Assembly: GCA_947176895.1 (NCBI GenBank)
Contig: CAMWSK010000007.1
Location: 1 to 64,000 of the forward strand
DNA from: an uncultured Prevotellaceae bacterium
GTDB taxonomy: Bacteria; Bacteroidota; Bacteroidia; Bacteroidales; Bacteroidaceae
Direction of reading: 5' to 3'
DNA: 64,000 bases
Within the stretch, counting starts at the first letter, position 1. Each line of letters begins with the position of its first letter. A program made the position numbers and the translations under genes. Under the pieces are notes generated by a model. It did not search any database. It worked only from the letters and a program-made list of their open reading frames with translations, and had not been told where the DNA came from. Below are positions 1 through 64,000 of the stretch, piece by piece.

Positions 1-16
1 CGAAAACAACAGAAAA

Positions 17-74
17 AACATCCTCATGTTTCCCCAAAAACATCCTCATGTTTTCAAAAAACATGAACATGAAT
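17..74. repeat. Array of three AT-rich 15-bp palindromic units
   Basis: Three 15-mers begin at 17, 39 and 60 (spacing 22 and 21): AACATCCTCATGTTT twice and AACATGAACATGAAT. They match the units at 10542-10620 and 51076-51154. The array lies downstream of murF, beyond its terminator. Bases 75-131 are A-rich and show no gene. Confidence 0.8.
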
Positions 75-131
75 CTCCAATCACCTCAAAACACCAACAC
101 AACCACGGCAAAAACAATCGCAACACAAAAA

Positions 132-176
132 AAAGAAACGCCGCAGAGAATCGGTCATTCACTTCGGCGTTTCTTT
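132..176 (-). terminator. Rho-independent terminator of murF
   Basis: AAAGAAACGCCG (132-143) pairs with CGGCGTTTCTTT (165-176), a perfect 12-bp stem. Read on the minus strand it is followed by TTTTTGTG, 16 bases past the murF stop. The arms also resemble the GC-rich 15-mer units seen at 8148-8184. Confidence 0.8.
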
Positions 177-191
177 GTGGTGCAACACTAA

Positions 192-1487
192 TTACAAAAG
201 GCTTGACAACTGATACAACTTTGTTCCGTTGCTCCCCTTTATCAAAATGAATTGTTCGTGCAAATCGGCAAGAAGCGGTTTCAGCTCTTCCACCTCACCA
301 AAACAGCGCATACCCGTTGGCGCTACCTTCTTGAATTCCTCGCCCACAAGCCATACATGGGATGCGTTGGCCGCCAAACGCTCGACAACTTTACGATGTT
401 CCGCCTCACTATCAACCCCAAGTTCGCGCATTTCTCCAAGTATCCACATTTTATTGTCAGCCTGTATGCGGTCGAAATTATTCAAAGCCTCGGCCATACT
501 GCTTGGATTGGCGTTGTAGGCATCCACCACCAGGCTGTTCCGCCGGGTGCGGACAAACTCACTCCGGTTGTTATGAGGCGCATATTCGGCCAAAGCATCG
601 TTAATCACAGGGAAGGGAACTCCGAACTGCATCCCCACGGCGACGGCTGTCATCAAATTATGTATGTTATAGGAGCCGATGAGACGAGTCTGCACTACCT
701 GCCATTGATTATGCTCCTGGCGATAGCGGAACTTGACAAAGGGATTACATTCCACCACTTCGCCCCAGATTTCCGCATCTTTGGCTCCGGTGAGTCCATA
801 GCGCACGGCTCCCAGTCCTTCGGCCATTTCGGGCAGATCGGGAGCACTTACATTGAGAAATATACCTATTTTATTATGGATACGTATGTAGTCATACAAT
901 TCGCCCTTGGCCTTCTTCACACCTTCATAAGAACCGAAGCCTGCCAAATGCGCCTTACCCACATTGGTAATGATACCCATATCAGGGTCCACCAGTTCGC
1001 TCAACCGAGCGATCTCGCCGGGATGGTTGGCACCGGTCTCGATGATGCCAAAGCCGCCATCGTCCTCCAAAGTAAGCAGGGTGAGAGGTACGCCAATATG
1101 ATTGTTGAGATTGCCTTGGGTGAACTGCACGGGAGCCATCCGGGAGAGCACGGCAGCAATAAGTTCCTTCGTGGTGGTCTTTCCATTCGTTCCCGTAATC
1201 TGGATTATCATCTTCGAGGGCATCTGCTCGCGATGGTAATGGGCCAGCCGTTGCAACGCCTGCAGCACATCAGGCACAAGGATGTATCGTTTGTCCACCG
1301 CCACCCGAGAATCGTCCACCACGGCCACTGCACAGCCCTGTTCAAGAGCCTTTGCAGCAAAAAGGTTTCCATCAAAATTTTCACCTTTCAAAGCAAAGAA
1401 CATACTGCCACGGGGGCATCTGCGGCTGTCTGTGGTAACGACGGGGTGCTTACGAAACACCTCATAAAGAGATTCTATATCTGTCAT
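192..1487 (-). CDS. murF: UDP-N-acetylmuramoyl-tripeptide--D-alanyl-D-alanine ligase
   Basis: MurF adds D-Ala-D-Ala to the UDP-MurNAc-tripeptide in the cytoplasm, completing the peptidoglycan pentapeptide using ATP. About 431 residues from the chosen start, the usual size. An early TTDSR segment (about 18-22) matches the substrate-binding domain, GTNGKTT (about 99-105) is the Mur ligase P-loop, and DAYNANP (about 323-329) begins the C-terminal domain. Two upstream in-frame ATGs exist (1505, 1520). A minus-strand TACTTTTG element at 1507-1514 would start transcription near 1500, which favours the ATG at 1487. The gene is transcribed divergently from folP. Confidence 0.95.
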   Translation of the reverse strand: MTDIESLYEVFRKHPVVTTDSRRCPRGSMFFALKGENFDGNLFAAKALEQGCAVAVVDDSRVAVDKRYILVPDVLQALQRLAHYHREQMPSKMIIQITGTNGKTTTKELIAAVLSRMAPVQFTQGNLNNHIGVPLTLLTLEDDGGFGIIETGANHPGEIARLSELVDPDMGIITNVGKAHLAGFGSYEGVKKAKGELYDYIRIHNKIGIFLNVSAPDLPEMAEGLGAVRYGLTGAKDAEIWGEVVECNPFVKFRYRQEHNQWQVVQTRLIGSYNIHNLMTAVAVGMQFGVPFPVINDALAEYAPHNNRSEFVRTRRNSLVVDAYNANPSSMAEALNNFDRIQADNKMWILGEMRELGVDSEAEHRKVVERLAANASHVWLVGEEFKKVAPTGMRCFGEVEELKPLLADLHEQFILIKGSNGTKLYQLSSLL

Positions 1488-1506
1488 GATATTACGTTGA
1501 TTCATG

Positions 1507-1514
1507 CAAAAGTA
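1507..1514 (-). promoter_or_regulatory. Candidate -7 element of murF
   Basis: The minus-strand sequence TACTTTTG fits the Bacteroidetes -7 consensus TAnnTTTG, about 20 bases before the chosen ATG. No convincing -33 TTTG partner is visible. Confidence 0.45.
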
Positions 1515-1631
1515 CGACAATTATATGGAATAAGGAAAATTCCTGTCAGAATCTTATGAATCCATCATTTCAAAAAGTAGCCAAACCACGCCTCCGACAT
1601 ACGTTTTTCGGCATACATCGTGTACGAAAAA

Positions 1632-1663
1632 TTTGTAAAAGCAAAGAAATCTGCCTAACTTTG
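1632..1663 (+). promoter_or_regulatory. Bacteroidetes-type promoter of folP-cdaA
   Basis: TTTG (1632-1635), 20 bases, then TAACTTTG (1656-1663) fits the -33/-7 pattern. It lies 22 bases before the folP ATG, giving a short leader. Confidence 0.75.
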
Positions 1664-1685
1664 CACCTACCAATATAATACAAGG

Positions 1686-2537
1686 ATGCAACTGGCGAAA
1701 CCCTATAGCTTGAATCTTAGAGGTCGACTGACAGAGATTTCTTCGCCCAAAGTGATGGGCATTGTGAACGTGACGCCCGACAGTTTCTATGCTCAAAGTC
1801 GCAAGCAAACCGCCCGGGAAATCGGAGAACAGGTGAACAAGATGCTGGACGAGGGAGCCGATATGATTGATGTGGGCGCCTACAGCAGCCGTCCCGGAGC
1901 ATCCGACGTGTCGCCTGAGGAGGAAATGAACCGCCTGGCACGTGCTCTCGACATAATCCGAGAACAGCATCCCGAAGTAATTGTCAGTGTAGACACTTTT
2001 CGAGCCAAAGTAGCCCAAGAATGTGTGGAACGCTATGGTGCAGACATCATCAACGACATCAGCGGCGGAGATTTAGACCCCGAAATGTTTGAGACTGCAG
2101 CAGCGTTGAATGTTCCTTATATCCTCATGCACATGAAAGGAACGCCCCAAGACATGCAGAAGGCTCCCTGTTACAACCACCTGATGAGTGAGATGCTACA
2201 GTATTTTGCCGAACGCATCGACCGTCTACACCTGCTGGGACTGAACGACATCATCTTGGACCCCGGCTTTGGCTTCGCAAAAACATTAGGACACAACTAC
2301 CAATTGATGAAACATCTGAGCGAGTTGCACACACTGGGGCTGCCCCTGCTGGCAGGCATCTCGAGAAAGAGTATGGTATACCGGTTGCTGGACTCCACCC
2401 CGCAAGAGGCGTTGAACGGAACCACCGTGCTGAACACCCTGGCACTGGTGCAAGGGGCGAGCATCCTCAGGGTACATGACGTGAAAGCAGCCTGCGAGGC
2501 CGTTAAAATCGTAGAAACATGCTTACAATCGGAATAA
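1686..2537 (+). CDS. folP: Dihydropteroate synthase
   Basis: FolP condenses p-aminobenzoate with dihydropterin pyrophosphate to make dihydropteroate for folate synthesis; it is the sulfonamide target. The 283-residue TIM barrel shows the family motifs in order: VMGIVNVTPDSF (about 23-34), GADMIDVGAYSSRPGA (about 57-72), DIINDISGG, LMHMKGTP, ILDPGFGFAKT and GISRKSM. Its last 19 bases overlap cdaA in another frame, so the two are probably translationally coupled. Confidence 0.95.
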   Translation: MQLAKPYSLNLRGRLTEISSPKVMGIVNVTPDSFYAQSRKQTAREIGEQVNKMLDEGADMIDVGAYSSRPGASDVSPEEEMNRLARALDIIREQHPEVIVSVDTFRAKVAQECVERYGADIINDISGGDLDPEMFETAAALNVPYILMHMKGTPQDMQKAPCYNHLMSEMLQYFAERIDRLHLLGLNDIILDPGFGFAKTLGHNYQLMKHLSELHTLGLPLLAGISRKSMVYRLLDSTPQEALNGTTVLNTLALVQGASILRVHDVKAACEAVKIVETCLQSE

Positions 2538-3301
2538 AGGATATCGCAGACATTATATTGGTGGCAGGAATCTTGTTTTATCTCTACCGCCTGCTGAAGC
2601 GTAGCCGTTCGGCCTACGTGTTTTATGGTGTCATCTCGTTTATTCTCTTCTGGATTGTGGTGAGTAAAATCTTGGAGATGAAGTTGCTGGGCACATTGCT
2701 CAACCAACTGATCAACGTGGGTGTGCTGGCTTTGATTGTGCTGTTTCAAGACGAGATCAGAAAGATTTTTTACAACATCGGGGCCAGCCACCGTATCCGT
2801 AAGCTGATGGAGCGCATTAAAAACGATCGCCACAGCAATCTGAAAGAAAACTTCCGAAACAGCCGCGAAACCATCATTCCCATCGTCATGGCTTGCATCA
2901 ACATGAGCAAGCAGAGGGTGGGCGCCCTGATTGTGCTGCAAAACGAAATCAGTTTGAACGAATTTATCCGCACGGGAGAGGAAATCGATGCGAAGATCAG
3001 CCAGCGGCTGATAGAAAACATCTTCTTCAAGAACAGCCCCTTGCATGACGGAGCCATCATCATCACAGGCGAGAAAATTGCGGCGGCAGCCTGCATCCTG
3101 CCCATCTCCCACGACCTGGACATCCCCAAGGACTTCGGTCTGCGCCACCGTGCCGCACGCGGAATCAGCGGTGAGTCGGACGCCTTGTCTGTGGTGGTGA
3201 GCGAGGAGACGGGCAACATCACCGTGGCCTATAACAATCAATTCCAAAGCCACATCACGGCGGAGGAGCTGGAGATAATCCTGATGAAAGGACGTTTCTG
3301 A
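2519..3301 (+). CDS. cdaA: Diadenylate cyclase, CdaA/DacA type
   Basis: Predicted membrane enzyme that joins two ATP into cyclic di-AMP. The first 75 or so residues hold about three hydrophobic helices and the rest is a DisA_N catalytic domain with the DGA motif (177-179) and RHR motif (209-211). At 260 residues it is the normal CdaA size. The folP-cdaA pairing recurs in Bacteroidales as far as I recall. A candidate c-di-AMP phosphodiesterase lies at 54230-56338. Confidence 0.92.
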   Translation: MLTIGIKDIADIILVAGILFYLYRLLKRSRSAYVFYGVISFILFWIVVSKILEMKLLGTLLNQLINVGVLALIVLFQDEIRKIFYNIGASHRIRKLMERIKNDRHSNLKENFRNSRETIIPIVMACINMSKQRVGALIVLQNEISLNEFIRTGEEIDAKISQRLIENIFFKNSPLHDGAIIITGEKIAAAACILPISHDLDIPKDFGLRHRAARGISGESDALSVVVSEETGNITVAYNNQFQSHITAEELEIILMKGRF

Positions 3302-3351
3302 AACGTTTGACACATGACATGACTACCAAATAACTAAAATAAACAATACAA

Positions 3352-4371
3352 ATGGATTTAATCAGTCAAATTGTAGCTAATGCAAAAGCTGACAAACAAC
3401 GTATCGTGCTTCCCGAAAGCTTGGAAGAACGCACTCTGACTGCCGCCGACCAGTGCTTGGCCGATGACATCGCCGACATCATTCTTATCGGTTCCCCCAC
3501 AGAAATTTTTGCCTTGGGCGAGAAGTTGGGTCTGACTCATCTCAGCAAAGCCACCATCATCGACCCTGCCACAAGTGAGAAAAGCGAGGAATATGCCCAA
3601 TTGCTGTTTGAATTGCGCAAGAGCAAGGGCATGACCATCGAAGAAGCCCGCAAGAAGGTGCTCGACCCTCTCTACTTTGGTTGCCTCGTTATCAAGAACG
3701 GTGATGCCGACGGACAAATCAGCGGTGCCCTGTCCACCACAGGCGATACCCTGCGCCCCGCCCTGCAGATTATCAAGTGTGCCCCCGGCATCAGTTGTGT
3801 GAGTGGTGCCATGTTGCTGTTGACCAAGGCCAAGGAGTATGGCGAAGACGGCGTTCTGGTGATAGGTGACGTGGCTGTTACTCCCGTGCCCACTGCAGAA
3901 CAGCTGGCTCAGATTGCCGTATGCACCGCCAAGACGGCCAAGGACATCGCAGGGTTCATCGAGCCCCGCGTGGCCATGCTCAGCTTCAGCACCAAGGGCA
4001 GTGCCAAGCACGAAGTGGTGGAAAAGGTGGTTACAGCCACCCGTCTGGCCAAACAGATGCAGCCATCGCTGGATGTGGAGGGCGAATTGCAGGCCGACGC
4101 AGCTTTGGTACCCAGCATCGGACAGAAGAAGGCTCCCGGAAGCAACATCGCCGGTCGCGCCAATGTGTTGGTTGTCCCCAATCTGGAGGTTGGCAACATC
4201 GGATACAAACTGGTGCAGCGTCTGGGCGGAGCCGATGCCATCGGCCCCATCCTTCAGGGTATTGCACGCCCCGTGAACGACCTGAGCCGCGGCTGCTCCG
4301 TGGAGGACATCTACCGCATGGTGGCCATCACGGCCCTGCAGGCCATCGGTGCCAAGAAGGGTACCATGTGA
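3352..4371 (+). CDS. pta: Phosphate acetyltransferase
   Basis: Interconverts acetyl-CoA and acetyl phosphate. The 339 residues correspond to the catalytic PTA_PTB domain alone, without the DRTGG or regulatory N-terminus of the long enterobacterial form. Recognisable segments include RIVLPES near the start, KNGDADGQISGALSTTGDTLRPALQ cut here as NGDADGQISGA, and the C-terminal NVLVVPNLEVGNIGYK region. The partner ackA starts 36 bases downstream, so this is a standard acetate-fermentation operon giving one ATP per acetyl-CoA. Confidence 0.95.
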   Translation: MDLISQIVANAKADKQRIVLPESLEERTLTAADQCLADDIADIILIGSPTEIFALGEKLGLTHLSKATIIDPATSEKSEEYAQLLFELRKSKGMTIEEARKKVLDPLYFGCLVIKNGDADGQISGALSTTGDTLRPALQIIKCAPGISCVSGAMLLLTKAKEYGEDGVLVIGDVAVTPVPTAEQLAQIAVCTAKTAKDIAGFIEPRVAMLSFSTKGSAKHEVVEKVVTATRLAKQMQPSLDVEGELQADAALVPSIGQKKAPGSNIAGRANVLVVPNLEVGNIGYKLVQRLGGADAIGPILQGIARPVNDLSRGCSVEDIYRMVAITALQAIGAKKGTM

Positions 4372-4407
4372 TTCCACGATTATCAAACATAGCATAAACA
4401 TACAGGA

Positions 4408-5601
4408 ATGAAAATATTAGTTCTGAACTGCGGAAGTTCATCTATCAAGTATGCCCTCTACGAGATGGAGAGCAAAACCGTTATCACCAGCGGTGGTATC
4501 GAAAAAATCGGTTTGCCCGACAGTTTCATCAACGTTAAGCTCAACGGCGAGAAACACAAAATCGATCGCCCCATCCAAGAGCACACCGCCGGTGTGCAAT
4601 TCATTTTCGAGGTACTCACCCAAGGCCCCTACGCCGTGATGAAGGACCTGCATGAATTGGACGCTGTGGGCCATCGCATGGTGCACGGAGGCGAGAAGTT
4701 CAACAAGAGCGTACTGCTCACCCCCGAGGTGATGGAGGCTTTCGCCGCATGCAACGACCTGGCTCCCCTGCACAACCCCGCCAACATCAAGGGTGTGAAC
4801 GCTGTGAGTGCCCTGCTGCCCGACCTTCCCCAGGTGGGTGTGTTCGACACTGCCTTCCATCAGACCATGCCCGACTACGCCTTCATGTACGCCCTACCCT
4901 ACGACCTCTATAAAAAGTATGGTGTGCGCCGCTATGGCTTCCACGGCACCAGCCACCGCTATGTAAGCCAGCGTGTGTGCGAGTTCCTCGGCATTCAGGC
5001 CGAAGGCAAACGCATCATCACCTGCCACATCGGCAACGGTGCTTCCATCGCAGCCGTAAAGGATGGCAAGTGTGTGGACACCTCCATGGGTCTCACTCCC
5101 TTGGAGGGGTTGATGATGGGCACCCGTTCGGGCGACATCGATGCCGGCGCCGTGACCTTCCTGATGGACAAACTGAACCTGGACACCAAAGGTATCAGCA
5201 ATCTGCTGAACAAGCAGAGCGGTCTGGCCGGCGTGAGTGGCCTGAGCAGTGACCTGCGCGATGTGCTGGCCGGTGTGGAAGCCGGTAACAACCAAGCTCG
5301 ACTGGCCGATGACATGTACGTCTACCGCATCCGCAAGTATATCGGCGAGTATGCAGCAGCCATGGGCGGAGTGGACATCATCCTCTTCACCGGAGGTGCA
5401 GGCGAGAACCAATGGCAGGTGCGCGATGGTGCCACCAAGGGACTGGAGTTCATGGGCGTAAAGATGGACGAGGCCAAGAACAAGGCTTGCCGTGCCACCG
5501 AAGCCGTAATCAGCGCTGATGACAGCAAGGTGACGGTGTGCGTTATCCCCACCGACGAGGAACTGATGATTGCTCTTGACACACAGGCGTTGGTGAAGTA
5601 A
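4408..5601 (+). CDS. ackA: Acetate kinase
   Basis: Transfers phosphate from acetyl phosphate to ADP, the ATP-yielding step of acetate formation. The 397-residue ASKHA-fold protein shows NCGSSSIKY at residues 7-15, RYGFHGTSH in the middle, CHIGNGASIAA, DTSMGLTPLEG, GTRSGDID and FTGGAGEN. Full length with no frame disruption. It directly follows pta and ends at a strong hairpin. Confidence 0.96.
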   Translation: MKILVLNCGSSSIKYALYEMESKTVITSGGIEKIGLPDSFINVKLNGEKHKIDRPIQEHTAGVQFIFEVLTQGPYAVMKDLHELDAVGHRMVHGGEKFNKSVLLTPEVMEAFAACNDLAPLHNPANIKGVNAVSALLPDLPQVGVFDTAFHQTMPDYAFMYALPYDLYKKYGVRRYGFHGTSHRYVSQRVCEFLGIQAEGKRIITCHIGNGASIAAVKDGKCVDTSMGLTPLEGLMMGTRSGDIDAGAVTFLMDKLNLDTKGISNLLNKQSGLAGVSGLSSDLRDVLAGVEAGNNQARLADDMYVYRIRKYIGEYAAAMGGVDIILFTGGAGENQWQVRDGATKGLEFMGVKMDEAKNKACRATEAVISADDSKVTVCVIPTDEELMIALDTQALVK

Positions 5602-5628
5602 TTTCATCTACACTTTAATTATATGCAG

Positions 5629-5662
5629 AGAGAGAGGATGCGGAAGGCCGCATCCTCTCTCT
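5629..5662. terminator. Hairpin between convergent ackA and maeB
   Basis: A 15-bp perfect stem (5629-5643 with 5648-5662) has a 4-base AAGG loop. It lies 27 bases past the ackA stop and 31 bases past the maeB stop. Flanking U-tracts are weak on both strands, so it may act in both directions. Confidence 0.7.
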
Positions 5663-5693
5663 GTATCTTTACGGGAACAATGTCCGCCGCACT

Positions 5694-7979
5694 CTATTTC
5701 CGTTTTAACTTGTCCACATAAGCATCGATACAAGCCACGGCCGTGATGTTGACCACATCACGCACGCTGGCACCGAAATCGGTGAAGTGGATGGCCTTGT
5801 TCAGCCCCATCTGCACGGGGCCTATCACCTCTACATCGGGGTCGAGGCATTGGAGCATCTTGAAACTGGAGTGCGCACTGGTGCGGTTGGGGAAGATGAG
5901 CGTGTTCACATTCTGTCCCTTGAGCAGAGAGAAAGGATACAGTTCGTCACGCTGGTCTTTATTGAGCGCGAAACCTATCTGCATCTCTCCGTCCACCATC
6001 AATTCGGGGTTCTGTTCATGCAGCATCTCCACGGCCTTTCTCACCTTCAGACTGCCTTCGTTGTCATCACTGCCGAAGTTGCTGTGACTGACCATCGCCA
6101 TCACAGGCTCGTCGTTGAAGAACTTGACGCTGGCAGCCGTGATGCGGGCGATGTCCACCAGTTCCTCGGTGTCCGGATGCTGGTTGACCATCGTGTCGGC
6201 GATATAGAAGGTGCCTTTCGCACTGTTGATGATGTGCATGGTGCCGAAATGCTTATACTCCGGGCGAATGCCAATCACCTCATTGGCCACCTTGATGGTG
6301 TTGCTGTATCGCGTATAAAGACCCGTGATGAAGGCATCGGCATCTCCGCTTTCCACCATCATCATGCCAAAATAGTTGCGCTCGAACATCTTGTCGTTGG
6401 CCTCTTGGAAAGTGAATCCGTCGCGCTGACGCTTGTCGGCCAGGATGTGGGCATAACGCTCGCGACGTGCGGCCTCATCGGGATGACGCAGATTTAGAAT
6501 CTCAATACCGTCCATGTTCAACTCCAGTTCCTTGGCCAGTTTCATGATAGCCTCGTCGTTGCCCAGCAGGATGGGATGGGCGATGCCCTCGGCCTTGGCC
6601 TGCACGGCAGCCTTAAGCATGGTGGGGTGGATGCCCTCGGCAAACACCACGCGCTGGGGATGGCGGCGTGCCGTGTCATAGAGGTTCTGTGTCAGCTTCG
6701 TCTCCTGCCCCAGCAACTGCCGGAGCTGTTTCTTATACGCATCCCAATCGGTGATGGGCCGGCGGGCCACCCCACTCTCCATGGCAGCCTTGGCCACGGC
6801 GGCGCTCACCTCTGTGATCAGGCGGGGATCAACGGGCTTGGGAATGAAATATGAGGGGCCAAAGGTCAGGTTGTTCACATGATACACGTCGTTCACCACA
6901 TCGGGCACGGGCTGCTTGGCCAACTCGGCAATGGCATACACGGCGGCCAGTTTCATCTCCTCGTTGATGGCCGTGGCATGCACGTCGAGCGCTCCGCGGA
7001 AGATGTAGGGGAAGCCGATCACGTTGTTTATCTGGTTGGGGTAGTCACTGCGACCCGTCGACATCAACACGTCGGGACGGCTGTCCATGGCATCCTCATA
7101 GCTGATTTCCGGTTCCGGATTGGCCAAGGCGAACACGATGGGGTCCTTTGCCATAGAGCGCACCATATCTTTGGAAAGCACATTGCCCTTGGACAGACCC
7201 AGGAACACATCGGCACCCTTGATGGCCTCCTCCAGGGTATGCACATCGCGGCGGTCGGTGGCAAACATCTTCTTCTGCTCGGTAAGGTCCGGGCGGTCAC
7301 TGGTGATGACTCCCTTCGAGTCCAGCATCAGGATGTTTTCTACCTTGGCGCCCAAGGCCACATACAGTTTGGTGCAACTGATGGCCGCTGCTCCCGCGCC
7401 GTTCACCACGATTCTCACCTCCTCTATTTTCTTGCCGTTCACCTGCAGGGCATTCACCAAGCCGGCACTGGAGATAATGGCCGTGCCATGCTGGTCGTCG
7501 TGCATCACGGGAATGTCAAGCGTGCGCTTCAGGCGCTCTTCGATATAGAAACACTCGGGAGCCTTGATGTCCTCCAGGTTGATACCACCGAAGGTGGGAG
7601 CAATCTTCTCCACGGCCTCACAAAATTTCTCGGGGTCCTTCTCGGCCACCTCAATGTCAAACACATCGATACCGCCGTATATCTTAAACAAAAGGCCCTT
7701 GCCCTCCATCACGGGCTTGCCACTCATGGCACCGATGTCGCCCAACCCCAGCACAGCCGTTCCGTTGGAAATCACGGCCACCAGATTGCCCTTGTCCGTA
7801 TAGTCGTAGGCGGCACCCGGCCGTTCCTGGATTTCCAGACAGGGATACGCCACACCGGGGCTGTAGGCCAGCGACAAATCTGTTTGTGTGCGATAGGATT
7901 TCGTAGGTTTCACCTCGATTTTTCCGGGGCGGCCGTCCTTGTGATACTTCAAGGCGGCCTCTTTTGTAATCTTTACCAT
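5694..7979 (-). CDS. maeB: NADP-dependent malic enzyme with C-terminal phosphotransacetylase-like domain
   Basis: Oxidatively decarboxylates malate to pyruvate, supplying NADPH. At 761 residues it has the long MaeB architecture. An N-terminal malic domain carries YSPGVAYPC and MHDDQHGTA, a Rossmann domain carries VVNGAGAAA (about 195), and from about residue 430 a PTA-like domain begins with RVVFAEG. In the family the PTA-like tail is regulatory and is thought not to be catalytic. It stands alone between ackA (convergent) and the nhaC region. Confidence 0.93.
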   Translation of the reverse strand: MVKITKEAALKYHKDGRPGKIEVKPTKSYRTQTDLSLAYSPGVAYPCLEIQERPGAAYDYTDKGNLVAVISNGTAVLGLGDIGAMSGKPVMEGKGLLFKIYGGIDVFDIEVAEKDPEKFCEAVEKIAPTFGGINLEDIKAPECFYIEERLKRTLDIPVMHDDQHGTAIISSAGLVNALQVNGKKIEEVRIVVNGAGAAAISCTKLYVALGAKVENILMLDSKGVITSDRPDLTEQKKMFATDRRDVHTLEEAIKGADVFLGLSKGNVLSKDMVRSMAKDPIVFALANPEPEISYEDAMDSRPDVLMSTGRSDYPNQINNVIGFPYIFRGALDVHATAINEEMKLAAVYAIAELAKQPVPDVVNDVYHVNNLTFGPSYFIPKPVDPRLITEVSAAVAKAAMESGVARRPITDWDAYKKQLRQLLGQETKLTQNLYDTARRHPQRVVFAEGIHPTMLKAAVQAKAEGIAHPILLGNDEAIMKLAKELELNMDGIEILNLRHPDEAARRERYAHILADKRQRDGFTFQEANDKMFERNYFGMMMVESGDADAFITGLYTRYSNTIKVANEVIGIRPEYKHFGTMHIINSAKGTFYIADTMVNQHPDTEELVDIARITAASVKFFNDEPVMAMVSHSNFGSDDNEGSLKVRKAVEMLHEQNPELMVDGEMQIGFALNKDQRDELYPFSLLKGQNVNTLIFPNRTSAHSSFKMLQCLDPDVEVIGPVQMGLNKAIHFTDFGASVRDVVNITAVACIDAYVDKLKRK

Positions 7980-8017
7980 AAACTAATACTTTTCGTAGTG
8001 AATACTGAAACCAAGTG

Positions 8018-8025
8018 CAAAAATA
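8018..8025 (-). promoter_or_regulatory. Candidate -7 element of maeB
   Basis: Minus-strand TATTTTTG matches TAnnTTTG, 38 bases before the maeB ATG. No clear -33 TTTG is visible at the right distance. Confidence 0.45.
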
Positions 8026-8103
8026 GAGAAAATATCTGACAGAATGATTCCTTCCCGGTACATTATTATGGATATTTGTTCATTCGCAGACGTACGAAAA
8101 AGA

Positions 8104-8184
8104 GATGACCGCATGTTTCAGTGCATACACCGCGGTGAATGAACTGAAACGCCGCGACGTTTTTAAAAAAACATCGCGGCGTTT
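8104..8184. repeat. Array of four GC-rich 15-bp units at exact 22-bp period
   Basis: Units start at 8104 (GATGACCGCATGTTT), 8126 (TACACCGCGGTGAAT), 8148 (AACGCCGCGACGTTT) and 8170 (AACATCGCGGCGTTT). The last two are nearly reverse complements and form a long hairpin (8149-8163 with 8168-8182, one mismatch). On the minus strand this hairpin sits 27 bases past the nhaC stop and could also terminate it. Confidence 0.8.
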
Positions 8185-8210
8185 TTCCGGTTCATCCGGC
8201 AGACTGGTTT

Positions 8211-9635
8211 TCAACGATTTGTCCGGAGCACTCTTCTCCTCTCGCGCCTGCCCAGATGATACGCCCATAGCAGGCTCATCAGCGGGCTCATCCAGTTGAA
8301 CACGCAGAAGGGAAGGTACGTGAGCGTGGCCACGCCCAGCACGGTGCTCTGCGTCATGCCGCAGGAGTTCCAGGGGATGAGCACACTGGTCACGGATGTG
8401 CTGTCCTCCACCGTGCGGCTCAGCAGACGCGCGTCAAAATGCTGCCGGCGGTATATACCTTTATATATATTGCATCCGATGATGATGCTCAGGTATTGGT
8501 CTGCCGTAAAGGCGTTCAGGAACAAGCCCGTGCCCACCGTGGCACTCACCGTCCGAAACACACCGCGCAAGTGGTGGGTGATGGCATTGGTGATGGTCTG
8601 CAGCATACCCGTGCCCATCAGTGTTCCACCAAAGACCACCGAACCACACACCAGGAAGATGGTCTCCCTGATCCCCCAGATGCCACCCGTCCTGGTCAGC
8701 GAGTCCAGCATTTCATTACCTGTCTCGGGCGAGGCACCCACCAGCAGCACACGCACGATGTCGCCAAGCCCGCCAATCAGTTGGGGCTGGGCCACCGCCA
8801 TGGCGATGCAGCCCATCAGCGTGGAGCAGGCCAGCGTGAGGTTCGTTCCCGCACGCGACAAAATCAACACAAGGGTCAGCAGGGGGATGGTCAGCAGCCA
8901 GGGGGTGATGTGGAACGTGGCATTCAGGCTCGTCAGGATAGAGGCGGAAGCCTCGGCTGCCACAGACGACCCGAGCAGACCGCGCAGCAGGAACACCGCC
9001 AGCGCCGCCAGCAGGGCGGGCACACCGGTGTACATAAGGAAGCGCACATGGCGCAACAGGGGCACGCCACACGAGGCGGAAGCCAGCACCGTGGTGTCGC
9101 TCAGCGGCGACACCTTGTCGCCGAAGTAAGCACCCGAGATGATGGCACCCGCCGTCCACCCCGGTTCATAGCCGAACACCGTGCCCACACCCAGCAGGGC
9201 CACGCCTATGGTGGCTATCGTGGTCCACGAGCTGCCGGTGAACACGCTGACCACGACACACACCAGCGCAGCCGTCACCAGAAACAGGCCGGGGCGGAGC
9301 AGCAACAGCCCATAGTGGATGAACGTTGGCACGATGCCCGACAGCATCCACGAAGCGCTGACCATGGCAATGAAAAACAACACACAGATGGCGGGGTAAA
9401 GCTGAAGCCAACTGCGCTTCAGCCCCATGCCCACATAACGCCAAGGCAAACGGCAAACGGCACGGCTGAGAAACAGGGCCACGGCCGAAGCCGAAAGCAT
9501 GGCCCACTTGCCTGCACCGAGGGCAGCGTCGGGTCCCTGAACCAGGATGGCACAAAGGATAAAACAGAGCAGCCAGACCACCGGCACCAGCGCCACCCGC
9601 AACTTCGGAAGGCGGAAACCTTTCTTCTTTTTCAT
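8211..9635 (-). CDS. nhaC: NhaC-family sodium/proton antiporter
   Basis: Predicted inner-membrane antiporter of about 474 residues with roughly a dozen hydrophobic helices. The arrangement, including GSSWTTIATIGVALLGVG, a GAYFGDKVSPLSDTT segment and a C-terminal IPWNSCGM, is characteristic of the NhaC/ArsB-like Na+/H+ antiporter group. Start chosen at the ATG before the basic KKKKGF stretch (9635); an upstream in-frame ATG at 9656 would overlap the candidate promoter at 9646-9653. The transported ion pair is inferred from family and could also include organic anions. Confidence 0.87.
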   Translation of the reverse strand: MKKKKGFRLPKLRVALVPVVWLLCFILCAILVQGPDAALGAGKWAMLSASAVALFLSRAVCRLPWRYVGMGLKRSWLQLYPAICVLFFIAMVSASWMLSGIVPTFIHYGLLLLRPGLFLVTAALVCVVVSVFTGSSWTTIATIGVALLGVGTVFGYEPGWTAGAIISGAYFGDKVSPLSDTTVLASASCGVPLLRHVRFLMYTGVPALLAALAVFLLRGLLGSSVAAEASASILTSLNATFHITPWLLTIPLLTLVLILSRAGTNLTLACSTLMGCIAMAVAQPQLIGGLGDIVRVLLVGASPETGNEMLDSLTRTGGIWGIRETIFLVCGSVVFGGTLMGTGMLQTITNAITHHLRGVFRTVSATVGTGLFLNAFTADQYLSIIIGCNIYKGIYRRQHFDARLLSRTVEDSTSVTSVLIPWNSCGMTQSTVLGVATLTYLPFCVFNWMSPLMSLLWAYHLGRRERRRVLRTNR

Positions 9636-9645
9636 ATTCAGGTCA

Positions 9646-9653
9646 CAAAGGTA
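9646..9653 (-). promoter_or_regulatory. Candidate -7 element of nhaC
   Basis: Minus-strand TACCTTTG matches TAnnTTTG, only about 10 bases before the chosen ATG. The transcript would have almost no leader. No -33 partner is obvious. Confidence 0.4.
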
Positions 9654-9673
9654 CAAAAAACTTTATGCTTTCC

Positions 9674-9704
9674 TTGGTCGTTAATGATTTATTATCTACA
9701 TTTG
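9674..9704 (+). promoter_or_regulatory. Bacteroidetes-type promoter of rplU-rpmA
   Basis: TTG (9674-9676), 20 bases, TACATTTG (9697-9704). The leader before rplU is about 80 bases. Confidence 0.65.
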
Positions 9705-9790
9705 CAGTCGATTTTGTGCCGAAGGGGCTCATAAAAGCAAGCACACGATGTGTTTCGCCTCCCGGTTTAACCCGTTAAACAAACAAATAA

Positions 9791-10108
9791 ATGTACGTAA
9801 TCGTAGAAATTAACGGTCAGCAGTTCAAGGCCGAGCAGGGCAAGAAACTGTTCGTTCACCACATCGAGGGTGCAGAGCAGGGCCAGACTGTTGAGTTTGA
9901 GAGAGTGTTATTGGTAGACAACGACGGCACCATCACCGTGGGTGTTCCCACCGTAGAGGGCGCAAAGGTGACTGCCGAGGTAGTTTCTCCCCTGGTAAAG
10001 GGCGACAAGGTTCTCGTGTTCCACAAGAAGCGTCGCAAGGGCTACCGCAAGCTGAACGGTCACCGTCAGCAGTTCACCGAGTTGTCTGTTAAGGAAGTTA
10101 TTGCTTAA
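9791..10108 (+). CDS. rplU: 50S ribosomal protein L21
   Basis: Large-subunit protein that binds 23S rRNA. Its 105 residues are of normal length, beginning [13 protein letters not shown] and carrying a basic [17 protein letters not shown] segment near residues 77-93, which is the rRNA-binding signature. rpmA (L27) follows after 21 bases, the usual L21-L27 operon. Confidence 0.97.
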
Positions 10109-10129
10109 TCATTAAGGAGGAACGAGAAA

Positions 10130-10387
10130 ATGGCACATAAAAAAGGTGTAGGTAGTTCTAAGAACGGCCGCGAGAGCGCAGCCCAGAGACTTGGTGTTAA
10201 GATTTTCGGTGGTCAGAAGTGCATCGCAGGCAACATCATCGTTCGCCAGCGCGGTACCAAGCACTACCCCGGCGAGAACGTTGCCATGGGTAAGGACAAC
10301 ACCCTGTATGCCCTGAAGGACGGCGTGGTGGTGTTCAAGAAGGGTCGTCTGGACCGCTCTACCGTGAGCGTGCAGGCCGAGGCTTGA
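10130..10387 (+). CDS. rpmA: 50S ribosomal protein L27
   Basis: The 85-residue L27 reaches the peptidyl-transferase centre with its N-terminal tail. The sequence starts [16 protein letters not shown], so the mature-like N-terminus is encoded directly, without the cleavable extension found in some Firmicutes. [17 protein letters not shown] and [11 protein letters not shown] are family landmarks. Ends just before a strong terminator. Confidence 0.97.
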
Positions 10388-10432
10388 TCATTACCGGTAT
10401 CAACTGAAACGAATCGACTTTATTACGGAACC

Positions 10433-10470
10433 AAGGAGGCGTATCCCAAACGGATACGCCTCCTTCTTTT
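10433..10470 (+). terminator. Rho-independent terminator of rplU-rpmA
   Basis: A perfect 14-bp stem (10433-10446 with 10452-10465) encloses a CAAAC loop and is followed by CTTTTGTTT. It lies 45 bases past the rpmA stop. Confidence 0.9.
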
Positions 10471-10541
10471 GTTTAACATGAGCCCGTTGAAACAGGACAA
10501 AGCAAGCTGAGTGTTTTTATGCCATTGACGGAGCTTTGAAA

Positions 10542-10620
10542 AGCATGTGAATGTTTCGGGGAAAACATGTTCATCTTTTTCAGAAACATGTTCATCTTTT
10601 CCAAAAACATGAACATGTTT
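10542..10620. repeat. Array of four AT-rich 15-bp palindromic units
   Basis: AACATGTTCATCTTT at 10564 and 10585 and AACATGAACATGTTT at 10606 are spaced exactly 21 bp; a degenerate AGCATGTGAATGTTT precedes at 10542. The array occupies the 395-base gap between rpmA and serS. Apart from it, the rpmA terminator and the serS promoter element, I see nothing else in that gap. Confidence 0.8.
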
Positions 10621-10739
10621 CTCGGGGGGCTTGGGGCAGGACTTTTTACAGACAATGCAGAGTTCATCGGGCACACGCTAAATATTATTTTTATATAATA
10701 TAATATAAGGTAAAGAGAATGGCGTATGACTTTTTTTCT

Positions 10740-10747
10740 TATCTTTG
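10740..10747 (+). promoter_or_regulatory. Candidate -7 element of serS
   Basis: TATCTTTG matches TAnnTTTG, 35 bases before the serS ATG. The -33 region is not clear. Confidence 0.5.
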
Positions 10748-10782
10748 CAAAAATTTGAAATAGAAAACCAAACAGATATATC

Positions 10783-12099
10783 ATGCTTACGCTAAAACTG
10801 ATAACCGAGGAGACCGAGCGCGTGATTCGCGGACTGGAAAAGAAACATTTTTCGGGTGCCCGCGAAGCCATCCGACAGGTGATGGACACCGACAAGGCAC
10901 GCCGCGAGGCCCAGACCGAACTGGACAGAAACCTGAGCGAGGCCAAGAAGCTGGCCGCAGAGATCGGCGGCTTGATGAAGCAGGGCAAGAAAGAAGAAGC
11001 CGAGCAGGTCAAAGCCCGGGTAGCCCGGCTCAAAGAGACCAACAAGGAACTGGAGCAACGCAAGGAAGAGGCAGAGAAGAGCCTCGTGCAGCAGTTGTGC
11101 CAAATCCCCAACATTCCCTATGATGAAGTGCCCGAGGGCTGTGGCGCCGAGGACAACATGGTGGTGAAAAGCTCTTTGCGTGAGTGCAAAGAAGGAGACA
11201 CCGTGGGCAATTGGACCACCGTGGTGGAAAACGGCGAGGCCAAGGAGCCCCATTGGGAGTTGGCCAAGAAATACAACCTCATCGACTTTGATTTGGGCGT
11301 GAAGATTACCGGCGCCGGTTTCCCCGTCTATCGCGGCTGGGGAGCCCGCCTGCAGCGTGCCCTTATCAATTTCTTCCTCGACGAGGCCCGGGCTGCCGGT
11401 TATGAGGAGATTATGCCTCCCACGGTGGTGAACGCCGCCAGCGGTTACGGCACAGGCCAGCTGCCCGACAAGGAAGGACAGATGTACCACGCCAACCTCG
11501 ACGACCTTTACCTGATTCCCACGGCAGAGGTGCCCGTGACCAACATCTACCGCGATGTGATTATCGATGAGAAAGACCTGCCCGTCAAAAACTGCGCCTA
11601 CACCCAATGCTTCCGCCGCGAGGCCGGGTCCTATGGCAAGGACGTGCGTGGCCTGAACCGTCTGCACGAGTTCAGCAAGGTTGAAATCGTGCGCATCGAC
11701 ACACCCGAACACAGCGCCGAGAGCCACAAGGAGATGCTGGAACACGTGGAGGGACTGCTGAAGAAACTGGAGCTGCCCTATCGCATCCTGCGCCTGTGCG
11801 GCGGCGACATGAGTTTCACCAGTTCCGTCTGCTACGACTTCGAGGTATATAGCGAGGCCCAGAAGCGTTGGCTGGAGGTCAGCTCCGTATCGAACTTCGA
11901 CACCTATCAGGCCAACCGCCTGAAGTGCCGCGTACGCCGCACAGCCGACAAGAAGACCGAGATTGCCCACACCCTGAACGGTTCGGCATTGGCGCTGCCC
12001 CGCATCGTGGCGGCCCTGCTGGAAAACAACCAGACGGACGAGGGCATCCGCATCCCCAAAGCACTGGTGCCCTATATGGGAACGGACATCATCAAGTAA
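10783..12099 (+). CDS. serS: Seryl-tRNA synthetase
   Basis: Class II synthetase charging tRNA-Ser in the cytoplasm. The 438-residue protein has the long N-terminal antiparallel coiled coil (about residues 30-110, rich in K/E/A) that grips the tRNA long arm. The catalytic core contains LIPTAEVPV, motif 2 in FRREAGSYGKDVRGL and HEFSKVEIV, and motif 3 near NGSALALPR. Complete and slightly longer than the E. coli enzyme. Confidence 0.96.
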   Translation: MLTLKLITEETERVIRGLEKKHFSGAREAIRQVMDTDKARREAQTELDRNLSEAKKLAAEIGGLMKQGKKEEAEQVKARVARLKETNKELEQRKEEAEKSLVQQLCQIPNIPYDEVPEGCGAEDNMVVKSSLRECKEGDTVGNWTTVVENGEAKEPHWELAKKYNLIDFDLGVKITGAGFPVYRGWGARLQRALINFFLDEARAAGYEEIMPPTVVNAASGYGTGQLPDKEGQMYHANLDDLYLIPTAEVPVTNIYRDVIIDEKDLPVKNCAYTQCFRREAGSYGKDVRGLNRLHEFSKVEIVRIDTPEHSAESHKEMLEHVEGLLKKLELPYRILRLCGGDMSFTSSVCYDFEVYSEAQKRWLEVSSVSNFDTYQANRLKCRVRRTADKKTEIAHTLNGSALALPRIVAALLENNQTDEGIRIPKALVPYMGTDIIK

Positions 12100-12138
12100 A
12101 CGCAAAGCAACACCCATCGAAACAAGCCCCCTATTGAT

Positions 12139-14502
12139 ATGAACAAGATTGTCGGTAAGAAACAGTTTAGCGAGAAAGTCTTCCAACTGGACGTCGAGGC
12201 TCCCCTCATCGCCAAGGCACGTAAGGCCGGTCACTTCGTGATTGTGCGTGTGGACGAACACGGAGAGCGCGTGCCCCTGACCATCGCAGGCAGCGACATG
12301 GCCCGGGGAACCATCTCACTGGTCATCCAGACCGTGGGCGCCAGCACCACCCAATTGTGCAGCCTGAACGTGGGAGACGAGATTGCCGACATCGTGGGTC
12401 CCCTGGGGCGAAACACCCATATCGAGAACTATGGCACCGTGCTGTGTGCCGGCGGAGGCGTGGGCACGGCTCCCATGCTGCCCATCGTGCAGGCGCTGAA
12501 GGCTGCGGGCAACCGCGTGATCAGCGTCATCGCAGGCCGCTCCAAGGAGTTGGTTATCCTGGAAGATGAGATCCGTGCGGCCAGCGACGAGGTGATTGTC
12601 ATGACCGACGACGGCAGCTATGGCAAGCAAGGTGTGGTGACCGTGGGCATGGAAGAGGTGATCCGGCGCGAGAAGGTGGACAAGTGCTTTGCCATCGGCC
12701 CCGCCATCATGATGAAGTTCTGCTGCCTGCTGACCAGGAAATACGACATCCCCACCGACGTGTCGCTCAACACCATCATGGTGGACGGCACGGGCATGTG
12801 CGGAGCCTGCCGCATCACGGTGGACGGAAAGACGCGCTTCGTGTGTGTCGACGGCCCCGAGTTCGACGGCCACAAGGTGGACTTCGACGAGATGCTGCGC
12901 CGGGGCGCAGCCTTCAAGGAAGAGGAGAAAGAGAGCATGGAGGCCTTTCTGGCACACGCCTGCAAAAAGGAAGAGGCAAGCCGGGGGTCCGCCCAAAAGG
13001 CCGGAACGCCCCTGCCGGAGGCCGACAAGATGGACACCGCCACCCCCCTCTCCGAACTTACCGACCGTTCCGCACCCTGGCGCGAGGCTTTGCGCAAGAG
13101 CATGAAGCCCAAGGAGCGCACACAGATCAAGCGTTGCCAAATGCCCGAACTGGACGCGGCCTACCGCGCCACCACGCGCACCGAAGAGGTGAACCGGGGC
13201 CTGACCGTAGAGCTGGCCATGCAAGAGGCCAAACGCTGCCTGGACTGCGCCAACCCCACCTGTATGCAGGGTTGCCCCGTGAGCATCAACATCCCCTCCT
13301 TTATCAAGAATATCGAGCGTGGCGAGTTTCTCAACGCCGCCCGCGTGCTCAAAAGCACCAGCGCCCTGCCTGCCGTGTGCGGACGTGTATGTCCCCAGGA
13401 GAAGCAGTGTGAGAGCCGTTGCGTGCACCTGAAGATGAACGAACCCGCCGTGGCCATCGGCAACCTGGAACGCTTCGCCGCCGACTACGAGCGCGAGAGC
13501 GGTCGCATGGCGCTGCCCGAAGTGGCCGAACCGAACGGCAAGAAGATTGCCGTGATTGGCAGCGGCCCCGCCGGACTGAGCTTTGCCGGCGACATGGCCA
13601 AGCTGGGATACAGCGTGACCGTGTTCGAGGCCTTGCACGAGATTGGCGGTGTACTTAAATACGGCATCCCCGAGTTCCGTCTGCCCAACAAGATTGTGGA
13701 TGTGGAGATTGCCAATCTGGAGAAAATCGGTGTGACGTTCGTGAAGGACTGCATCGTGGGCAAGACCGTCACCGTGGAGGAGCTGGAGGCCCAAGGCTTC
13801 AAAGGCATCTTCGTGGGCAGCGGCGCAGGATTGCCCAACTTCATGAACATCCCCGGCGAGAACAGCAACGGCGTGATGTCCAGCAACGAATACCTCACCC
13901 GCATCAACCTGATGAACGCCTCGTGCCCCGATTGTGCCACGCCCATCCGCAAGGCCAAGAGCGTGATGGTGGTGGGCGGAGGAAACACCGCCATGGACAG
14001 TTGCCGCACGGCCAAGCGTCTGGGTGCCGGGCGCGTGTTCATCGCTTACCGCCGCAGCGAGGCCGAGATGCCCGCCCGGCTGGAGGAGGTGAAGCACGCC
14101 AAGGAAGAGGGAATCGAGTTCCTCACCCTGCACAACCCTATCGAATATCATGCCGACGAGAAAGGCAACGTGACCGAGGTGGTGCTGCAGAAAATGGAAC
14201 TGGGAGAGCCTGATGCCAGCGGACGCCGCTCGCCGCAGCCCATCCCCGGAGCCACGGAAACCATCGCCATCGACCAGGCCATCGTGGCCGTGGGTGTCAG
14301 TCCCAATCCCATCGTGCCCACAAGCATCAAGGGACTGGAGCTGGGGCGCAAAAACACCATCGTGGTCAACGAAAACATGCAGACCAACATCCCCACCCTG
14401 TTTGCCGGGGGCGACATCGTCCGCGGGGGAGCCACCGTCATCCTGGCCATGGGCGACGGACGCCGCGCCGCGGCATCGATGCACGAATATCTTAACAAGT
14501 AA
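12139..14502 (+). CDS. NfnA-NfnB-like fusion (ferredoxin:NADP oxidoreductase / glutamate-synthase small-subunit-like)
   Basis: One 787-residue polypeptide joins two flavoproteins. The first 265 or so residues are an FNR/DHOD-PyrK-like FAD/NAD-binding module with a [2Fe-2S]-type GTGMCGACRITV segment (about 215-226). The second half is GltD-like: CLDCANPTCMQGCPV [4Fe-4S] ligands (about 366-380), an FAD GxGxxG (IGSGPAG, about 472) and an NADPH GGGNTAMD (about 611). Separate subunits in other anaerobes form the electron-bifurcating NfnAB complex; databases often call the fusion a DHOD-B/glutamate synthase bifunctional protein. No large glutamate synthase subunit is nearby, so Nfn activity is the better inference. 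Confidence 0.85.
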   Translation: MNKIVGKKQFSEKVFQLDVEAPLIAKARKAGHFVIVRVDEHGERVPLTIAGSDMARGTISLVIQTVGASTTQLCSLNVGDEIADIVGPLGRNTHIENYGTVLCAGGGVGTAPMLPIVQALKAAGNRVISVIAGRSKELVILEDEIRAASDEVIVMTDDGSYGKQGVVTVGMEEVIRREKVDKCFAIGPAIMMKFCCLLTRKYDIPTDVSLNTIMVDGTGMCGACRITVDGKTRFVCVDGPEFDGHKVDFDEMLRRGAAFKEEEKESMEAFLAHACKKEEASRGSAQKAGTPLPEADKMDTATPLSELTDRSAPWREALRKSMKPKERTQIKRCQMPELDAAYRATTRTEEVNRGLTVELAMQEAKRCLDCANPTCMQGCPVSINIPSFIKNIERGEFLNAARVLKSTSALPAVCGRVCPQEKQCESRCVHLKMNEPAVAIGNLERFAADYERESGRMALPEVAEPNGKKIAVIGSGPAGLSFAGDMAKLGYSVTVFEALHEIGGVLKYGIPEFRLPNKIVDVEIANLEKIGVTFVKDCIVGKTVTVEELEAQGFKGIFVGSGAGLPNFMNIPGENSNGVMSSNEYLTRINLMNASCPDCATPIRKAKSVMVVGGGNTAMDSCRTAKRLGAGRVFIAYRRSEAEMPARLEEVKHAKEEGIEFLTLHNPIEYHADEKGNVTEVVLQKMELGEPDASGRRSPQPIPGATETIAIDQAIVAVGVSPNPIVPTSIKGLELGRKNTIVVNENMQTNIPTLFAGGDIVRGGATVILAMGDGRRAAASMHEYLNK

Positions 14503-14508
14503 ACCGGA

Positions 14509-15786
14509 ATGAACGGCAGATTTCTCATCGTCACACTCACGCTGTTGCTTGCTTCCGTCCCATCGTGGGCACAGCGCAAGAAAGCCACGGGCAGAAAGCC
14601 CGCAAAGGCGGTGATTATGCCGCAGGAGGACATCGACTCCCTGCTGCGCATCTACCGCTTTGACGTGGCCGACAGTGCCCTGCAGAACAACATCACGCTG
14701 AAGCAGAAACGAAAGGAAGCCACACTCCTTGAAGAGCAACAGCTGGCACATGCCCGCAAGGGGATGCGTATGCTGAGTGCCGTGGAACGCGTGGTGGTGT
14801 TCGACAGCCTGATTGTTCCCGCCGGCCGTGTGCTGCAGGCCATGGCCCTCAGCCAAGAGAGCGGACGGATTCTCCGCTCGAAGGACAAGGGTTTGTCCGA
14901 TGACCCGGAATCAACCTTATTTTTAAATGAGTTGGGCGACCAAATCATTTTCGCACAAGCCGACACGTCCGGAACCAACCGCCTATATTCGGCAGACATC
15001 GTCGACCAAAAGGCCGCCAACCTGCGGCGGCTGGACGAGCTGGGCGAGGACGGTACCTCGGAACTGAACTATCCCTTCATGCAGGCCGATGGCCAGACGC
15101 TCTACTTCTCCAGCCGGAGCGAGGACGGACTGGGAGGTTACGACATTTTCATGACACGCTATGATGCCGACGAGAAGCATTTCCTGATTCCCGAAAACAT
15201 CGGAATGCCCTTCAACAGCCCCGCCAACGACTATTTCTATTGCGTGGACGAGACCTACAACATCGGTTGCTTTGCCACCGACCGCAACACCACGGGCGAC
15301 AGCGTGGCCATCTACTATTTCATTCCCAACACGGCACGCCGCGTGTACAACGAGGTGGAGGTGGGCAACGAAGCCCTGCGCCAACTGGCAAGGCTCACGA
15401 ACCTCCGGCTCACCTGGGGCGAGCAGAACCAGGTGAAAGCTGCCCGGGCACGCCTGGCACAATGCCGCAACGAGCAATGCGAGGCCGCCGGCAACAAGCC
15501 CACATTCACCCTGTGGGTGGCCGACAACCGCGCCATACACTCGACGGACGAGCTGACCTCGGCCGAAGCACGAAAAGCCGTGCAGCAATGGGTGGACAAG
15601 AAAGAAGAACTGGCCCGGCTGGAGGCCCAACTGGAGGCTGCACGCACCCGATATGCCCAAGCTGCAACAAGCGAACGCACATCCATGAAAAGCGACATCC
15701 TCACGATGGAGCAAAGCCAAGAAGCACTGAATCAGGAGGTCAGAAAGCTAAAACGATTGGCACAGAAAGCCGTTTTAGAACCATAA
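14509..15786 (+). CDS. PD40 beta-propeller envelope protein
   Basis: Unnamed exported protein of 425 residues. It has an N-terminal signal peptide ending near SWAQ (about residue 21). A central region (about 130-280) has WD40-like/PD40 strands such as GDQIIFAQADTSG, GQTLYFSSRSEDG and GGYDIFMTRYD, a pattern common in Bacteroidetes periplasmic or OmpA-linked proteins. The C-terminal 80 residues are E/A/R-rich and probably a coiled coil. No OmpA domain is present. It begins 6 bases after the nfn stop and is likely cotranscribed; the functional link is unknown. Confidence 0.75.
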   Translation: MNGRFLIVTLTLLLASVPSWAQRKKATGRKPAKAVIMPQEDIDSLLRIYRFDVADSALQNNITLKQKRKEATLLEEQQLAHARKGMRMLSAVERVVVFDSLIVPAGRVLQAMALSQESGRILRSKDKGLSDDPESTLFLNELGDQIIFAQADTSGTNRLYSADIVDQKAANLRRLDELGEDGTSELNYPFMQADGQTLYFSSRSEDGLGGYDIFMTRYDADEKHFLIPENIGMPFNSPANDYFYCVDETYNIGCFATDRNTTGDSVAIYYFIPNTARRVYNEVEVGNEALRQLARLTNLRLTWGEQNQVKAARARLAQCRNEQCEAAGNKPTFTLWVADNRAIHSTDELTSAEARKAVQQWVDKKEELARLEAQLEAARTRYAQAATSERTSMKSDILTMEQSQEALNQEVRKLKRLAQKAVLEP

Positions 15787-15931
15787 AACCAACTATATTT
15801 TACAACGTCTCCCTCCGATAAATGATACATACTTTTAGATACATGTTTTTTATTTCATAGTAATGCGAACAAAGGCTTAGACCTTCAAACAAGAGAATGT
15901 TTATTTATAACTTTTTATCATGTTAACAATT

Positions 15932-18085
15932 ATGAAAAAGACTAAAAATTGGGGGGGGTATCTTGGAAAGTTCCTTGCGATGCTCCTATTCGTAGGTAGC
16001 ACCAACGCATGGGCACAAGGCACAGAGTACGAACAAGTGGCTGTGTTTAAGAGTGCTGAGGTTATTAATGACACAAAATATCAAGTTTATGAAAATAATG
16101 ATTGGTATATTAGTAAGGGAGGTTATAACACATCCGTAGGATTTAATAAAGATGCAAAAAACCAAACCAAAATTGATAATAACTTAGGCACAAGTGCAAA
16201 GAAAGAAAACTATGGCGTTTATGTTAGAAGTAAAAATACAATAAACGCTGTTGTTAGCAAAGTCACATTCTATAATCCTGCAGGCAGCGGAGGTTCTGGT
16301 ACAATATACCTCGCAGCATCAACCGATGGAGAAAATTGGCATCAAGTAGGAGATGGGCAAACCCTATCAGTGACAAATGATTTAACTTTCACATTTGATC
16401 CAATAGATGCCGCTTATTGGGGAGTTGTGTTAGAGAAAGGTTCAACAACCGGTGTTTATCGCTTCGACAATGTTGTTATGACGTTCTATGCATCGTCCAC
16501 GGATCCTACTATCACAGCTTCTGACGTTGAATATGTTGCCGAAGACACTTCCGGTGAGGTGGTATATGAGATTAAGAACCCGGTGGAGGGAACAAATCTT
16601 GCTGCCACGACAGAGACCGAGTGGATATCAAATGTGACAGTGGAAGACGGAAAGATTACTTTCACGATGGAAGAGAACACTGGTGCTGCACGTGAGGGCA
16701 CTATCACTCTTACTTATGGAGATGGAGTGGCTACTAAAGACATTAAGGTAAGACAGGGTGCCATAAGCCGTACCATCACATGGAGCGTTAACGGCCATAA
16801 GACAACAACAAAGGTTGAAGACGGCAAAGACATCACCTTTACGGATGCCAGCTCATACATTCCCTTAAGCTACAAATTCATGGGCTGGTTGGATCACGAA
16901 CTTGCCCCCACAGACGATGCACCCGAATTCGTGAAATCGGCCACCGCTTCAGCAGACGTTACGTATTATGCGGTGCTTGCAAAGGTAAGTGGTGAAGGAA
17001 TGGGGGGAACTGCAATACTGAAACCAACGTTCACAAACCAGGATAATACTTATAAAAATCATACATATACGGACGATAAGGGTAATGAATGGACATCGTA
17101 TAGTAACGAACAAACTAGCATGAACAGATTCGGTCTTAATGCTGGTTCTCCTACACGTTATTTCGAATCTCCGACATTTGACGGCAATATCACAAAAATT
17201 GAAATCAAAACGTATAATGGTTCAGGAGTAAAAGATCGTTATTTCTATTTCGATGCAGAGAACGATCTAACAGGAACACGCTATGGACAAGTGACAGCAC
17301 CTGCCGGCGAACATTGTACCACCATTCACACCTTTGAACCCACGGTAGAGTTCAATAAATTCTACATTCATGCCAGTGACGCTGTTGGCTTTAACTATTT
17401 GGCTGTTACTTATAGTTCTGAAACCTATTCCGGCTACACCACATCTGTCAAAACTCCCGTAACAGCTACCATTAGCATTGCAGAGGCTTGCCATGACAAA
17501 GATGGCATGTACTACGGCACATACAGCAACGCCTACGCATTCATTGTACCCGCAGACCTTACGGTTTCTGAGATAAACGTTAATGACAACCAGTTACAAA
17601 TCAAGAGCTATAACCAAGGTGATATCGTTCCAGCAAATACCGGTGTGATGGTTGCAGCAACCGAAGCAGGCGACCATGAGGTTGAGCTTAGCTCAGAAGA
17701 AGGTACATCTGTACTGGGCGAAAGCAATATGCTTAAGGCTTCCGGTAATGGTATCGACGCCGAAACTATGGCAACCGTCAATAGCAACTGCAAATTCTAT
17801 CGCCTCACAATGCACAAGGGCGAGACTATCGGTTACTTCTGGGGTGCGGCAGAGGGCGCAGCCTTTAACCTCGCAGCAAACAAGGCCTATCTTGCCGTGC
17901 CTGTAGATGTTGTTGCCAACATACAAGGCTTCACGTTTGAATCCGGTGACACCGATGACATCAAGGGCGTAGAGACCGGCAACAATGTTGACAGCAAGGT
18001 TTACAATCTTCGGGGACAGCATGTGGCACAACCTACCGCCAAGGGCGTGTACATTACCAACGGACGTAAGTTTATTGTTAAATAA
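15932..18085 (+). CDS. BACON-domain surface protein with T9SS-type C-terminal sorting tail
   Basis: Predicted secreted or surface protein of about 717 residues. The ATG at 15932 opens a signal peptide (MKKTKNWG..., ending at NAWAQ); an in-frame ATG at 15920 is less likely. The N-terminal part looks like a beta jelly-roll, followed by a BACON domain (about 194-277) with EYVAEDTSGEVVYEI and REGTITLTYGDG, then a fold containing ITWSVNGHKTT. The tail VYNLRGQ...KGVYITNGRKFIVK matches Prevotella type IX sorting tails. The por operon is at 58.8-64 kb. Substrate unknown; BACON domains often bind carbohydrate or mucin. Codon use is AT-richer than the housekeeping neighbours. Confidence 0.8.
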   Translation: MKKTKNWGGYLGKFLAMLLFVGSTNAWAQGTEYEQVAVFKSAEVINDTKYQVYENNDWYISKGGYNTSVGFNKDAKNQTKIDNNLGTSAKKENYGVYVRSKNTINAVVSKVTFYNPAGSGGSGTIYLAASTDGENWHQVGDGQTLSVTNDLTFTFDPIDAAYWGVVLEKGSTTGVYRFDNVVMTFYASSTDPTITASDVEYVAEDTSGEVVYEIKNPVEGTNLAATTETEWISNVTVEDGKITFTMEENTGAAREGTITLTYGDGVATKDIKVRQGAISRTITWSVNGHKTTTKVEDGKDITFTDASSYIPLSYKFMGWLDHELAPTDDAPEFVKSATASADVTYYAVLAKVSGEGMGGTAILKPTFTNQDNTYKNHTYTDDKGNEWTSYSNEQTSMNRFGLNAGSPTRYFESPTFDGNITKIEIKTYNGSGVKDRYFYFDAENDLTGTRYGQVTAPAGEHCTTIHTFEPTVEFNKFYIHASDAVGFNYLAVTYSSETYSGYTTSVKTPVTATISIAEACHDKDGMYYGTYSNAYAFIVPADLTVSEINVNDNQLQIKSYNQGDIVPANTGVMVAATEAGDHEVELSSEEGTSVLGESNMLKASGNGIDAETMATVNSNCKFYRLTMHKGETIGYFWGAAEGAAFNLAANKAYLAVPVDVVANIQGFTFESGDTDDIKGVETGNNVDSKVYNLRGQHVAQPTAKGVYITNGRKFIVK

Positions 18086-18106
18086 AAAAAGGAAAGGAAC
18101 AAAACA

Positions 18107-18277
18107 ATGAAGAAATATATAAAACCTGCCATTGAGGTGATGGCTGTTCAAGGTGAGCACTCGCTTCTCACGGTATCTCCAGGAGTAAAAAACGGTTCAA
18201 ATCTTGGTGATGAGTTCTATGAAGGTGATGTGTCTTATTCAAGAGAATCTTTTGACACTTCATGGGGTGACGAGTAG
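18107..18277 (+). CDS. 56-residue MKKYIKP-type small peptide
   Basis: This short gene starts 21 bases after the T9SS cargo stop. The product begins MKKYIKPAIEVMAVQG, continues EHSLLTVSPG and has an acidic, G/S/D/Y-rich tail ending WGDE. Short Bacteroides/Prevotella proteins with an MKKxYxxPxxEV start and an LL-x-x-S segment often sit beside surface-protein genes; the function is unknown to me. It lacks cysteines and a convincing signal peptide. A terminator follows after 24 bases, so it closes the operon. Confidence 0.7.
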   Translation: MKKYIKPAIEVMAVQGEHSLLTVSPGVKNGSNLGDEFYEGDVSYSRESFDTSWGDE

Positions 18278-18301
18278 TCACAAACAAAAATGATAAGACA
18301 G

Positions 18302-18344
18302 ACCGCCGCCTTCTCCATCATGGTGCAAGGCGGCGGTTTTCGTT
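18302..18344 (+). terminator. Rho-independent terminator after the 56-residue peptide gene
   Basis: ACCGCCGCCTT (18302-18312) pairs with AAGGCGGCGGT (18327-18337), followed by TTTCGTTT. From here to 18540 there is no gene; an isolated TATCTTTG at 18524-18531 points toward the convergent KilA-N gene. Confidence 0.85.
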
Positions 18345-18540
18345 TAAAAGAATTAAGGTTTTACGTTACAGCCTCTTTGGGGGATTGGCAGGAATGGGAT
18401 TTTTTGCAAGCGACTGAATTTCGAGTTTTTCCAAAACAACCGATTCTCAGTAATCAAAAACCGATAGATATGCAAAAAACAGGTCAAAACGGGGTGTGCA
18501 TCCTCTTTTTTGGTCTGTTTCGCTATCTTTGAGCACAGTA

Positions 18541-19347
18541 TTACTTCAGTAGTTTCCTTTCTCCGGCCTCGTCACTCTCCAACACGCTCATCTGGTGAAT
18601 GGCGATTCGATTGAGCTTTACGAGGCGTTCGCCCTGCGGGATGCCTTGTTCGATGAATACGGCGTTGAGGTTCTCCATATTCGACAGGCAGATAAGTTCG
18701 TTGATGGTGGCATAATCTCGTATGTTGCCTTTCAGGTCGGGATGTGCCTCCCTCCATTGCTTTGCCGTCATGCCGAACATGGCCACGTTCAGCACATCGG
18801 CCTCGTTGGCATAGATGACACTTGCCTGTACGGGAGTAATCTCCTCCGGGACAAGGTTCTGTTGGATGGCATCGGTGTGTATGCGGTAGTTGATTTTCGA
18901 CAGTTCGCGCTTTGCCGACCATCCAATCAGTCGCTGTTCTTCTGCTTTCAGCCGCTGATATTCTTTGACAAGGAGCAACTGGAACTTAGGAGAAATCCAC
19001 ATGCCGAAGTGATATGCCAAATCCCGATGGGCATATGTTCCGCCATAGCGACCGGCCTTAGAACGAATACCGATGGCCTGCGTTCTTTCTATCCACGTTT
19101 TTACGGAAAGTACGAAATTATTACTTCCTGCCGCATTTTTAATTGCACCGAATTCGGTACAATTAAAATCAGGATTATAGAGCATTTCCCATTCGCCAAG
19201 ATATTCAATAGTGCTTTTAAGACTGAGCCAGCGAAAAATTATATGCTCTTGCAGTTGGCTTCGCGCCATATCCGTCAGGCTGATGTAATCCTCCTCGTTG
19301 TACGTAACGACACTGATATCCGTATTTTGAACGATAATCTTTGCCAT
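18541..19347 (-). CDS. KilA-N domain protein
   Basis: About 268 residues from the ATG at 19347 (19353 is an equally possible start). The first 110 or so residues have the KilA-N pattern: YISLTDMAR, then SLKSTIEYLGEWE and later GRYGGTYAHRDLAYHFGMWISPKFQLLLVKEYQRL, cut here to GGTYAHRDLAYHFGMWISP. KilA-N is a DNA-binding module of phages and mobile islands, and stand-alone chromosomal copies are common in Bacteroidales. The C-terminal part contains a helical KQWREAHPDLKGNIRDYA segment. Its role is unknown; possibly regulatory or defence-related. It is isolated, with the REP-like repeat upstream. Confidence 0.8.
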   Translation of the reverse strand: MAKIIVQNTDISVVTYNEEDYISLTDMARSQLQEHIIFRWLSLKSTIEYLGEWEMLYNPDFNCTEFGAIKNAAGSNNFVLSVKTWIERTQAIGIRSKAGRYGGTYAHRDLAYHFGMWISPKFQLLLVKEYQRLKAEEQRLIGWSAKRELSKINYRIHTDAIQQNLVPEEITPVQASVIYANEADVLNVAMFGMTAKQWREAHPDLKGNIRDYATINELICLSNMENLNAVFIEQGIPQGERLVKLNRIAIHQMSVLESDEAGERKLLK

Positions 19348-19461
19348 TTGCATTTTGGTTTATTGGGGTTCCCATGCGAAGGTAGTTATAATTCTTTATT
19401 TTTCCTGTTTCCGCGTGTATATTTTGAAAAAGAGGACATGGGTACCAATTTCATCCACAAA

Positions 19462-19547
19462 GTAGGGACGTGTCTTTAACACGTTGAACCCGGATGACCG
19501 AATCATCTGAGCATAAAGGCAAGAACGTGTCAAAGACACGTCCCTAC
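19462..19547. repeat. REP-like 24-bp inverted repeat
   Basis: The arms at 19462-19485 (GTAGGGACGTGTCTTTAACA...) and 19524-19547 are reverse complements with one mismatch, separated by 38 bases. Each arm contains its own small hairpin (ACGTGT/ACACGT). The right arm supplies the stop codon of the ATPase gene (19544-19546). The form resembles a small non-autonomous or REP-type element. Confidence 0.8.
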
Positions 19548-20920
19548 ATGGTGGGCGGTTCTATCTTCATATCCGTATCCCCTGTCTTCAGGATGTTTTG
19601 TAAAACCTCATTAATCTGTCCGGCATAATAGTACGGAAGATTAAAGAGCCTGAACCGCTTTCCCCTCGGAGTAACCACCGGGGCAATCGAAAACGGGCCG
19701 CCCCAGAATCTCACTGCAATGTCGTGCGGAGCCTTGTCCATGAACTGATGCAACGACCTCATACGTGAATTATGTCCGGATTTCACCTCAATGGGAATCA
19801 TCTTTCCATCAAATTGTATCACAAAATCCACTTCGGCCTGCGACCCTGTTCCGTTCACCCAAAAACAGCGTTTATGAGAGAAACGGCTGTCAACGCTCAG
19901 CAATTCCTGTCCCACAATCTGTTCGGCAATACGCCCCATCCAAGCATCGCTGATATCCGGGATATTCACCAGTTCCTTCTGAATACCCCCTACATAATTG
20001 ACCAGTCCGGTATCCAGCCACAAGAGCTTCGGAGAGCGCTTCGGCTCCGGAGCCACAGGCACCAAGACCGATGTGACAGGATAGGCCAATTCGAGCAACA
20101 TCGTTTTTTCCAGAGTTCGGAAAGCCTCGCCCATTTCGCGGGAACGGTAGAGCGAGTTGCCGAATTTCTCGAATGTGATTCGCTGCGCCGCATATATCCA
20201 GCCCGCATTCAAAATATGGCGGATAACATTCCTCATCGCCTCCGTCTCAGAATACTTCTCTACGTCATCCCGATATCCTGTGAGCAAGGTCTCATAGATA
20301 TATTTCAGCGAAATAATATCGCGATGCTCCGCATAGCTGTTTACCACCTCGGGCATCCCTCCGGTCAGCGTATAGGTGTTGAACAGGCGCATCATCTTAT
20401 CGTGAAGAGGGACGGGAACAGCACCACGTTGTTGCGCCGTCTTCAAGGCGTTTTCTCCTACAGCTCCGAGAAACTCATTGAAAGTACAAGGACGTACAGC
20501 CATGTACTCAACCCGGCCAACGGGAAAAGTGATGTGCTTGTCGATAAGATTCTCCAGCAAAGAACCAGCTGCAATAACATCGATGCCGGACACCTCCTCG
20601 TAGAAATAGCGCAACATGGCAACGGCCCGCGGAGAGTTCTGTATTTCGTCGATGAAAAGAAGTGTTGGCACCGCCCTCCGCTCCTGATTGTTGAGCAGAT
20701 AGATGGTTGTGACCAACTCGTCCATCGACGCATCGGTCTCGAACAATTGTCGGTCTACAGCCTTCTCAAGGTTGAGTTTTAGATAGACCTCGTATTCCGC
20801 AGCAAACTGATTTACGAGCGTTGTTTTGCCAACTTGACGGGCACCTCTAAGCACCATTGGTTTGTGACCGGGGCGGGCCGCCCATTGTCTTAGTTCTGTC
20901 AATACATTCCTTTCAAACAT
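19544..20920 (-). CDS. AAA_14/DUF4143 family ATPase
   Basis: A 458-residue P-loop protein of the orphan ATPase family common in Bacteroidetes. Walker A is GARQVGKTT (about 26-34) and Walker B is LLFIDEIQ (about 87-94), followed by an arginine-rich sensor region. The C-terminal half is DUF4143, with LLWLDTGLVNYV and a nuclease-like VDFVIQFDGKMIPIEVKSG segment (D...E-x-K). The family function is unsettled; the PD-(D/E)xK-like end suggests nucleic-acid dealings. Three palindromic repeats lie in its upstream region. Confidence 0.85.
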   Translation of the reverse strand: MFERNVLTELRQWAARPGHKPMVLRGARQVGKTTLVNQFAAEYEVYLKLNLEKAVDRQLFETDASMDELVTTIYLLNNQERRAVPTLLFIDEIQNSPRAVAMLRYFYEEVSGIDVIAAGSLLENLIDKHITFPVGRVEYMAVRPCTFNEFLGAVGENALKTAQQRGAVPVPLHDKMMRLFNTYTLTGGMPEVVNSYAEHRDIISLKYIYETLLTGYRDDVEKYSETEAMRNVIRHILNAGWIYAAQRITFEKFGNSLYRSREMGEAFRTLEKTMLLELAYPVTSVLVPVAPEPKRSPKLLWLDTGLVNYVGGIQKELVNIPDISDAWMGRIAEQIVGQELLSVDSRFSHKRCFWVNGTGSQAEVDFVIQFDGKMIPIEVKSGHNSRMRSLHQFMDKAPHDIAVRFWGGPFSIAPVVTPRGKRFRLFNLPYYYAGQINEVLQNILKTGDTDMKIEPPTM

Positions 20921-20941
20921 GATTTCAAGTATTTACATATA

Positions 20942-20949
20942 CAAAATTA
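20942..20949 (-). promoter_or_regulatory. Candidate -7 element of the AAA_14 ATPase gene
   Basis: Minus-strand TAATTTTG matches TAnnTTTG, 21 bases before the ATG. A TTTG at 20973-20976 lies 23 bases upstream, slightly too far for the consensus. Confidence 0.45.
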
Positions 20950-20987
20950 CAAATAAAAACACAAAAACGGAGCAAAAAGAGCCGAAA

Positions 20988-21064
20988 TTTGTAACAAAAG
21001 TGGACCAAAAACAGATCCGATTTGTAATAAAAGTGGACCAAAACGGACGCAAATTTGTAACAAA
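20988..21064. repeat. Three palindromic TTTGTAACAAA sites at 33-bp spacing
   Basis: TTTGTAACAAA at 20988, TTTGTAATAAA at 21021 and TTTGTAACAAA at 21054; the first two are followed by AGTGGACCAAAA. The spacing of exactly 33 bp places them on one DNA face, close to three helical turns. They lie upstream of the ATPase gene and could be operators. Confidence 0.75.
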
Positions 21065-21155
21065 ACCGACTTAAGCATACGAAAAGGAAGCTCCGGCATT
21101 ATTTCCCTCACCACAAAAAAGTAGTAAACATACCTCATAAAACCATCTTTTCCAC

Positions 21156-21163
21156 TACATTTG
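21156..21163 (+). promoter_or_regulatory. Candidate -7 element of the nucleosidase gene
   Basis: TACATTTG fits TAnnTTTG, 23 bases before the ATG. No -33 TTTG is seen. Confidence 0.45.
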
Positions 21164-21186
21164 CAGCACGTAAAGAAACAATAACC

Positions 21187-21918
21187 ATGAACACTATCTG
21201 CTATATCGTGGCCATGAGGGCCGAAGCCACACCCTTCATCCGGGAATTTGGCCTGAAACTGAACGAGAACTTCTTCGCCCCCCTGCCCTGCCAACTTTAT
21301 GAGGGAGAGGTGAACGGCACACGCCTGTGCGTGGTGCTGAACGGGGCACAACACAACAGCGACCTGGTGGGTTGCGAGGCCGCCACGCTGGCCACCTCAC
21401 AAGCCATCCAACACCTCCGGCCCGACCTGGTCATCAACAGCGGCACGTGCGGTGCCTTTGAAAGCAAGGGAGCGGATATCGCCCGCGTGTATATTGGCAA
21501 CGGCGTCATGTTCCACGACCGCCGCGTGCCCGGCGATGATGCCTGGACCACGCAGAGCATAGGCAACTATCCCGTGTGGAAGGGCAGCCATGAGCTGGCC
21601 CTGCAACTGGGTCTGCCCGAAGGGAAGGTGACCACAGGCAGTTCCCTGGACATGCAGCCCTGCGACCTGGAGGTCATACAGCAGCATGGCGGGGAGCTGA
21701 AAGACATGGAGGGTGCCGCCATCGCCTTTGTGTGCAGCCTCTACGGGGTGCCCGTGCTCTTCGTGAAGAGTGTCACCGACCTGGTGGACCACTCAGCCGA
21801 CACCTTCGAGGTGTTCTCGCGCAACCTGGCCGCTGCCGGCGAGAGCCTAAAGCAGATCAACAAGCAAATCATCAGCCTGCTGACCCGGCAGAACCCTGCA
21901 ACGAACAATCCGGAATAA
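21187..21918 (+). CDS. 5'-methylthioadenosine/S-adenosylhomocysteine nucleosidase-like protein
   Basis: A 243-residue member of the nucleoside phosphorylase superfamily (PNP_UDP fold). It shows an INSGTCGAF glycine-rich segment (about 81-89), the KDMEGAAIAFV ribose-binding motif with the Met-Glu pair, and SVTDLVDHSAD carrying the catalytic Asp of MTA/SAH nucleosidases. The predicted reaction is hydrolysis of MTA or SAH to adenine plus a thioribose sugar, in methionine salvage and quorum-signal metabolism. Exact substrate is uncertain because the family includes futalosine and purine nucleosidases. It stands alone, convergent with rpoC. Confidence 0.8.
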   Translation: MNTICYIVAMRAEATPFIREFGLKLNENFFAPLPCQLYEGEVNGTRLCVVLNGAQHNSDLVGCEAATLATSQAIQHLRPDLVINSGTCGAFESKGADIARVYIGNGVMFHDRRVPGDDAWTTQSIGNYPVWKGSHELALQLGLPEGKVTTGSSLDMQPCDLEVIQQHGGELKDMEGAAIAFVCSLYGVPVLFVKSVTDLVDHSADTFEVFSRNLAAAGESLKQINKQIISLLTRQNPATNNPE

Positions 21919-21951
21919 GACGGGGAAACGAATCCCATACCCCCCGGAAAA

Positions 21952-21966
21952 AACACCGCGATGTTT
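21952..21966. repeat. Single GC-rich 15-bp unit
   Basis: AACACCGCGATGTTT matches the GC-rich repeat class at 8148-8184 and lies in the gap between convergent mtn-like and rpoC genes. No neighbour unit is seen at plus or minus 22. Confidence 0.55.
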
Positions 21967-21992
21967 TCACCATCAAGTTCCCTGAGCAAAAA

Positions 21993-22037
21993 ATGAAAGA
22001 GGCGGAGTTGCACATTGCGCAACTCCGCCTCTTTCAT
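21993..22037 (-). terminator. Rho-independent terminator of the rpoBC operon
   Basis: A perfect 19-bp stem (21993-22011 with 22019-22037) with a 7-base loop. On the minus strand it is followed by TTTTTTGC, 17 bases past the rpoC stop. It may also stop the convergent nucleosidase transcript. Confidence 0.9.
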
Positions 22038-22053
22038 ATCACGGTGAGGAGGC

Positions 22054-25000
22054 TTATACCTCGTCCTCTACATAGTCTACCACTTCGCGGTTACGAATCA
22101 AATCAAAATCCTCCTTGGAACCCACGATGAGCTTGTTGAACTCACGCAGACCGGTTCCGGCAGGAATCAGGTGACCGGTAATCACGTTCTCCTTCATACC
22201 CTCGAGCGTATCGCTCTTGCAATTGATGGCAGCCTCGTTGAGCACCTTGGTGGTCTCCTGGAAGGATGCGGCCGACATGAAACTGCGGGTCTGCAAAGCT
22301 GCACGGGTGATACCCTGAAGAATCTGGGTGGAGGTGGCAGCCATGGCATCACGCACCACCACAGGCTTCAAGTCACGGCGCTTCAGCGAGCTGTTCTCGT
22401 CGCGAAGCTTGCGAGCGGTGACAATCATACCGGGCTTCATCACTTCGCTGTCTCCGGCGTCCACCACCACTTTCTTACCCCAAATGCGGTCGTTCTCGGC
22501 AGTAAAGTCGAACTTGTCCACCATCTGGCTCTCCAAGAAGTTGGTATCGCCGGGATCGTTAATCTGCACCTTACGCATCATCTGACGCACAATCACCTCG
22601 AAGTGCTTGTCGTTAATCTTCACACCCTGCAGACGATAAACGTCCTGTACCTCGTTGACAATGTACTCCTGCACAGCCGTGGGGCCCTTGATGGCCAGGA
22701 TGTCGTTGGGAGTAATGGCACCGGCAGACAGGGGCGTTCCGGCACGCACGTAATCATTCTCCTGCACGAGCAACTGCTTGGACAGGGGGATGAGATACTT
22801 ACGCACATCACCCACCTTGCTGGTCACAATCACCTCGCGGTTACCACGCTTGATCTTGCCCATGGTGACCTCACCGTCAATCTCCGACACGATGGCGGGA
22901 TTGCTGGGGTTACGGGCCTCGAACAACTCGGTGACACGGGGCAGACCACCGGTGATATCACCACCGCCGCCACCTGCGGCGCGGGGCATCTTGCTCAGCA
23001 CATCACCGGCCTTCAACACAGCACCATCCTCCACGGCCAAACGGGCACCGATGGGGAAGTTATAGGTACGCAGCAACTCGCCGTTCTCACCCAAGATATG
23101 GGCACTGGGCGCGATGGTGCGGTCCTTGGACTCGATAACGATAAACTCACGAAGACCGGAGGTTTCGTCGGTATCCACACGATAAGTAACACCCTCGATG
23201 ACATTCTCGAACTTCACGGTACCGGGATACTCCGTAACGATAACCGAATTGAAGGGATCCCACTTGGCCACCATGTCGCCGGGTTCCACCACGTCACCCT
23301 CATACTTATACAAAGTAGCACCGTAAGGCACGTTTTGGCTAAGCAGTACGATGCCGGTGTTGGGCTCCACGAAGCGCACCTCAGCCATACGACCGACCAC
23401 CATCTTGGCGGTCTTACCCTCTTCGTCTACGATATCCACGGTGTTCAATTCCTCGAATTCCAGACGTGCGTTGTACTTCGCCTTAATCATGGCATTGGCC
23501 ACAGCGTTTCCGGCCACACCACCGGCGTGGAAGGTTCGCAGAGTCAGCTGGGTACCCGGCTCACCGATGGACTGGGCGGCAATCACACCCACGGCCTCGC
23601 CCTTCTGCACCAGTCGGCTGGTGGCCAAGTTGCGACCGTAACACTTCATGCACACACCCTTCTTGCTCTCACAAGTGAGCACGGAACGTATCTCAACGCT
23701 CTCAATGGGGCTGTTCTCGATTTCCTGTGCCTTGTCCTCAGTAATCTCATCACCGGCAGCACAGATGAGACGACCGGTAACGGGATGCACGATGTCGTGC
23801 ACAGACACACGGCCAAGAATACGCTCGTAAAGACTGCTGACAACCTCATCACCATTCTTCAAGGCAGTGCATACCAAGCCACGCAGGGTGCCGCAATCCT
23901 CCTCGGTGATAATCACATCGTGGGACACGTCCACCAGACGACGGGTCAGGTAACCGGCATCGGCCGTCTTCAGAGCCGTATCGGCCAGACCCTTACGGGC
24001 GCCGTGAGTGGAGATAAAGTACTCCAGCACGCTCATACCCTCCTTAAAGTTAGAAAGAATGGGGTTCTCGATGGTGGTCACCTCGGCACCGGCCTTGCTG
24101 GGCTTGGCCATCAGACCACGCATACCGGAAAGCTGGCTGATCTGTCCTGCACTACCACGAGCACCGGAATCAAGCATCATGTACACGGCATTGAAGCCTT
24201 GGTCAGCCTCGCGCATGGTCTTCATCAGAGTGGCACTCAACTCATTATTTACATGAGTCCAAGTGTCCACCACCTGGTGGTGACGCTCGGTGTCAGTGAT
24301 GAAGCCCATGGCATAATCACCCTGGATACGGTCCACCTCGTCGTTACCCTTCTTAATCAAAGCCTCTTTCTCCTTGGGAATGATGATGTCGCCCAAGTTG
24401 AAGCTCAAACCGCCTTCGTAAGCCAAGCGGTAACCAAGGTTCTTGATGCCGTCAAGGAACTCGCATGCACGAGCCACACCCACCTTCTTGATAACGTCGG
24501 TAATCAATCCGCGGAGGGTCTTCTTACTGATAATTTCGTTGAAGAAACCTACCTCAACGGGGATAATCTCGTTGGCAATCACTCGACCAACGGAAGTCTC
24601 CACAGCGCGCTTACCAATGGTACCGTCTTCAAGCAGGTCATCCACGATTACCGTGACGGGAGCATGAACGTCCACCTTCTTACTGTTGAAGGCAACAATA
24701 GCCTCCTCCGGGCCGTAGAATTTCAGACCACTACCCTTGGCACCGGGACGCAGCTTGGTAATATAATACAGGCCCAACACCATATCCTGAGAGGGAATGG
24801 TGATAGGAGCACCGTTGGCAGGATTCAATATATTATGGCTCTGGAGCATCAGAATCTGAGCCTCCAGGATAGCCTCGTTGCTCAAAGGCAAATGAACAGC
24901 CATCTGGTCACCATCGAAGTCAGCGTTGAACGCGGCACAAGCCAAGGGGTGAAGTTGAATGGCACGGCCCTCGATCATCTTGGGTTGGAAAGCCTGAATA

Positions 25001-26367
25001 CCCAAACGGTGAAGAGTAGGTGCACGGTTCAAGAGTACGGGATGACCCTTCATCACATGCTCCAAGATGTCCCAAATAATGGGCTCACGACGATCGACAA
25101 TCTTCTTGGCGCTCTTCACGGTCTTCACAATACCGCGCTCGATGAGTTTGCGGATGATGAACGGCTTATACAACTCGGCAGCCATCAATTTGGGCAGACC
25201 GCACTCACCCATCTTCAACTCGGGACCCACAACGATAACGGAACGGGCACTATAGTCGACACGCTTACCCAAAAGGTTCTGACGGAAACGACCTTGCTTA
25301 CCCTTCAACGAATCGGAAAGTGACTTCAGGGGACGGTTACTATCGGTCTTGACGGCACTGCTCTTACGGCTGTTGTCCAGCAAGCTGTCAACAGCCTCCT
25401 GCAGCATACGCTTCTCGTTACGCAGAATCACCTCGGGAGCATGAATCTCCACCAAACGCTTCAGACGGTTGTTGCGGATAATCACGCGGCGATAAAGATC
25501 GTTCAGGTCACTGGTTGCAAAGCGGCCACCATCCAGAGGAACCAAAGGTCGCAACTCGGGCGGAATAACGGGCAGTTCGCTCAGAATCATCCACTCGGGG
25601 CGGTTCTTGTCCTTGTTGGGACCCATACTCGAGCGGAAACTCTCCACCACCTGCAGGCGCTTCAAAGCCTCGTTCTTACGCTGCTGTGCACCCTCTTGGT
25701 TGGCCTGGGCACGCAACTGGTAGGAAAGAGTATCGAGGTCGAGACGAATCAACAGGTCATACAAAGCCTCCGCGCCCATCTTGCAGATGAACTTCTGGGG
25801 ATCCGTGTCTTCCAAATAGAAGTTGTCGTTGCTCACACGATCCATCACCTCCATGTACTCGTCCTCGCTCAGGATGTCACCATCCTCGATACCCTTGCTT
25901 AGGCTGGGAGTCTCCAAACCCTTCATAGCACCGGCCTGGATAACGATATAGCGTTCGTAGTAGATGATTTGGTCGAGCTTTTTGGTAGGAATACCCAGCA
26001 GATAACCGATCTTGTTGGGCAAAGAGCGGAAATACCAAATATGGGCCACAGGCACCACCAGATGGATATGGCCGCTACGCTCGCGGCGCACCTTTTTCTC
26101 TGTCACCTGCACACCACAACGGTCACACGTGATACCCTTATAGCGAATGCGCTTATACTTACCGCAATGGCACTCATAGTCCTTCGTGGGACCGAAGATG
26201 CGTTCGCAGAACAAACCGTCACGCTCGGGCTTGTATGTACGGTAGTTGACAGTCTCAGGCTTCAGCACCTCACCGTATGACTCCTCCAGAATCTGCTGGG
26301 GAGAAGCCAATCCAACCGTGATCTTGGTGAAGTTCGTCTTTATCTTGTTTTCTTTCTTAAAAGCCAT
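22054..26367 (-). CDS. rpoC: DNA-directed RNA polymerase subunit beta'
   Basis: The 1437-residue catalytic subunit. Near the N-terminus the zinc ribbon appears as [13 protein letters not shown] and CDRCGV. The Mg-binding loop is [12 protein letters not shown], and the second zinc site uses [15 protein letters not shown] trigger-loop region follows with [18 protein letters not shown]. Complete; ends DYVEDEV. It follows rpoB by 25 bases and closes the operon before the terminator at 21993. Confidence 0.98.
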
Positions 26368-26392
26368 AATTCTCTTTGTCTGATTATCCGAT

Positions 26393-29300
26393 TTACTCCA
26401 AGGTTACGCTCAATCCCAAACCCTTCAACTCGTGCAACAGCACATTCAAAGACTCGGGAATACCGGGTGTGGGCATAGGCTCACCCTTTACAATAGCCTC
26501 GTAGGCCTTGCTGCGGCCCACCACATCATCACTCTTGATGGTCAAAATCTCCTGCAACACATGAGATGCACCGAAAGCCTCGATGGCCCAAACCTCCATC
26601 TCTCCGAAACGCTGACCTCCGAACAGGGCCTTACCGCCCAAGGGTTGCTGCGTGATGAGAGAATAGGGACCGATGGAACGGGCATGCATCTTATCCTCCA
26701 CCATGTGACCCAACTTCAGCATATAGGCAATACCCACCGTAGCAAGCTGGTCGAACGGTTCGCCCGTGGCACCATCATAAAGCTGAGTCGAACAATAGCG
26801 GGGCAAGCCGGCCTTGTCGGTCCACTCGTTCAGGTCCTCAAGATGAGCGCCATCGAAGATAGGTGTAGCGAACTTAACACCCAGTTCCTTACCGGCGGCA
26901 CCCAACACTGTCTCGAAAATCTGACCGATGTTCATACGTGAAGGCACACCCAAGGGGTTCAATACGATATCCACGGGGGTACCGTCTGCCAAGAAAGGCA
27001 TATCCTCCGAACGCACTATCTTACTTACAATACCCTTATTACCATGGCGACCGGCCATCTTATCACCTACGCCGATACGACGCTTCTTAGCAATATAAAC
27101 TTTAGCCACCTGAAGAATACCGCTGGGCAGTTCATCGCCAATCTGCAAAGCGAACTTCTTACGCTTCTGTTCGGCATCAAGCAGTTTATATTTCTTCATG
27201 TAATTGGTAATCAGCTTAGAAATCAGTCCGTTTACATGCTCGTCAGTAGTCCATCCACTAATCTGAACACCTGCAAAGTCAACAGCCTGAATGGCACCGG
27301 CAGTGAACTTGCTACCGGCGGGAATCACCTCCACACCCATATAATCGGTAACCCCTGCGCTCTTCTGACCTTTGGTCAACTCAAGCAGTTTGTCTACCAA
27401 AATAGCCTTCAAGTCTGCCACCTTGTCATCGAACTCCTCATCCATAGCAGCCAGACGGGGCTTGTCAGCCATGCGCTGAGAGCGGGTCTTGACTGCACGC
27501 GAATAGAGTTTCTTGTCGATGACCACACCACTCAAAGAGGGGCTGGCCTTCAGAGACGCGTCCTTTACATCGCCGGCCTTATCACCGAAGATGGCGCGAA
27601 GCAGCTTCTCCTCAGGGCTGGGATCGCTCTCGCCCTTGGGAGTAATCTTACCTATCATGATGTCGCCGGGAACCACACGGGCACCGATACGGATGATGCC
27701 GTTCTCATCCAAATCCTTGGTTGCCTCCTCGCTCACATTGGGAATATCGCTGGTCAGTTCCTCCACGCCACGTTTGGTCTCACGCACCTCCAAAGCGAAC
27801 TCCTCCACATGGACACTGGTCAGCATATCCTCGCGAACCACACGTTCGCTCAGCACGATAGCATCCTCATAGTTGTAGCCCTTCCAAGGCATGTAAGCCA
27901 CCACCAAGTTCTTACCCAAAGCCAATTCGCCGTTCTCGGTAGAATAACCCTCGGTGAGGATGTCGCCGGCCTTCACATGCTGACCCTTCTCGCAAATGGG
28001 GCGAAGGTCAATGGTCATGTTTTGGTTGGTGCGACGGAACTTGGGAATACGGTATTCCTTCAAAGCGGGTTCAAAACTTACGAACTCCTCCTCTTCCGTA
28101 CGGTCGTAGAGAATACGGATTGTGGTAGCATCCACATAATCCACCACGCCATCGCCTTCGGCAGTAACCATGGTGCGGCTGTCCTCACACACTTGCTTCT
28201 CAATACCTGTACCCACGATAGGAGCTTCGGTACGCAGCAAGGGAACTGCCTGACGCATCATGTTGGAGCCCATCAGCGCACGGTGGGCATCGTCATGCTC
28301 CAGGAAAGGAATCAAAGAGGCTGCGATAGAAGCAATCTGCTGGGGAGCGACATCCATCAGCTCCACCTCTGCAGGAGGAACCACAGGATAGTCATCGTCC
28401 TGACGGCACTTGACCTTCGTGCGGATGAAAGTACCGTCATCGTTCAAGGGTGCGTTACCCTGACCGATAATCTTACCCTCCTCGTCCTCTGCAGTCATAT
28501 ACTGAACACCACCATCGCTCAGATCTACAACGCCATCGGTCACCTTACGGTAGGGAGTCTCTATAAAGCCCAAATCATTGATTTTGGCAAACACGCAAAG
28601 TGAACTGATCAGACCGATGTTGGGACCTTCAGGACTCTCGATGGGGCATAGACGACCATAGTGTGTATAGTGCACGTCGCGAACCTCAAAACCGGCACGC
28701 TCACGCGACAGACCGCCGGGGCCCAGGGCGGAAAGACGACGCTTGTGTGTCACCTCGGCCAAGGGATTGGTCTGATCCATAAACTGGCTCAGCGCGTTGG
28801 TACCAAAGAACGTATTGATAACGCTCGAAATGGTTTTTGCATTCACCAACTCGATGGGAGAGAACACCTCATTGTCACGCACGTTCATGCGCTCACGGAT
28901 AGTACGGCTCATGCGAGCCAGACCGATAGAGAATTGATTAGCCAACTGCTCACCTACGGTACGAACACGACGGTTACTCAGGTGGTCAATATCATCCACA
29001 TAAGCCTTCGAGTTAATCAACTCAATCAGATACTTGATAATCTCGATGATATCTTCCTTCGTCAATACACGGACAGAGGGGTCGATATTCATCTTCAACT
29101 TGCGGTTGATGCGATAACGACCAACCTCACCCAAATCATAACGCTTCTCAGAGAAGAACAGATTGTAGATAACCTCACGTGCACTGGCATCATCAGCAGG
29201 TTCCGCATTGCGCAACTGACGATAGATGTAAGCCACAGCCTCCTTTTCACTGTTGGAGGTATCCTTCTGCAACGTATTAAATATAATGGAATACTCCGAA

Positions 29301-30205
29301 ACATCGGCATCCTGCTTGTGCACCAAGATAGAATCAATTCCGTTCTCAATGATTTCACTGATATTCTCCTCGGTCAGCACGGTCTCACGCTCCAAAAGCA
29401 CCTCATTACGTTCGATGGAAACCACCTCACCCGTATCCTCGTCCACGAAGTCCTCAACCCAACTCTTCAGCACACGGGCAGCCAGACGCTGACCCTCACA
29501 CTTCATCAGGTTCTCGCGGGTAGCCACAATCTCCTCGGCAAGACCGAAAATCTCAAGAATATCCTTATCCGTCTCGTAGCCGATAGCGCGCAGCAAAGTG
29601 GTTACAGGCAATTTCTTCTTACGGTCGATGTAGGCATACATCACGTTGTTGATGTCCGTAGCAAACTCAATCCAAGAACCCTTGAAAGGAATGATACGGG
29701 CCGAATAAAGCTGCGTACCATTGCTGTGCATGCTGCTGCCGAAGAACACACCCGGAGAGCGATGCAACTGGGAAACAACCACACGCTCGGCACCATTGAT
29801 AATAAAGGTGCCGTTGGGTGTCATATAAGGAATCGGACCCAAGAAGACATCCTGAATAACAGTGTCAAAATCCTCATGGTCAGGATCCGTGCAATACAAC
29901 TTCAACTTAGCCTTCAAAGGCACAGCGTATGTATAGCCACGCTCCAAACACTCCTCAATGCTGTAGCGAGGAGGATCAATATAATAGTCAAGGAACTCCA
30001 GCACAAAATTATTACGCGTGTCCGCAATGGGGAAGTTCTCGGAGAACACCTTATAGAGACCATCGTTTTTTCTCAGTTCGGGGGGAGTATCCAACTGGAG
30101 GAAGTCGTTAAAAGACTTCAACTGTACTTCCAAGAAGTCCGGATAAGGCATAGGACTCTTTACGGAAGCGAAATTTACTCTGTTACTAATAATGTTAGAA
30201 GCCAT
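26393..30205 (-). CDS. rpoB: DNA-directed RNA polymerase subunit beta
   Basis: The 1270-residue beta subunit. Landmarks include the rifampicin-region sequence [20 protein letters not shown] and [32 protein letters not shown], and the C-terminal [18 protein letters not shown]. The rifampicin pocket residues appear wild-type ([16 protein letters not shown]). An attenuator-like hairpin precedes the gene. Confidence 0.98.
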
Positions 30206-30248
30206 CTAATATCGTTTTGTCAACTTGGGATATTGTTAGACACAAAAA

Positions 30249-30281
30249 GGTAATGAATTCTCTACCAGAGAATCCATTACC
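30249..30281 (-). terminator. Attenuator-like hairpin between rplL and rpoB
   Basis: A 15-bp stem with one mismatch (30249-30263 with 30267-30281) and a 3-base loop. On the minus strand it is followed by TTTTTGTG. It lies after rplL and before rpoB, inside the operon, where E. coli has a partial terminator that lowers rpoBC relative to the ribosomal proteins. Confidence 0.75.
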
Positions 30282-30308
30282 ATGAATCCTAATTACTCAG
30301 GATAGGAT

Positions 30309-30686
30309 TTACTTCAGCTCGATTTCAGCACCAGCCTCCTCAAGGGTCTTCTTCAGAGCCTCGGCGTCAGACTTGGCCATACCCTCCTTCAACACGCTGG
30401 GAGCACCGTCTACCATGTCCTTAGCCTCCTTCAGACCAAGACCGCAAGCCTCCTTAACGGCCTTAACCACCTGGAGCTTGTTAGCACCAGCAGCCTTCAA
30501 CACAACGTCGAAGTCGGTCTTCTCCTCAGCAGCCTCAGCAGCACCGCCAGCAGCGGGACCAGCAACAGCCACAGCTGCAGCTGCGGGCTCAATACCATAC
30601 TCATCCTTCAGGATGGTTGCCAACTCATTAACTTCCTTTACTGTCAAGTTTACCAACTCTTCAGCAATAGCTTTCAAATCTGCCAT
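30309..30686 (-). CDS. rplL: 50S ribosomal protein L7/L12
   Basis: The 125-residue stalk protein recruits translation factors. It has an N-terminal helical dimerisation region, an Ala/Gly-rich hinge ([20 protein letters not shown]) and the C-terminal factor-binding domain with [19 protein letters not shown]. Located between rplJ and rpoB in the expected order. Confidence 0.98.
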
Positions 30687-30749
30687 TTTATTCTACTATT
30701 TATTTGTTTGTTATTTGTTCTGTTTGTTGTTATGCGGCTTGTCGACCAA

Positions 30750-31274
30750 TTATTCGGCCTTCTCGCCCAGAGTCTTGAGTACTCCGTGGATGGTATTCTG
30801 TCCACTCTGCAAAGCCGACAGAACATTCTTGGCGGGAGACTGCAGCAAAGCAACAATCTCTGCAATAACCTCGTTCTTGCTCTTGATGCCAACCAAAGCG
30901 TCCAACTGCTCAGCACCCACATACATGCCTTCCTCGGCATAAGCGGCCTTCAGAGCGGGCTTCTCAACCTTCTTGCTCTTAATCTCCTTGAGCATCTTGG
31001 CAGGTTGATTGGCAACCTCGGTGAAAAGAACAGCAGTGCTGCCCTTCAAAACATCATACAGAGCAGAGAAATCTACTTCAGCAGCTTCAAGAGCCTTGTG
31101 CAAGAGGGTGTTCTTAACAACCACCATCTTGATATTGCTCTGGAAACACTTACGGCGAAGAGCACTCGTTACCTCTGCGTTCATACCCTCTACATCCACC
31201 AAGTAGAAGTGAGGGTACTGCTGCATCAGCTCACCCAAATGTGCGATAATTGCACCTTTATCTTCCTTTCTCAT
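30750..31274 (-). CDS. rplJ: 50S ribosomal protein L10
   Basis: The 174-residue stalk base protein anchors L7/L12 dimers. It begins MRKEDKGAIIAHLGELM and carries VVVKNTLLHKALE around residues 54-66, typical of L10. It lies between rplA and rplL; L10 with L7/L12 autoregulates translation of this operon in other bacteria. Confidence 0.97.
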   Translation of the reverse strand: MRKEDKGAIIAHLGELMQQYPHFYLVDVEGMNAEVTSALRRKCFQSNIKMVVVKNTLLHKALEAAEVDFSALYDVLKGSTAVLFTEVANQPAKMLKEIKSKKVEKPALKAAYAEEGMYVGAEQLDALVGIKSKNEVIAEIVALLQSPAKNVLSALQSGQNTIHGVLKTLGEKAE

Positions 31275-31291
31275 AATTCTTTTCCTAATTA

Positions 31292-31990
31292 TTAGATTTC
31301 CTCACAAGCCTTAGGATCAACCTTGATACCGCGGCTCATAGTGCTTGAAAGATAAACGCTCTTCACATAAGTTCCCTTTGCGGCGGCGGGCTTCAGCTTG
31401 TTGATGGTAGCCATGAACTCCCTCGCGTTCTGAGCAATCTGCTCAGCGGTGAAACTCACCTTACCGATTGAAGTATGCACGATACCGGTCTTGTCGACCT
31501 TGAAATCAATCTTACCCTGCTTCACCTCACGAACGGCCTTGGCCACATCCATGGTTACGGTACCACTCTTGGGATTAGGCATCAGGCCACGAGGACCCAA
31601 CACACGACCCAAAGCACCAATCTTACCCATGATAGCGGGCATGGTAATGATTACATCGATATCAGTCCAGCCACCTTTAATCTTCTCGATATATTCATCG
31701 AGACCTACATAGTCTGCACCAGCTTCCTTGGCAGCAGCTTCAGCATCAGGAGTACACAGGCACAACACACGTGTCACCTTACCGGTACCATTGGGCAGCG
31801 AAACAACGCCACGCACCATTTGGTTTGCCTTACGAGGATCAACGCCCAAGCGCACATCGATATCCACAGACGCATCAAACTTGGTAGTGGTAATATCCTT
31901 CACCAACTGAGATGCCTCTTTCAGAGTGTAAGCTCTCCCTGCTTCAATCTTATCAGCTACCAACTTTTGGTTTTTTGTCAGTTTACTCAT
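31292..31990 (-). CDS. rplA: 50S ribosomal protein L1
   Basis: The 232-residue L1 stalk protein assists release of E-site tRNA and often represses its own operon. Recognisable segments are [32 protein letters not shown] and [17 protein letters not shown]. Follows rplK by 14 bases. Confidence 0.98.
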
Positions 31991-32004
31991 TTGAATTGAA
32001 GTTT

Positions 32005-32448
32005 TTAATTGTTAGCGGGAAACTCACCCTTTACAGTGATACCCATACTTCTTGCTGTTCCTGCAACCAAAGTCATTGCAGACTCAATAGTAAAACAGTT
32101 CAGGTCAGGCATTTTATCCTGAGCGATGGCACGAACCTGTTCCCAAGTAATCTCGGCAACCTTCTTACGGTTAGGCTCAGCAGATCCGCTCTTGATTTTT
32201 GCAGCCTCCATCAACTGGATTGCAACAGGAGGAGTCTTAACGACGAAATCGTAGCTCTTATCGTTGTAATACGTGATAACCACAGGCAAAACCTTGCCAG
32301 CCTTGTCCTGGGTTCTGGCGTTGAATGCCTTACAGAAATCCATGATGTTGATACCCTTGGAGCCCAAAGCAGGACCCACTGGGGGTGATGGATTTGCAGC
32401 GCCTCCTTTAATCTGCAATTTGATTAATCCAGCAACTTCTTTAGCCAT
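32005..32448 (-). CDS. rplK: 50S ribosomal protein L11
   Basis: The 147-residue L11 binds the GTPase-associated centre of 23S rRNA. The N-terminus [20 protein letters not shown] with [20 protein letters not shown] is diagnostic; SMGITVKG appears near the C-terminus. It is the first of the rplK-A-J-L cluster. Confidence 0.98.
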
Positions 32449-32508
32449 TTGAATTATTCTTTTTTATTGTCGATTTATTTTGAGAACGTCATACCGGTAA
32501 CAACGGCA

Positions 32509-33063
32509 TCACAATTTCTCAACCTGCATAAAGCCAAGTTCCAACGGTGTTTTACGACCGAAAATCTTGACACTCACTTTCAGTTTCTTCTTCTCCTCAT
32601 TGACTTCTTCAATCAGCGCATCGAATCCGCTGAAAGGTCCTTCATTCACGCGCACACTCTCGCCAACCTCGAAAGAAAGCACAACCTCTTCACCGACATC
32701 CTGCAGTTCATCCACAGAACCCAGCATCTGAGCCACCTCATGAGAGCGCAAGGGCATAGGCTTCGTACTATTCTTAGTATCACTAAGGAAACCCAACACG
32801 TTGGGAACATTGCGTAGCTGACTCTGCGTCTCACCCACAAGATCCGTCTCCACAAAGACATACCCTGCAAAACGATAAAGTTCTTTAACTACGCGCTTGC
32901 CATTACGGACAGTCACCTTTTTCTCCGTGGGAACCAGTACCTGAGCAACATGTTTGGCAAAATCCTCATGTTGTTTGATGTATGCCTCAATGTACTCCTT
33001 TACCTTGCCTTCCTTACCACTGATGGCACGCATAACGTACCAGTTCATTGCAGTATCAGCCAT
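32509..33063 (-). CDS. nusG: Transcription antitermination/termination factor NusG
   Basis: The 184-residue general NusG binds RNA polymerase and couples it to ribosomes or Rho. It has the NGN domain ([20 protein letters not shown] from about residue 7) and a C-terminal KOW domain with [16 protein letters not shown]. It sits between secE and rplK in the canonical order, so it is the housekeeping paralog and not a UpxY type. Confidence 0.97.
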
Positions 33064-33077
33064 GATTCTCTCTCAGA

Positions 33078-33275
33078 TTAGCGTAACACGTCGTAGACAG
33101 CAGAAATTCCCTTCTGGAAAAGAAAGTCAATACAGAAAACTACCAGCGCAATACATAGGGAAGCAATAAGTACAAGTGCTGCACTGTTCATAAGTTCTGA
33201 ACGTGAAGGCCAAGAGACCTTATGCGTTAGTTCTTCGTATGATTCTTTACAGTAGTTAATAATGCCTTTAAACAT
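33078..33275 (-). CDS. secE: Preprotein translocase subunit SecE
   Basis: Single-helix subunit of the SecYEG channel. From the ATG at 33275 it is 65 residues: an amphipathic segment KESYEELTHKVSWPSRSEL, typical of SecE, then one transmembrane helix. A longer open frame to 33320 would run into the tRNA-Trp gene and is rejected. Confidence 0.96.
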   Translation of the reverse strand: MFKGIINYCKESYEELTHKVSWPSRSELMNSAALVLIASLCIALVVFCIDFLFQKGISAVYDVLR

Positions 33276-33290
33276 ATTCTTTTGTTTTTG

Positions 33291-33363
33291 CACGGGAAGA
33301 GAGGCTCGAACTCCCGACACCTGGTTTTGGAGACCAGTGCTCTACCGACTGAGCTATTCCCGT
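33291..33363 (-). tRNA. tRNA-Trp (CCA anticodon)
   Basis: A 73-base cloverleaf: acceptor ACGGGAA/TTCCCGT with discriminator G, D-stem GCTC, anticodon loop CTCCAAA giving CCA, and a T-arm with GTTCGAG. No encoded 3' CCA. It lies between tuf and secE. Confidence 0.96.
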
Positions 33364-33367
33364 AAGT

Positions 33368-33399
33368 GGAACCCCATCCCATCACTGAGAGGGGATTCC
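33368..33399 (-). other. Hairpin between tuf and tRNA-Trp
   Basis: GGAACCCC (33368-33375) pairs with GGGGATTCC (33391-33399) with one bulge. No U-tract follows, so processing or a modest transcriptional effect is more likely than termination. Confidence 0.45.
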
Positions 33400-33439
33400 T
33401 TATTTGGTTTAGTCTATAATCCTAATATTGGGTTCAGGA

Positions 33440-34627
33440 TTAGTCGAACACCTCGGTAATCTGACCGGAACCTACGGTGCGACCACCCTCACGGATAGCG
33501 AAACGCAGACCTACATTCAGAGCCACAGCATAAATCAACTCAACGGTAATCTCTACGTTGTCGCCGGGCATAACCATCTCGATACCCTCGGGCAGGTGAA
33601 TCTCACCGGTGCAATCCATAGTACGGAGATAGAACTGAGGACGATACTTGTTACCGAAAGGAGTGTGACGACCACCCTCTTCCTTCTTCAGGACGTAGAT
33701 AGAAGCCTTGAAGCCCTTGTGAGGAGTGATAACACCGGGGTGGGTAATAACCATACCACGCTTAACTTCCTGCTTGTCGATACCACGGAGCAACAGACCT
33801 ACGTTGTCACCGGCCTCACCCTGATCCAACAACTTGCGGAACATTTCAACACCGGTAATCACAGACTTCTTGTCCTCACCCAGACCCAAAATCTGAACTT
33901 CATCGCCAACCTTCACAACACCAGTCTCAATACGACCGGTAGCAACGGTACCACGACCGGTAATAGAGAACACGTCCTCAACAGGCATCAAGAAAGGCTT
34001 CTCAACATCGCGAACGGGTTCCTGAATCCAAGTGTCGCAAGCCTCCATCAACTCGACAACCTTGTCTTCCCACTCCTTAACGCCATTCAAAGCACCAAGA
34101 GCAGAACCACGGATAATAGGAGTCTCGTCCTCGAAGTCGTACTGAGAAAGCAACTCGTGCATTTCCATCTCAACCAACTCCAGCATCTCCTCATCGTCCA
34201 CCATATCGCACTTGTTCAAGAACACAACCAGACGGGGAACGTTTACCTGACGAGCCAACAGGATGTGCTCGCGAGTCTGAGGCATAGGACCATCAGTAGC
34301 AGCAACCACGATAATGGCACCATCCATCTGAGCAGCACCGGTAACCATGTTCTTCACATAGTCAGCGTGTCCGGGGCAGTCAACGTGTGCATAGTGACGG
34401 TTGGGGGTCTCATATTCAATGTGAGAAGAGTTGATGGTGATACCACGTTCTTTCTCCTCGGGTGCATTATCAATCTGATCGAAAGACTTAACATCCTGGC
34501 CGGTGCCATAACGCTCATGCAGAGTCTTGGAGATGGCGGCGGTCAGAGTAGTCTTACCGTGGTCTACGTGACCGATTGTACCAATGTTCACATGGGGTTT
34601 GGTACGCTCAAATTTTTCTTTTGCCAT
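33440..34627 (-). CDS. tuf: Elongation factor Tu
   Basis: The 395-residue GTPase delivers aminoacyl-tRNA. G1 is GHVDHGKTT (about 19-27), G3 DCPGH, G4 NKCDM; domain 2 includes [11 protein letters not shown]. Ends [10 protein letters not shown]. Located between the tRNA cluster and tRNA-Trp, a common bacterial arrangement. Confidence 0.98.
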
Positions 34628-34684
34628 AGCGGTACTTTGTTATAGTATAAATTGTTTTTTAATTAATCTCTGTTCTGTTTTTCG

Positions 34685-34756
<72 letters not shown>

Positions 34757-34775
34757 AACATGACCCTTAAAGAAG

Positions 34776-34848
34776 AGCGGAAGACGGGGCTCAAACCCGC
34801 GACCCCCAGCTTGGAAGGCTAGTGCTCTATCGACTGAGCTACTTCCGC
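34776..34848 (-). tRNA. tRNA-Gly (TCC anticodon)
   Basis: A 73-base cloverleaf with acceptor GCGGAAG/CTTCCGC, anticodon loop CTTCCAA giving TCC and T-arm GTTTGAG. Confidence 0.95.
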
Positions 34849-34865
34849 AGTTTCAAATAAGAGAG

Positions 34866-34948
34866 TGGGTAGTGATGGATTCGAACCACCGAAGGCGAAA
34901 GCCAGCAGATTTACAGTCTGCCCCATTTGGCCACTCTGGTAACTACCC
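34866..34948 (-). tRNA. tRNA-Tyr (GTA anticodon)
   Basis: An 83-base class II tRNA with a long variable arm. Acceptor GGGTAGT/ACTACCC with discriminator A; anticodon loop CTGTAAA gives GTA. Confidence 0.95.
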
Positions 34949-34958
34949 TTGTTTTTCG

Positions 34959-35032
34959 AGCCTCTTGTCGGATTCGAACCAACGACCCCGAGATTACAAA
35001 TCACGTGCTCTGGCCAACTGAGCTAAAGAGGC
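34959..35032 (-). tRNA. tRNA-Thr (TGT anticodon)
   Basis: A 74-base cloverleaf with acceptor GCCTCTT/AAGAGGC and anticodon loop TTTGTAA giving TGT. One T-T mismatch is seen in the anticodon stem. It is the first gene after the promoter at 35075. Confidence 0.93.
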
Positions 35033-35035
35033 GAG

Positions 35036-35077
35036 TGCATCCGTGACATTGCATATCACGCTCTGAAACGGATGCAA
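35036..35077 (-). promoter_or_regulatory. Structured leader of the tRNA-tuf operon
   Basis: TGCATCCGT (35036-35044) and ACGGATGCA (35068-35076) are inverted repeats, with an inner GTGA/TCAC pair at 35043-35058. The hairpin would begin close to the predicted start of transcription. Confidence 0.5.
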
Positions 35078-35106
35078 AATTAGGCAATATTTCTTATTCT
35101 ACCAAA
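35075..35106 (-). promoter_or_regulatory. Promoter of the tRNA-tuf-secE-rpo operon
   Basis: On the minus strand TTTG (35103-35106), 20 bases, TAATTTTG (35075-35082): full consensus. It lies 43 bases before the first tRNA. Confidence 0.8.
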
Positions 35107-35115
35107 CCAAAACCA

Positions 35116-35421
35116 TTATTTTTTTGCCGCACGTACTTTTTCTTTGTATTTTTCCAACTGACGGGTCAGTGTTTCCATGCAAAGATCCACGGCCTCCTCG
35201 AACGAATCTCCGATTTTTTCGGCAAAAAGTTCACCACCGGGCAGCGCAACACTTAAGGATGCGCTTTTGTTCATCGAGGTTTCCGGTTTTGTCACTTTTA
35301 ATGACACCTCTACCTTTCTTATATCTGAACTGAACTTTTCAATTTTCGAGACACGCTTTTGGATATAGTCTTGCAACTTTTCTCCAGCCTCAAAGTGAAT
35401 GGTCTTAATCTTAATCTCCAT
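35116..35421 (-). CDS. hpf: Ribosome hibernation promoting factor, short type
   Basis: A 101-residue HPF/RaiA-family protein that binds idle 30S subunits and blocks the decoding centre. MEIKIKTIHFEAGEKLQDYI at the start and GDSFEEAVDLCMETLTRQL near the C-terminus fit the alpha/beta fold. It lacks the C-terminal dimerisation domain of long HPF. It follows xerC by 13 bases. Confidence 0.92.
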   Translation of the reverse strand: MEIKIKTIHFEAGEKLQDYIQKRVSKIEKFSSDIRKVEVSLKVTKPETSMNKSASLSVALPGGELFAEKIGDSFEEAVDLCMETLTRQLEKYKEKVRAAKK

Positions 35422-35434
35422 AATCGTTGCTTTT

Positions 35435-36325
35435 TTAGGCTCTGGGGTGAGCCTGGTTATACGTTTCTTTCAGTTCCTCGAATGTCGTGTGCGTGTAGAT
35501 TTCCGTAGTGGAAATACTTTCATGACCCAACAACTCCTTCACTGACTGCAAATCGGCATGATGATTGAGCATGGAGGTGGCAAAACTATGTCGCAACACA
35601 TGTGGACTGCGCCTTTTCAGGGTGGTCACCTGTGAGAGATAATAACGAACAATCTGCTGTATTTTTCCGGGAGTTCTCCTGCCTTGCGATTTGAAATCGA
35701 CAAAAACCGGAGCATCACCCGCAACAGCATATCCGCTACCCTGCAACAATCGTTTAAAGAGGCTGAATGCTTCGTACAGTTCTCTTCCGAAGGGAACAAT
35801 TCGTTGTTTGTCACGCTTGCCAGTCACTTTAAGCTGACTTTGCGCAAAATCAACATCTCCCCATGAAAGCCCCACAAGTTCCGACAGACGAATGCCCGTG
35901 GAATAAAACGTGAGCAGAACCATTCTGTCAAACTCTCCTTGCAGTGTCTCGGGGAAATAGTTTCCGTCAAGCAGACGTTCCATCTCGCTTTCTCTCACAA
36001 ACTGGGGCAACGGCTTAGCCTTTTTAGGACCCTGAATCGCGTAGACCGGATCCCGCTGCACCAGCCCCCGGCGCATGAGATACTTGTAAAAGGACTTCAG
36101 GGAACTAAGATTGCGGCAGACGGAAGCAGGGCTTTGACCTATCTCCATACGCTCGACAATAAACTGCCTCACCACATCCTTGTCCAAGTTTTCCCAAGAG
36201 ACCTGCTCGTCAAGAGCATTCATATAGGACTCAAACACCTTCAAGTCCTTTTCATAGGCTTCCACCGTACGAGGCGAATAATTACGCTCGTTTTGCAGAT
36301 ACTCTATGAATTCAGCCGTCCACAT
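35435..36325 (-). CDS. xerC: Tyrosine recombinase XerC-like
   Basis: The 296-residue enzyme has an N-terminal SAM-like DNA-binding domain (1-95) and a C-terminal catalytic domain. Catalytic residues are visible as R in GIRLSELVGL, HVLRHSFAT (H-x-x-R), LGHESISTTEIYTH (H then the nucleophilic Y). It is likely the chromosome dimer-resolving recombinase or a close paralog, given its fixed place beside rpsU and hpf and the absence of mobile-element neighbours. Confidence 0.9.
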   Translation of the reverse strand: MWTAEFIEYLQNERNYSPRTVEAYEKDLKVFESYMNALDEQVSWENLDKDVVRQFIVERMEIGQSPASVCRNLSSLKSFYKYLMRRGLVQRDPVYAIQGPKKAKPLPQFVRESEMERLLDGNYFPETLQGEFDRMVLLTFYSTGIRLSELVGLSWGDVDFAQSQLKVTGKRDKQRIVPFGRELYEAFSLFKRLLQGSGYAVAGDAPVFVDFKSQGRRTPGKIQQIVRYYLSQVTTLKRRSPHVLRHSFATSMLNHHADLQSVKELLGHESISTTEIYTHTTFEELKETYNQAHPRA

Positions 36326-36418
36326 CGCTATACTATGCTATCATACAGCAACGAAATTACGAAATAAGACGGACATTTCCAAGAAAAAGTCCAGTAAATT
36401 CTTACTTTAGGGTTGTTT

Positions 36419-36613
36419 TCAATCCTCCTCGGCGCGGTGCAACTGCTGAACGTAAATTGCACGCTCGCGAGCCAAACGGTTCTTCACAGAGGGCTTGTCG
36501 AACTGCTGACGAGCACGAAGCTCCTTGATAACACCGGTCTTTTCGAACTTTCTCTTAAATTTCTTCAAGGCGCGTTCAATGTTTTCGCCCTCTTTTACAG
36601 GAACTACAATCAT
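36419..36613 (-). CDS. rpsU: 30S ribosomal protein S21
   Basis: The 64-residue small-subunit protein, highly basic, with MIVVPVKEGENIERALKKFK and LRARQQFDKPS. S21 sits by the anti-Shine-Dalgarno region of 16S rRNA. The gene has a consensus promoter just upstream and precedes xerC by 93 bases. Confidence 0.97.
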   Translation of the reverse strand: MIVVPVKEGENIERALKKFKRKFEKTGVIKELRARQQFDKPSVKNRLARERAIYVQQLHRAEED

Positions 36614-36659
36614 TTTGTTAGTTAATTGTTAATTTTAAATGGTTAGTTAATTTGCAGCG

Positions 36660-36690
36660 CAAAAGTAGACAATTTTACCAATATAGCAAA
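36660..36690 (-). promoter_or_regulatory. Bacteroidetes-type promoter of rpsU
   Basis: On the minus strand TTTG (36687-36690), 19 bases, TACTTTTG (36660-36667), 46 bases before the rpsU ATG. Confidence 0.75.
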
Positions 36691-36742
36691 ACATTTGTCT
36701 AAGATTCTTTATTTCAGCAATGGAAGACAAGAAAAGAAAAAA

Positions 36743-36765
36743 GCCGTCCCCTTATAAAGGACGGC
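36743..36765 (-). terminator. Rho-independent terminator of mdh
   Basis: GCCGTCC (36743-36749) pairs with GGACGGC (36759-36765); on the minus strand TTTTTTCTTTTC follows. It lies 41 bases past the mdh stop. Confidence 0.85.
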
Positions 36766-36806
36766 CCTTTTCTACGCATCAAAAACAATATTTATATGAA
36801 AAAAAA

Positions 36807-37799
36807 TCAGAGATTGGGGTTCATGGTCTTCCAGTCCTCCACAGCAGGGATGATGCCCAAAGAGATAATCTCGTCGCGCATCTTCTGGAGGTGGGCGTAG
36901 CTCTTATCCAAATCTGCCATCTCCTCGGCGGTCCCTTCAGGCTTGGTGAAATGCACACCGGTCTTGTCCAAGGTGGTGGGCATAGCCATCATCACATTCT
37001 TGTAACCGCAGGAATCGCAGTTCACATAGCAGCCAACGGGCAGGGTGAAAGGCTCGGCACCCATGGCAGCGCCAATCATCTTGATAGAGCAGTAAGCAGG
37101 GCTCTGGAACGAGCTGCGGCCACGCAACTTGATAATATTGCTACCACCCTGAACGGTGTGTTGCTTAATCTCGGCAAAACGCTCGGCACTCAGGCCTTTG
37201 TCAGCCAAGGGCACACCATCGACCTTCACATGGCTGGCGAAGACCGCCATCTGCTCGCCATGGCCGCCATAGGTATGCGCGCCGGTCACCTTATCCTGTT
37301 GCACGCCGAACTCCTTGGCCAAAGCCTGCTGCAAGCGGGTAGAGTCAAGAGCAGCCAATGAAGTCAGCTGGTTGGGTTTCAGACCGCTGTGGATAAGCGT
37401 GGTGAGAGCGGTAACATCAGCGGGGTTGAAGATAACCACCACATGTTCCACATCGGGACAATACTTTTTGATGTTATCACCGAACTCGGCGGCAATCTGG
37501 CAGTTGCCTTTCAACAGATCCTCGCGGGTCATACCCTCCTTGCGGGGAGCGCCTCCGCTGGAAACGATGTACTTCGCACCGGTGAAAGCCTCCTCGGGGT
37601 CAGTGGTCCAGGTGATGTTGGCACCGGGGAAAGCACACTGCTCCAGTTCATCGGACACGCCGTGAACGCCGGGCTCGAAAATGTCGTACAAACAGATGTT
37701 GGGAGTCAAGCCCAGCATCAGGGCGCTCTGTGCCATGTTAGAACCAATCATGCCACCGGCACCCACAATCAAAAGCTTCTCGTTAGTTAAATAAGCCAT
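36807..37799 (-). CDS. mdh: Malate dehydrogenase
   Basis: NAD-dependent interconversion of malate and oxaloacetate, in the reductive branch toward succinate/propionate in Bacteroidales. The 330-residue LDH/MDH-fold protein has the Rossmann GAGGMIGSNMAQ (about 13-24), NPADVTALTT, LDSTRLQQALA and the catalytic-His segment THTYGGHGEQM, here GAHTYGGHGEQMAV. The family variant is the Bacteroidetes type, diverged from the E. coli enzyme. Monocistronic, with a terminator just beyond. Confidence 0.92.
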   Translation of the reverse strand: MAYLTNEKLLIVGAGGMIGSNMAQSALMLGLTPNICLYDIFEPGVHGVSDELEQCAFPGANITWTTDPEEAFTGAKYIVSSGGAPRKEGMTREDLLKGNCQIAAEFGDNIKKYCPDVEHVVVIFNPADVTALTTLIHSGLKPNQLTSLAALDSTRLQQALAKEFGVQQDKVTGAHTYGGHGEQMAVFASHVKVDGVPLADKGLSAERFAEIKQHTVQGGSNIIKLRGRSSFQSPAYCSIKMIGAAMGAEPFTLPVGCYVNCDSCGYKNVMMAMPTTLDKTGVHFTKPEGTAEEMADLDKSYAHLQKMRDEIISLGIIPAVEDWKTMNPNL

Positions 37800-37858
37800 A
37801 GATTCTCGTTTTATTATAGGTTATTCCTCGATTCTCCTTATCTTATATGTAGTAGACA

Positions 37859-37866
37859 CAAAGATA
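37859..37866 (-). promoter_or_regulatory. Candidate -7 element of mdh
   Basis: Minus-strand TATCTTTG matches TAnnTTTG, 59 bases before the ATG. No -33 TTTG found. Confidence 0.45.
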
Positions 37867-37916
37867 TGAAAATTTTTCCATACGCCACACCATGTTTAAC
37901 TTTTTTTGTTGTCACT

Positions 37917-39593
37917 TCACAAGGGAAGTGTAGCGCGGCGCAGCCACTCCCTGTCAGCATCCTCGGTAAGGAGAGGCAGCAGATCTGCCCGAACGAGAGC
38001 ATGATAGTCGTCAATCCATCGGCGTTCCTCCGGTGTGAGCATCTCCGTCACGATGCCCCGGCGGTCGTAAGGACAACGGGTGAGAGGTTCCAGTTTCCAA
38101 AACGTGCCGAAGGAATTTTCAAAAGCAGGCACCACCAGCAACGTGTTCTCATGGCGTATGCCGAACCTGCCTTCGACATAAACCCCGGGCTCATCGGTAA
38201 TGGTCTGCCCCAATATCAGCGGTAAAGTGGTGTCGTGGCGACAGTTTTTGCGAAACTGCGTGGGCCCTTCGTGCACTCCCAGGCGATGCCCCACCCCATG
38301 ACCTGTGCCATGGCCGTAGTCATATCCGGCACGCCACAGGGGCAGACGGGCCAGCGTGTCGAGTTGTAAACCTGTGGTGCCCGCGGGAAACACGGCGTGC
38401 TGCAACTGGAGATGCCCCTTCAGAACAAGCGTGAAAGCGTGGCACTCTTCATCGGTAAGCGGTCCCAGAGGGATGGTTCGCGTGACATCCGTGGTGCCGC
38501 AATCATAATGTGCCCCGCTGTCCAGCAGCAACAAACCCTTGCGATCCAGTGCCAGATCGGTCTCTTGTGTAGCCTCATAGTGGACAATCGCTCCGTGGTG
38601 AGCATAACCGGCGATGGTCTCGAAGCTCAGTCCGCGGAAGCCCGGCTGACAGGCACGCAGAGCCGTCAGTTCGCGGTCTACGCGCATCTCGGTCCAAGGG
38701 GCGCAGCCCCACTCGTCTATCAGACGGAGAAAGCGCACTAAAGCCACTCCGTCACGCAGATGAGCCTGTCGGAAGCCTTCCTGTTCCGCCTCCGTTTTCC
38801 GGGCACGCCAAAAGGCGACAGGCGTTTCGCCCTCCAAATCCCGGGGTGCCTTATCATAAGGTTCAATGCAAACATTCAGCCCCTTAAGATATCTTTCTAT
38901 CGGAGCGGATACTTGTTCGCAATGGACAAACAGCGTATGCCGACCTTCGCGACGCACCAGCAGGAAGCTGATAAGAAAAGGGTTATAGGGAATGTCATCG
39001 CCCCGCAGGTTCAACATCCAGGCAATCTCGCTCAGGTCGTTGAGCAGCACCTGTTCGCGTCCCTGCTCTTCCAGCCAGCCCTGCAAGCGAAGCAGCTTGT
39101 CTGCAGCCGTGCATCCTGCCAGTTCATCGGGCATCCGCTCTGCCGGACTCAACGGGAAGGAGGGGCGGTCCGTCCACAACAAGTCGAACGGGTCGGCATC
39201 CAAGGCTACAGCCTCCACACCCGCAAAGAGTTCTTCTCTCAAGGACTTCACCATCATATCGGGCAGATAGCCCACCCTGCCCTGCTGCCGGCGCAACCAC
39301 TCGTTGACGGTTTCCTCCTTGCCGTCACGCATCAGGCGAAAAGGGGTGGTTCTCAGTTGCTCCTCGGCCTGCAACCAATAGCGGCTGTCCGTCCACAAGA
39401 GGGCCTCATCGGCGGTGAGGAGGGCAGTGCCCGCGCTGCCTGTGAAGCCGGTCAACCAGCGGCGGCACTGCCATCGGGCGGGCACGTACTCACTGTTGTG
39501 AGCATCCATCGTGGGCACAACAAGAATCTCCACTCCCTGTTTCTTCATCCATTGGCGCAGCTGTGCCACGCGCTCGGTTATTTCTTTTTTCAT
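37917..39593 (-). CDS. pepP: X-Pro aminopeptidase, M24B family
   Basis: A 558-residue metallo-aminopeptidase that removes N-terminal residues before proline. It has two creatinase-N domains (from about residue 1 to 300, including VVPTMDAHNSEYVP and LLWTDSRYW) and a C-terminal pita-bread domain. Metal ligands are visible in DSGAHYDCGTTDVTR (two Asp), GTGHGVGHRLGVHEGP (His), ITDEPGVY (Glu) and GIRHENTLLV (Glu). The ATG at 39593 is chosen over an earlier in-frame ATG at 39626, which lies upstream of the candidate -7 element at 39615. Confidence 0.93.
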   Translation of the reverse strand: MKKEITERVAQLRQWMKKQGVEILVVPTMDAHNSEYVPARWQCRRWLTGFTGSAGTALLTADEALLWTDSRYWLQAEEQLRTTPFRLMRDGKEETVNEWLRRQQGRVGYLPDMMVKSLREELFAGVEAVALDADPFDLLWTDRPSFPLSPAERMPDELAGCTAADKLLRLQGWLEEQGREQVLLNDLSEIAWMLNLRGDDIPYNPFLISFLLVRREGRHTLFVHCEQVSAPIERYLKGLNVCIEPYDKAPRDLEGETPVAFWRARKTEAEQEGFRQAHLRDGVALVRFLRLIDEWGCAPWTEMRVDRELTALRACQPGFRGLSFETIAGYAHHGAIVHYEATQETDLALDRKGLLLLDSGAHYDCGTTDVTRTIPLGPLTDEECHAFTLVLKGHLQLQHAVFPAGTTGLQLDTLARLPLWRAGYDYGHGTGHGVGHRLGVHEGPTQFRKNCRHDTTLPLILGQTITDEPGVYVEGRFGIRHENTLLVVPAFENSFGTFWKLEPLTRCPYDRRGIVTEMLTPEERRWIDDYHALVRADLLPLLTEDADREWLRRATLPL

Positions 39594-39614
39594 ACGATAA
39601 TCGGTCTTTGCACA

Positions 39615-39622
39615 CAAATATA
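39615..39622 (-). promoter_or_regulatory. Candidate -7 element of pepP
   Basis: Minus-strand TATATTTG matches TAnnTTTG, 21 bases before the chosen ATG. Confidence 0.45.
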
Positions 39623-39677
39623 GCAAAACCTACCCACATACGGATGGATTTCGAAGGAATAATACAAAGTGTTTGGG

Positions 39678-39764
39678 GTGCTTGAAGTTAGCTAACGAGT
39701 CGAAGTGATAACAGACAAGGATAGTCATTATCTCACTATGACTTAACCGACCCTTGCGGTTGCG
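39678..39764 (-). pseudogene. Remnant of an IS982-family transposase N-terminus
   Basis: Reading the minus strand between pepP and the peptide locus gives RNRKGRLSHSEIMTILVCYH then FDSLANFKH, close to the LS-x-x-E-x-M-T-I-L-x-x-x-H...FKH block of IS982-type transposases as I remember them. The open frame extends to about 39850 upstream and ends at a TAG at 39630-39632. It has no start and no DDE domain, so it is a short decayed fragment. No terminal inverted repeats were recognised. Confidence 0.65.
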
Positions 39765-39844
39765 GTGTTGGTGTTTCGTATCCCCCAAAAAGAAAAGGAG
39801 GTTTTTGTCACATTCATAACCTTCGGGAAAGCAATATATACCAA

Positions 39845-40063
39845 TCAGGATGCCAAACTCTTTGCATATATCTGTTTTTTAGTATGTTCAATAATATCTT
39901 GTAGTAGCTGATGTGCCGGACTATCTGAAAGGGACAGAACTAGGAAAATAATCACGAGAGCCAGCATCACAAGTGTAATTCCATATCGGGTCACAAAAGG
40001 CATAGTGCCTTTCATCAGTTTGTCCACCTCAGGACTATGTGCTTGCCTGTTTATTGTATCCAT
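39845..40063 (-). CDS. 72-residue single-helix membrane protein of the peptide locus
   Basis: A small protein with a polar N-terminus (MDTINRQAHSPEVDKLM), one hydrophobic helix (about residues 28-46, TLVMLALVIIFLVLSL) and a short polar tail. It starts 19 bases after the exporter stop. The N-terminal half resembles the start of HlyD-type adaptors paired with such exporters, but the long periplasmic part is missing. It may be a dedicated small subunit or a truncated adaptor; the IS remnant lies just downstream. Confidence 0.6.
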   Translation of the reverse strand: MDTINRQAHSPEVDKLMKGTMPFVTRYGITLVMLALVIIFLVLSLSDSPAHQLLQDIIEHTKKQIYAKSLAS

Positions 40064-40082
40064 ATCTTTTGATTCTGGGATG

Positions 40083-42281
40083 TTATGTCATTTGATGTTT
40101 TACCAGTTCATAGTATCTGCCATGCTTTTTCAACAGGGAATCATGGTCACCGCGTTCCACAATTTCTCCACCACTCATCACCACAATCTGATCTGCGTTG
40201 CGCACAGTGCTCAGCCGATGAGCACTGACCACCACAGTGCGCCCTTCATAGAAGTGGTTCAAGTTGTCCATAATATGTGCTTCGTTGGTGGAATCCAACG
40301 AGTTGGTGGCTTCATCCAAGAAAATATATTCCGGATTCTTGTAAATGGCACGGGCAATCAGGATACGTTGTCTTTGACCTTGACTCACTCCCTTACCCTC
40401 CATACCTATCTGGGTATCGTATCCCATGGGCAACGACTCTACAAAATCATCTATGCATGCCAAGCGGGCAGCCCTCTTCATGCGCTCCCTGTCCACCTCT
40501 TCCGTACTGAATGTGATATTGCCTCCTATGGTATCCGAGAAGATAAAACTATCCTGCATTACCGACCCTGTGGCGGCACGCCACGTGTGAGGGTTGATGG
40601 ATTGGAAGTCTGCTCCACCCACTCGGATGCTGCCGCTGGTAGGTTCATAAAACCCTTGCAGTAACTTGATGAGCGTGGTCTTGCCACATCCGCTCTCACC
40701 CACGATGGCCGTAACCTTGTGGGCAGGTATAGACAACGACACATTTTTCAAGGCCAACTCGTTCAGAGACCCATTGTAGCTGAATGACAGATTCTTTATT
40801 TCAATGTCACGTCCGGCAGGCAGCGTGGCAATCTTCTTCTCGATGTCGGTCTCCTCGTCATCTTGGGAATGTATCTCGTTCAAACGTTCCAAACTAATCT
40901 TGGCATCCTGAAACGACTGGGCGAAACCGATGAACTCGCCTATGGGAGCCGACACCTGACCGATAATATAGGTAAGCGACATCATCATACCCAAAGTCAT
41001 TGTCCCCTCCACCACCGACTTGGCTGCAATGTAATAGATAAGTATGTGTGTGGTCTGAGTGAAGAACACCGAACCGGACTGCTGTATCTGTCCGATACGC
41101 AGCCCCTTCAGACTTATCCGAAACAGCTTCACCTGTATGCGCTCCCACTCCCAGCGTTTCTGACGTTCACAGTTATTCAATTTTATGTCCTGCATACCCT
41201 GCACCAATTGAATCATCTTGCTTTGCTCCCGGGCCGACAAATTGAAGCGTTTGATGTCCAATTCACGTCTATATCGCATGAAAAAAGAAATCCAAGTGAC
41301 ATATAAAGCGTTGCCCACAACGAATATCGTCAGTACAGTCAAATTGTAATAGGCCAAGATGGCCAGGAACACCACAAAATTGATAAGTGAAAAGACGATA
41401 CGCATGCTGTTGGAAAGGAGGAAGTTCTTGATGCGACCGTGGTCACCTATACGTTGCAAGATATCGCCCGTCATGCGCGAGTCAAAGAACTGTAGCGGCA
41501 TGGCAGTGAGTTTGATTAGGAAATCAGCAATCAACTGGATGTCTATGCGCGAGTTCATATGGAGCATAATCCACGATCGTATATAATCGATACTCAACGT
41601 GGCAACGAAGAAGCCCAACTGCGCCAGCAAAATCAGCGTGATGATGCTCAGATTCCGCCCGTTGATGCCTTGGTCTACCATCGCTTGCGAAAGGAATGGC
41701 AGCACCATCTGGATTAAGCTACCAACCAACATGGCCAACAGCAACTGGCCGATCATGCTGCGGTAAGGCGTGAAGTAACGCGCAAACGACAACATGCTGC
41801 GGCTGTTTTTCCTATACTCGTCCTCCACTTTGCCAAAATTGTCACCCGGCTCCAGCATCAGGGCTACTCCGTAACTCTCCTCATTCGCGTTAAGCCCTAT
41901 CCAGCACCGTTCAAACTCCTCTCGGGTATAGGTCAGGCGTTGTGTGGCCGGGTCAGAGACGCGTATCTTGTATTTCCCGCCCTTATCCTTATCTATACCG
42001 TAGCAAACGACAAAGTGGTTTTGGTTCCAGTGCAGAATACAGGGGAACACGCCATCCCGGACCAGCTGATTGAAAGTGAGTTTCATGCCAATGGCATCGA
42101 AGCCGAGATGTTTGGCTCCCTCACAGATGCCGCGCATGCTTACACCCAGTCGGGAGATGTGGCAGTGTTTGCGCAGCATCTCTGTGGTATAACTCATGCC
42201 ATAATATTGCGCAATCATGCGCAGACTGGTAGGACCACAATCCGAGGCATTCAGCTGTTTATAGTGAGGGAAACGTTTCAC
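40083..42281 (-). CDS. Peptidase-containing ABC exporter (C39 + ABC), bacteriocin type
   Basis: A 732-residue PCAT that would cut the double-glycine leader and export the mature peptide. The N-terminal C39 domain (about 1-145) has the catalytic Cys in NASDCGPTSL, His in NQNHFVVCYG and Asp in VSDPATQ. A six-helix ABC membrane domain follows (about 160-450), then the ATPase with Walker A GESGCGKTTL, signature VSQGQRQRI, Walker B YIFLDEAT and an H-loop SAHRLST. It follows the outer-membrane barrel by 9 bases. Protease residues intact. Confidence 0.93.
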   Translation of the reverse strand: MKRFPHYKQLNASDCGPTSLRMIAQYYGMSYTTEMLRKHCHISRLGVSMRGICEGAKHLGFDAIGMKLTFNQLVRDGVFPCILHWNQNHFVVCYGIDKDKGGKYKIRVSDPATQRLTYTREEFERCWIGLNANEESYGVALMLEPGDNFGKVEDEYRKNSRSMLSFARYFTPYRSMIGQLLLAMLVGSLIQMVLPFLSQAMVDQGINGRNLSIITLILLAQLGFFVATLSIDYIRSWIMLHMNSRIDIQLIADFLIKLTAMPLQFFDSRMTGDILQRIGDHGRIKNFLLSNSMRIVFSLINFVVFLAILAYYNLTVLTIFVVGNALYVTWISFFMRYRRELDIKRFNLSAREQSKMIQLVQGMQDIKLNNCERQKRWEWERIQVKLFRISLKGLRIGQIQQSGSVFFTQTTHILIYYIAAKSVVEGTMTLGMMMSLTYIIGQVSAPIGEFIGFAQSFQDAKISLERLNEIHSQDDEETDIEKKIATLPAGRDIEIKNLSFSYNGSLNELALKNVSLSIPAHKVTAIVGESGCGKTTLIKLLQGFYEPTSGSIRVGGADFQSINPHTWRAATGSVMQDSFIFSDTIGGNITFSTEEVDRERMKRAARLACIDDFVESLPMGYDTQIGMEGKGVSQGQRQRILIARAIYKNPEYIFLDEATNSLDSTNEAHIMDNLNHFYEGRTVVVSAHRLSTVRNADQIVVMSGGEIVERGDHDSLLKKHGRYYELVKHQMT

Positions 42282-42290
42282 TTTTATGTT

Positions 42291-45086
42291 TTATTCCTTC
42301 TTTGGGTTTTTGTTGAACATCCATTGCAGGTGAAGCATGACATAGTTGGGCAGTGAGCGGTTCCATGTCTCCACACGCCCCTGCGCGTTCACTACGTATT
42401 TTGTGTTGGAGAGCCGGTGCAACAAATCGAAAGCTTCGAGACCGGCCACCAGCCTGCCTTTCAGAAACGACTGGCTGAGCGACGCGTTCCACACCAGATC
42501 GTCTGCATTCATAGAAGCAGAGCCGTAGCCGCGGCGGCTATACATCTTCAAATCGGTGGCCACGGTCAGACCGAAAGGCAGGGTATACCGCCCTTTGACT
42601 CCGTAGTTGTAGTCCACGGCATTGAGCGTAGAGAAACCGTGCATACAGCTCTCGCTGTGTACCCACATGGCATTGGCCTCGGCGCGCAGGTTCAGTTTGC
42701 CTTTGCTGTATTGCACGTAGGTTTTTTCATTCAGGGTCAAGTTGTTGACAACATTCTCTTGGCTTGCCGTCATCCCCTCCATCAGGGCGTGATCCACGTA
42801 GTGGTTGAGGCGGGCGTTGGCGGTTGTCTCCCATGTCCAGCGTTTCTTCTTGTCCAGCGCGTGCGTGATGTTGAAGTTGGCATACACATAATAGCTGCCA
42901 CTCACGTTCACGGGTCGGTAGGTATATTGTCCGTTCTGCGGATTGTAGGTCACAGACTGGGCCGTCTGGCGCTGCCAATAACCTCCGTTAAACCAGACAC
43001 GATAGTGGTTCATGGCTTCCTTGGTGCGCCTCTCGAAACTGACAGCCGCCGTCGTACGCTGGTTGCTCTTGAGATTCGGGTTGCCCAATTTCACCACCAG
43101 GGGTTGCGAGTCGTCGCGATAGTTGATAACATCAAAGATTGATGCCGGTGAAAAATTGTGAGAAACATTAAAATACCAATGCTTCTGATAGTTCTTCTTG
43201 GGATAGAGGTTGCAAGAGAAGTCAACGTATCCGTCAACACCTCTTTGTACGGCCAGCGTGTCAAGACTGCCTCGCCGATAATTCAGTTCCCTGTGGAACG
43301 GGACTACCATGGAGCTCATCTCCCAAACAGAATAGTCGTGTGTATATTCATAATCCCCATTACGATTCCGGAGGAATCCCCTTTTAAAGAGTCTGAGCCA
43401 TACGGGAACCTTGTGTCCGTAGAGATGGCTGTCGTATGAGTTGCTGCGATCGGTGATAGCCTGCAAGGCATCCAGCTGCGAGGGCAGCAGGAGAGTGTCG
43501 GGATGATAGAGGTAGTCGTGGGTCCGCTCGTTGTCGTACTCGTATGTCACATATAAGTTCGCAAAGATGTCTTTTGGCAAACGGCTGTTCAACGTCAAGC
43601 AACCGGATGCCGTGGTCTGCTTCCGATGGTAGGTATTGGTGTTGTATTGATTGTCGGCCACAGGCTTGTCGAATGCGTATGCCCTCGCTTTGTCCGTCTC
43701 GTCATCGCTGTGCCCCACACCAGCCTTATAGCTTATGCTGATTTCTTTCTCCTTGCTGATGGTAGACGTCCCGTCGGCTTGGAGCTGCGCGTTCCACGAG
43801 TGTCCACTGGTCATTCCTTGCTCGCGCATTCGCGTCACTAGGGTGTCGTTGAACTGCTCGGACAGCACGCTTGCATCGCCCGTATAGGAATTGTGCGCAT
43901 AGCTCACGTCCACCCCGTAGAATTGAGGCAGGACCTTGCGGAAACGGTTCTTCACGCTGATTTTGTTTGCCCGGGTGGTGCTCAAGTCGTGGCGGTTCTG
44001 TACGGGGATAAGCCCATTGAGAAACAGTTCGCGGCGCTGCCGCATCTCACTCTCGTCCTTGGTGGAAGCGAACTCGGCCGTCAGATCGTTCTTCGTGTTC
44101 TTGTCAGCCGACTGATAGCTGATTTCTCCCGCCGCGCTGTGGCTGGTGAGTAGCGATTGCGGTCGGGTGTTGGGGCTCCAGCTGCTGCTTTGCCCGATGT
44201 GCTGCTTCTCGTTCACGTTATTGGAATTGCCCATCAGGGTGAAGCGATAGGGGTCGGTGAAGCCCAGCAGAAAGCCCCGACCCAGATAACGATCCTTTGT
44301 TCCGCCCGCAGCCTCAAGGTTGCCGATAAGTCCCCGGTTGTAATCCTGCTTCAGGTTCACGTCCATCACAAACCTTTTCTTTTCGATGGCATAGCCCACC
44401 GCCCGGTTCTTGTCCGTGTCCTGCTCATACACTTTGATGTTCCTCACGGTATAGTAAGGCAGGTTCTCCAGCAGAACCTTGCTGTTGCCCCGGAAGAAAG
44501 AGCGCGAGCCTAACTGCAGTTCCTCTACCTTGCGGCCATGGACGAATATCTCTCCGGCATCGTTCAGCGTCACTCCGGGCAACTGGCGAATCAGGTCGTC
44601 CAGCATGGAGCCGTCGGGCAGTTGGAAATCCGAGGCGTTGTAGACCAACGTGTCTCCCCGGTAATACATCTTAACACGCGTAGCAGTAATCTCCACCTCG
44701 TTCATCTTTACGACACGCTCACGACGCAATTCCAAGGCGGGAACCATGAAGAATCCGGCCCCCTCATTGGGCAGATCCACCTTCTGCCACGCATCTGTGT
44801 ATCCGTTGAGCGAGGCACGAAACAGGTATTTTCCACCTTTCAGTGTCGCGGTATACTCCGCCTTGGTCACCTCTCCCTTGCTGTCCGTCTTTTGATTGAG
44901 AGGCACGGAGTCCATCACCACCACGCTGTCCGCCGTCAGTATGCTCACCTTGGCCTGGCAAATGGGGCGCTTCATCACAGCATCCTGCACCGTGCCGAAC
45001 ACGGGTATTCGGTTTTGTGCAGATACTGGGAACACCCATGTGATTAGTAACACAAAAAATAATAGGCTAGTATGAAGCCGATGCAT
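42291..45086 (-). CDS. TonB-receptor-like outer-membrane barrel of the peptide locus
   Basis: A 931-residue outer-membrane protein. Signal peptide to about residue 23 (VFPVSAQ), a carboxypeptidase-regulatory-like beta domain (about 27-120), a degenerate plug with DDLIRQLPGVTLNDAGEIFV and ENLPYYTVRNIKVYE, then a large beta-barrel ending WMFNKNPKKE. No SusD partner is present. In this setting it may be the outer-membrane exit for the exported peptide, or an immunity or uptake receptor; the sequence cannot decide. Confidence 0.85.
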   Translation of the reverse strand: MHRLHTSLLFFVLLITWVFPVSAQNRIPVFGTVQDAVMKRPICQAKVSILTADSVVVMDSVPLNQKTDSKGEVTKAEYTATLKGGKYLFRASLNGYTDAWQKVDLPNEGAGFFMVPALELRRERVVKMNEVEITATRVKMYYRGDTLVYNASDFQLPDGSMLDDLIRQLPGVTLNDAGEIFVHGRKVEELQLGSRSFFRGNSKVLLENLPYYTVRNIKVYEQDTDKNRAVGYAIEKKRFVMDVNLKQDYNRGLIGNLEAAGGTKDRYLGRGFLLGFTDPYRFTLMGNSNNVNEKQHIGQSSSWSPNTRPQSLLTSHSAAGEISYQSADKNTKNDLTAEFASTKDESEMRQRRELFLNGLIPVQNRHDLSTTRANKISVKNRFRKVLPQFYGVDVSYAHNSYTGDASVLSEQFNDTLVTRMREQGMTSGHSWNAQLQADGTSTISKEKEISISYKAGVGHSDDETDKARAYAFDKPVADNQYNTNTYHRKQTTASGCLTLNSRLPKDIFANLYVTYEYDNERTHDYLYHPDTLLLPSQLDALQAITDRSNSYDSHLYGHKVPVWLRLFKRGFLRNRNGDYEYTHDYSVWEMSSMVVPFHRELNYRRGSLDTLAVQRGVDGYVDFSCNLYPKKNYQKHWYFNVSHNFSPASIFDVINYRDDSQPLVVKLGNPNLKSNQRTTAAVSFERRTKEAMNHYRVWFNGGYWQRQTAQSVTYNPQNGQYTYRPVNVSGSYYVYANFNITHALDKKKRWTWETTANARLNHYVDHALMEGMTASQENVVNNLTLNEKTYVQYSKGKLNLRAEANAMWVHSESCMHGFSTLNAVDYNYGVKGRYTLPFGLTVATDLKMYSRRGYGSASMNADDLVWNASLSQSFLKGRLVAGLEAFDLLHRLSNTKYVVNAQGRVETWNRSLPNYVMLHLQWMFNKNPKKE

Positions 45087-45124
45087 GATAAAATAATGTT
45101 TAGAGATTTATTAATGTTTAGTGA

Positions 45125-45171
45125 GGGTGCCACTCCGTTTCCTTTATAATGAAAATCATGTCATGGCACCC
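45125..45171. other. Inverted repeat between precursor gene and outer-membrane gene
   Basis: GGGTGCCA (45125-45132) and TGGCACCC (45164-45171) are perfect reverse complements with 31 bases between. On the minus strand no U-tract follows. It may stabilise the 3' end of the precursor mRNA or attenuate reading into the export genes. Confidence 0.5.
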
Positions 45172-45190
45172 TTTTGTGTTTTATCGCGTC

Positions 45191-45439
45191 TTAATTCCTC
45201 TTGCAATAGAATTCGGCTTTATAGCGATCATCAGAGGTGTCCTCCGTATCACCACCTTCAATTTGAACATACTTAACACAACAAGTTCCCGTATAGAACC
45301 CACCGTCAACACCCACTGCACACGGAGTACCTTCTTTAGTACATTCAAAAGGAAAGAAATCACCACCTACCAGCATTTCCATTTCTTCACTGGAAAGCCT
45401 ACTACCTTGAGTCAAGGTAAAACGTTTTAATTTTCTCAT
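45191..45439 (-). CDS. Double-glycine leader precursor peptide (GG-Bacteroidales type)
   Basis: An 82-residue precursor. The leader is residues 1-26, MRKLKRFTLTQGSR then LSSEEMEMLVGG, with the C39 recognition pattern L(-12), E(-8), M(-7), L(-4), G(-2), G(-1). The predicted core is 56 residues with Cys at precursor positions 33, 40, 53, 54 and 79, and an acidic GGDTEDTSDD stretch. The gene lies between a VKOR/thioredoxin gene and the exporter genes. Five cysteines suggest two disulfides plus one free, dimerising or modified Cys. It resembles, from memory, the precursor family modelled as TIGR04149; activity is unknown. Confidence 0.85.
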   Translation of the reverse strand: MRKLKRFTLTQGSRLSSEEMEMLVGGDFFPFECTKEGTPCAVGVDGGFYTGTCCVKYVQIEGGDTEDTSDDRYKAEFYCKRN

Positions 45440-45492
45440 AATTTGTTTTTTTATTGTTATGCACTATTACAGTCGAGTTGCAAATTCGCTGC

Positions 45493-45530
45493 CAATGGTT
45501 CGTGCATGCCATTGTTATCTTGCAAGATAA
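45493..45530. promoter_or_regulatory. Adjacent palindromes upstream of the precursor gene
   Basis: TTATCTTGCAAGATAA (45515-45530) is a perfect 16-bp palindrome. Next to it CAATGG (45493-45498) pairs with CCATTG (45509-45514). They fill the 96-base gap between the VKOR stop and the precursor ATG and could be an operator or an mRNA processing site. Confidence 0.55.
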
Positions 45531-45535
45531 TTTCT

Positions 45536-47086
45536 CTATTCTATCGAAAGCCGTGTCATCATGGCCAAATCTGCCAATTTGTATTCGTGAGGGAGTTTAT
45601 ACCCATTCACCAACACTGTCGGGGTGGCTGTCAGTGCCACTTTCTGACGCCAGCGTTCATGCATGCTCACCTGTTCTTCCACTGACTCCGCATGGATTTG
45701 TGCGGCATTCTGCTTGATGATTCGCTGGTAATCATACTTATCTTTGGTATACCATTGATCAAACAGACACAAGGATTCATTCATCGGATGATTTTGGTAA
45801 CAGGCTATTAGGTAGCGGCTGCTGTCCTCCAACGGCTTATTGAATGCAGAAAAGATGTATTGTATGCAGATATCGTTCCCGCTCACGTTCAATAGTTCTT
45901 TCACCTGCTTATGCATCCTGGCACATGGATTACAATGTGGATTACTAAGAATTGTCACACACAACTTTGCCTGAGGATTGCCAAAGATGATTGAAGAATC
46001 ATCATGCGTGACTTCATAAAACTCACCCTGCTCAATAAGTGTTTTGCCCACCATGCTGTTGGCTTTAAGAGAACGGTACTCTTGCACGGCACGCACACGT
46101 TCTTGTTCGGATGCATGGTATTGGGCATACTGATGTACCATTAGGATACTAATAGCAAATACGATGCCTGCCAGCAGGACAATGTTGAACTGATAGGTAA
46201 TGGGAACTTTCTGGCACGACACCAAGGCCGCCACCCCCATCGTCCAAACGAGAATCTGAACAAGTACGCACAGCACGCACCAATTTTGGGCAATGCGCCA
46301 TTGATAATAGACGCTCCATATCCCATACGTCATAGCTGCCCAATTGATTACAGCAACAAAAAAATATGATTCCGGGAAGAGCGAAAGGAGCATGAGGTTG
46401 GCAGTGAAATATCCCAGTCCGACTTCACTCCAGCTGATGCCGAAAACTTTGGCCATTGGCCCATCGAGCACGCTGTTGCAGTCGGCATAATGAAACAGAC
46501 TGCACACCTTGTCCCCATAGCGGCTTTCACCAAACAACTGCTTTTCCATCAGCATAGTGCAGACAAGAATGCCCGCAACACTTAATGCCATACGCACGAA
46601 ATCCAAAACTCCGAAACTATGCAGATTGCTTACCACACCCACACCCACGGCTATCGCAAGTAGGATGGGTATACCATACGCCTTCACAGCCGATATCCGT
46701 TCGTCCATTTTGTGCTGTTTGTAGCTTGGTTCAACAGCATCAGTGGTTTTCTCCACGACAAGGGCATTTCCCGTCCACATCCGGTTGAACACATCATGAG
46801 AAATGGTTGTCTTCTTCTCCTTTTGCAGATAGGTAAGAGCATCCTCATCGCAATGTAGACCTATAACGAAATCTCCATGGATATGCAGGATGCACGGATA
46901 ATTCAATCTTGTCAGTTCCTTCGTGTCGATTCTGACACCTACCGACTTCACTCCATAGACATCCAACATCTTTTTCAATCCGAACATATTTCCCTTGTGT
47001 GGGTGTTCGTTATAAAGGCTGTTAGCGAAGTTTGATGTATAGCGAACATCCAGTGCGTCCAGAAAAAACTCAAGTATATTTTTCAT
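45536..47086 (-). CDS. C39-like (inactive) / VKOR / thioredoxin fusion oxidase
   Basis: A 516-residue membrane protein. Residues 1-115 or so have a C39-peptidase-like fold outline (MFGLKKMLDVYGVKS, CILHIHGDFVIGLH) but the Cys and His catalytic positions appear replaced (T/S and D), so it is probably a leader-binding domain. A VKOR domain (about 150-310) holds CSLFHYADC and the CVLC pair in NWCVLCVL. The C-terminal DsbA/thioredoxin-like domain carries NPHCNPCARMH. Predicted to oxidise Cys pairs of the precursor. Its ATG overlaps the preceding glycosyltransferase stop by 4 bases. Confidence 0.88.
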   Translation of the reverse strand: MKNILEFFLDALDVRYTSNFANSLYNEHPHKGNMFGLKKMLDVYGVKSVGVRIDTKELTRLNYPCILHIHGDFVIGLHCDEDALTYLQKEKKTTISHDVFNRMWTGNALVVEKTTDAVEPSYKQHKMDERISAVKAYGIPILLAIAVGVGVVSNLHSFGVLDFVRMALSVAGILVCTMLMEKQLFGESRYGDKVCSLFHYADCNSVLDGPMAKVFGISWSEVGLGYFTANLMLLSLFPESYFFVAVINWAAMTYGIWSVYYQWRIAQNWCVLCVLVQILVWTMGVAALVSCQKVPITYQFNIVLLAGIVFAISILMVHQYAQYHASEQERVRAVQEYRSLKANSMVGKTLIEQGEFYEVTHDDSSIIFGNPQAKLCVTILSNPHCNPCARMHKQVKELLNVSGNDICIQYIFSAFNKPLEDSSRYLIACYQNHPMNESLCLFDQWYTKDKYDYQRIIKQNAAQIHAESVEEQVSMHERWRQKVALTATPTVLVNGYKLPHEYKLADLAMMTRLSIE

Positions 47087-47844
47087 TTCGTGATATAGTT
47101 TGTCAGAGTTTCCCGATCCATTGAACAGACCCTCACAAATTCACGTCTTAGCCTATCACCATCGGCTTTGGATTGATAGGCAGAGTTCTTTTTGCGTGGG
47201 TGATATAGATGGAACAATTGCCCCTCCCGAGTCCACATAACTTTGTGCCCAAGGATTTTTACACGTCGCATACGTTCTGCATCCTCAGGTCCCCAACCGG
47301 TAAAGCGCTCATTCTCGCCCCCACACTGCAAATAATACTGTTGATGTACCAAATAAGCACCACCACATTGTTTCCTGCCAAGGAAAGAACTTAATCTCAA
47401 TTGGTGCAAATACTCAAAATCCGTTTTTACTCTCATGTTGGCAGACATTTTTTCGGGAAGCATTACGAACTGTCCATTATATGGATAGGCGATAGTACAC
47501 CCTGCAAGAATGTTGTTCACAGCTTCGTATATTTGGGCATAGCCAACCAAGACATCTGCATCCCAGACTGCTACTATGCGGGTTTCGGCCATGCGTAACA
47601 AAACGTTAATATATCGTGTGCGATGAAATACCAGTGAGAAATCCTTGACAAACAAATGTTCTACTCCATCCGGCCAAATCTCACCGCTCAACGTTGATGT
47701 GGCATCAGCTTCTAAAACAATTATTCTGCACCCTAGCCCGGCAAGGTGACGCAGAACGGCACGAAGGTTTTTCCGCCTCTCTTCGCTGTCTATGCGAACA
47801 GGGATGACAATGGTCAACAATGATTTTATATTTTGCAGTTGCAT
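47083..47844 (-). CDS. GT-A family glycosyltransferase with GWGPED motif
   Basis: A 253-residue enzyme with a GT-A fold start LLTIVIPVRIDSEERRKN, a DxD-type VWDADVLV (about 92-99), and a C-terminal GENERFTGWGPEDAERMRR like galactosyltransferases of the GT7-C type. Predicted to transfer a sugar, the acceptor plausibly being the precursor or a glycan. It overlaps the upstream GT4 gene by 19 bases and the VKOR gene by 4, so the set is tightly coupled. Confidence 0.85.
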   Translation of the reverse strand: MQLQNIKSLLTIVIPVRIDSEERRKNLRAVLRHLAGLGCRIIVLEADATSTLSGEIWPDGVEHLFVKDFSLVFHRTRYINVLLRMAETRIVAVWDADVLVGYAQIYEAVNNILAGCTIAYPYNGQFVMLPEKMSANMRVKTDFEYLHQLRLSSFLGRKQCGGAYLVHQQYYLQCGGENERFTGWGPEDAERMRRVKILGHKVMWTREGQLFHLYHPRKKNSAYQSKADGDRLRREFVRVCSMDRETLTNYITK

Positions 47845-49448
47845 ATCTTAAACGCATTTTGTATGATTGTCTTGTCTTGCGGCATGAGGGAAGGCGCATC
47901 ACCAGACAGGTGCGATGCAAGCAGCTCCTGCACACATGTCTGGTAAAAATTCGTTTGTCTCATGCTGTGTAGCATGGCCATCGACTCGTTCGGTAAGCGG
48001 TTGCCCACGGCCACCTCCCGCAGCCAATCCAGATAATAAATCAAGTACTCCTGAATGAGAGACACGTGGGCAGATTGCTCTCCCCGTTCACATAAAGCCA
48101 AACTTCGTCTCCACAAATACACACCGATGCCCCCAATCCCATAAAAGTTTGTGTCAATGTCGGGACATTGGTCTATCAACTGAAACATTTTGTAGTCGAT
48201 ATGCTCCAAAAAATCCGGTGACATTGTATAATTTGAACGGCAAAACGATTTTTCTATTGCCCGGTACGTTTCGCGAATCATGGAGGACACCCGATAGCGG
48301 ATTCCGTACAATTGGCTTACGGCTGCCGAAGCACGTCTATAAGCTTCATTGTCAGACAACAGCAAATCCATACGGGATGATATTTCGTTGACAAAACAAT
48401 CTTCGTTCCAGTTGTCCTCGTCAATTGGCACACGAAACTCGGGTGTTGCATCCAACATTTCTGCCAAACCCGTAGAATCCGTACCAATCAGAGGAATTCC
48501 ATGACGCATCATCTCTATGGCAGTGTAAGAGCATTGTTCGTGAAATGAAGGCATTACGCCGATAGTTGCCGTCTGATAAAGTCCATCCAACTCATTACTG
48601 GACATTTTTCCCATGAACATCACACGCCCCGACAACTCCCTGCATTGCGACAAATAACGCTGAAAATCACCATCACCAGCAATTACTAGACGGACATCTG
48701 GATGTTTTTGACAGATTGACTTAAACGCAGCTATCAAGTACTCCAATCCCTTAATCTCGTCCAGTCGGCCGACATACAAAACAGTGCGTAACTCCGGCGT
48801 ATCCGAGGCCGTCTTCAAACACAAAGCGTCTCCCTTTCCGTTATAAACCAACTGCAACTTCTCTGGAAAAACCGCATAGTCTTCCGTCAAGATCCGTTGC
48901 GTATCCTTCGATAGAACAAGAACCTCATCGGCAAGATGTAGAAAAGACTTTTCGCTTTCCACTGTGGACAGTATTTTTTTCTCCTTTTCGTCCTGTGGCC
49001 GGTATCCTTCGGCCGTGAGCCTGTGAAATTGCGTTTTGTTGCCTTTCAGCTCAAAGCACCAACCCAGATAGTGCACGGTAAGCACAATCCGGCAATCAAA
49101 GTATTGGTTCTTCAGCAACATGGCAAGCGGCATATGATGGAAGTAGTTAAATTGGAAAACCAACCGCTCCTCTGAACCGGGATTGATGTGTCTGGCCAGA
49201 AAATAAAACGAGGTGCGGCAATACTGTTCGCTTTCCATTTTCGATGGCAAGGTCGGAATGCCGTAGTGCTGGCATCCACGCTCATCCGTTGTGATTGTAT
49301 ACTCCTTGATATCATCCGAAACCATATCCACGAAAGACACTGTCACATTCTTGTGCTCTAATAGTCCCTCTGCAAGTGAACGGACATAGGTCCCGATGCC
49401 GTAATTAGCTGCCCTACTTGTATTGTTAAAGATGAATATATGTGTCAT
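47826..49448 (-). CDS. GT4 glycosyltransferase with extra C-terminal domain
   Basis: A 540-residue protein. The first 400 residues are a GT-B, family 4 glycosyltransferase: GIGTYVRSLAEGL near the start, TVLYVGRLDEIKGLEYLI, the EX7E-like EQCSYTAIEMMRHGIPLIGTD. Residues about 410-540 are an additional helical domain with NFYGIGGIGVYLWRRSL, reminiscent of LanC/GT-linked repeats. It resembles, from memory, the glycosyltransferase family named for GG-Bacteroidales peptide systems (TIGR04157). Its start codon overlaps the stop of the LanC-like gene. Confidence 0.85.
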   Translation of the reverse strand: MTHIFIFNNTSRAANYGIGTYVRSLAEGLLEHKNVTVSFVDMVSDDIKEYTITTDERGCQHYGIPTLPSKMESEQYCRTSFYFLARHINPGSEERLVFQFNYFHHMPLAMLLKNQYFDCRIVLTVHYLGWCFELKGNKTQFHRLTAEGYRPQDEKEKKILSTVESEKSFLHLADEVLVLSKDTQRILTEDYAVFPEKLQLVYNGKGDALCLKTASDTPELRTVLYVGRLDEIKGLEYLIAAFKSICQKHPDVRLVIAGDGDFQRYLSQCRELSGRVMFMGKMSSNELDGLYQTATIGVMPSFHEQCSYTAIEMMRHGIPLIGTDSTGLAEMLDATPEFRVPIDEDNWNEDCFVNEISSRMDLLLSDNEAYRRASAAVSQLYGIRYRVSSMIRETYRAIEKSFCRSNYTMSPDFLEHIDYKMFQLIDQCPDIDTNFYGIGGIGVYLWRRSLALCERGEQSAHVSLIQEYLIYYLDWLREVAVGNRLPNESMAMLHSMRQTNFYQTCVQELLASHLSGDAPSLMPQDKTIIQNAFKICNCKI

Positions 49449-50143
49449 TACAAAATAATATTTTTAAGAATGTAATAGGCACTGCCACCATCTATGTCCA
49501 GCGGCTTCTCCAAATAATCAGTTTCCGCAAACGTAGGCTCGTTCAAAATACTCATAAGTTGCATTTCTTCGGATGGTGCGACATATCCGGCCATCGTGTC
49601 TCGCAGTTCCTTAAGGTAACTACCGTCAAACGTGGTCACCATCTCTACACTTTGACGTAGCTTCAAATACATCATCAGTCCCCTTCCTCCTGTACGCACA
49701 GATTTGTCTGTTATCCTACGAGGGTCACGTTCCATAATTTTTTGATCTATGTCGACCAAAAGGTCATTTAAACTACATTCCAGCAAACCCCGTTTACACA
49801 ACAACGCCGTTCCATAGCCAATTCCGGCCAAGCCACGTTCCAAACCGATAGGCATATCAGTGTGCACCCCATCGTACACCTGTTGAAACAATTCCCACGC
49901 ATACTCGCGCATTACATCATCATGTAGTGCATCGGCATATAGGTACAATGCGACAACAATTCCCATTTTTCCGTGAAACAGCCCCAATTCACGCATATAG
50001 GAACTATGCAAAAGTAAATAATTTGCAATCCTTTCTTGTTCTTTCTTCATAACGAAATTATCACGTACATTTACCAGTAGCGCTTCATTGACTGCGTCCA
50101 CAGCGAGCGAGTTCAATCCTGTAACCCCTGAATGATTGTGCAA
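49448..50143 (-). CDS. LanC-like protein lacking zinc ligands
   Basis: A 231-residue protein with LanC-type toroid repeats: GLFHGKMGIVVALYLYA, GLERGLAGIGYGTALL, TGGRGLMMYLKL and DGGSAYYILKN. It is about half the length of LanC cyclases, and no Cys-His-Gly zinc motif is seen, so lanthionine cyclase activity is unlikely. It may be a scaffold or peptide-binding subunit working with the GT4 enzyme, whose C-terminus carries a similar motif. First gene of the locus. Confidence 0.78.
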   Translation of the reverse strand: MHNHSGVTGLNSLAVDAVNEALLVNVRDNFVMKKEQERIANYLLLHSSYMRELGLFHGKMGIVVALYLYADALHDDVMREYAWELFQQVYDGVHTDMPIGLERGLAGIGYGTALLCKRGLLECSLNDLLVDIDQKIMERDPRRITDKSVRTGGRGLMMYLKLRQSVEMVTTFDGSYLKELRDTMAGYVAPSEEMQLMSILNEPTFAETDYLEKPLDIDGGSAYYILKNIIL

Positions 50144-50281
50144 TATAATAATTAAATTTAAAATTTATATAAATTCTATCAAGAAAAATAGCAACTCAAG
50201 TAAATTTTTAATAAAAGAGCCATGGAAGAGCCGTGTACAAACAACACAAACGCGTGCAAAGCTTGCTATTGCCACATGCCT

Positions 50282-50316
50282 TTTGCCTAGAATTTCAAGA
50301 AAAAAACATACCTTTG
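50282..50316 (+). promoter_or_regulatory. Candidate promoter of the gamma-carbonic anhydrase-like gene
   Basis: TTTG (50282-50285) and TACCTTTG (50309-50316) are separated by 23 bases, a little longer than consensus. The ATG is 26 bases further on. Confidence 0.5.
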
Positions 50317-50341
50317 CAGGCAAACAACCTATTGATATACT

Positions 50342-50920
50342 ATGGCAATCATCAAGAAATTAGAAGGGATGCCCGCCCCCCGATTCGGGAAACACTGTTA
50401 TTTTAGCGAGGGGGCAGCCATCATTGGCAACGTGGAGATGGGCGACGACTGCACCATCTGGTTCAACGCAGTGCTGCGCGGCGACGTGCATTTCATCAAA
50501 ATCGGAAACCGGACCAACGTGCAGGATTGCAGCTGCATACACACGCTCAACGGTAAGGCTCCCTGCATCTTGGGGGACGACGTGACCATCGGTCACAGCG
50601 TGACACTGCATGGCTGCGAAGTGAAAGACGGTGCACTGGTGGGCATGGGCGCCACCGTGCTGGACCATGCCGTGGTGGGCCGCGGTGCCATCGTGGCCGC
50701 CGGCGCGTTGGTGCTGAGCAACACCGTGATTGGCGACGGCGAGCTATGGGGAGGCGTACCCGCCAAGTTCATCAAGAAAGTGGATCCCGAACAGGCTCAA
50801 GCCCTGAACAAGACGTATGCCGGCCACTATGTGGAATACAGCGACTGGTACCGCAAGACCGATGCCAACCCCGCGAACACGCAGGTGGTGACCACCGGCG
50901 AGGAGTATCGCGCCGAATAA
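50342..50920 (+). CDS. Gamma-carbonic anhydrase-like hexapeptide protein
   Basis: A 192-residue left-handed beta-helix protein of the YrdA/PaaY/gamma-CA family, built of hexapeptide turns (IGNVEMGDDCTIWFNAVLRGD, cut to DDCTIWFNAVLRGD). The potential metal-ligand histidines appear in IHTLNGK and IGHSVTLHG. The C-terminal helix closes the trimer. Many family members have weak or no carbonic anhydrase activity, so the reaction is not certain. Single gene, convergent with waaA beyond a repeat-filled gap. Confidence 0.9.
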   Translation: MAIIKKLEGMPAPRFGKHCYFSEGAAIIGNVEMGDDCTIWFNAVLRGDVHFIKIGNRTNVQDCSCIHTLNGKAPCILGDDVTIGHSVTLHGCEVKDGALVGMGATVLDHAVVGRGAIVAAGALVLSNTVIGDGELWGGVPAKFIKKVDPEQAQALNKTYAGHYVEYSDWYRKTDANPANTQVVTTGEEYRAE

Positions 50921-51075
50921 GCAAAATAAGAAGAACAAGGAACAGAGGGGTTCCTGTCACAGCCGGAATTGGATGGGGAGGGTCATCCGCATCCTCACAG
51001 CCTTTCCTTTGACTTAACGTAAGTTCGACGGATTTTTGCCGTCTGTAAAAATCCCCGTCCCAAAGCCCTCGAAAA

Positions 51076-51154
51076 AACATCTTGATGTATTCTTAAAACA
51101 TGAACATGTTTCTGAAAAAGATGAACATGTTTTCCCCGAAACATCCACATGTAT
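51076..51154. repeat. Array of four AT-rich 15-bp palindromic units
   Basis: Units start at 51076 (AACATCTTGATGTAT), 51097 (AACATGAACATGTTT), 51118 (AAGATGAACATGTTT) and 51140 (AACATCCACATGTAT); spacing 21, 21, 22. They occupy the 416-base gap between convergent gene ends, followed by the GC-rich array. Bases 50921-51075 show no gene or motif. Confidence 0.8.
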
Positions 51155-51193
51155 TTGAAATACCCGGTAAACGTTAACTCACAAAGCAGAAGA

Positions 51194-51275
51194 AACATCG
51201 CGGCGAATCACTAAAATCACCGCGATGAATGGTAAAAAAACGCCGCGGTGATTTTAAAAAATCATCGCGGCGTTT
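51194..51275. repeat. Array of four GC-rich 15-bp units with terminator hairpin
   Basis: Units start near 51194, 51216, 51239 and 51261 (spacing 22-23), alternating so that neighbours pair. The last two form a 16-bp hairpin (51240-51255 with 51258-51273). On the minus strand TTTTTTTACC follows it, making it the likely terminator of gltX-waaA, 64 bases past the waaA stop. Confidence 0.8.
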
Positions 51276-51336
51276 TGGGGAGACCTGTCGTTTCGCCCAC
51301 AAAAAACTCTTCGACAAACTCACGCCACTCGCAGAA

Positions 51337-52557
51337 TCAGAACTTCAAGAAAGAGAAAATCTTATCCGTGGCTCCGGCGTTTCCCATGATATAGTCACGG
51401 TTCAACTCACCCGCACGCTTCAAGGCTGCCGTTCCGGAAGCAAAGCGCTGCATGGTGGCATCGAAATCCTCCTGACTGTGTATCTCGATACAACCACCCA
51501 GACGCATCATATCCTGTGCCTCACGGAACTTGCGATTGTTGGGACCTATCAACACAGGCACGCCATAGACAGCAGCCTCGGGCACATTATGGATACCTAC
51601 GCCAAAGCCTCCGCCCACATAGGCCACCTCGCCATAGCGATAAATGCTGCTAAGCAGGCCAAAGCAGTTGATGATCAAGCAATCCGCCGCAGCAATATTC
51701 TGATCCGTGGCCTCGCTGTAACGTAAAAAAGGGCGATGAAGCTTCTCCTCTATCTGCTTCAGATGGCTCTCACTGATGACGTGCGGAGCCAAGATGAGCT
51801 TCATCTCAGGATGCCGGTTAAAGTATGTGATTATCAAATCCTCGTCGGGTGTCCAGCTGCTTCCCGCCACCAGCACGAAACGGTTGTCCTTGAACCGCTC
51901 CACCAAAGGCAACTGCTTGGCGGCATGACAAATATCAAGAACACGATCCATGCGTGTGTCGCCCACGACGGTCACATTACCCTCAACGCCCCTGGTAGCA
52001 AGCATGTGGCGGCTCTGTTCATCCTGCACAAAAAAATGGGTGATAAGACTCAACACATAAGCATAGCCGCGTCCGTACCAGCGAAAGAAAATCTTGTTTG
52101 GCTGGAATATCGAGCAAACGCTATAGACAGGAATATGATGACGCTTGCAGGCCCTGATGTAATTGAGCCAAAACTCGTATTTGATGAAGAAAGCCATCTC
52201 GGGACGCAACATGTGTACGAAAGCCAAAGCATTTCCTGCCGTATCGAAAGGGAGATAGCACACGATATCCGCTCCATCATAGTTCTTGCGCACCTCATAG
52301 CCCGAGGGGCTGAAAAAAGTGAGCACAATCTTGTACTCGGGATGCTCGCGCCGCAGACGCTCCATCAGGGGGCGCCCTTGCTCAAACTCGCCCAACGAAG
52401 CCGCATGAAACCACACATACCGCTCACCCTTCTTCAATTTCTTATGAAGAATCTTCCACGTCTGCCAATGGCCACACACCATCTGACGCGCCTTCTTATG
52501 AAAGGGCGCAACCAGATAAACGAAAACCATGTACAGGATGACACCTATCGTGTACAT
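51337..52557 (-). CDS. waaA: 3-deoxy-D-manno-octulosonic acid transferase
   Basis: Adds Kdo from CMP-Kdo to lipid A precursor at the inner membrane. The 406-residue GT-B enzyme (GT30) has an N-terminal membrane anchor (about 1-18), FHAASLGEFEQGRPL, PEMAFFIKYEFWLNY and GGGFGVGIHNVPEAAVYGVP, all typical of KdtA. Its ATG is 3 bases after the gltX stop, so the two form an operon. Confidence 0.94.
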   Translation of the reverse strand: MYTIGVILYMVFVYLVAPFHKKARQMVCGHWQTWKILHKKLKKGERYVWFHAASLGEFEQGRPLMERLRREHPEYKIVLTFFSPSGYEVRKNYDGADIVCYLPFDTAGNALAFVHMLRPEMAFFIKYEFWLNYIRACKRHHIPVYSVCSIFQPNKIFFRWYGRGYAYVLSLITHFFVQDEQSRHMLATRGVEGNVTVVGDTRMDRVLDICHAAKQLPLVERFKDNRFVLVAGSSWTPDEDLIITYFNRHPEMKLILAPHVISESHLKQIEEKLHRPFLRYSEATDQNIAAADCLIINCFGLLSSIYRYGEVAYVGGGFGVGIHNVPEAAVYGVPVLIGPNNRKFREAQDMMRLGGCIEIHSQEDFDATMQRFASGTAALKRAGELNRDYIMGNAGATDKIFSFLKF

Positions 52558-52560
52558 GAC

Positions 52561-54120
52561 TTATCCCAAAGTTTCAATGGCAAATTGCATGCGACGAATG
52601 GTTTCTTCCTTACCCAGGTGGGCCGAAAGTTCGTACATGTCGGGGCCTTGACCGGCACCTACCAGACATATACGCCAAGCATTCCAAGGACGGATACCCT
52701 GTTGCTCTACCCAAGCGTCCACCACCTGCTTCTGACCCTCGGCACTAAAATCTCCAACGGTCTGAAGCACCTCAGCCAGGGCCTTCATCTCAGCACCGCT
52801 GGTCTCGGTCCAATTCTTGCGGATGAACTTATCCTCACGGTCGAACCCGGCGGGAGCCACGAAGAAGAATTTGGTCAGGGGCCACAGGTCGCTCACAAAA
52901 CTGATATTGCGTTTCTTTTTGTTTCCTTGTCCATCGGTGTATTCCACCACCTTTTGCTTCATCATTCTTACCACATCGGCCTCTTTCTCGGGCGTACTGT
53001 GGATGCCTTGCTGTTGCAAAAGTGCATCAAACCGGGGAACCCATGCCTCATCGGGTTGCTGAAGCAGATATTGATGATTAAACCAGGCAGCCTTGACATA
53101 ATCGAACTTGGCGCCGTTCTTCGAACATTTTTCCAGGTCGAAAAGCTTGACCATCTCGTCCAGGCTCATCATCTCCTGGTCGTTGCCGGGGTTCCATCCC
53201 AGCAAAGCCAGGAAATTCACCACGGCCTGGGGCAGATATCCTTTCTCACGATAGCCTGAGCTGACCTCACCCGACTTGGGATCATGCCACTCAAGAGGAA
53301 ACACCGGGAAACCCAACTTATCACCATCACGCTTGCTTAACTTCCCGTTACCAACGGGTTTCAACAACAAGGGCAAATGAGCGAAGCGGGGCATGGTGTC
53401 GGCCCAACCGAAAGCCCGATAGAGCAGCACATGAAGAGGAGCACTGGGCAGCCACTCTTCGCCACGAATCACGTGGGTAACCTCCATAAGATGGTCATCC
53501 ACGATATTGGCCAAATGATAGGTGGGCAGTTCATCCGCACTCTTATACAGCACTTTGTCGTCCAAGATGCTGCTGTTGATGGTCACCTTGCCACGAATCA
53601 TGTCGTCCACCACCACATCTTCGCCCGGTTCAATCAAGAAGCGCACCACATACTGATGGCCTTCGGCTATCAGACGGTCTACTTCTTCCTTGGCCAAGGT
53701 AAGCGAGTTGCGCATCTGCAAGCGGGTGCCGGCGTCGTATTGGAAATTCTCCACCTGACCGCGCTTGGCCTCCAATTCTTCAGGAGTATCAAAAGCGATA
53801 TAGGCCTTGCCGCTTGCCAACAAACGGGACACGTACTCCTTGTATATCTCGCGACGCTCACTCTGGCGATAAGGGCCGTGTTCGCCACCGAAGCCTACTC
53901 CCTCATCAAACCGGATTCCCAACCAACGAAAACTTTCAAGGATATACTCCTCGGCACCGGGAACGAAACGGGTGCTATCGGTATCCTCGATACGGAAAAT
54001 AAGTTGGCCACCATGCTGTCGAGCAAAAAGATAATTGTAAAGAGCGGTACGCACACCGCCGATATGAAGAGGCCCGGTAGGACTGGGCGCAAAGCGTACA
54101 CGAACGTTTGTCGTTGACAT
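52561..54120 (-). CDS. gltX: Glutamyl-tRNA synthetase
   Basis: Class I synthetase charging tRNA-Glu. The 519-residue protein starts with [20 protein letters not shown] (HIGH-type motif about 17-21) and has KLSKRDGD as the KMSKS loop, plus the anticodon-binding C-terminal helical region ending [11 protein letters not shown]. First gene of the gltX-waaA operon, divergent from the 7TM-HD gene. Confidence 0.96.
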
Positions 54121-54150
54121 TATTTTATGTGAAATTTATTTATTGCGGTG

Positions 54151-54158
54151 CAAATTTA
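54151..54158 (-). promoter_or_regulatory. Candidate -7 element of gltX
   Basis: Minus-strand TAAATTTG matches TAnnTTTG, 30 bases before the ATG. Confidence 0.45.
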
Positions 54159-54192
54159 AGACTTTTTCGACACTTTTGCCACATATTTTCCT

Positions 54193-54200
54193 TATTTTTG
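54193..54200 (+). promoter_or_regulatory. Candidate -7 element of the 7TM-HD gene
   Basis: TATTTTTG matches TAnnTTTG, 29 bases before the ATG at 54230. The two elements face apart in a 109-base divergent region. Confidence 0.45.
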
Positions 54201-54229
54201 CCCGAAACATACGAAAATACGATTTGTCT

Positions 54230-56338
54230 ATGAGCCGATTCAACCATAATCTGAAAATATCCATTACGGGCTATGTCTATCGCGGATTGATAACCGTTGC
54301 CGCCATCGTCGCCCTCATCGTCCTGCTCCCCTATAACAACTCCGGCATATTGGAGTATCGCGTGGGAAAACCCTGGTTGGGAAATGACGTGATCGCCCAA
54401 AGCGACTTTCCTTTGCTAAAGCCCGACTCTGTCATCAAACAGGAAGAGGCAAAAATACGCGAAGAGTTCAAACCTGTGTATGAGCTGGATCCGGAAGTGG
54501 AGGACAAGCAAATCGATGTGTTTGCCAACGAGTTCAACCAGAAGGACGAACACATTCCCTACTATTACCGGAAATATGTGCAAAACCAGATGAGGTGTCT
54601 GTACGATGCCGGCATCATGCACGAGAACGACCTCAACCGCGAAACGGCAGAAAACCACCGGATGCTGACAGTCTCCTTTAAAAACATGGGAGAACAACGA
54701 CTGATGGGTTCGGTCTACACACCTTCATCGGCCTACAGCCACATCCTTGAACAGGCCGACACCACCCAGATAAAGTTATCCGTGCTAAGAGAAATGGATA
54801 TAGAGAAGTTTCTTGTCCCCAATCTCGTCTACGACAAGAAGCGGTCGGAAACCCAGTTGAACGAGGAAATCAAAAACATCACCCACTATAGCGGAGAAGT
54901 ACAGAAAGGCATGACCATCGTGCGTCACGGCGATATCGTAACCGAACAGACCGACCTGATTCTGAGCAGCATGGAGCAGCAAAACAGAGCGAACAAGGTT
55001 ACCATTGCCGAGATGGTGACCCAACGCATCGGACAAGTTATCTTCATCCTGATTATCGTGTCCTGCATGTTCCTATACTTAAGACAATTCCGCAATGATT
55101 TCCTGAGCAACTGGCGTACCCTGCTCTTCATCATTATCATGGTTTTCTCGTTTCCCGCCATCACCTACGCCATCATCAAGTGGGATGTGAGTCCCTATGC
55201 GGTTCCCTTTTGCATGCTCCCCATCTTCCTCCGCGTGTTCACCGATTCACGCACGGCATTCATCATGCACGTGTCCTCCATCCTGTTGAGCGCCATCGCT
55301 GTCACCAATCCATTTGAGTTCATATTCACCGAAATAAGTGCCGGACTGGTGGCGATTTTCAGCATGAGGCAACTCAGCAGCCGAAGCGAGCTGTTCCGTG
55401 CAGTGATGTATATCATGGCCTGTTCGTTGGTATGCACGTTTTGCTTCGACCTTATCAATAAAGCCTTCTTCACCGCCGAAGGCATCAGCGAGACCACCTA
55501 TCTGGTGATTGTTGCCAACGCCGCACTGCTGATGATTTCCTATCTGCTCCTTTTCCCATTCGAACGCCTTTTCCGTTTCACCAGCAACGTGACCATGGTG
55601 GAATTGTCCAACACCAACAACGAGGTACTGCGCCGCCTGAGCGAGGAAGCTCCGGGCACCTTCCAGCATTCGCTCCAAGTGGCAAACCTGGCCAGTGAAG
55701 TGGCAAGAAAAATCGGAGTAGAGACCCAGCTTGTGAGAACAGGCGCCCTCTATCACGACATCGGGAAACTGGACAACCCCGCATATTTTACTGAAAACCA
55801 AAACGGAAAGAATCCGCACGACAGCCTTTCATTCACACACAGCGCACAAATCGTCATCAACCATGTGCGAAACGGACTGGAGTTGGCCGAGAAATATAAG
55901 TTGCCTCAGGTGATTCGCGAATTTATCGCTACCCACCACGGTTATGGCAAGACACGGTACTTCCTGGTAAAGCAACAGAATGCCCACCCCAACGATGTGG
56001 TGGACGAACGTCCTTTCACCTACCCCGGACCCAATCCTCACACAGCCGAGCAAGCGATTCTGATGATGGCCGACTCCGTGGAGGCCGCGTCACGCAGTCT
56101 GCAGGAATACACCGAAGAAAACATCAGCGACTTGGTGGACCGCGTCATCGACACGCAGATGAGAGAGGGCTACTTCAACCTCTGCCCCATCACGTTCGAG
56201 GACATCGAAACAGCCAAACAGGTGTTTAAGGAAAAACTGAAAGTCATTTATCACACACGCATAAGCTACCCCACTCTTAGCAAAGAAGCCCAAGCAACAA
56301 AGGAGAATGAAGATCAGACGGGATCTACGTCGAAATAA
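54230..56338 (+). CDS. 7TMR-HD family phosphodiesterase (PgpH/YqfF type)
   Basis: About 702 residues from the ATG at 54230; an in-frame ATG at 54143 is upstream of the -7 element. One N-terminal membrane helix (LITVAAIVALIVLL), an extracytoplasmic 7TMR-HDED region (about 45-270), a seven-helix membrane domain (about 275-450), then an HD domain with FQHSLQVANLASEVA, ALYHDIGKLDNP and ATHHGYGKT. Members such as Listeria PgpH cleave c-di-AMP. With CdaA at 2519 in this window, the same role is likely here. Confidence 0.88.
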   Translation: MSRFNHNLKISITGYVYRGLITVAAIVALIVLLPYNNSGILEYRVGKPWLGNDVIAQSDFPLLKPDSVIKQEEAKIREEFKPVYELDPEVEDKQIDVFANEFNQKDEHIPYYYRKYVQNQMRCLYDAGIMHENDLNRETAENHRMLTVSFKNMGEQRLMGSVYTPSSAYSHILEQADTTQIKLSVLREMDIEKFLVPNLVYDKKRSETQLNEEIKNITHYSGEVQKGMTIVRHGDIVTEQTDLILSSMEQQNRANKVTIAEMVTQRIGQVIFILIIVSCMFLYLRQFRNDFLSNWRTLLFIIIMVFSFPAITYAIIKWDVSPYAVPFCMLPIFLRVFTDSRTAFIMHVSSILLSAIAVTNPFEFIFTEISAGLVAIFSMRQLSSRSELFRAVMYIMACSLVCTFCFDLINKAFFTAEGISETTYLVIVANAALLMISYLLLFPFERLFRFTSNVTMVELSNTNNEVLRRLSEEAPGTFQHSLQVANLASEVARKIGVETQLVRTGALYHDIGKLDNPAYFTENQNGKNPHDSLSFTHSAQIVINHVRNGLELAEKYKLPQVIREFIATHHGYGKTRYFLVKQQNAHPNDVVDERPFTYPGPNPHTAEQAILMMADSVEAASRSLQEYTEENISDLVDRVIDTQMREGYFNLCPITFEDIETAKQVFKEKLKVIYHTRISYPTLSKEAQATKENEDQTGSTSK

Positions 56339-58794
56339 ATCTGGGCGCTTTTGTAGACCGGATTCGACATCAGATAAGCGTGAAGGCTGCGAAGACGCGA
56401 ACGCACCTCAGCCGGCGCAATGCCTTTCTCCACTTTCAATATAAGCTTGCGGATATAGAACCGCTGCACACGACCTATGGCCGGTGTGTCGGGTCCCAAT
56501 ATCCGTTCGCCGAAAACCCGACGCATGCAAGTTGCCGCTTCCGCAGCGAGAGCATCTGCGACACGGGCATCTTTGTGTTTCAGGTACACATAGGTCAGGC
56601 GCGTAAAAGGTGGATAATGAAACGTCTGCCGCTCTTCCAGCTGCCCCCGGAACATCGCATCGAAATCACTCGCACATACTTGTTTCACGACTTCATGCTC
56701 TGCATCACGCGTCTGCAACACCACCAGCCCGCGTGCTTGCCGTCTGCCTGCCCGACCGGCCACCTGCACCATCATCTGAAAAGCACGCTCATAACTGCGG
56801 AAATCAGGAATGTTCATCATCGTATCGGCATTCAAGATACCGACAACACTCACACGTTCAAAATCCAGACCCTTGGTAACCATCTGTGTGCCCACCAGGA
56901 TGTCCGTCCTGCCCTGCTGGAAATCGGAAATAATATGTTCATAGGACAGACGGTTGCGTGTGGTGTCCAAATCCATACGTTGAGTGCGGGCTGCGGGGAA
57001 AATCTTCTGTATCTCCTCTTGAATGCGCTCGGTGCCATATCCGCGGTTGCTCAAATCCTCGCACCCACAGTTAGGACAGCGATGGGGTATGCCGTAAACA
57101 GCACCGCAGTAATGGCACGTCATCCGCTGCTGGTCCCTGTGATAGGTGAGCGACACGTCACAATTCTGACATCGGGGAGTCCATCCGCACTCGTGGCATT
57201 CCACGGAAGGGGCATATCCCCTGCGATTGAGAAAAAGTATCACCTGTTCCTTTCGTTCCAAGGCGTGCCGCATTGCCTGAAGCAATTGGGGAGAGAAGAC
57301 ACCGGCCATCAACTTCCTGCGACGAAGGTCCATCACATCCGCCACCACAATCTCCGGCAATTGTACCCGGCTATACCGCTCTGTCAGATTCACCCGGCCA
57401 TACCTGCCGATGCAAGACAGGTGATAAGACTCCACACAGGGGGTGGCCGTCCCCAGCAAGACCTTCGCTCCGCATTGCCGTGCCATCATAAGCGCCACAC
57501 TGCGGGCATGATAACGGGGTGCCGGCTCCTGCTGTTTATAACTGGACTCATGTTCCTCGTCGACAATGACCAGCTTCAAATTTTGAAAAGGAAGAAACAC
57601 GGAAGAGCGGACACCCACGATAATGTCATAAGGGGAATCACTCAACTGCTTTTGCCACACCTCCACACGCTCCGGGTCGGGATATTTGCTGTGGTAGACA
57701 CCCAAGCGGTCGCCGAACACCCGCTTCAACCGTTCCACCAGTTGGGTGGTGAGCACAATCTCAGGCAAGAGATACAGGACTTGCCCCCCACGTTCCACGG
57801 CCTCACGCATCAGATGGATGTAGACCTCTGTCTTTCCGCTACCCGTGACACCATGTAGCAAAACGACATCCTTGGAAAGGAACGTATTCTTAATTTCGGA
57901 AAAAGCCTTTTGCTGAGAGGGCGACAACTCGCCCAGTAACAGTTGCCGTGGCATATTGTCGCTTGTCCGTCGTGCCACCACCTTATCATACCGTTCGAGG
58001 AAACCTTTCTCCTCCAAAGCTTTCAGCACGGTCAGGTTCCCGCCTTGCTCAATCAGCCCGGCACGCTCCACCTCCAATAACAGTTCAGGGTTGTTCAAGC
58101 GAATGGCCAAAGAGGCTTTCGAGAGTTTCAGATACGCGTCAAGCATAGCCAATTGCTTCGGTGCCCGGTCCAGCGTCCCGCGTGCCTCCTGCAGCCCGAC
58201 TTCATCAAAGTACTCTTTTGTCAGACGTACACAGGCCACCTTTCTCGGCTTATACGTCCGCTTCACCTCCTCCTTGATCTGCACGAGTCCCTTTTCCATC
58301 AGTTTATGAATCGCAGGAAGCACATGACCCGCCCCCACAGCTTTCTGCAATTCGTCCACGCTCTGCTGTTTCTTCTGTTCCAAGGCATGCAACAGCGATG
58401 TCTCCAAAGGCGACAACGGCTGGTTAAAGTCACCATCGATATCCGCCACCACTACGCTCTCGCTCTCCAGTTTCATGCCCGAAGGCATGGCGGCCTTCAT
58501 CACATCACCCATGGTACAAAGATAATAGTCTGCCATCCACTGCCACAAACGCAATTGCGAGGGGAGAACCACAGGGTACTCGTCCAGTAATTCCATCGCT
58601 TCCTTTAGCACAAAATCGCCCGCAGGCTTTTCGTCGGACAACCCAATCACCAAGCCCGTATAAACCTTTCTGGAACCAAAGGGCACAATAAGCCGGCACC
58701 CCACATGCACCTTAGAGACAAAGGATGCAGGCAGGGTGTAGGTATAGCTCTCTGCCAATGGCAGAGGAAGTATCACATGAGCATAACGGGACAT
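56314..58794 (-). CDS. priA: Primosomal protein N' (helicase PriA)
   Basis: The 826-residue replication-restart helicase. Walker A is HGVTGSGKTEVY, Walker B DEEHESSYK, and the zinc-binding cysteines occur as CHECGWTPRCQNC, CHYCGAVYG and CPNCGCE. The N-terminal 3'-DNA-binding domain starts MSRYAHVILPLPL. Its last 25 bases overlap the 3' end of the 7TM-HD gene on the other strand. It starts 9 bases after porN, so it may be read from the por operon. Confidence 0.95.
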   Translation of the reverse strand: MSRYAHVILPLPLAESYTYTLPASFVSKVHVGCRLIVPFGSRKVYTGLVIGLSDEKPAGDFVLKEAMELLDEYPVVLPSQLRLWQWMADYYLCTMGDVMKAAMPSGMKLESESVVVADIDGDFNQPLSPLETSLLHALEQKKQQSVDELQKAVGAGHVLPAIHKLMEKGLVQIKEEVKRTYKPRKVACVRLTKEYFDEVGLQEARGTLDRAPKQLAMLDAYLKLSKASLAIRLNNPELLLEVERAGLIEQGGNLTVLKALEEKGFLERYDKVVARRTSDNMPRQLLLGELSPSQQKAFSEIKNTFLSKDVVLLHGVTGSGKTEVYIHLMREAVERGGQVLYLLPEIVLTTQLVERLKRVFGDRLGVYHSKYPDPERVEVWQKQLSDSPYDIIVGVRSSVFLPFQNLKLVIVDEEHESSYKQQEPAPRYHARSVALMMARQCGAKVLLGTATPCVESYHLSCIGRYGRVNLTERYSRVQLPEIVVADVMDLRRRKLMAGVFSPQLLQAMRHALERKEQVILFLNRRGYAPSVECHECGWTPRCQNCDVSLTYHRDQQRMTCHYCGAVYGIPHRCPNCGCEDLSNRGYGTERIQEEIQKIFPAARTQRMDLDTTRNRLSYEHIISDFQQGRTDILVGTQMVTKGLDFERVSVVGILNADTMMNIPDFRSYERAFQMMVQVAGRAGRRQARGLVVLQTRDAEHEVVKQVCASDFDAMFRGQLEERQTFHYPPFTRLTYVYLKHKDARVADALAAEAATCMRRVFGERILGPDTPAIGRVQRFYIRKLILKVEKGIAPAEVRSRLRSLHAYLMSNPVYKSAQIYFDVDPV

Positions 58795-58803
58795 CGCTAC
58801 TTA

Positions 58804-59877
58804 CTATCGGCGCGTGCGGCGGACACTGGCACGAGGCTCGGCAGACTCCACACGGACTTTCGGTTCGCGAGACTTCTCGGCAACCTGAGAACGACGCGTG
58901 GTTCGCGACGAAGATTCTTTCGCCTGTTCCTTCTTCGTCACGGTACGCCGCACAGATGACTTCTTGGGTTGCTCGGGAGCTACGCTGTCCACCTGAGTGG
59001 TGTCTTCCGGAATCTTCACCTTCCAGATACCTTCTTCAAAGTCGGTAAGCTGCTTTTCTATACGCTTTTGCTCCTTTACCTTGGCACTATCCGTCTTGCA
59101 GTACTCATCGAGCGTTCGCCCCTGCATGTTGTTGGTTTTGTAGATTGTACCCTGGTATAGATTCATGGAAAAGAAATCGGCAGCCGTCATGTTCGTAGCA
59201 TTATTATAGTTGCTGGCCATAACGGGTAACCGACCCAGATAAGCCTCCAGGTCCTCATACTTCATCCAAAACAGAGGACGGGGAGCCGAAGCCTCGCCGA
59301 AATCATCATTGTCTATCAAAATGGGACAAAGCGCCACCACCCGGGTGCGATAGGTACCCGTGCGCTGGTCTAAAGCCACACTCTCCTTGACGTAATAGCG
59401 TTTCACCTGGGCACTGGGCACATCGTTATCCGCTACGGAGTACTTGCCGTCCTTCTCCTCATAGTATATGTAATAGCGGTCGAGCAACTCCTTCACGTCA
59501 GTGATACGGTCTTTCGCAGCAAAACTTTCATTGCCATCCAGCTTATAGTTGTAAGCCTGCACACGTCCCGTCAGCATCAGGCGGAAGAGATAAGTGAAAA
59601 GATTACACTGGTTGCCCACAGGCTCCACGGGATAGTAAAGAGCCGCATTCTCATCCTTGGTCAGATCCAACTGACGATAGATGTCCCGGCGCCACACCAC
59701 GTCCTCGGGCACTTCCTGGGCGATGGGGAACATCAATGCGGCTCTGTCTGAAGCTTGCACGCGTGTGCTTCTGCCCTGTGCCTCGGCGTTGCTTGTGGTG
59801 GTGCGCCGCTTGGCAGGCTGCGCCTGAGCACCCACCCCCAATGTCGCTGCCAACATAATCATGAATATACGTTTCAT
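58804..59877 (-). CDS. porN: Type IX secretion system component PorN/GldN
   Basis: Periplasmic ring partner of PorK. About 357 residues from the ATG at 59877, with a signal peptide ending AQAQ; other in-frame starts at 59883 and 59916 are possible. The GldN/PorN core includes VVWRRDIYRQLDLTKDENA and RFYYE-type segments, here LLDRYYIYYEEKDGKY. The tail is highly basic and low-complexity (R/S/T/K-rich). It follows porM in the usual KLMN order. Confidence 0.9.
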   Translation of the reverse strand: MKRIFMIMLAATLGVGAQAQPAKRRTTTSNAEAQGRSTRVQASDRAALMFPIAQEVPEDVVWRRDIYRQLDLTKDENAALYYPVEPVGNQCNLFTYLFRLMLTGRVQAYNYKLDGNESFAAKDRITDVKELLDRYYIYYEEKDGKYSVADNDVPSAQVKRYYVKESVALDQRTGTYRTRVVALCPILIDNDDFGEASAPRPLFWMKYEDLEAYLGRLPVMASNYNNATNMTAADFFSMNLYQGTIYKTNNMQGRTLDEYCKTDSAKVKEQKRIEKQLTDFEEGIWKVKIPEDTTQVDSVAPEQPKKSSVRRTVTKKEQAKESSSRTTRRSQVAEKSREPKVRVESAEPRASVRRTRR

Positions 59878-59912
59878 ACACATAAGTCTTTTTCCTTTTT
59901 TACGGGTTCCTA

Positions 59913-61463
59913 TCAATTCACCACCACATCCATGGCACCTTTCAATTCACGCTCCACTCCGTCCGGTCCCTGAGCCTTGATCTTGGTGATAAAGAAACGC
60001 TTGCCACGGCCAAGCTGACGAATCATATTGCGCTGGCGGGCGGTGATAGAAGCACTTTGCGACACCTCGGGCACCGCATTTCCCATATTGTCATAGAACA
60101 CCATCTCAAAGCCTTTCACGCTGAAAGGGATGTTCAGCAGTCCATCATCGATGGCCGCATTCAACTCGTTCATGTTCATCAACACCTGCTTGCTTATCTT
60201 TCCACCCGTCAGACGATCGTCTCCACTGACAATGAATGCCGTGGGGTCGGGTAACTTGCGTACACGGAAACTGAATTTACCCATCTCCTGGGTCCGTCCC
60301 TCCATCTGCGCGCTCACGGTGAACACGGCCTCCCCGCCAACGTTGGTGGGACTGGCAATGTACTTACCATCGCCCTTCTGGGTAAAGGAGCCTCCCCCGC
60401 TCATGCTCACACGCAGTTTATTGCCGGCCACGCCGGGAACACTGACACTGATAGGATTGTCATAACCGGCATACAGCACATTCATGATGTCGGCACTCAA
60501 CGTGGCTCCGGGAGCTATCACGCTATACTTCTGTTGAAAGTCGCGGCGAATGGTCTGTCCGTCACCATTTTTCGTTTCAATATATCCGTTCAGCGTGAAA
60601 TCGCCTGTCCGGTTACACACAGTCTCATAGGAACCGCCATTTAAAGGTTGTCCGTTGACATATATCGTGGGACGGTTGGTCGTGTCGACGGCCGCCATGA
60701 AAATCTGTGCCCGGAAACGGTCGCCCTGCACCAGCATCTGGGCATTTGGCACCACATAGGCATTCACCTCATTGACACGCAGGTCCTTCACATCAATTTG
60801 GTTTACCAACTCATGAAGCACCTCATTCTCGGCAAGACGCACATCATGCTGCAATTTGGTAAGCAAGGTGACTGCGGCTGCCGTGGGCTGACCCTCAAAC
60901 ATATATTCCTGCCAATTCTTACCTTCAATCCTCGCGCTTTGGGGGACATCGGTATTGAGGTTGCTGCTTATGACCTGACGTTTGCTGTCGTCATGCAGCA
61001 TAGCCACAACCTCCTCGCGATAGCTGTTCACGCGATTAAAAAGCTCCTCTCCTTTTGCTTCACGCGAACCCAGCATGATATACGTGGCGGCCTCTAGGTC
61101 CTCCTGGTTTTTGATGTTTCTCACATCACCATCGGTGCCATCGCTTTTCTTGACGATACTGACTTTCAGTTCCTCGGCAAAGCCGAACAACTCGTTGCTT
61201 ATCTGTCTGACGTGCTGTCCCTTCTCATACCAGTTTTTTGCTTTGACGGGATTAGAGTTCATCTGATTGGCCAACTCCTTGTACAACCCTTCGTTGATTT
61301 GCGAAGCATTGCTTGTGCTAAGTTCCAACTTGTCAGAAACCAAGGTGAACCCCTTCAGCACATCGCTACTCACGTTCAGCGCCAGCATGGCCATGAGAAC
61401 GACGTACATCAGATTGATCATCTTCTGACGCGGAGAGACCTTTTTCTTCTTAAATTTTGCCAT
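59913..61463 (-). CDS. porM: Type IX secretion system component PorM/GldM
   Basis: Inner-membrane motor subunit with a large periplasmic part that couples proton flow in PorL to secretion. The 516 residues begin with a basic tail (KFKKKKVSPRQKMINLMYVV) and one membrane helix (about 15-37, MYVVLMAMLALNVSSD), followed by the four-domain periplasmic region. It follows porL by 35 bases. Confidence 0.93.
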   Translation of the reverse strand: MAKFKKKKVSPRQKMINLMYVVLMAMLALNVSSDVLKGFTLVSDKLELSTSNASQINEGLYKELANQMNSNPVKAKNWYEKGQHVRQISNELFGFAEELKVSIVKKSDGTDGDVRNIKNQEDLEAATYIMLGSREAKGEELFNRVNSYREEVVAMLHDDSKRQVISSNLNTDVPQSARIEGKNWQEYMFEGQPTAAAVTLLTKLQHDVRLAENEVLHELVNQIDVKDLRVNEVNAYVVPNAQMLVQGDRFRAQIFMAAVDTTNRPTIYVNGQPLNGGSYETVCNRTGDFTLNGYIETKNGDGQTIRRDFQQKYSVIAPGATLSADIMNVLYAGYDNPISVSVPGVAGNKLRVSMSGGGSFTQKGDGKYIASPTNVGGEAVFTVSAQMEGRTQEMGKFSFRVRKLPDPTAFIVSGDDRLTGGKISKQVLMNMNELNAAIDDGLLNIPFSVKGFEMVFYDNMGNAVPEVSQSASITARQRNMIRQLGRGKRFFITKIKAQGPDGVERELKGAMDVVVN

Positions 61464-61498
61464 CGTATCTATTTAAGATAAGTCGGGAGTTCTGTACC

Positions 61499-62212
61499 CT
61501 ATTCTGCGGAAGTGGCTGCCATAGGCTGCATATTCACTGTCAACGCCTTTATCATTCGTGCATACACATTGTTCAGTTCCTCTATCTGCTGGGCCATGCG
61601 GCGTGTCTGCTCGTCAATCTGTTCGATTGTGCTCACCTGGCGACTGATGTTCCGGAGCTGCAGCTCATACATCGAAGTCATACCCGTAAGCATACGGTTC
61701 AGGTCTTCCATCTCCTCGCCATTGCTTCCCATATGGGCGGCCTGCTCTTTCACGCGACTCAGCACCTCGGCCAACTCATTCAGTTCCTGAGTGTAATTGC
61801 TAAGGGCTTCCTCCACACCAACAGGATTGGCCGCCCGGATTTGCCCGATGCCCACAGTCACTGCGGGCTGCACGGGATTTTCCACAGTCACAGGCGAAAC
61901 ATTCACCACGGGTGCAGAAGCATTCACCACGGGTGCAGAACCATAAACATTTCCCTGCCCTTGACTCTTCTCCGCTTCGTCCTCGGGCAAACGGTCCGTC
62001 ACTCGTTCGAATCCGCTGATGAAAAACACGAACACCTCGGTGCCCATACCCACCAACAGCATCACATTGGCACCCGACAAGTGCAAGAGTTTAAATAAGG
62101 TACCCAGGATGACCACTGCGGCACCCCAACTGTAGGCATAATTCATAAAGGTTTGACCGGCCAGCGAGTCCATCCACTTCTGGACGCGGGATATAGGATT
62201 CAGATTTGCCAT
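61499..62212 (-). CDS. porL: Type IX secretion system component PorL/GldL
   Basis: The 237-residue cytoplasmic-membrane motor subunit. Two membrane helices lie at about 20-65 (FMNYAYSWGAAVVILGTLF and NVMLLVGMGTEVFVFFISGF) and include the conserved Glu of the second helix that is proposed to carry protons. A cytoplasmic, A/N/V-rich linker and a C-terminal coiled coil follow. Confidence 0.93.
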   Translation of the reverse strand: MANLNPISRVQKWMDSLAGQTFMNYAYSWGAAVVILGTLFKLLHLSGANVMLLVGMGTEVFVFFISGFERVTDRLPEDEAEKSQGQGNVYGSAPVVNASAPVVNVSPVTVENPVQPAVTVGIGQIRAANPVGVEEALSNYTQELNELAEVLSRVKEQAAHMGSNGEEMEDLNRMLTGMTSMYELQLRNISRQVSTIEQIDEQTRRMAQQIEELNNVYARMIKALTVNMQPMAATSAE

Positions 62213-62248
62213 AGCTTTTCTGTTTGTTTTATCTGTTGTTTTTATCTG

Positions 62249-63736
62249 TTACCTTCGTGTGCTGACAGCCGGACGACTACCGGCCTTGGCGGCATTCTTC
62301 ACACGCGACCCATCGTTTACCATCGAGCGCACACAACGGAAACCCACGTAGCATCTCGGCTGGTTTTGATATTCATAAGAGCGCCAAGCGCTGCGAATCA
62401 TGCTCTCGGGATCTTTCCACGAACCTCCACGCACACATTTCCTCTTCAAGCGATAGGGATCCTCCTTGGCCGCATTGTATCGCAGTTCAGGATTCATGTC
62501 ACTCATGTTCTGCACACCGGCTTCAGTATACACCGTACTGGTCCACTCAGCCACGTTACCTGCCATATCATAAAGTCCGTTGCTGTTGGCTCCATAGGCC
62601 CCGCACTTGCTGGTAATCAAACTTCCGTCCTCGGTATAATTACCCCTGTCAGGTTTGAAGTTGGCATAATAGCAGTTCTTGTCGCTCTTTACCTCTCCGC
62701 TCTCCCAAGGGAAAAGCCCGGCGCTTTTCCCGCGAGCGGCAAACTCCCACTCCACTTCGGTGGGCAAACGGTAGCGCTGAATCTGCTTGGCCATACCTCC
62801 CAGACCCTTTATCAGAAAGTCGGTACGCCAGGCACAGAAGGCGTTGGCCTGCTCCCAGGTGACACCCACCACGGGATAGTCATCGTAAGCGGGATTACTG
62901 AAATACAACTTCATATAACGCTCATTGTCGGCGTTTTGAAAATCATTCACCCAGCAAGTGGTATCGGGATAAACGTTAACGATATAGGTGTTCAGGAAAT
63001 CCCAGGGACCGGAAAGTTCACGCGTAATCGTCTCGCGACGGATGCGTCCCTCATCGTCAATCCAAGCAGTGTCCTTGCTGATCATTACCGGCTCGGCACC
63101 CACCTTATGGTCTGTGTTCAGGTCGCGCTCCTCGGGATTCAGACGGAAGCGACGCTGGGCGGCAGCCGCATAGTCATACACCTCGTAACGATAGTTCAAC
63201 TGGCTGGCATCCAGCATCACCGTGCCATCTATGGGATGGGTGTAGTATAAACTTTCGATAGCCCGGGCCTCATCCTCATTGGCCTTCTTCCAAGGAATGG
63301 GCTTCTTCCAATTGAGGTAAGGCTGAATGGGATTCCCCTCCTGGTCTTCCTCAATCTTATATGTCTCATCGCCACCGTATGCAGGATCGGCCAGACGCTC
63401 ACGGATGATGCTGTCGCGCACCCACATCACAAACTGGCGGTACTTGGCATTGCTCACCTCACGCTCATCCATCCAAAACCCGTCTACGCTGATGTCTCGC
63501 ACAGGCGTCTGCGGTCCCCACAGGCTATCGTTGTTCTCCAGCCCCACACGCAACGACCCCTTCTTTACGGCCACCATGCCGTAGGGGGTGGGTTCGCTAT
63601 ACCCGGTGCCACGCACGCCGGTCACCTCACCGCCGCTGGCCATGGCCGACGAACCCGTGGCGGACATACATCCGACCACCAGCAGCGCAGTCATGGCCAC
63701 TCCCATTAGTGCTAAGAACGATTTCTTCGTTACCAT
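62249..63736 (-). CDS. porK: Type IX secretion system lipoprotein PorK/GldK
   Basis: Outer-membrane-anchored lipoprotein forming the periplasmic ring with PorN. About 495 residues from the ATG at 63736; the signal peptide ends LLVVGC, with lipid Cys at about residue 23. The body has a formylglycine-generating-enzyme-like (FGE) fold: FWMDEREVSNAKYRQF, PVVGVTWEQANAFCAWR, GLYDMAGNVAEWTST, VRGGSW. The FGE fold is structural in this family. An upstream in-frame ATG at 63784 precedes the signal and is rejected. Confidence 0.93.
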   Translation of the reverse strand: MVTKKSFLALMGVAMTALLVVGCMSATGSSAMASGGEVTGVRGTGYSEPTPYGMVAVKKGSLRVGLENNDSLWGPQTPVRDISVDGFWMDEREVSNAKYRQFVMWVRDSIIRERLADPAYGGDETYKIEEDQEGNPIQPYLNWKKPIPWKKANEDEARAIESLYYTHPIDGTVMLDASQLNYRYEVYDYAAAAQRRFRLNPEERDLNTDHKVGAEPVMISKDTAWIDDEGRIRRETITRELSGPWDFLNTYIVNVYPDTTCWVNDFQNADNERYMKLYFSNPAYDDYPVVGVTWEQANAFCAWRTDFLIKGLGGMAKQIQRYRLPTEVEWEFAARGKSAGLFPWESGEVKSDKNCYYANFKPDRGNYTEDGSLITSKCGAYGANSNGLYDMAGNVAEWTSTVYTEAGVQNMSDMNPELRYNAAKEDPYRLKRKCVRGGSWKDPESMIRSAWRSYEYQNQPRCYVGFRCVRSMVNDGSRVKNAAKAGSRPAVSTRR

Positions 63737-63780
63737 ATATTCTTCTTTTCTTTTTTTTGTTTCGTCTTTTTTCCCTTGGC

Positions 63781-64000
63781 TCAAAGTATGCGGATACTCT
63801 TGTGCAGGTTCTTACCTTTCTTGAACATGTTCATATCCATCTGGTAGCCCACAACTATCTCATGCGTCCCGTTGAGTGCACCTATACCGCCCGTATACAT
63901 CTCGTAGCTGTAGCCAATCTTCACCCCGTGAAAGACAGTGCCCACAAGCAAAGCCACACTCACCGTGGGACTATAGCTCAAGCCACCATACATATAAAGC
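63781..64000 (-). CDS. porP: Type IX secretion system membrane protein PorP/SprF, C-terminal part
   Basis: The reading frame enters from beyond the window and ends at 63781. The visible 72 or so residues include a beta-strand pattern with LSYSPTVSVALLVGTVF and GGIGALNGTHEIVVGYQMD, as in PorP/SprF barrels. It immediately precedes porK, the expected order. The N-terminus and promoter lie outside the window. Confidence 0.82.
   Translation of the reverse strand, partial: LYMYGGLSYSPTVSVALLVGTVFHGVKIGYSYEMYTGGIGALNGTHEIVVGYQMDMNMFKKGKNLHKSIRIL

Follow-up and report, generated by a model that had tools for sequence, protein, structure and literature searches.

A Conserved GG-Leader Peptide Locus of Prevotellaceae with a VKOR/Thioredoxin Fusion, Two Glycosyltransferases and a Candidate RNA-Like Element

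Introduction

What kind of product is made by a locus that encodes a double-glycine (GG) leader precursor, a LanC-like protein, two glycosyltransferases and a VKOR/thioredoxin fusion, with neither a dehydratase nor a radical SAM enzyme among its proteins? The question is raised by eight open reading frames of an uncultured Prevotellaceae bacterium (assembly GCA_947176895.1, contig CAMWSK010000007.1), located in the 64,000-nucleotide stretch of DNA that was analysed as a whole and is referred to here as the window. Only a small number of peptide weapons from gut Bacteroidota are characterised so far. Elsewhere, glycocins of the sublancin type carry both disulfides and a sugar on a GG-leader peptide and are exported by C39-ABC transporters. 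The bacteroidetocin locus, as presented in the relevant sections of its description, comprises genes for a 5-TM protein, the peptide, a thiol oxidoreductase and a C39-ABC exporter; deletion of the oxidoreductase weakens activity, and the peptides have leaders of 15-16 amino acids and mature regions of 42-48 amino acids with four Cys residues (Coyne et al., 2019; PMC6671954).

The reading preferred here, with a probability of roughly 0.55, is that the product of the window locus is a small secreted peptide bearing disulfides and sugar, oxidised by the VKOR/thioredoxin fusion and most likely an anti-Bacteroidota bacteriocin; the suggested activity draws on analogy with the bacteroidetocins. An oxidised, glycosylated and secreted peptide had also been the original prediction, made from the sequence alone. 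A single conserved GG-leader locus has since been borne out, and glycosylation is better regarded as plausible than as proven.

Organization and Conservation of the Locus

All eight predicted genes were found on the minus strand between positions 39845 and 50143, and their order recurs in other genomes. The overlaps anticipated among the first four genes were measured as 1 base (LanC-like/GT4), 19 bases (GT4/GT-A) and 4 bases (GT-A/VKOR fusion). Family scans of the Pfam/NCBIfam type assigned none of the eight proteins to a dehydratase family and recognized no radical SAM or pseudo-rSAM protein, in agreement with the same prediction. The precursor gene (45191..45439, minus strand) encodes 82 amino acids, a 26-residue leader followed by a 56-residue core with five Cys residues, an odd number. 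Scoring 27.6 bits where the cut-off is 25, the precursor belongs to TIGR04149 and is the sole match to this family in the genome (2.42 Mb, 88% complete); none of the 10 precursors tested from relatives reached the cut-off, and five of them matched below it.

The fusion protein (45536..47086, minus strand) consists of a degenerate C39-like domain, a VKOR domain and a thioredoxin domain, recognized by matches to VKOR, Thioredoxin_4 and a C39 remnant. VKOR residues Cys195, Cys203, Cys270 and Cys273 and thioredoxin residues Cys385 and Cys388 are invariant in nine of nine aligned sequences. The predicted domain composition was thus recovered; the C39-like part lacks a catalytic Cys and does not qualify as a peptidase. 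An active exporter had also been predicted, and the gene at 40083..42281 (minus strand) gives a full C39-ABC family match and retains DCGPTSL together with the later His and Asp, the residues of the C39 peptidase motif.

Homologues were sought in 301 genomes from the family of the window genome, where the GT-A enzyme gave 27 matches in 23 genomes, GT4 gave 15 in 14 and the VKOR fusion gave 24 in 23; the stretches around 21 GT-A matches (the six weakest left out), 14 GT4 matches (one left out) and all 24 VKOR matches were examined. The original prediction had named, as the finding that would tell against it, homologues lying mostly away from such precursors. A GG or GM precursor was instead found in 18 of the 24 VKOR-fusion stretches (a doubtful one at L112 not counted) and in 12 of the 14 GT4 stretches examined (15 matches in all); these counts are approximate, since a leader pattern, which also takes chance ORFs and missed the precursor of L169, supplied the candidates that were then judged by eye. 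The co-occurrence of homologues, proposed as a check, was observed for the core set: the LanC-like protein, GT4, GT-A, VKOR fusion and precursor occur together in the window and in seven relatives (L051-L055, L057 and L152). Together with the 72-residue protein described below, the full set is found at five places: the window, L051, L054, L055 (whose locus runs on into L155) and L152. Contig ends truncate L052 and L053, and in L057 an adaptor of 229 aa replaces the small protein. The relatives belong to Paraprevotella and Prevotellaceae, including Paraprevotella xylaniphila YIT 11841, P. clara YIT 11840 and Prevotella sp. P3-122. Because this gene order recurs in other genomes, the arrangement is more than chance: the locus is real and conserved.

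Glycosyltransferases and a Truncated LanC-Like Protein

The first gene had been predicted to start at a TTG codon at 50143, but homologues align only from the ATG at 50050, and the LanC-like gene was consequently placed at 49448..50050 (minus strand). Its 200-aa product was identified by family scan and alignment; it matches LANC_like only below the family cut-off and contains the N-terminal repeats alone (GLFHGKMG, GLAGIGYG), without the half that holds the zinc ligands. A CH motif is missing from the window protein and, among 10 LanC-like proteins inspected, was present only in that of L066 (position 104). The predicted likeness to LanC therefore stands at a sub-threshold level, whereas a competent LanC does not: lacking the zinc-ligand half, the protein is probably no cyclase. 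A lanthipeptide reading was rejected, there being no dehydratase and no C...CH zinc-ligand half. The LanC-like protein may act as a scaffold or partner of the glycosyltransferases.

The GT4 enzyme (47826..49448, minus strand) was assigned by family scan and structure model a GT-B fold (residues 1-407) and a helical C-terminal domain (residues 411-537); the structure comparison took in residues 1-407. TIGR04157 is its best family by far, but its score of 358 bits does not reach the cut-off of 400, which marks it as a relative rather than a member of that family. The C-terminal domain might represent part of a split LanC, a lead to which the profile comparison gave a probability of only 10.5. 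The GT4 family is no rarity among database sequences: 781 proteins of 7,996 candidates scored match at E 1e-30. Within the order, 314 genomes gave three matches at E 1e-60, the window included, the other two over only approximately the first 390 residues. The second enzyme, of the GT-A type (47083..47844, minus strand), was recognized by a Glyco_transf_7C match and alignment; it has DxD and WGPEDxER motifs, and its profile resembles beta-1,4-galactosyltransferase 7. Active-site residues are kept in the alignments of GT4, GT-A and the VKOR fusion.

The LanC-like gene adjoins or shares a stretch with GT-A in 19 of 21 places examined (in L064 with an E-value of only 8e-4) and with GT4 in 13 of 14. 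Sugar-nucleotide genes adjoin in five of the seven close relatives (L051-L054 and L152): directly upstream of the LanC-like gene lie a UDP-galactopyranose mutase gene in L052, L053 and L054 and a PF01370 sugar epimerase/dehydratase gene in L051, L052, L053 and L152. These calls were made by family scan for L051, L052 and L054 and by similarity to those genes for L053 and L152, and the PF01370 gene fits several epimerase/dehydratase models, every score lying under the cut-off. Neither gene was found within the stretches fetched for L055 and L057. In L152 a cut UDP-galactopyranose mutase ORF is also present at the edge, and downstream of the decayed locus L113 there is a mutase gene. Galactofuranose is supported as the sugar in L052, L053 and L054, on the evidence of gene neighbourhood; the claim is not extended to the window locus, because a search of that genome (assembly 88% complete) gave no UDP-galactopyranose mutase match.

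The sugar would be placed on the peptide itself. A rival account holds that the peptide is only oxidised, in the manner of a bacteroidetocin, and that the glycosyltransferases act on the barrel or on a surface glycan, for example in self-protection. Stretches with a VKOR fusion, precursor and exporter but no glycosyltransferases do exist (L103, L110 and L116), and a four-gene bacteroidetocin locus is, in the passages of its description that bear on this, enough for activity in Escherichia coli (PMC6671954). Against this stand the overlap of the GT-A and VKOR genes in the window, the frequent company of the LanC-like gene and the glycosyltransferases, and the adjoining sugar-nucleotide genes of five relatives, and this account is considered unlikely.

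Exchange of Precursor-Barrel Cassettes

Between genera the exporter shows approximately 84% identity, falling to 65% in the comparison with L057. The outer-membrane barrels of the first seven loci share only 23-42% identity and the cores 15-41%, one pair, L051 and L152, having cores 67% identical and unlike barrels. Between P. xylaniphila and P. clara, DNA identity is 88% through LanC-GT4-GT-A; beyond GT-A, only one stretch of the VKOR gene (68%) and the conserved element described below with the leader (81%) are alike. Tandem precursor-barrel cassettes are present in four genomes (L154, L155, L156 and L172), with a barrel after each precursor or precursor pair in L156, and in L055, L153 and L169 barrels are accompanied by 5' fragments of the exporter gene. 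As judged by comparison of the loci, precursor and barrel are swapped between strains while the frame of enzymes and exporter stays.

The cores of 12 VKOR-linked cassettes (L051-L055, L057, L060, L070, L103, L105, L106 and L109) contain four to eight Cys residues, mostly four to six and in one case eight; the decayed L113 has three and L116 two. Cysteine content does not set these loci apart, since cousins without a VKOR gene (L058, L059 and L062) also have four. Core type agreed with that of the nearest barrel neighbour in 10 of 12 cassettes (p 0.0013; within versus between types, p 0.0002), where the three types were set by eye from Cys spacing after the data had been seen and 12 of 17 cassettes were used. 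With continuous distances, the correlation between cores and barrels was not significant, either for the 17 cassettes (Mantel r 0.136, p 0.085) or for the 11 with an exporter (r 0.02, p 0.44). Strict co-evolution of precursor and barrel was rejected on the Mantel results and on the contradicting pair L051/L152.

A Conserved Element ahead of the Precursor

The original prediction overlooked a conserved, non-coding element in the interval that separates the VKOR gene from the precursor (45473..45529, minus strand). It belongs to the leader of that precursor gene, and three hairpins are predicted for it; covariance models match at 45426-45529 or 45437-45529. In the alignment of 11 related sequences, 96.2% of cells pair and six of 17 pairs change on both sides. 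None of 500 shuffles reached the paired percentage or the covariation score (0.266), and two had as many pairs altered at both positions; relatedness can inflate this test, and the slid controls, in which 31-40% of cells pair, are a comparison that favours the element because its structure was derived from the same alignment. Folded singly, six copies did little better than their shuffles (z -1.23 to +0.27). The least typical copy is that of the window: its minimum-energy fold keeps hairpin 1 and loses hairpin 2, and three of the five pairs of hairpin 3 are kept. Models built without the window sequence still find it (39.0 bits, E 7e-8; 53.2 bits, E 1.6e-10), whereas the 66 bits it obtains from model R1, which contains the window copy, follow by construction. 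The case for the element rests on the covariation in the 11 sequences and on these window-free models.

The exact core pattern, which the diverged window copy does not fit, has eight matches on seven contigs among the genome contigs. In 399 genomes of the family, the model matches 10 at E 0.01, nine of them strongly; eight of these carry the locus or a decayed form of it, and in the ninth, G071, the element precedes a precursor and barrel. The fetched regions of the weak matches (G219 and G071:C254) hold no such locus, and among 314 genomes of the order the window alone matches. An intact GG precursor follows 11 of the 12 strong copies, and the remaining one, in L153, heads a leader remnant without a core. 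Rfam at its gathering thresholds matched only tRNAs in the window, and at E 5 it gave no match to the elements of L055 and the window. The element thus appears to be RNA-like, is uncatalogued in Rfam and seems tied to one kind of gene; it probably sets the expression of the precursor apart from that of the enzymes.

The same DNA could be read as a recombination site that moves precursor-barrel cassettes. In P. xylaniphila and P. clara it is an isolated block of similarity flanked by DNA that has been replaced, and exporter fragments such as those in L055, L153 and L169 are expected from homologous recombination. That paired changes keep the hairpins to an extent rarely or never reached by shuffles, and that nearly all strong copies sit just ahead of an intact precursor start, make such a site a doubtful substitute for an RNA element.

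The Outer-Membrane Barrel and the Reduced Adaptor

The barrel gene (42291..45086, minus strand) encodes a signal peptide, a beta-sandwich, a plug-like region and approximately 22 strands, and was described as OMP_b-brl_3/TonB-receptor-like from its homologues and a model. Scanned alone against Pfam/NCBIfam, the protein matches no family; PF14905 is carried by two among 120 listed homologues. Foldseek, applied to an AF2 model with a mean pLDDT of 75 and a pTM of 0.59, pointed to TonB-dependent siderophore receptors (best E 2.6e-14), with TM-scores of only 0.17-0.35 among the listed matches. The predicted resemblance to TonB receptors is thus seen in a receptor-like fold of the model, tempered by the low TM-scores.

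This resemblance, and the barrel that follows each precursor or precursor pair in L156, would suit a metal-binding or signalling peptide whose uptake receptor is the barrel, rather than an exporter or bacteriocin partner. In addition to the low TM-scores of a model of this confidence, the variable Cys frameworks and the exchange of cassettes seem to resemble competition more than conserved chelation, and a metal-binding or signalling role is judged improbable.

The last gene (39845..40063, minus strand) encodes 72 amino acids and had been left as a membrane protein of no stated kind; the membrane location stood. Alone, it matches no family in Pfam/NCBIfam scans. When a profile of six such proteins was compared with 3,833 ORFs (those of the fetched loci, overlapping loci counted in), the seven ORFs ranked next after its own family (E 6.2e-6 to 0.098; 229-440 aa) represented six distinct genes, all of them adaptors encoded right after an exporter. 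Adaptors of neighbouring systems measure 437, 324, 243, 229 and 173 aa, and the one of 437 aa, when scanned, proved to be HlyD-type. Since the profile ranks such adaptors next, the 72-aa protein looks like an HlyD/MFP adaptor shrunk to a bare N-terminal membrane anchor, a mini membrane-fusion protein from which the hairpin, lipoyl and barrel periplasmic domains are missing.

A Proposed Pathway

Taken in sequence, the precursor would be made with its 26-residue leader ending in GG, and the LanC-like protein and the two glycosyltransferases, the products of overlapping genes, may work as a unit in the cytosol to add a sugar to it. Exporters of the C39-ABC type cleave after GG and export the core, and the window exporter would accordingly deliver it to the periplasm. 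Proteins of the VKOR/thioredoxin type form disulfides, and the fusion would do so in the periplasm, its dead C39-like domain probably holding the leader. With only a membrane anchor left of the adaptor, the peptide is probably freed into the periplasm and oxidised there instead of being channelled, and it may then leave, or act, through its own barrel. A broader and more tentative proposal is that of a modular weapon system of gut Bacteroidota, in which a shared frame of enzymes and exporter might glycosylate (with galactofuranose in some strains) and oxidise interchangeable Cys-rich peptides, each with its own barrel and a cassette-controlling RNA element, and export them via a type I system with an anchor-only adaptor.

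Relationship to Known Systems

With the GG-Bacteroidales systems (TIGR04149, TIGR04157 and TIGR04150), the window locus shares the precursor family, the GT4 family and the C39-ABC exporter, and with the cousins of this type, L058 and L059, a LanC-like protein, GT4, GT-A and barrel. It differs in having no rSAM or pseudo-rSAM, in its C39-like/VKOR/thioredoxin fusion, mini-adaptor and hairpin element, in a GT4 that lies under the TIGR04157 cut-off, and in that the precursors of all 10 relatives tested fall under that of TIGR04149. The cousins L058 and L059 carry a TIGR04150 pseudo-rSAM in place of the VKOR fusion. Chemistry distinct from the classic systems, as originally claimed, is plausible for the window, whereas related loci with the LanC-like/glycosyltransferase pair use pseudo-radical-SAM partners. 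The two kinds of gene are not strictly exclusive, since L060 and L116 each combine a VKOR fusion and a radical-SAM-type ORF, found by motif scan, within one stretch. That the peptide is instead a radical-SAM-type GG product with its maturase encoded elsewhere, as the TIGR04149 match (a family named for radical-SAM targets), the 21 Radical_SAM matches in the genome and these cousins might suggest, is very improbable: none of the 21 lies on the locus contig, the window ORF found by motif scan (54143-55999) is not among them, the scan gave no candidate in L053, L054, L055 or L057, the motif ORF beside L051 and L052 sits among flanking genes and resembles biotin synthase, and the relatives' precursors fall short of TIGR04149.

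To the extent described in the sections cited above, the bacteroidetocins have in common with the window locus a GG leader, a Cys-rich core, a C39-ABC exporter, a thiol oxidoreductase and a small number of genes; the longer leader and core and the five Cys residues of the window precursor are not those of a bacteroidetocin, and the locus adds two glycosyltransferases, the LanC-like protein, the barrel and the mini-adaptor and has no 5-TM protein (PMC6671954). The Bacteroidales RiPP clusters BGC3-5 likewise place LanC-like proteins without the zinc triad beside GG precursors, and BGC3 also has a glycosyltransferase; unlike the window locus they carry rSAM and pseudo-rSAM, and the pertinent sections of that paper describe no VKOR fusion, mini-adaptor or RNA element for them (Fernandez-Cantos et al., 2023; PMC10352776). 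The likeness to glycocins, in disulfides and sugar, holds only if glycosylation is correctly assigned; the glycosyltransferase families are others, the host is Gram-negative with an outer-membrane barrel, and no helix-loop-helix core is shown. Among the matches listed from the open PMC literature, no title or abstract opening described this gene combination, nor did the relevant passages of PMC13289728 and PMC4922554. The locus is a variant of the GG-Bacteroidales peptide systems, with an uncatalogued element.

Such precursors are missed by the curated TIGR04149 model, as those of the relatives illustrate. The presence of the system in the cultured type strains P. clara YIT 11840 and P. xylaniphila YIT 11841 makes it directly testable. 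Its study would reveal how a LanC-like protein without cyclase residues works beside glycosyltransferases and how a type I exporter manages when its adaptor is all but gone, and the system offers a candidate RNA-like element, new to the catalogues, that appears bound to one kind of gene.

Variation of the Locus in Related Genomes

Among the stretches fetched around homologues in related genomes, L156 was found to carry a precursor-barrel array (L156:74-13073) in which five GG-leader precursor genes and three barrel genes, one of them split over two ORFs, are followed by one exporter; upstream of this array, in L108, stands a single VKOR-LanC-GT4 set. Precursor cores from different genera (L051:12682, L053:468, L105:6140, L152:7962, L156:3352, and L156:3671) agree in their frame of six Cys, which contains two CxxxC pairs (e.g. 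SCGTSC...TNCNGDC). The cores of L054, L055, and L169 share another frame, CxxxC + CxC, the spacing of which is similar to that of defensins.

A hairpin pair differing from the conserved three-hairpin element was located 5' of precursors in L105 (6415-6560) and L156 (1-7916). A loop containing TTGCAAC or TTGCGCAAC is followed by the stem GTGGA/TCCAC or GGCTAC/GTAGCC. The pair heads the L105 precursor and, complete or partial, four of the five in L156, and it is perhaps an analogous leader element. Separately, a weak element-like match at L054:974-1083 (= L172:4974-5083; E 0.0026 and 0.00035 with two models) stands 5' of a second precursor and barrel, beyond the mini-adaptor.

Gene content also varies. 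A decayed locus of the genus Paraprevotella (L113:8859-14877) retains the precursor, barrel, exporter, mini-adaptor, and element; its VKOR is shrunk to 140 aa, and searches of the L113 stretch for a LanC-like protein and a glycosyltransferase returned no match. Additional genes encode DUF4422 and Porph_ging proteins in L054 (6773-10345) and a protein with a weak FeeM match in L055 (13188-13847). In L060 and L116, a motif scan placed a radical-SAM-type CxxxCxxC ORF within one stretch with the VKOR fusion, and because the two co-occur, mixed VKOR/radical-SAM-type systems may exist.
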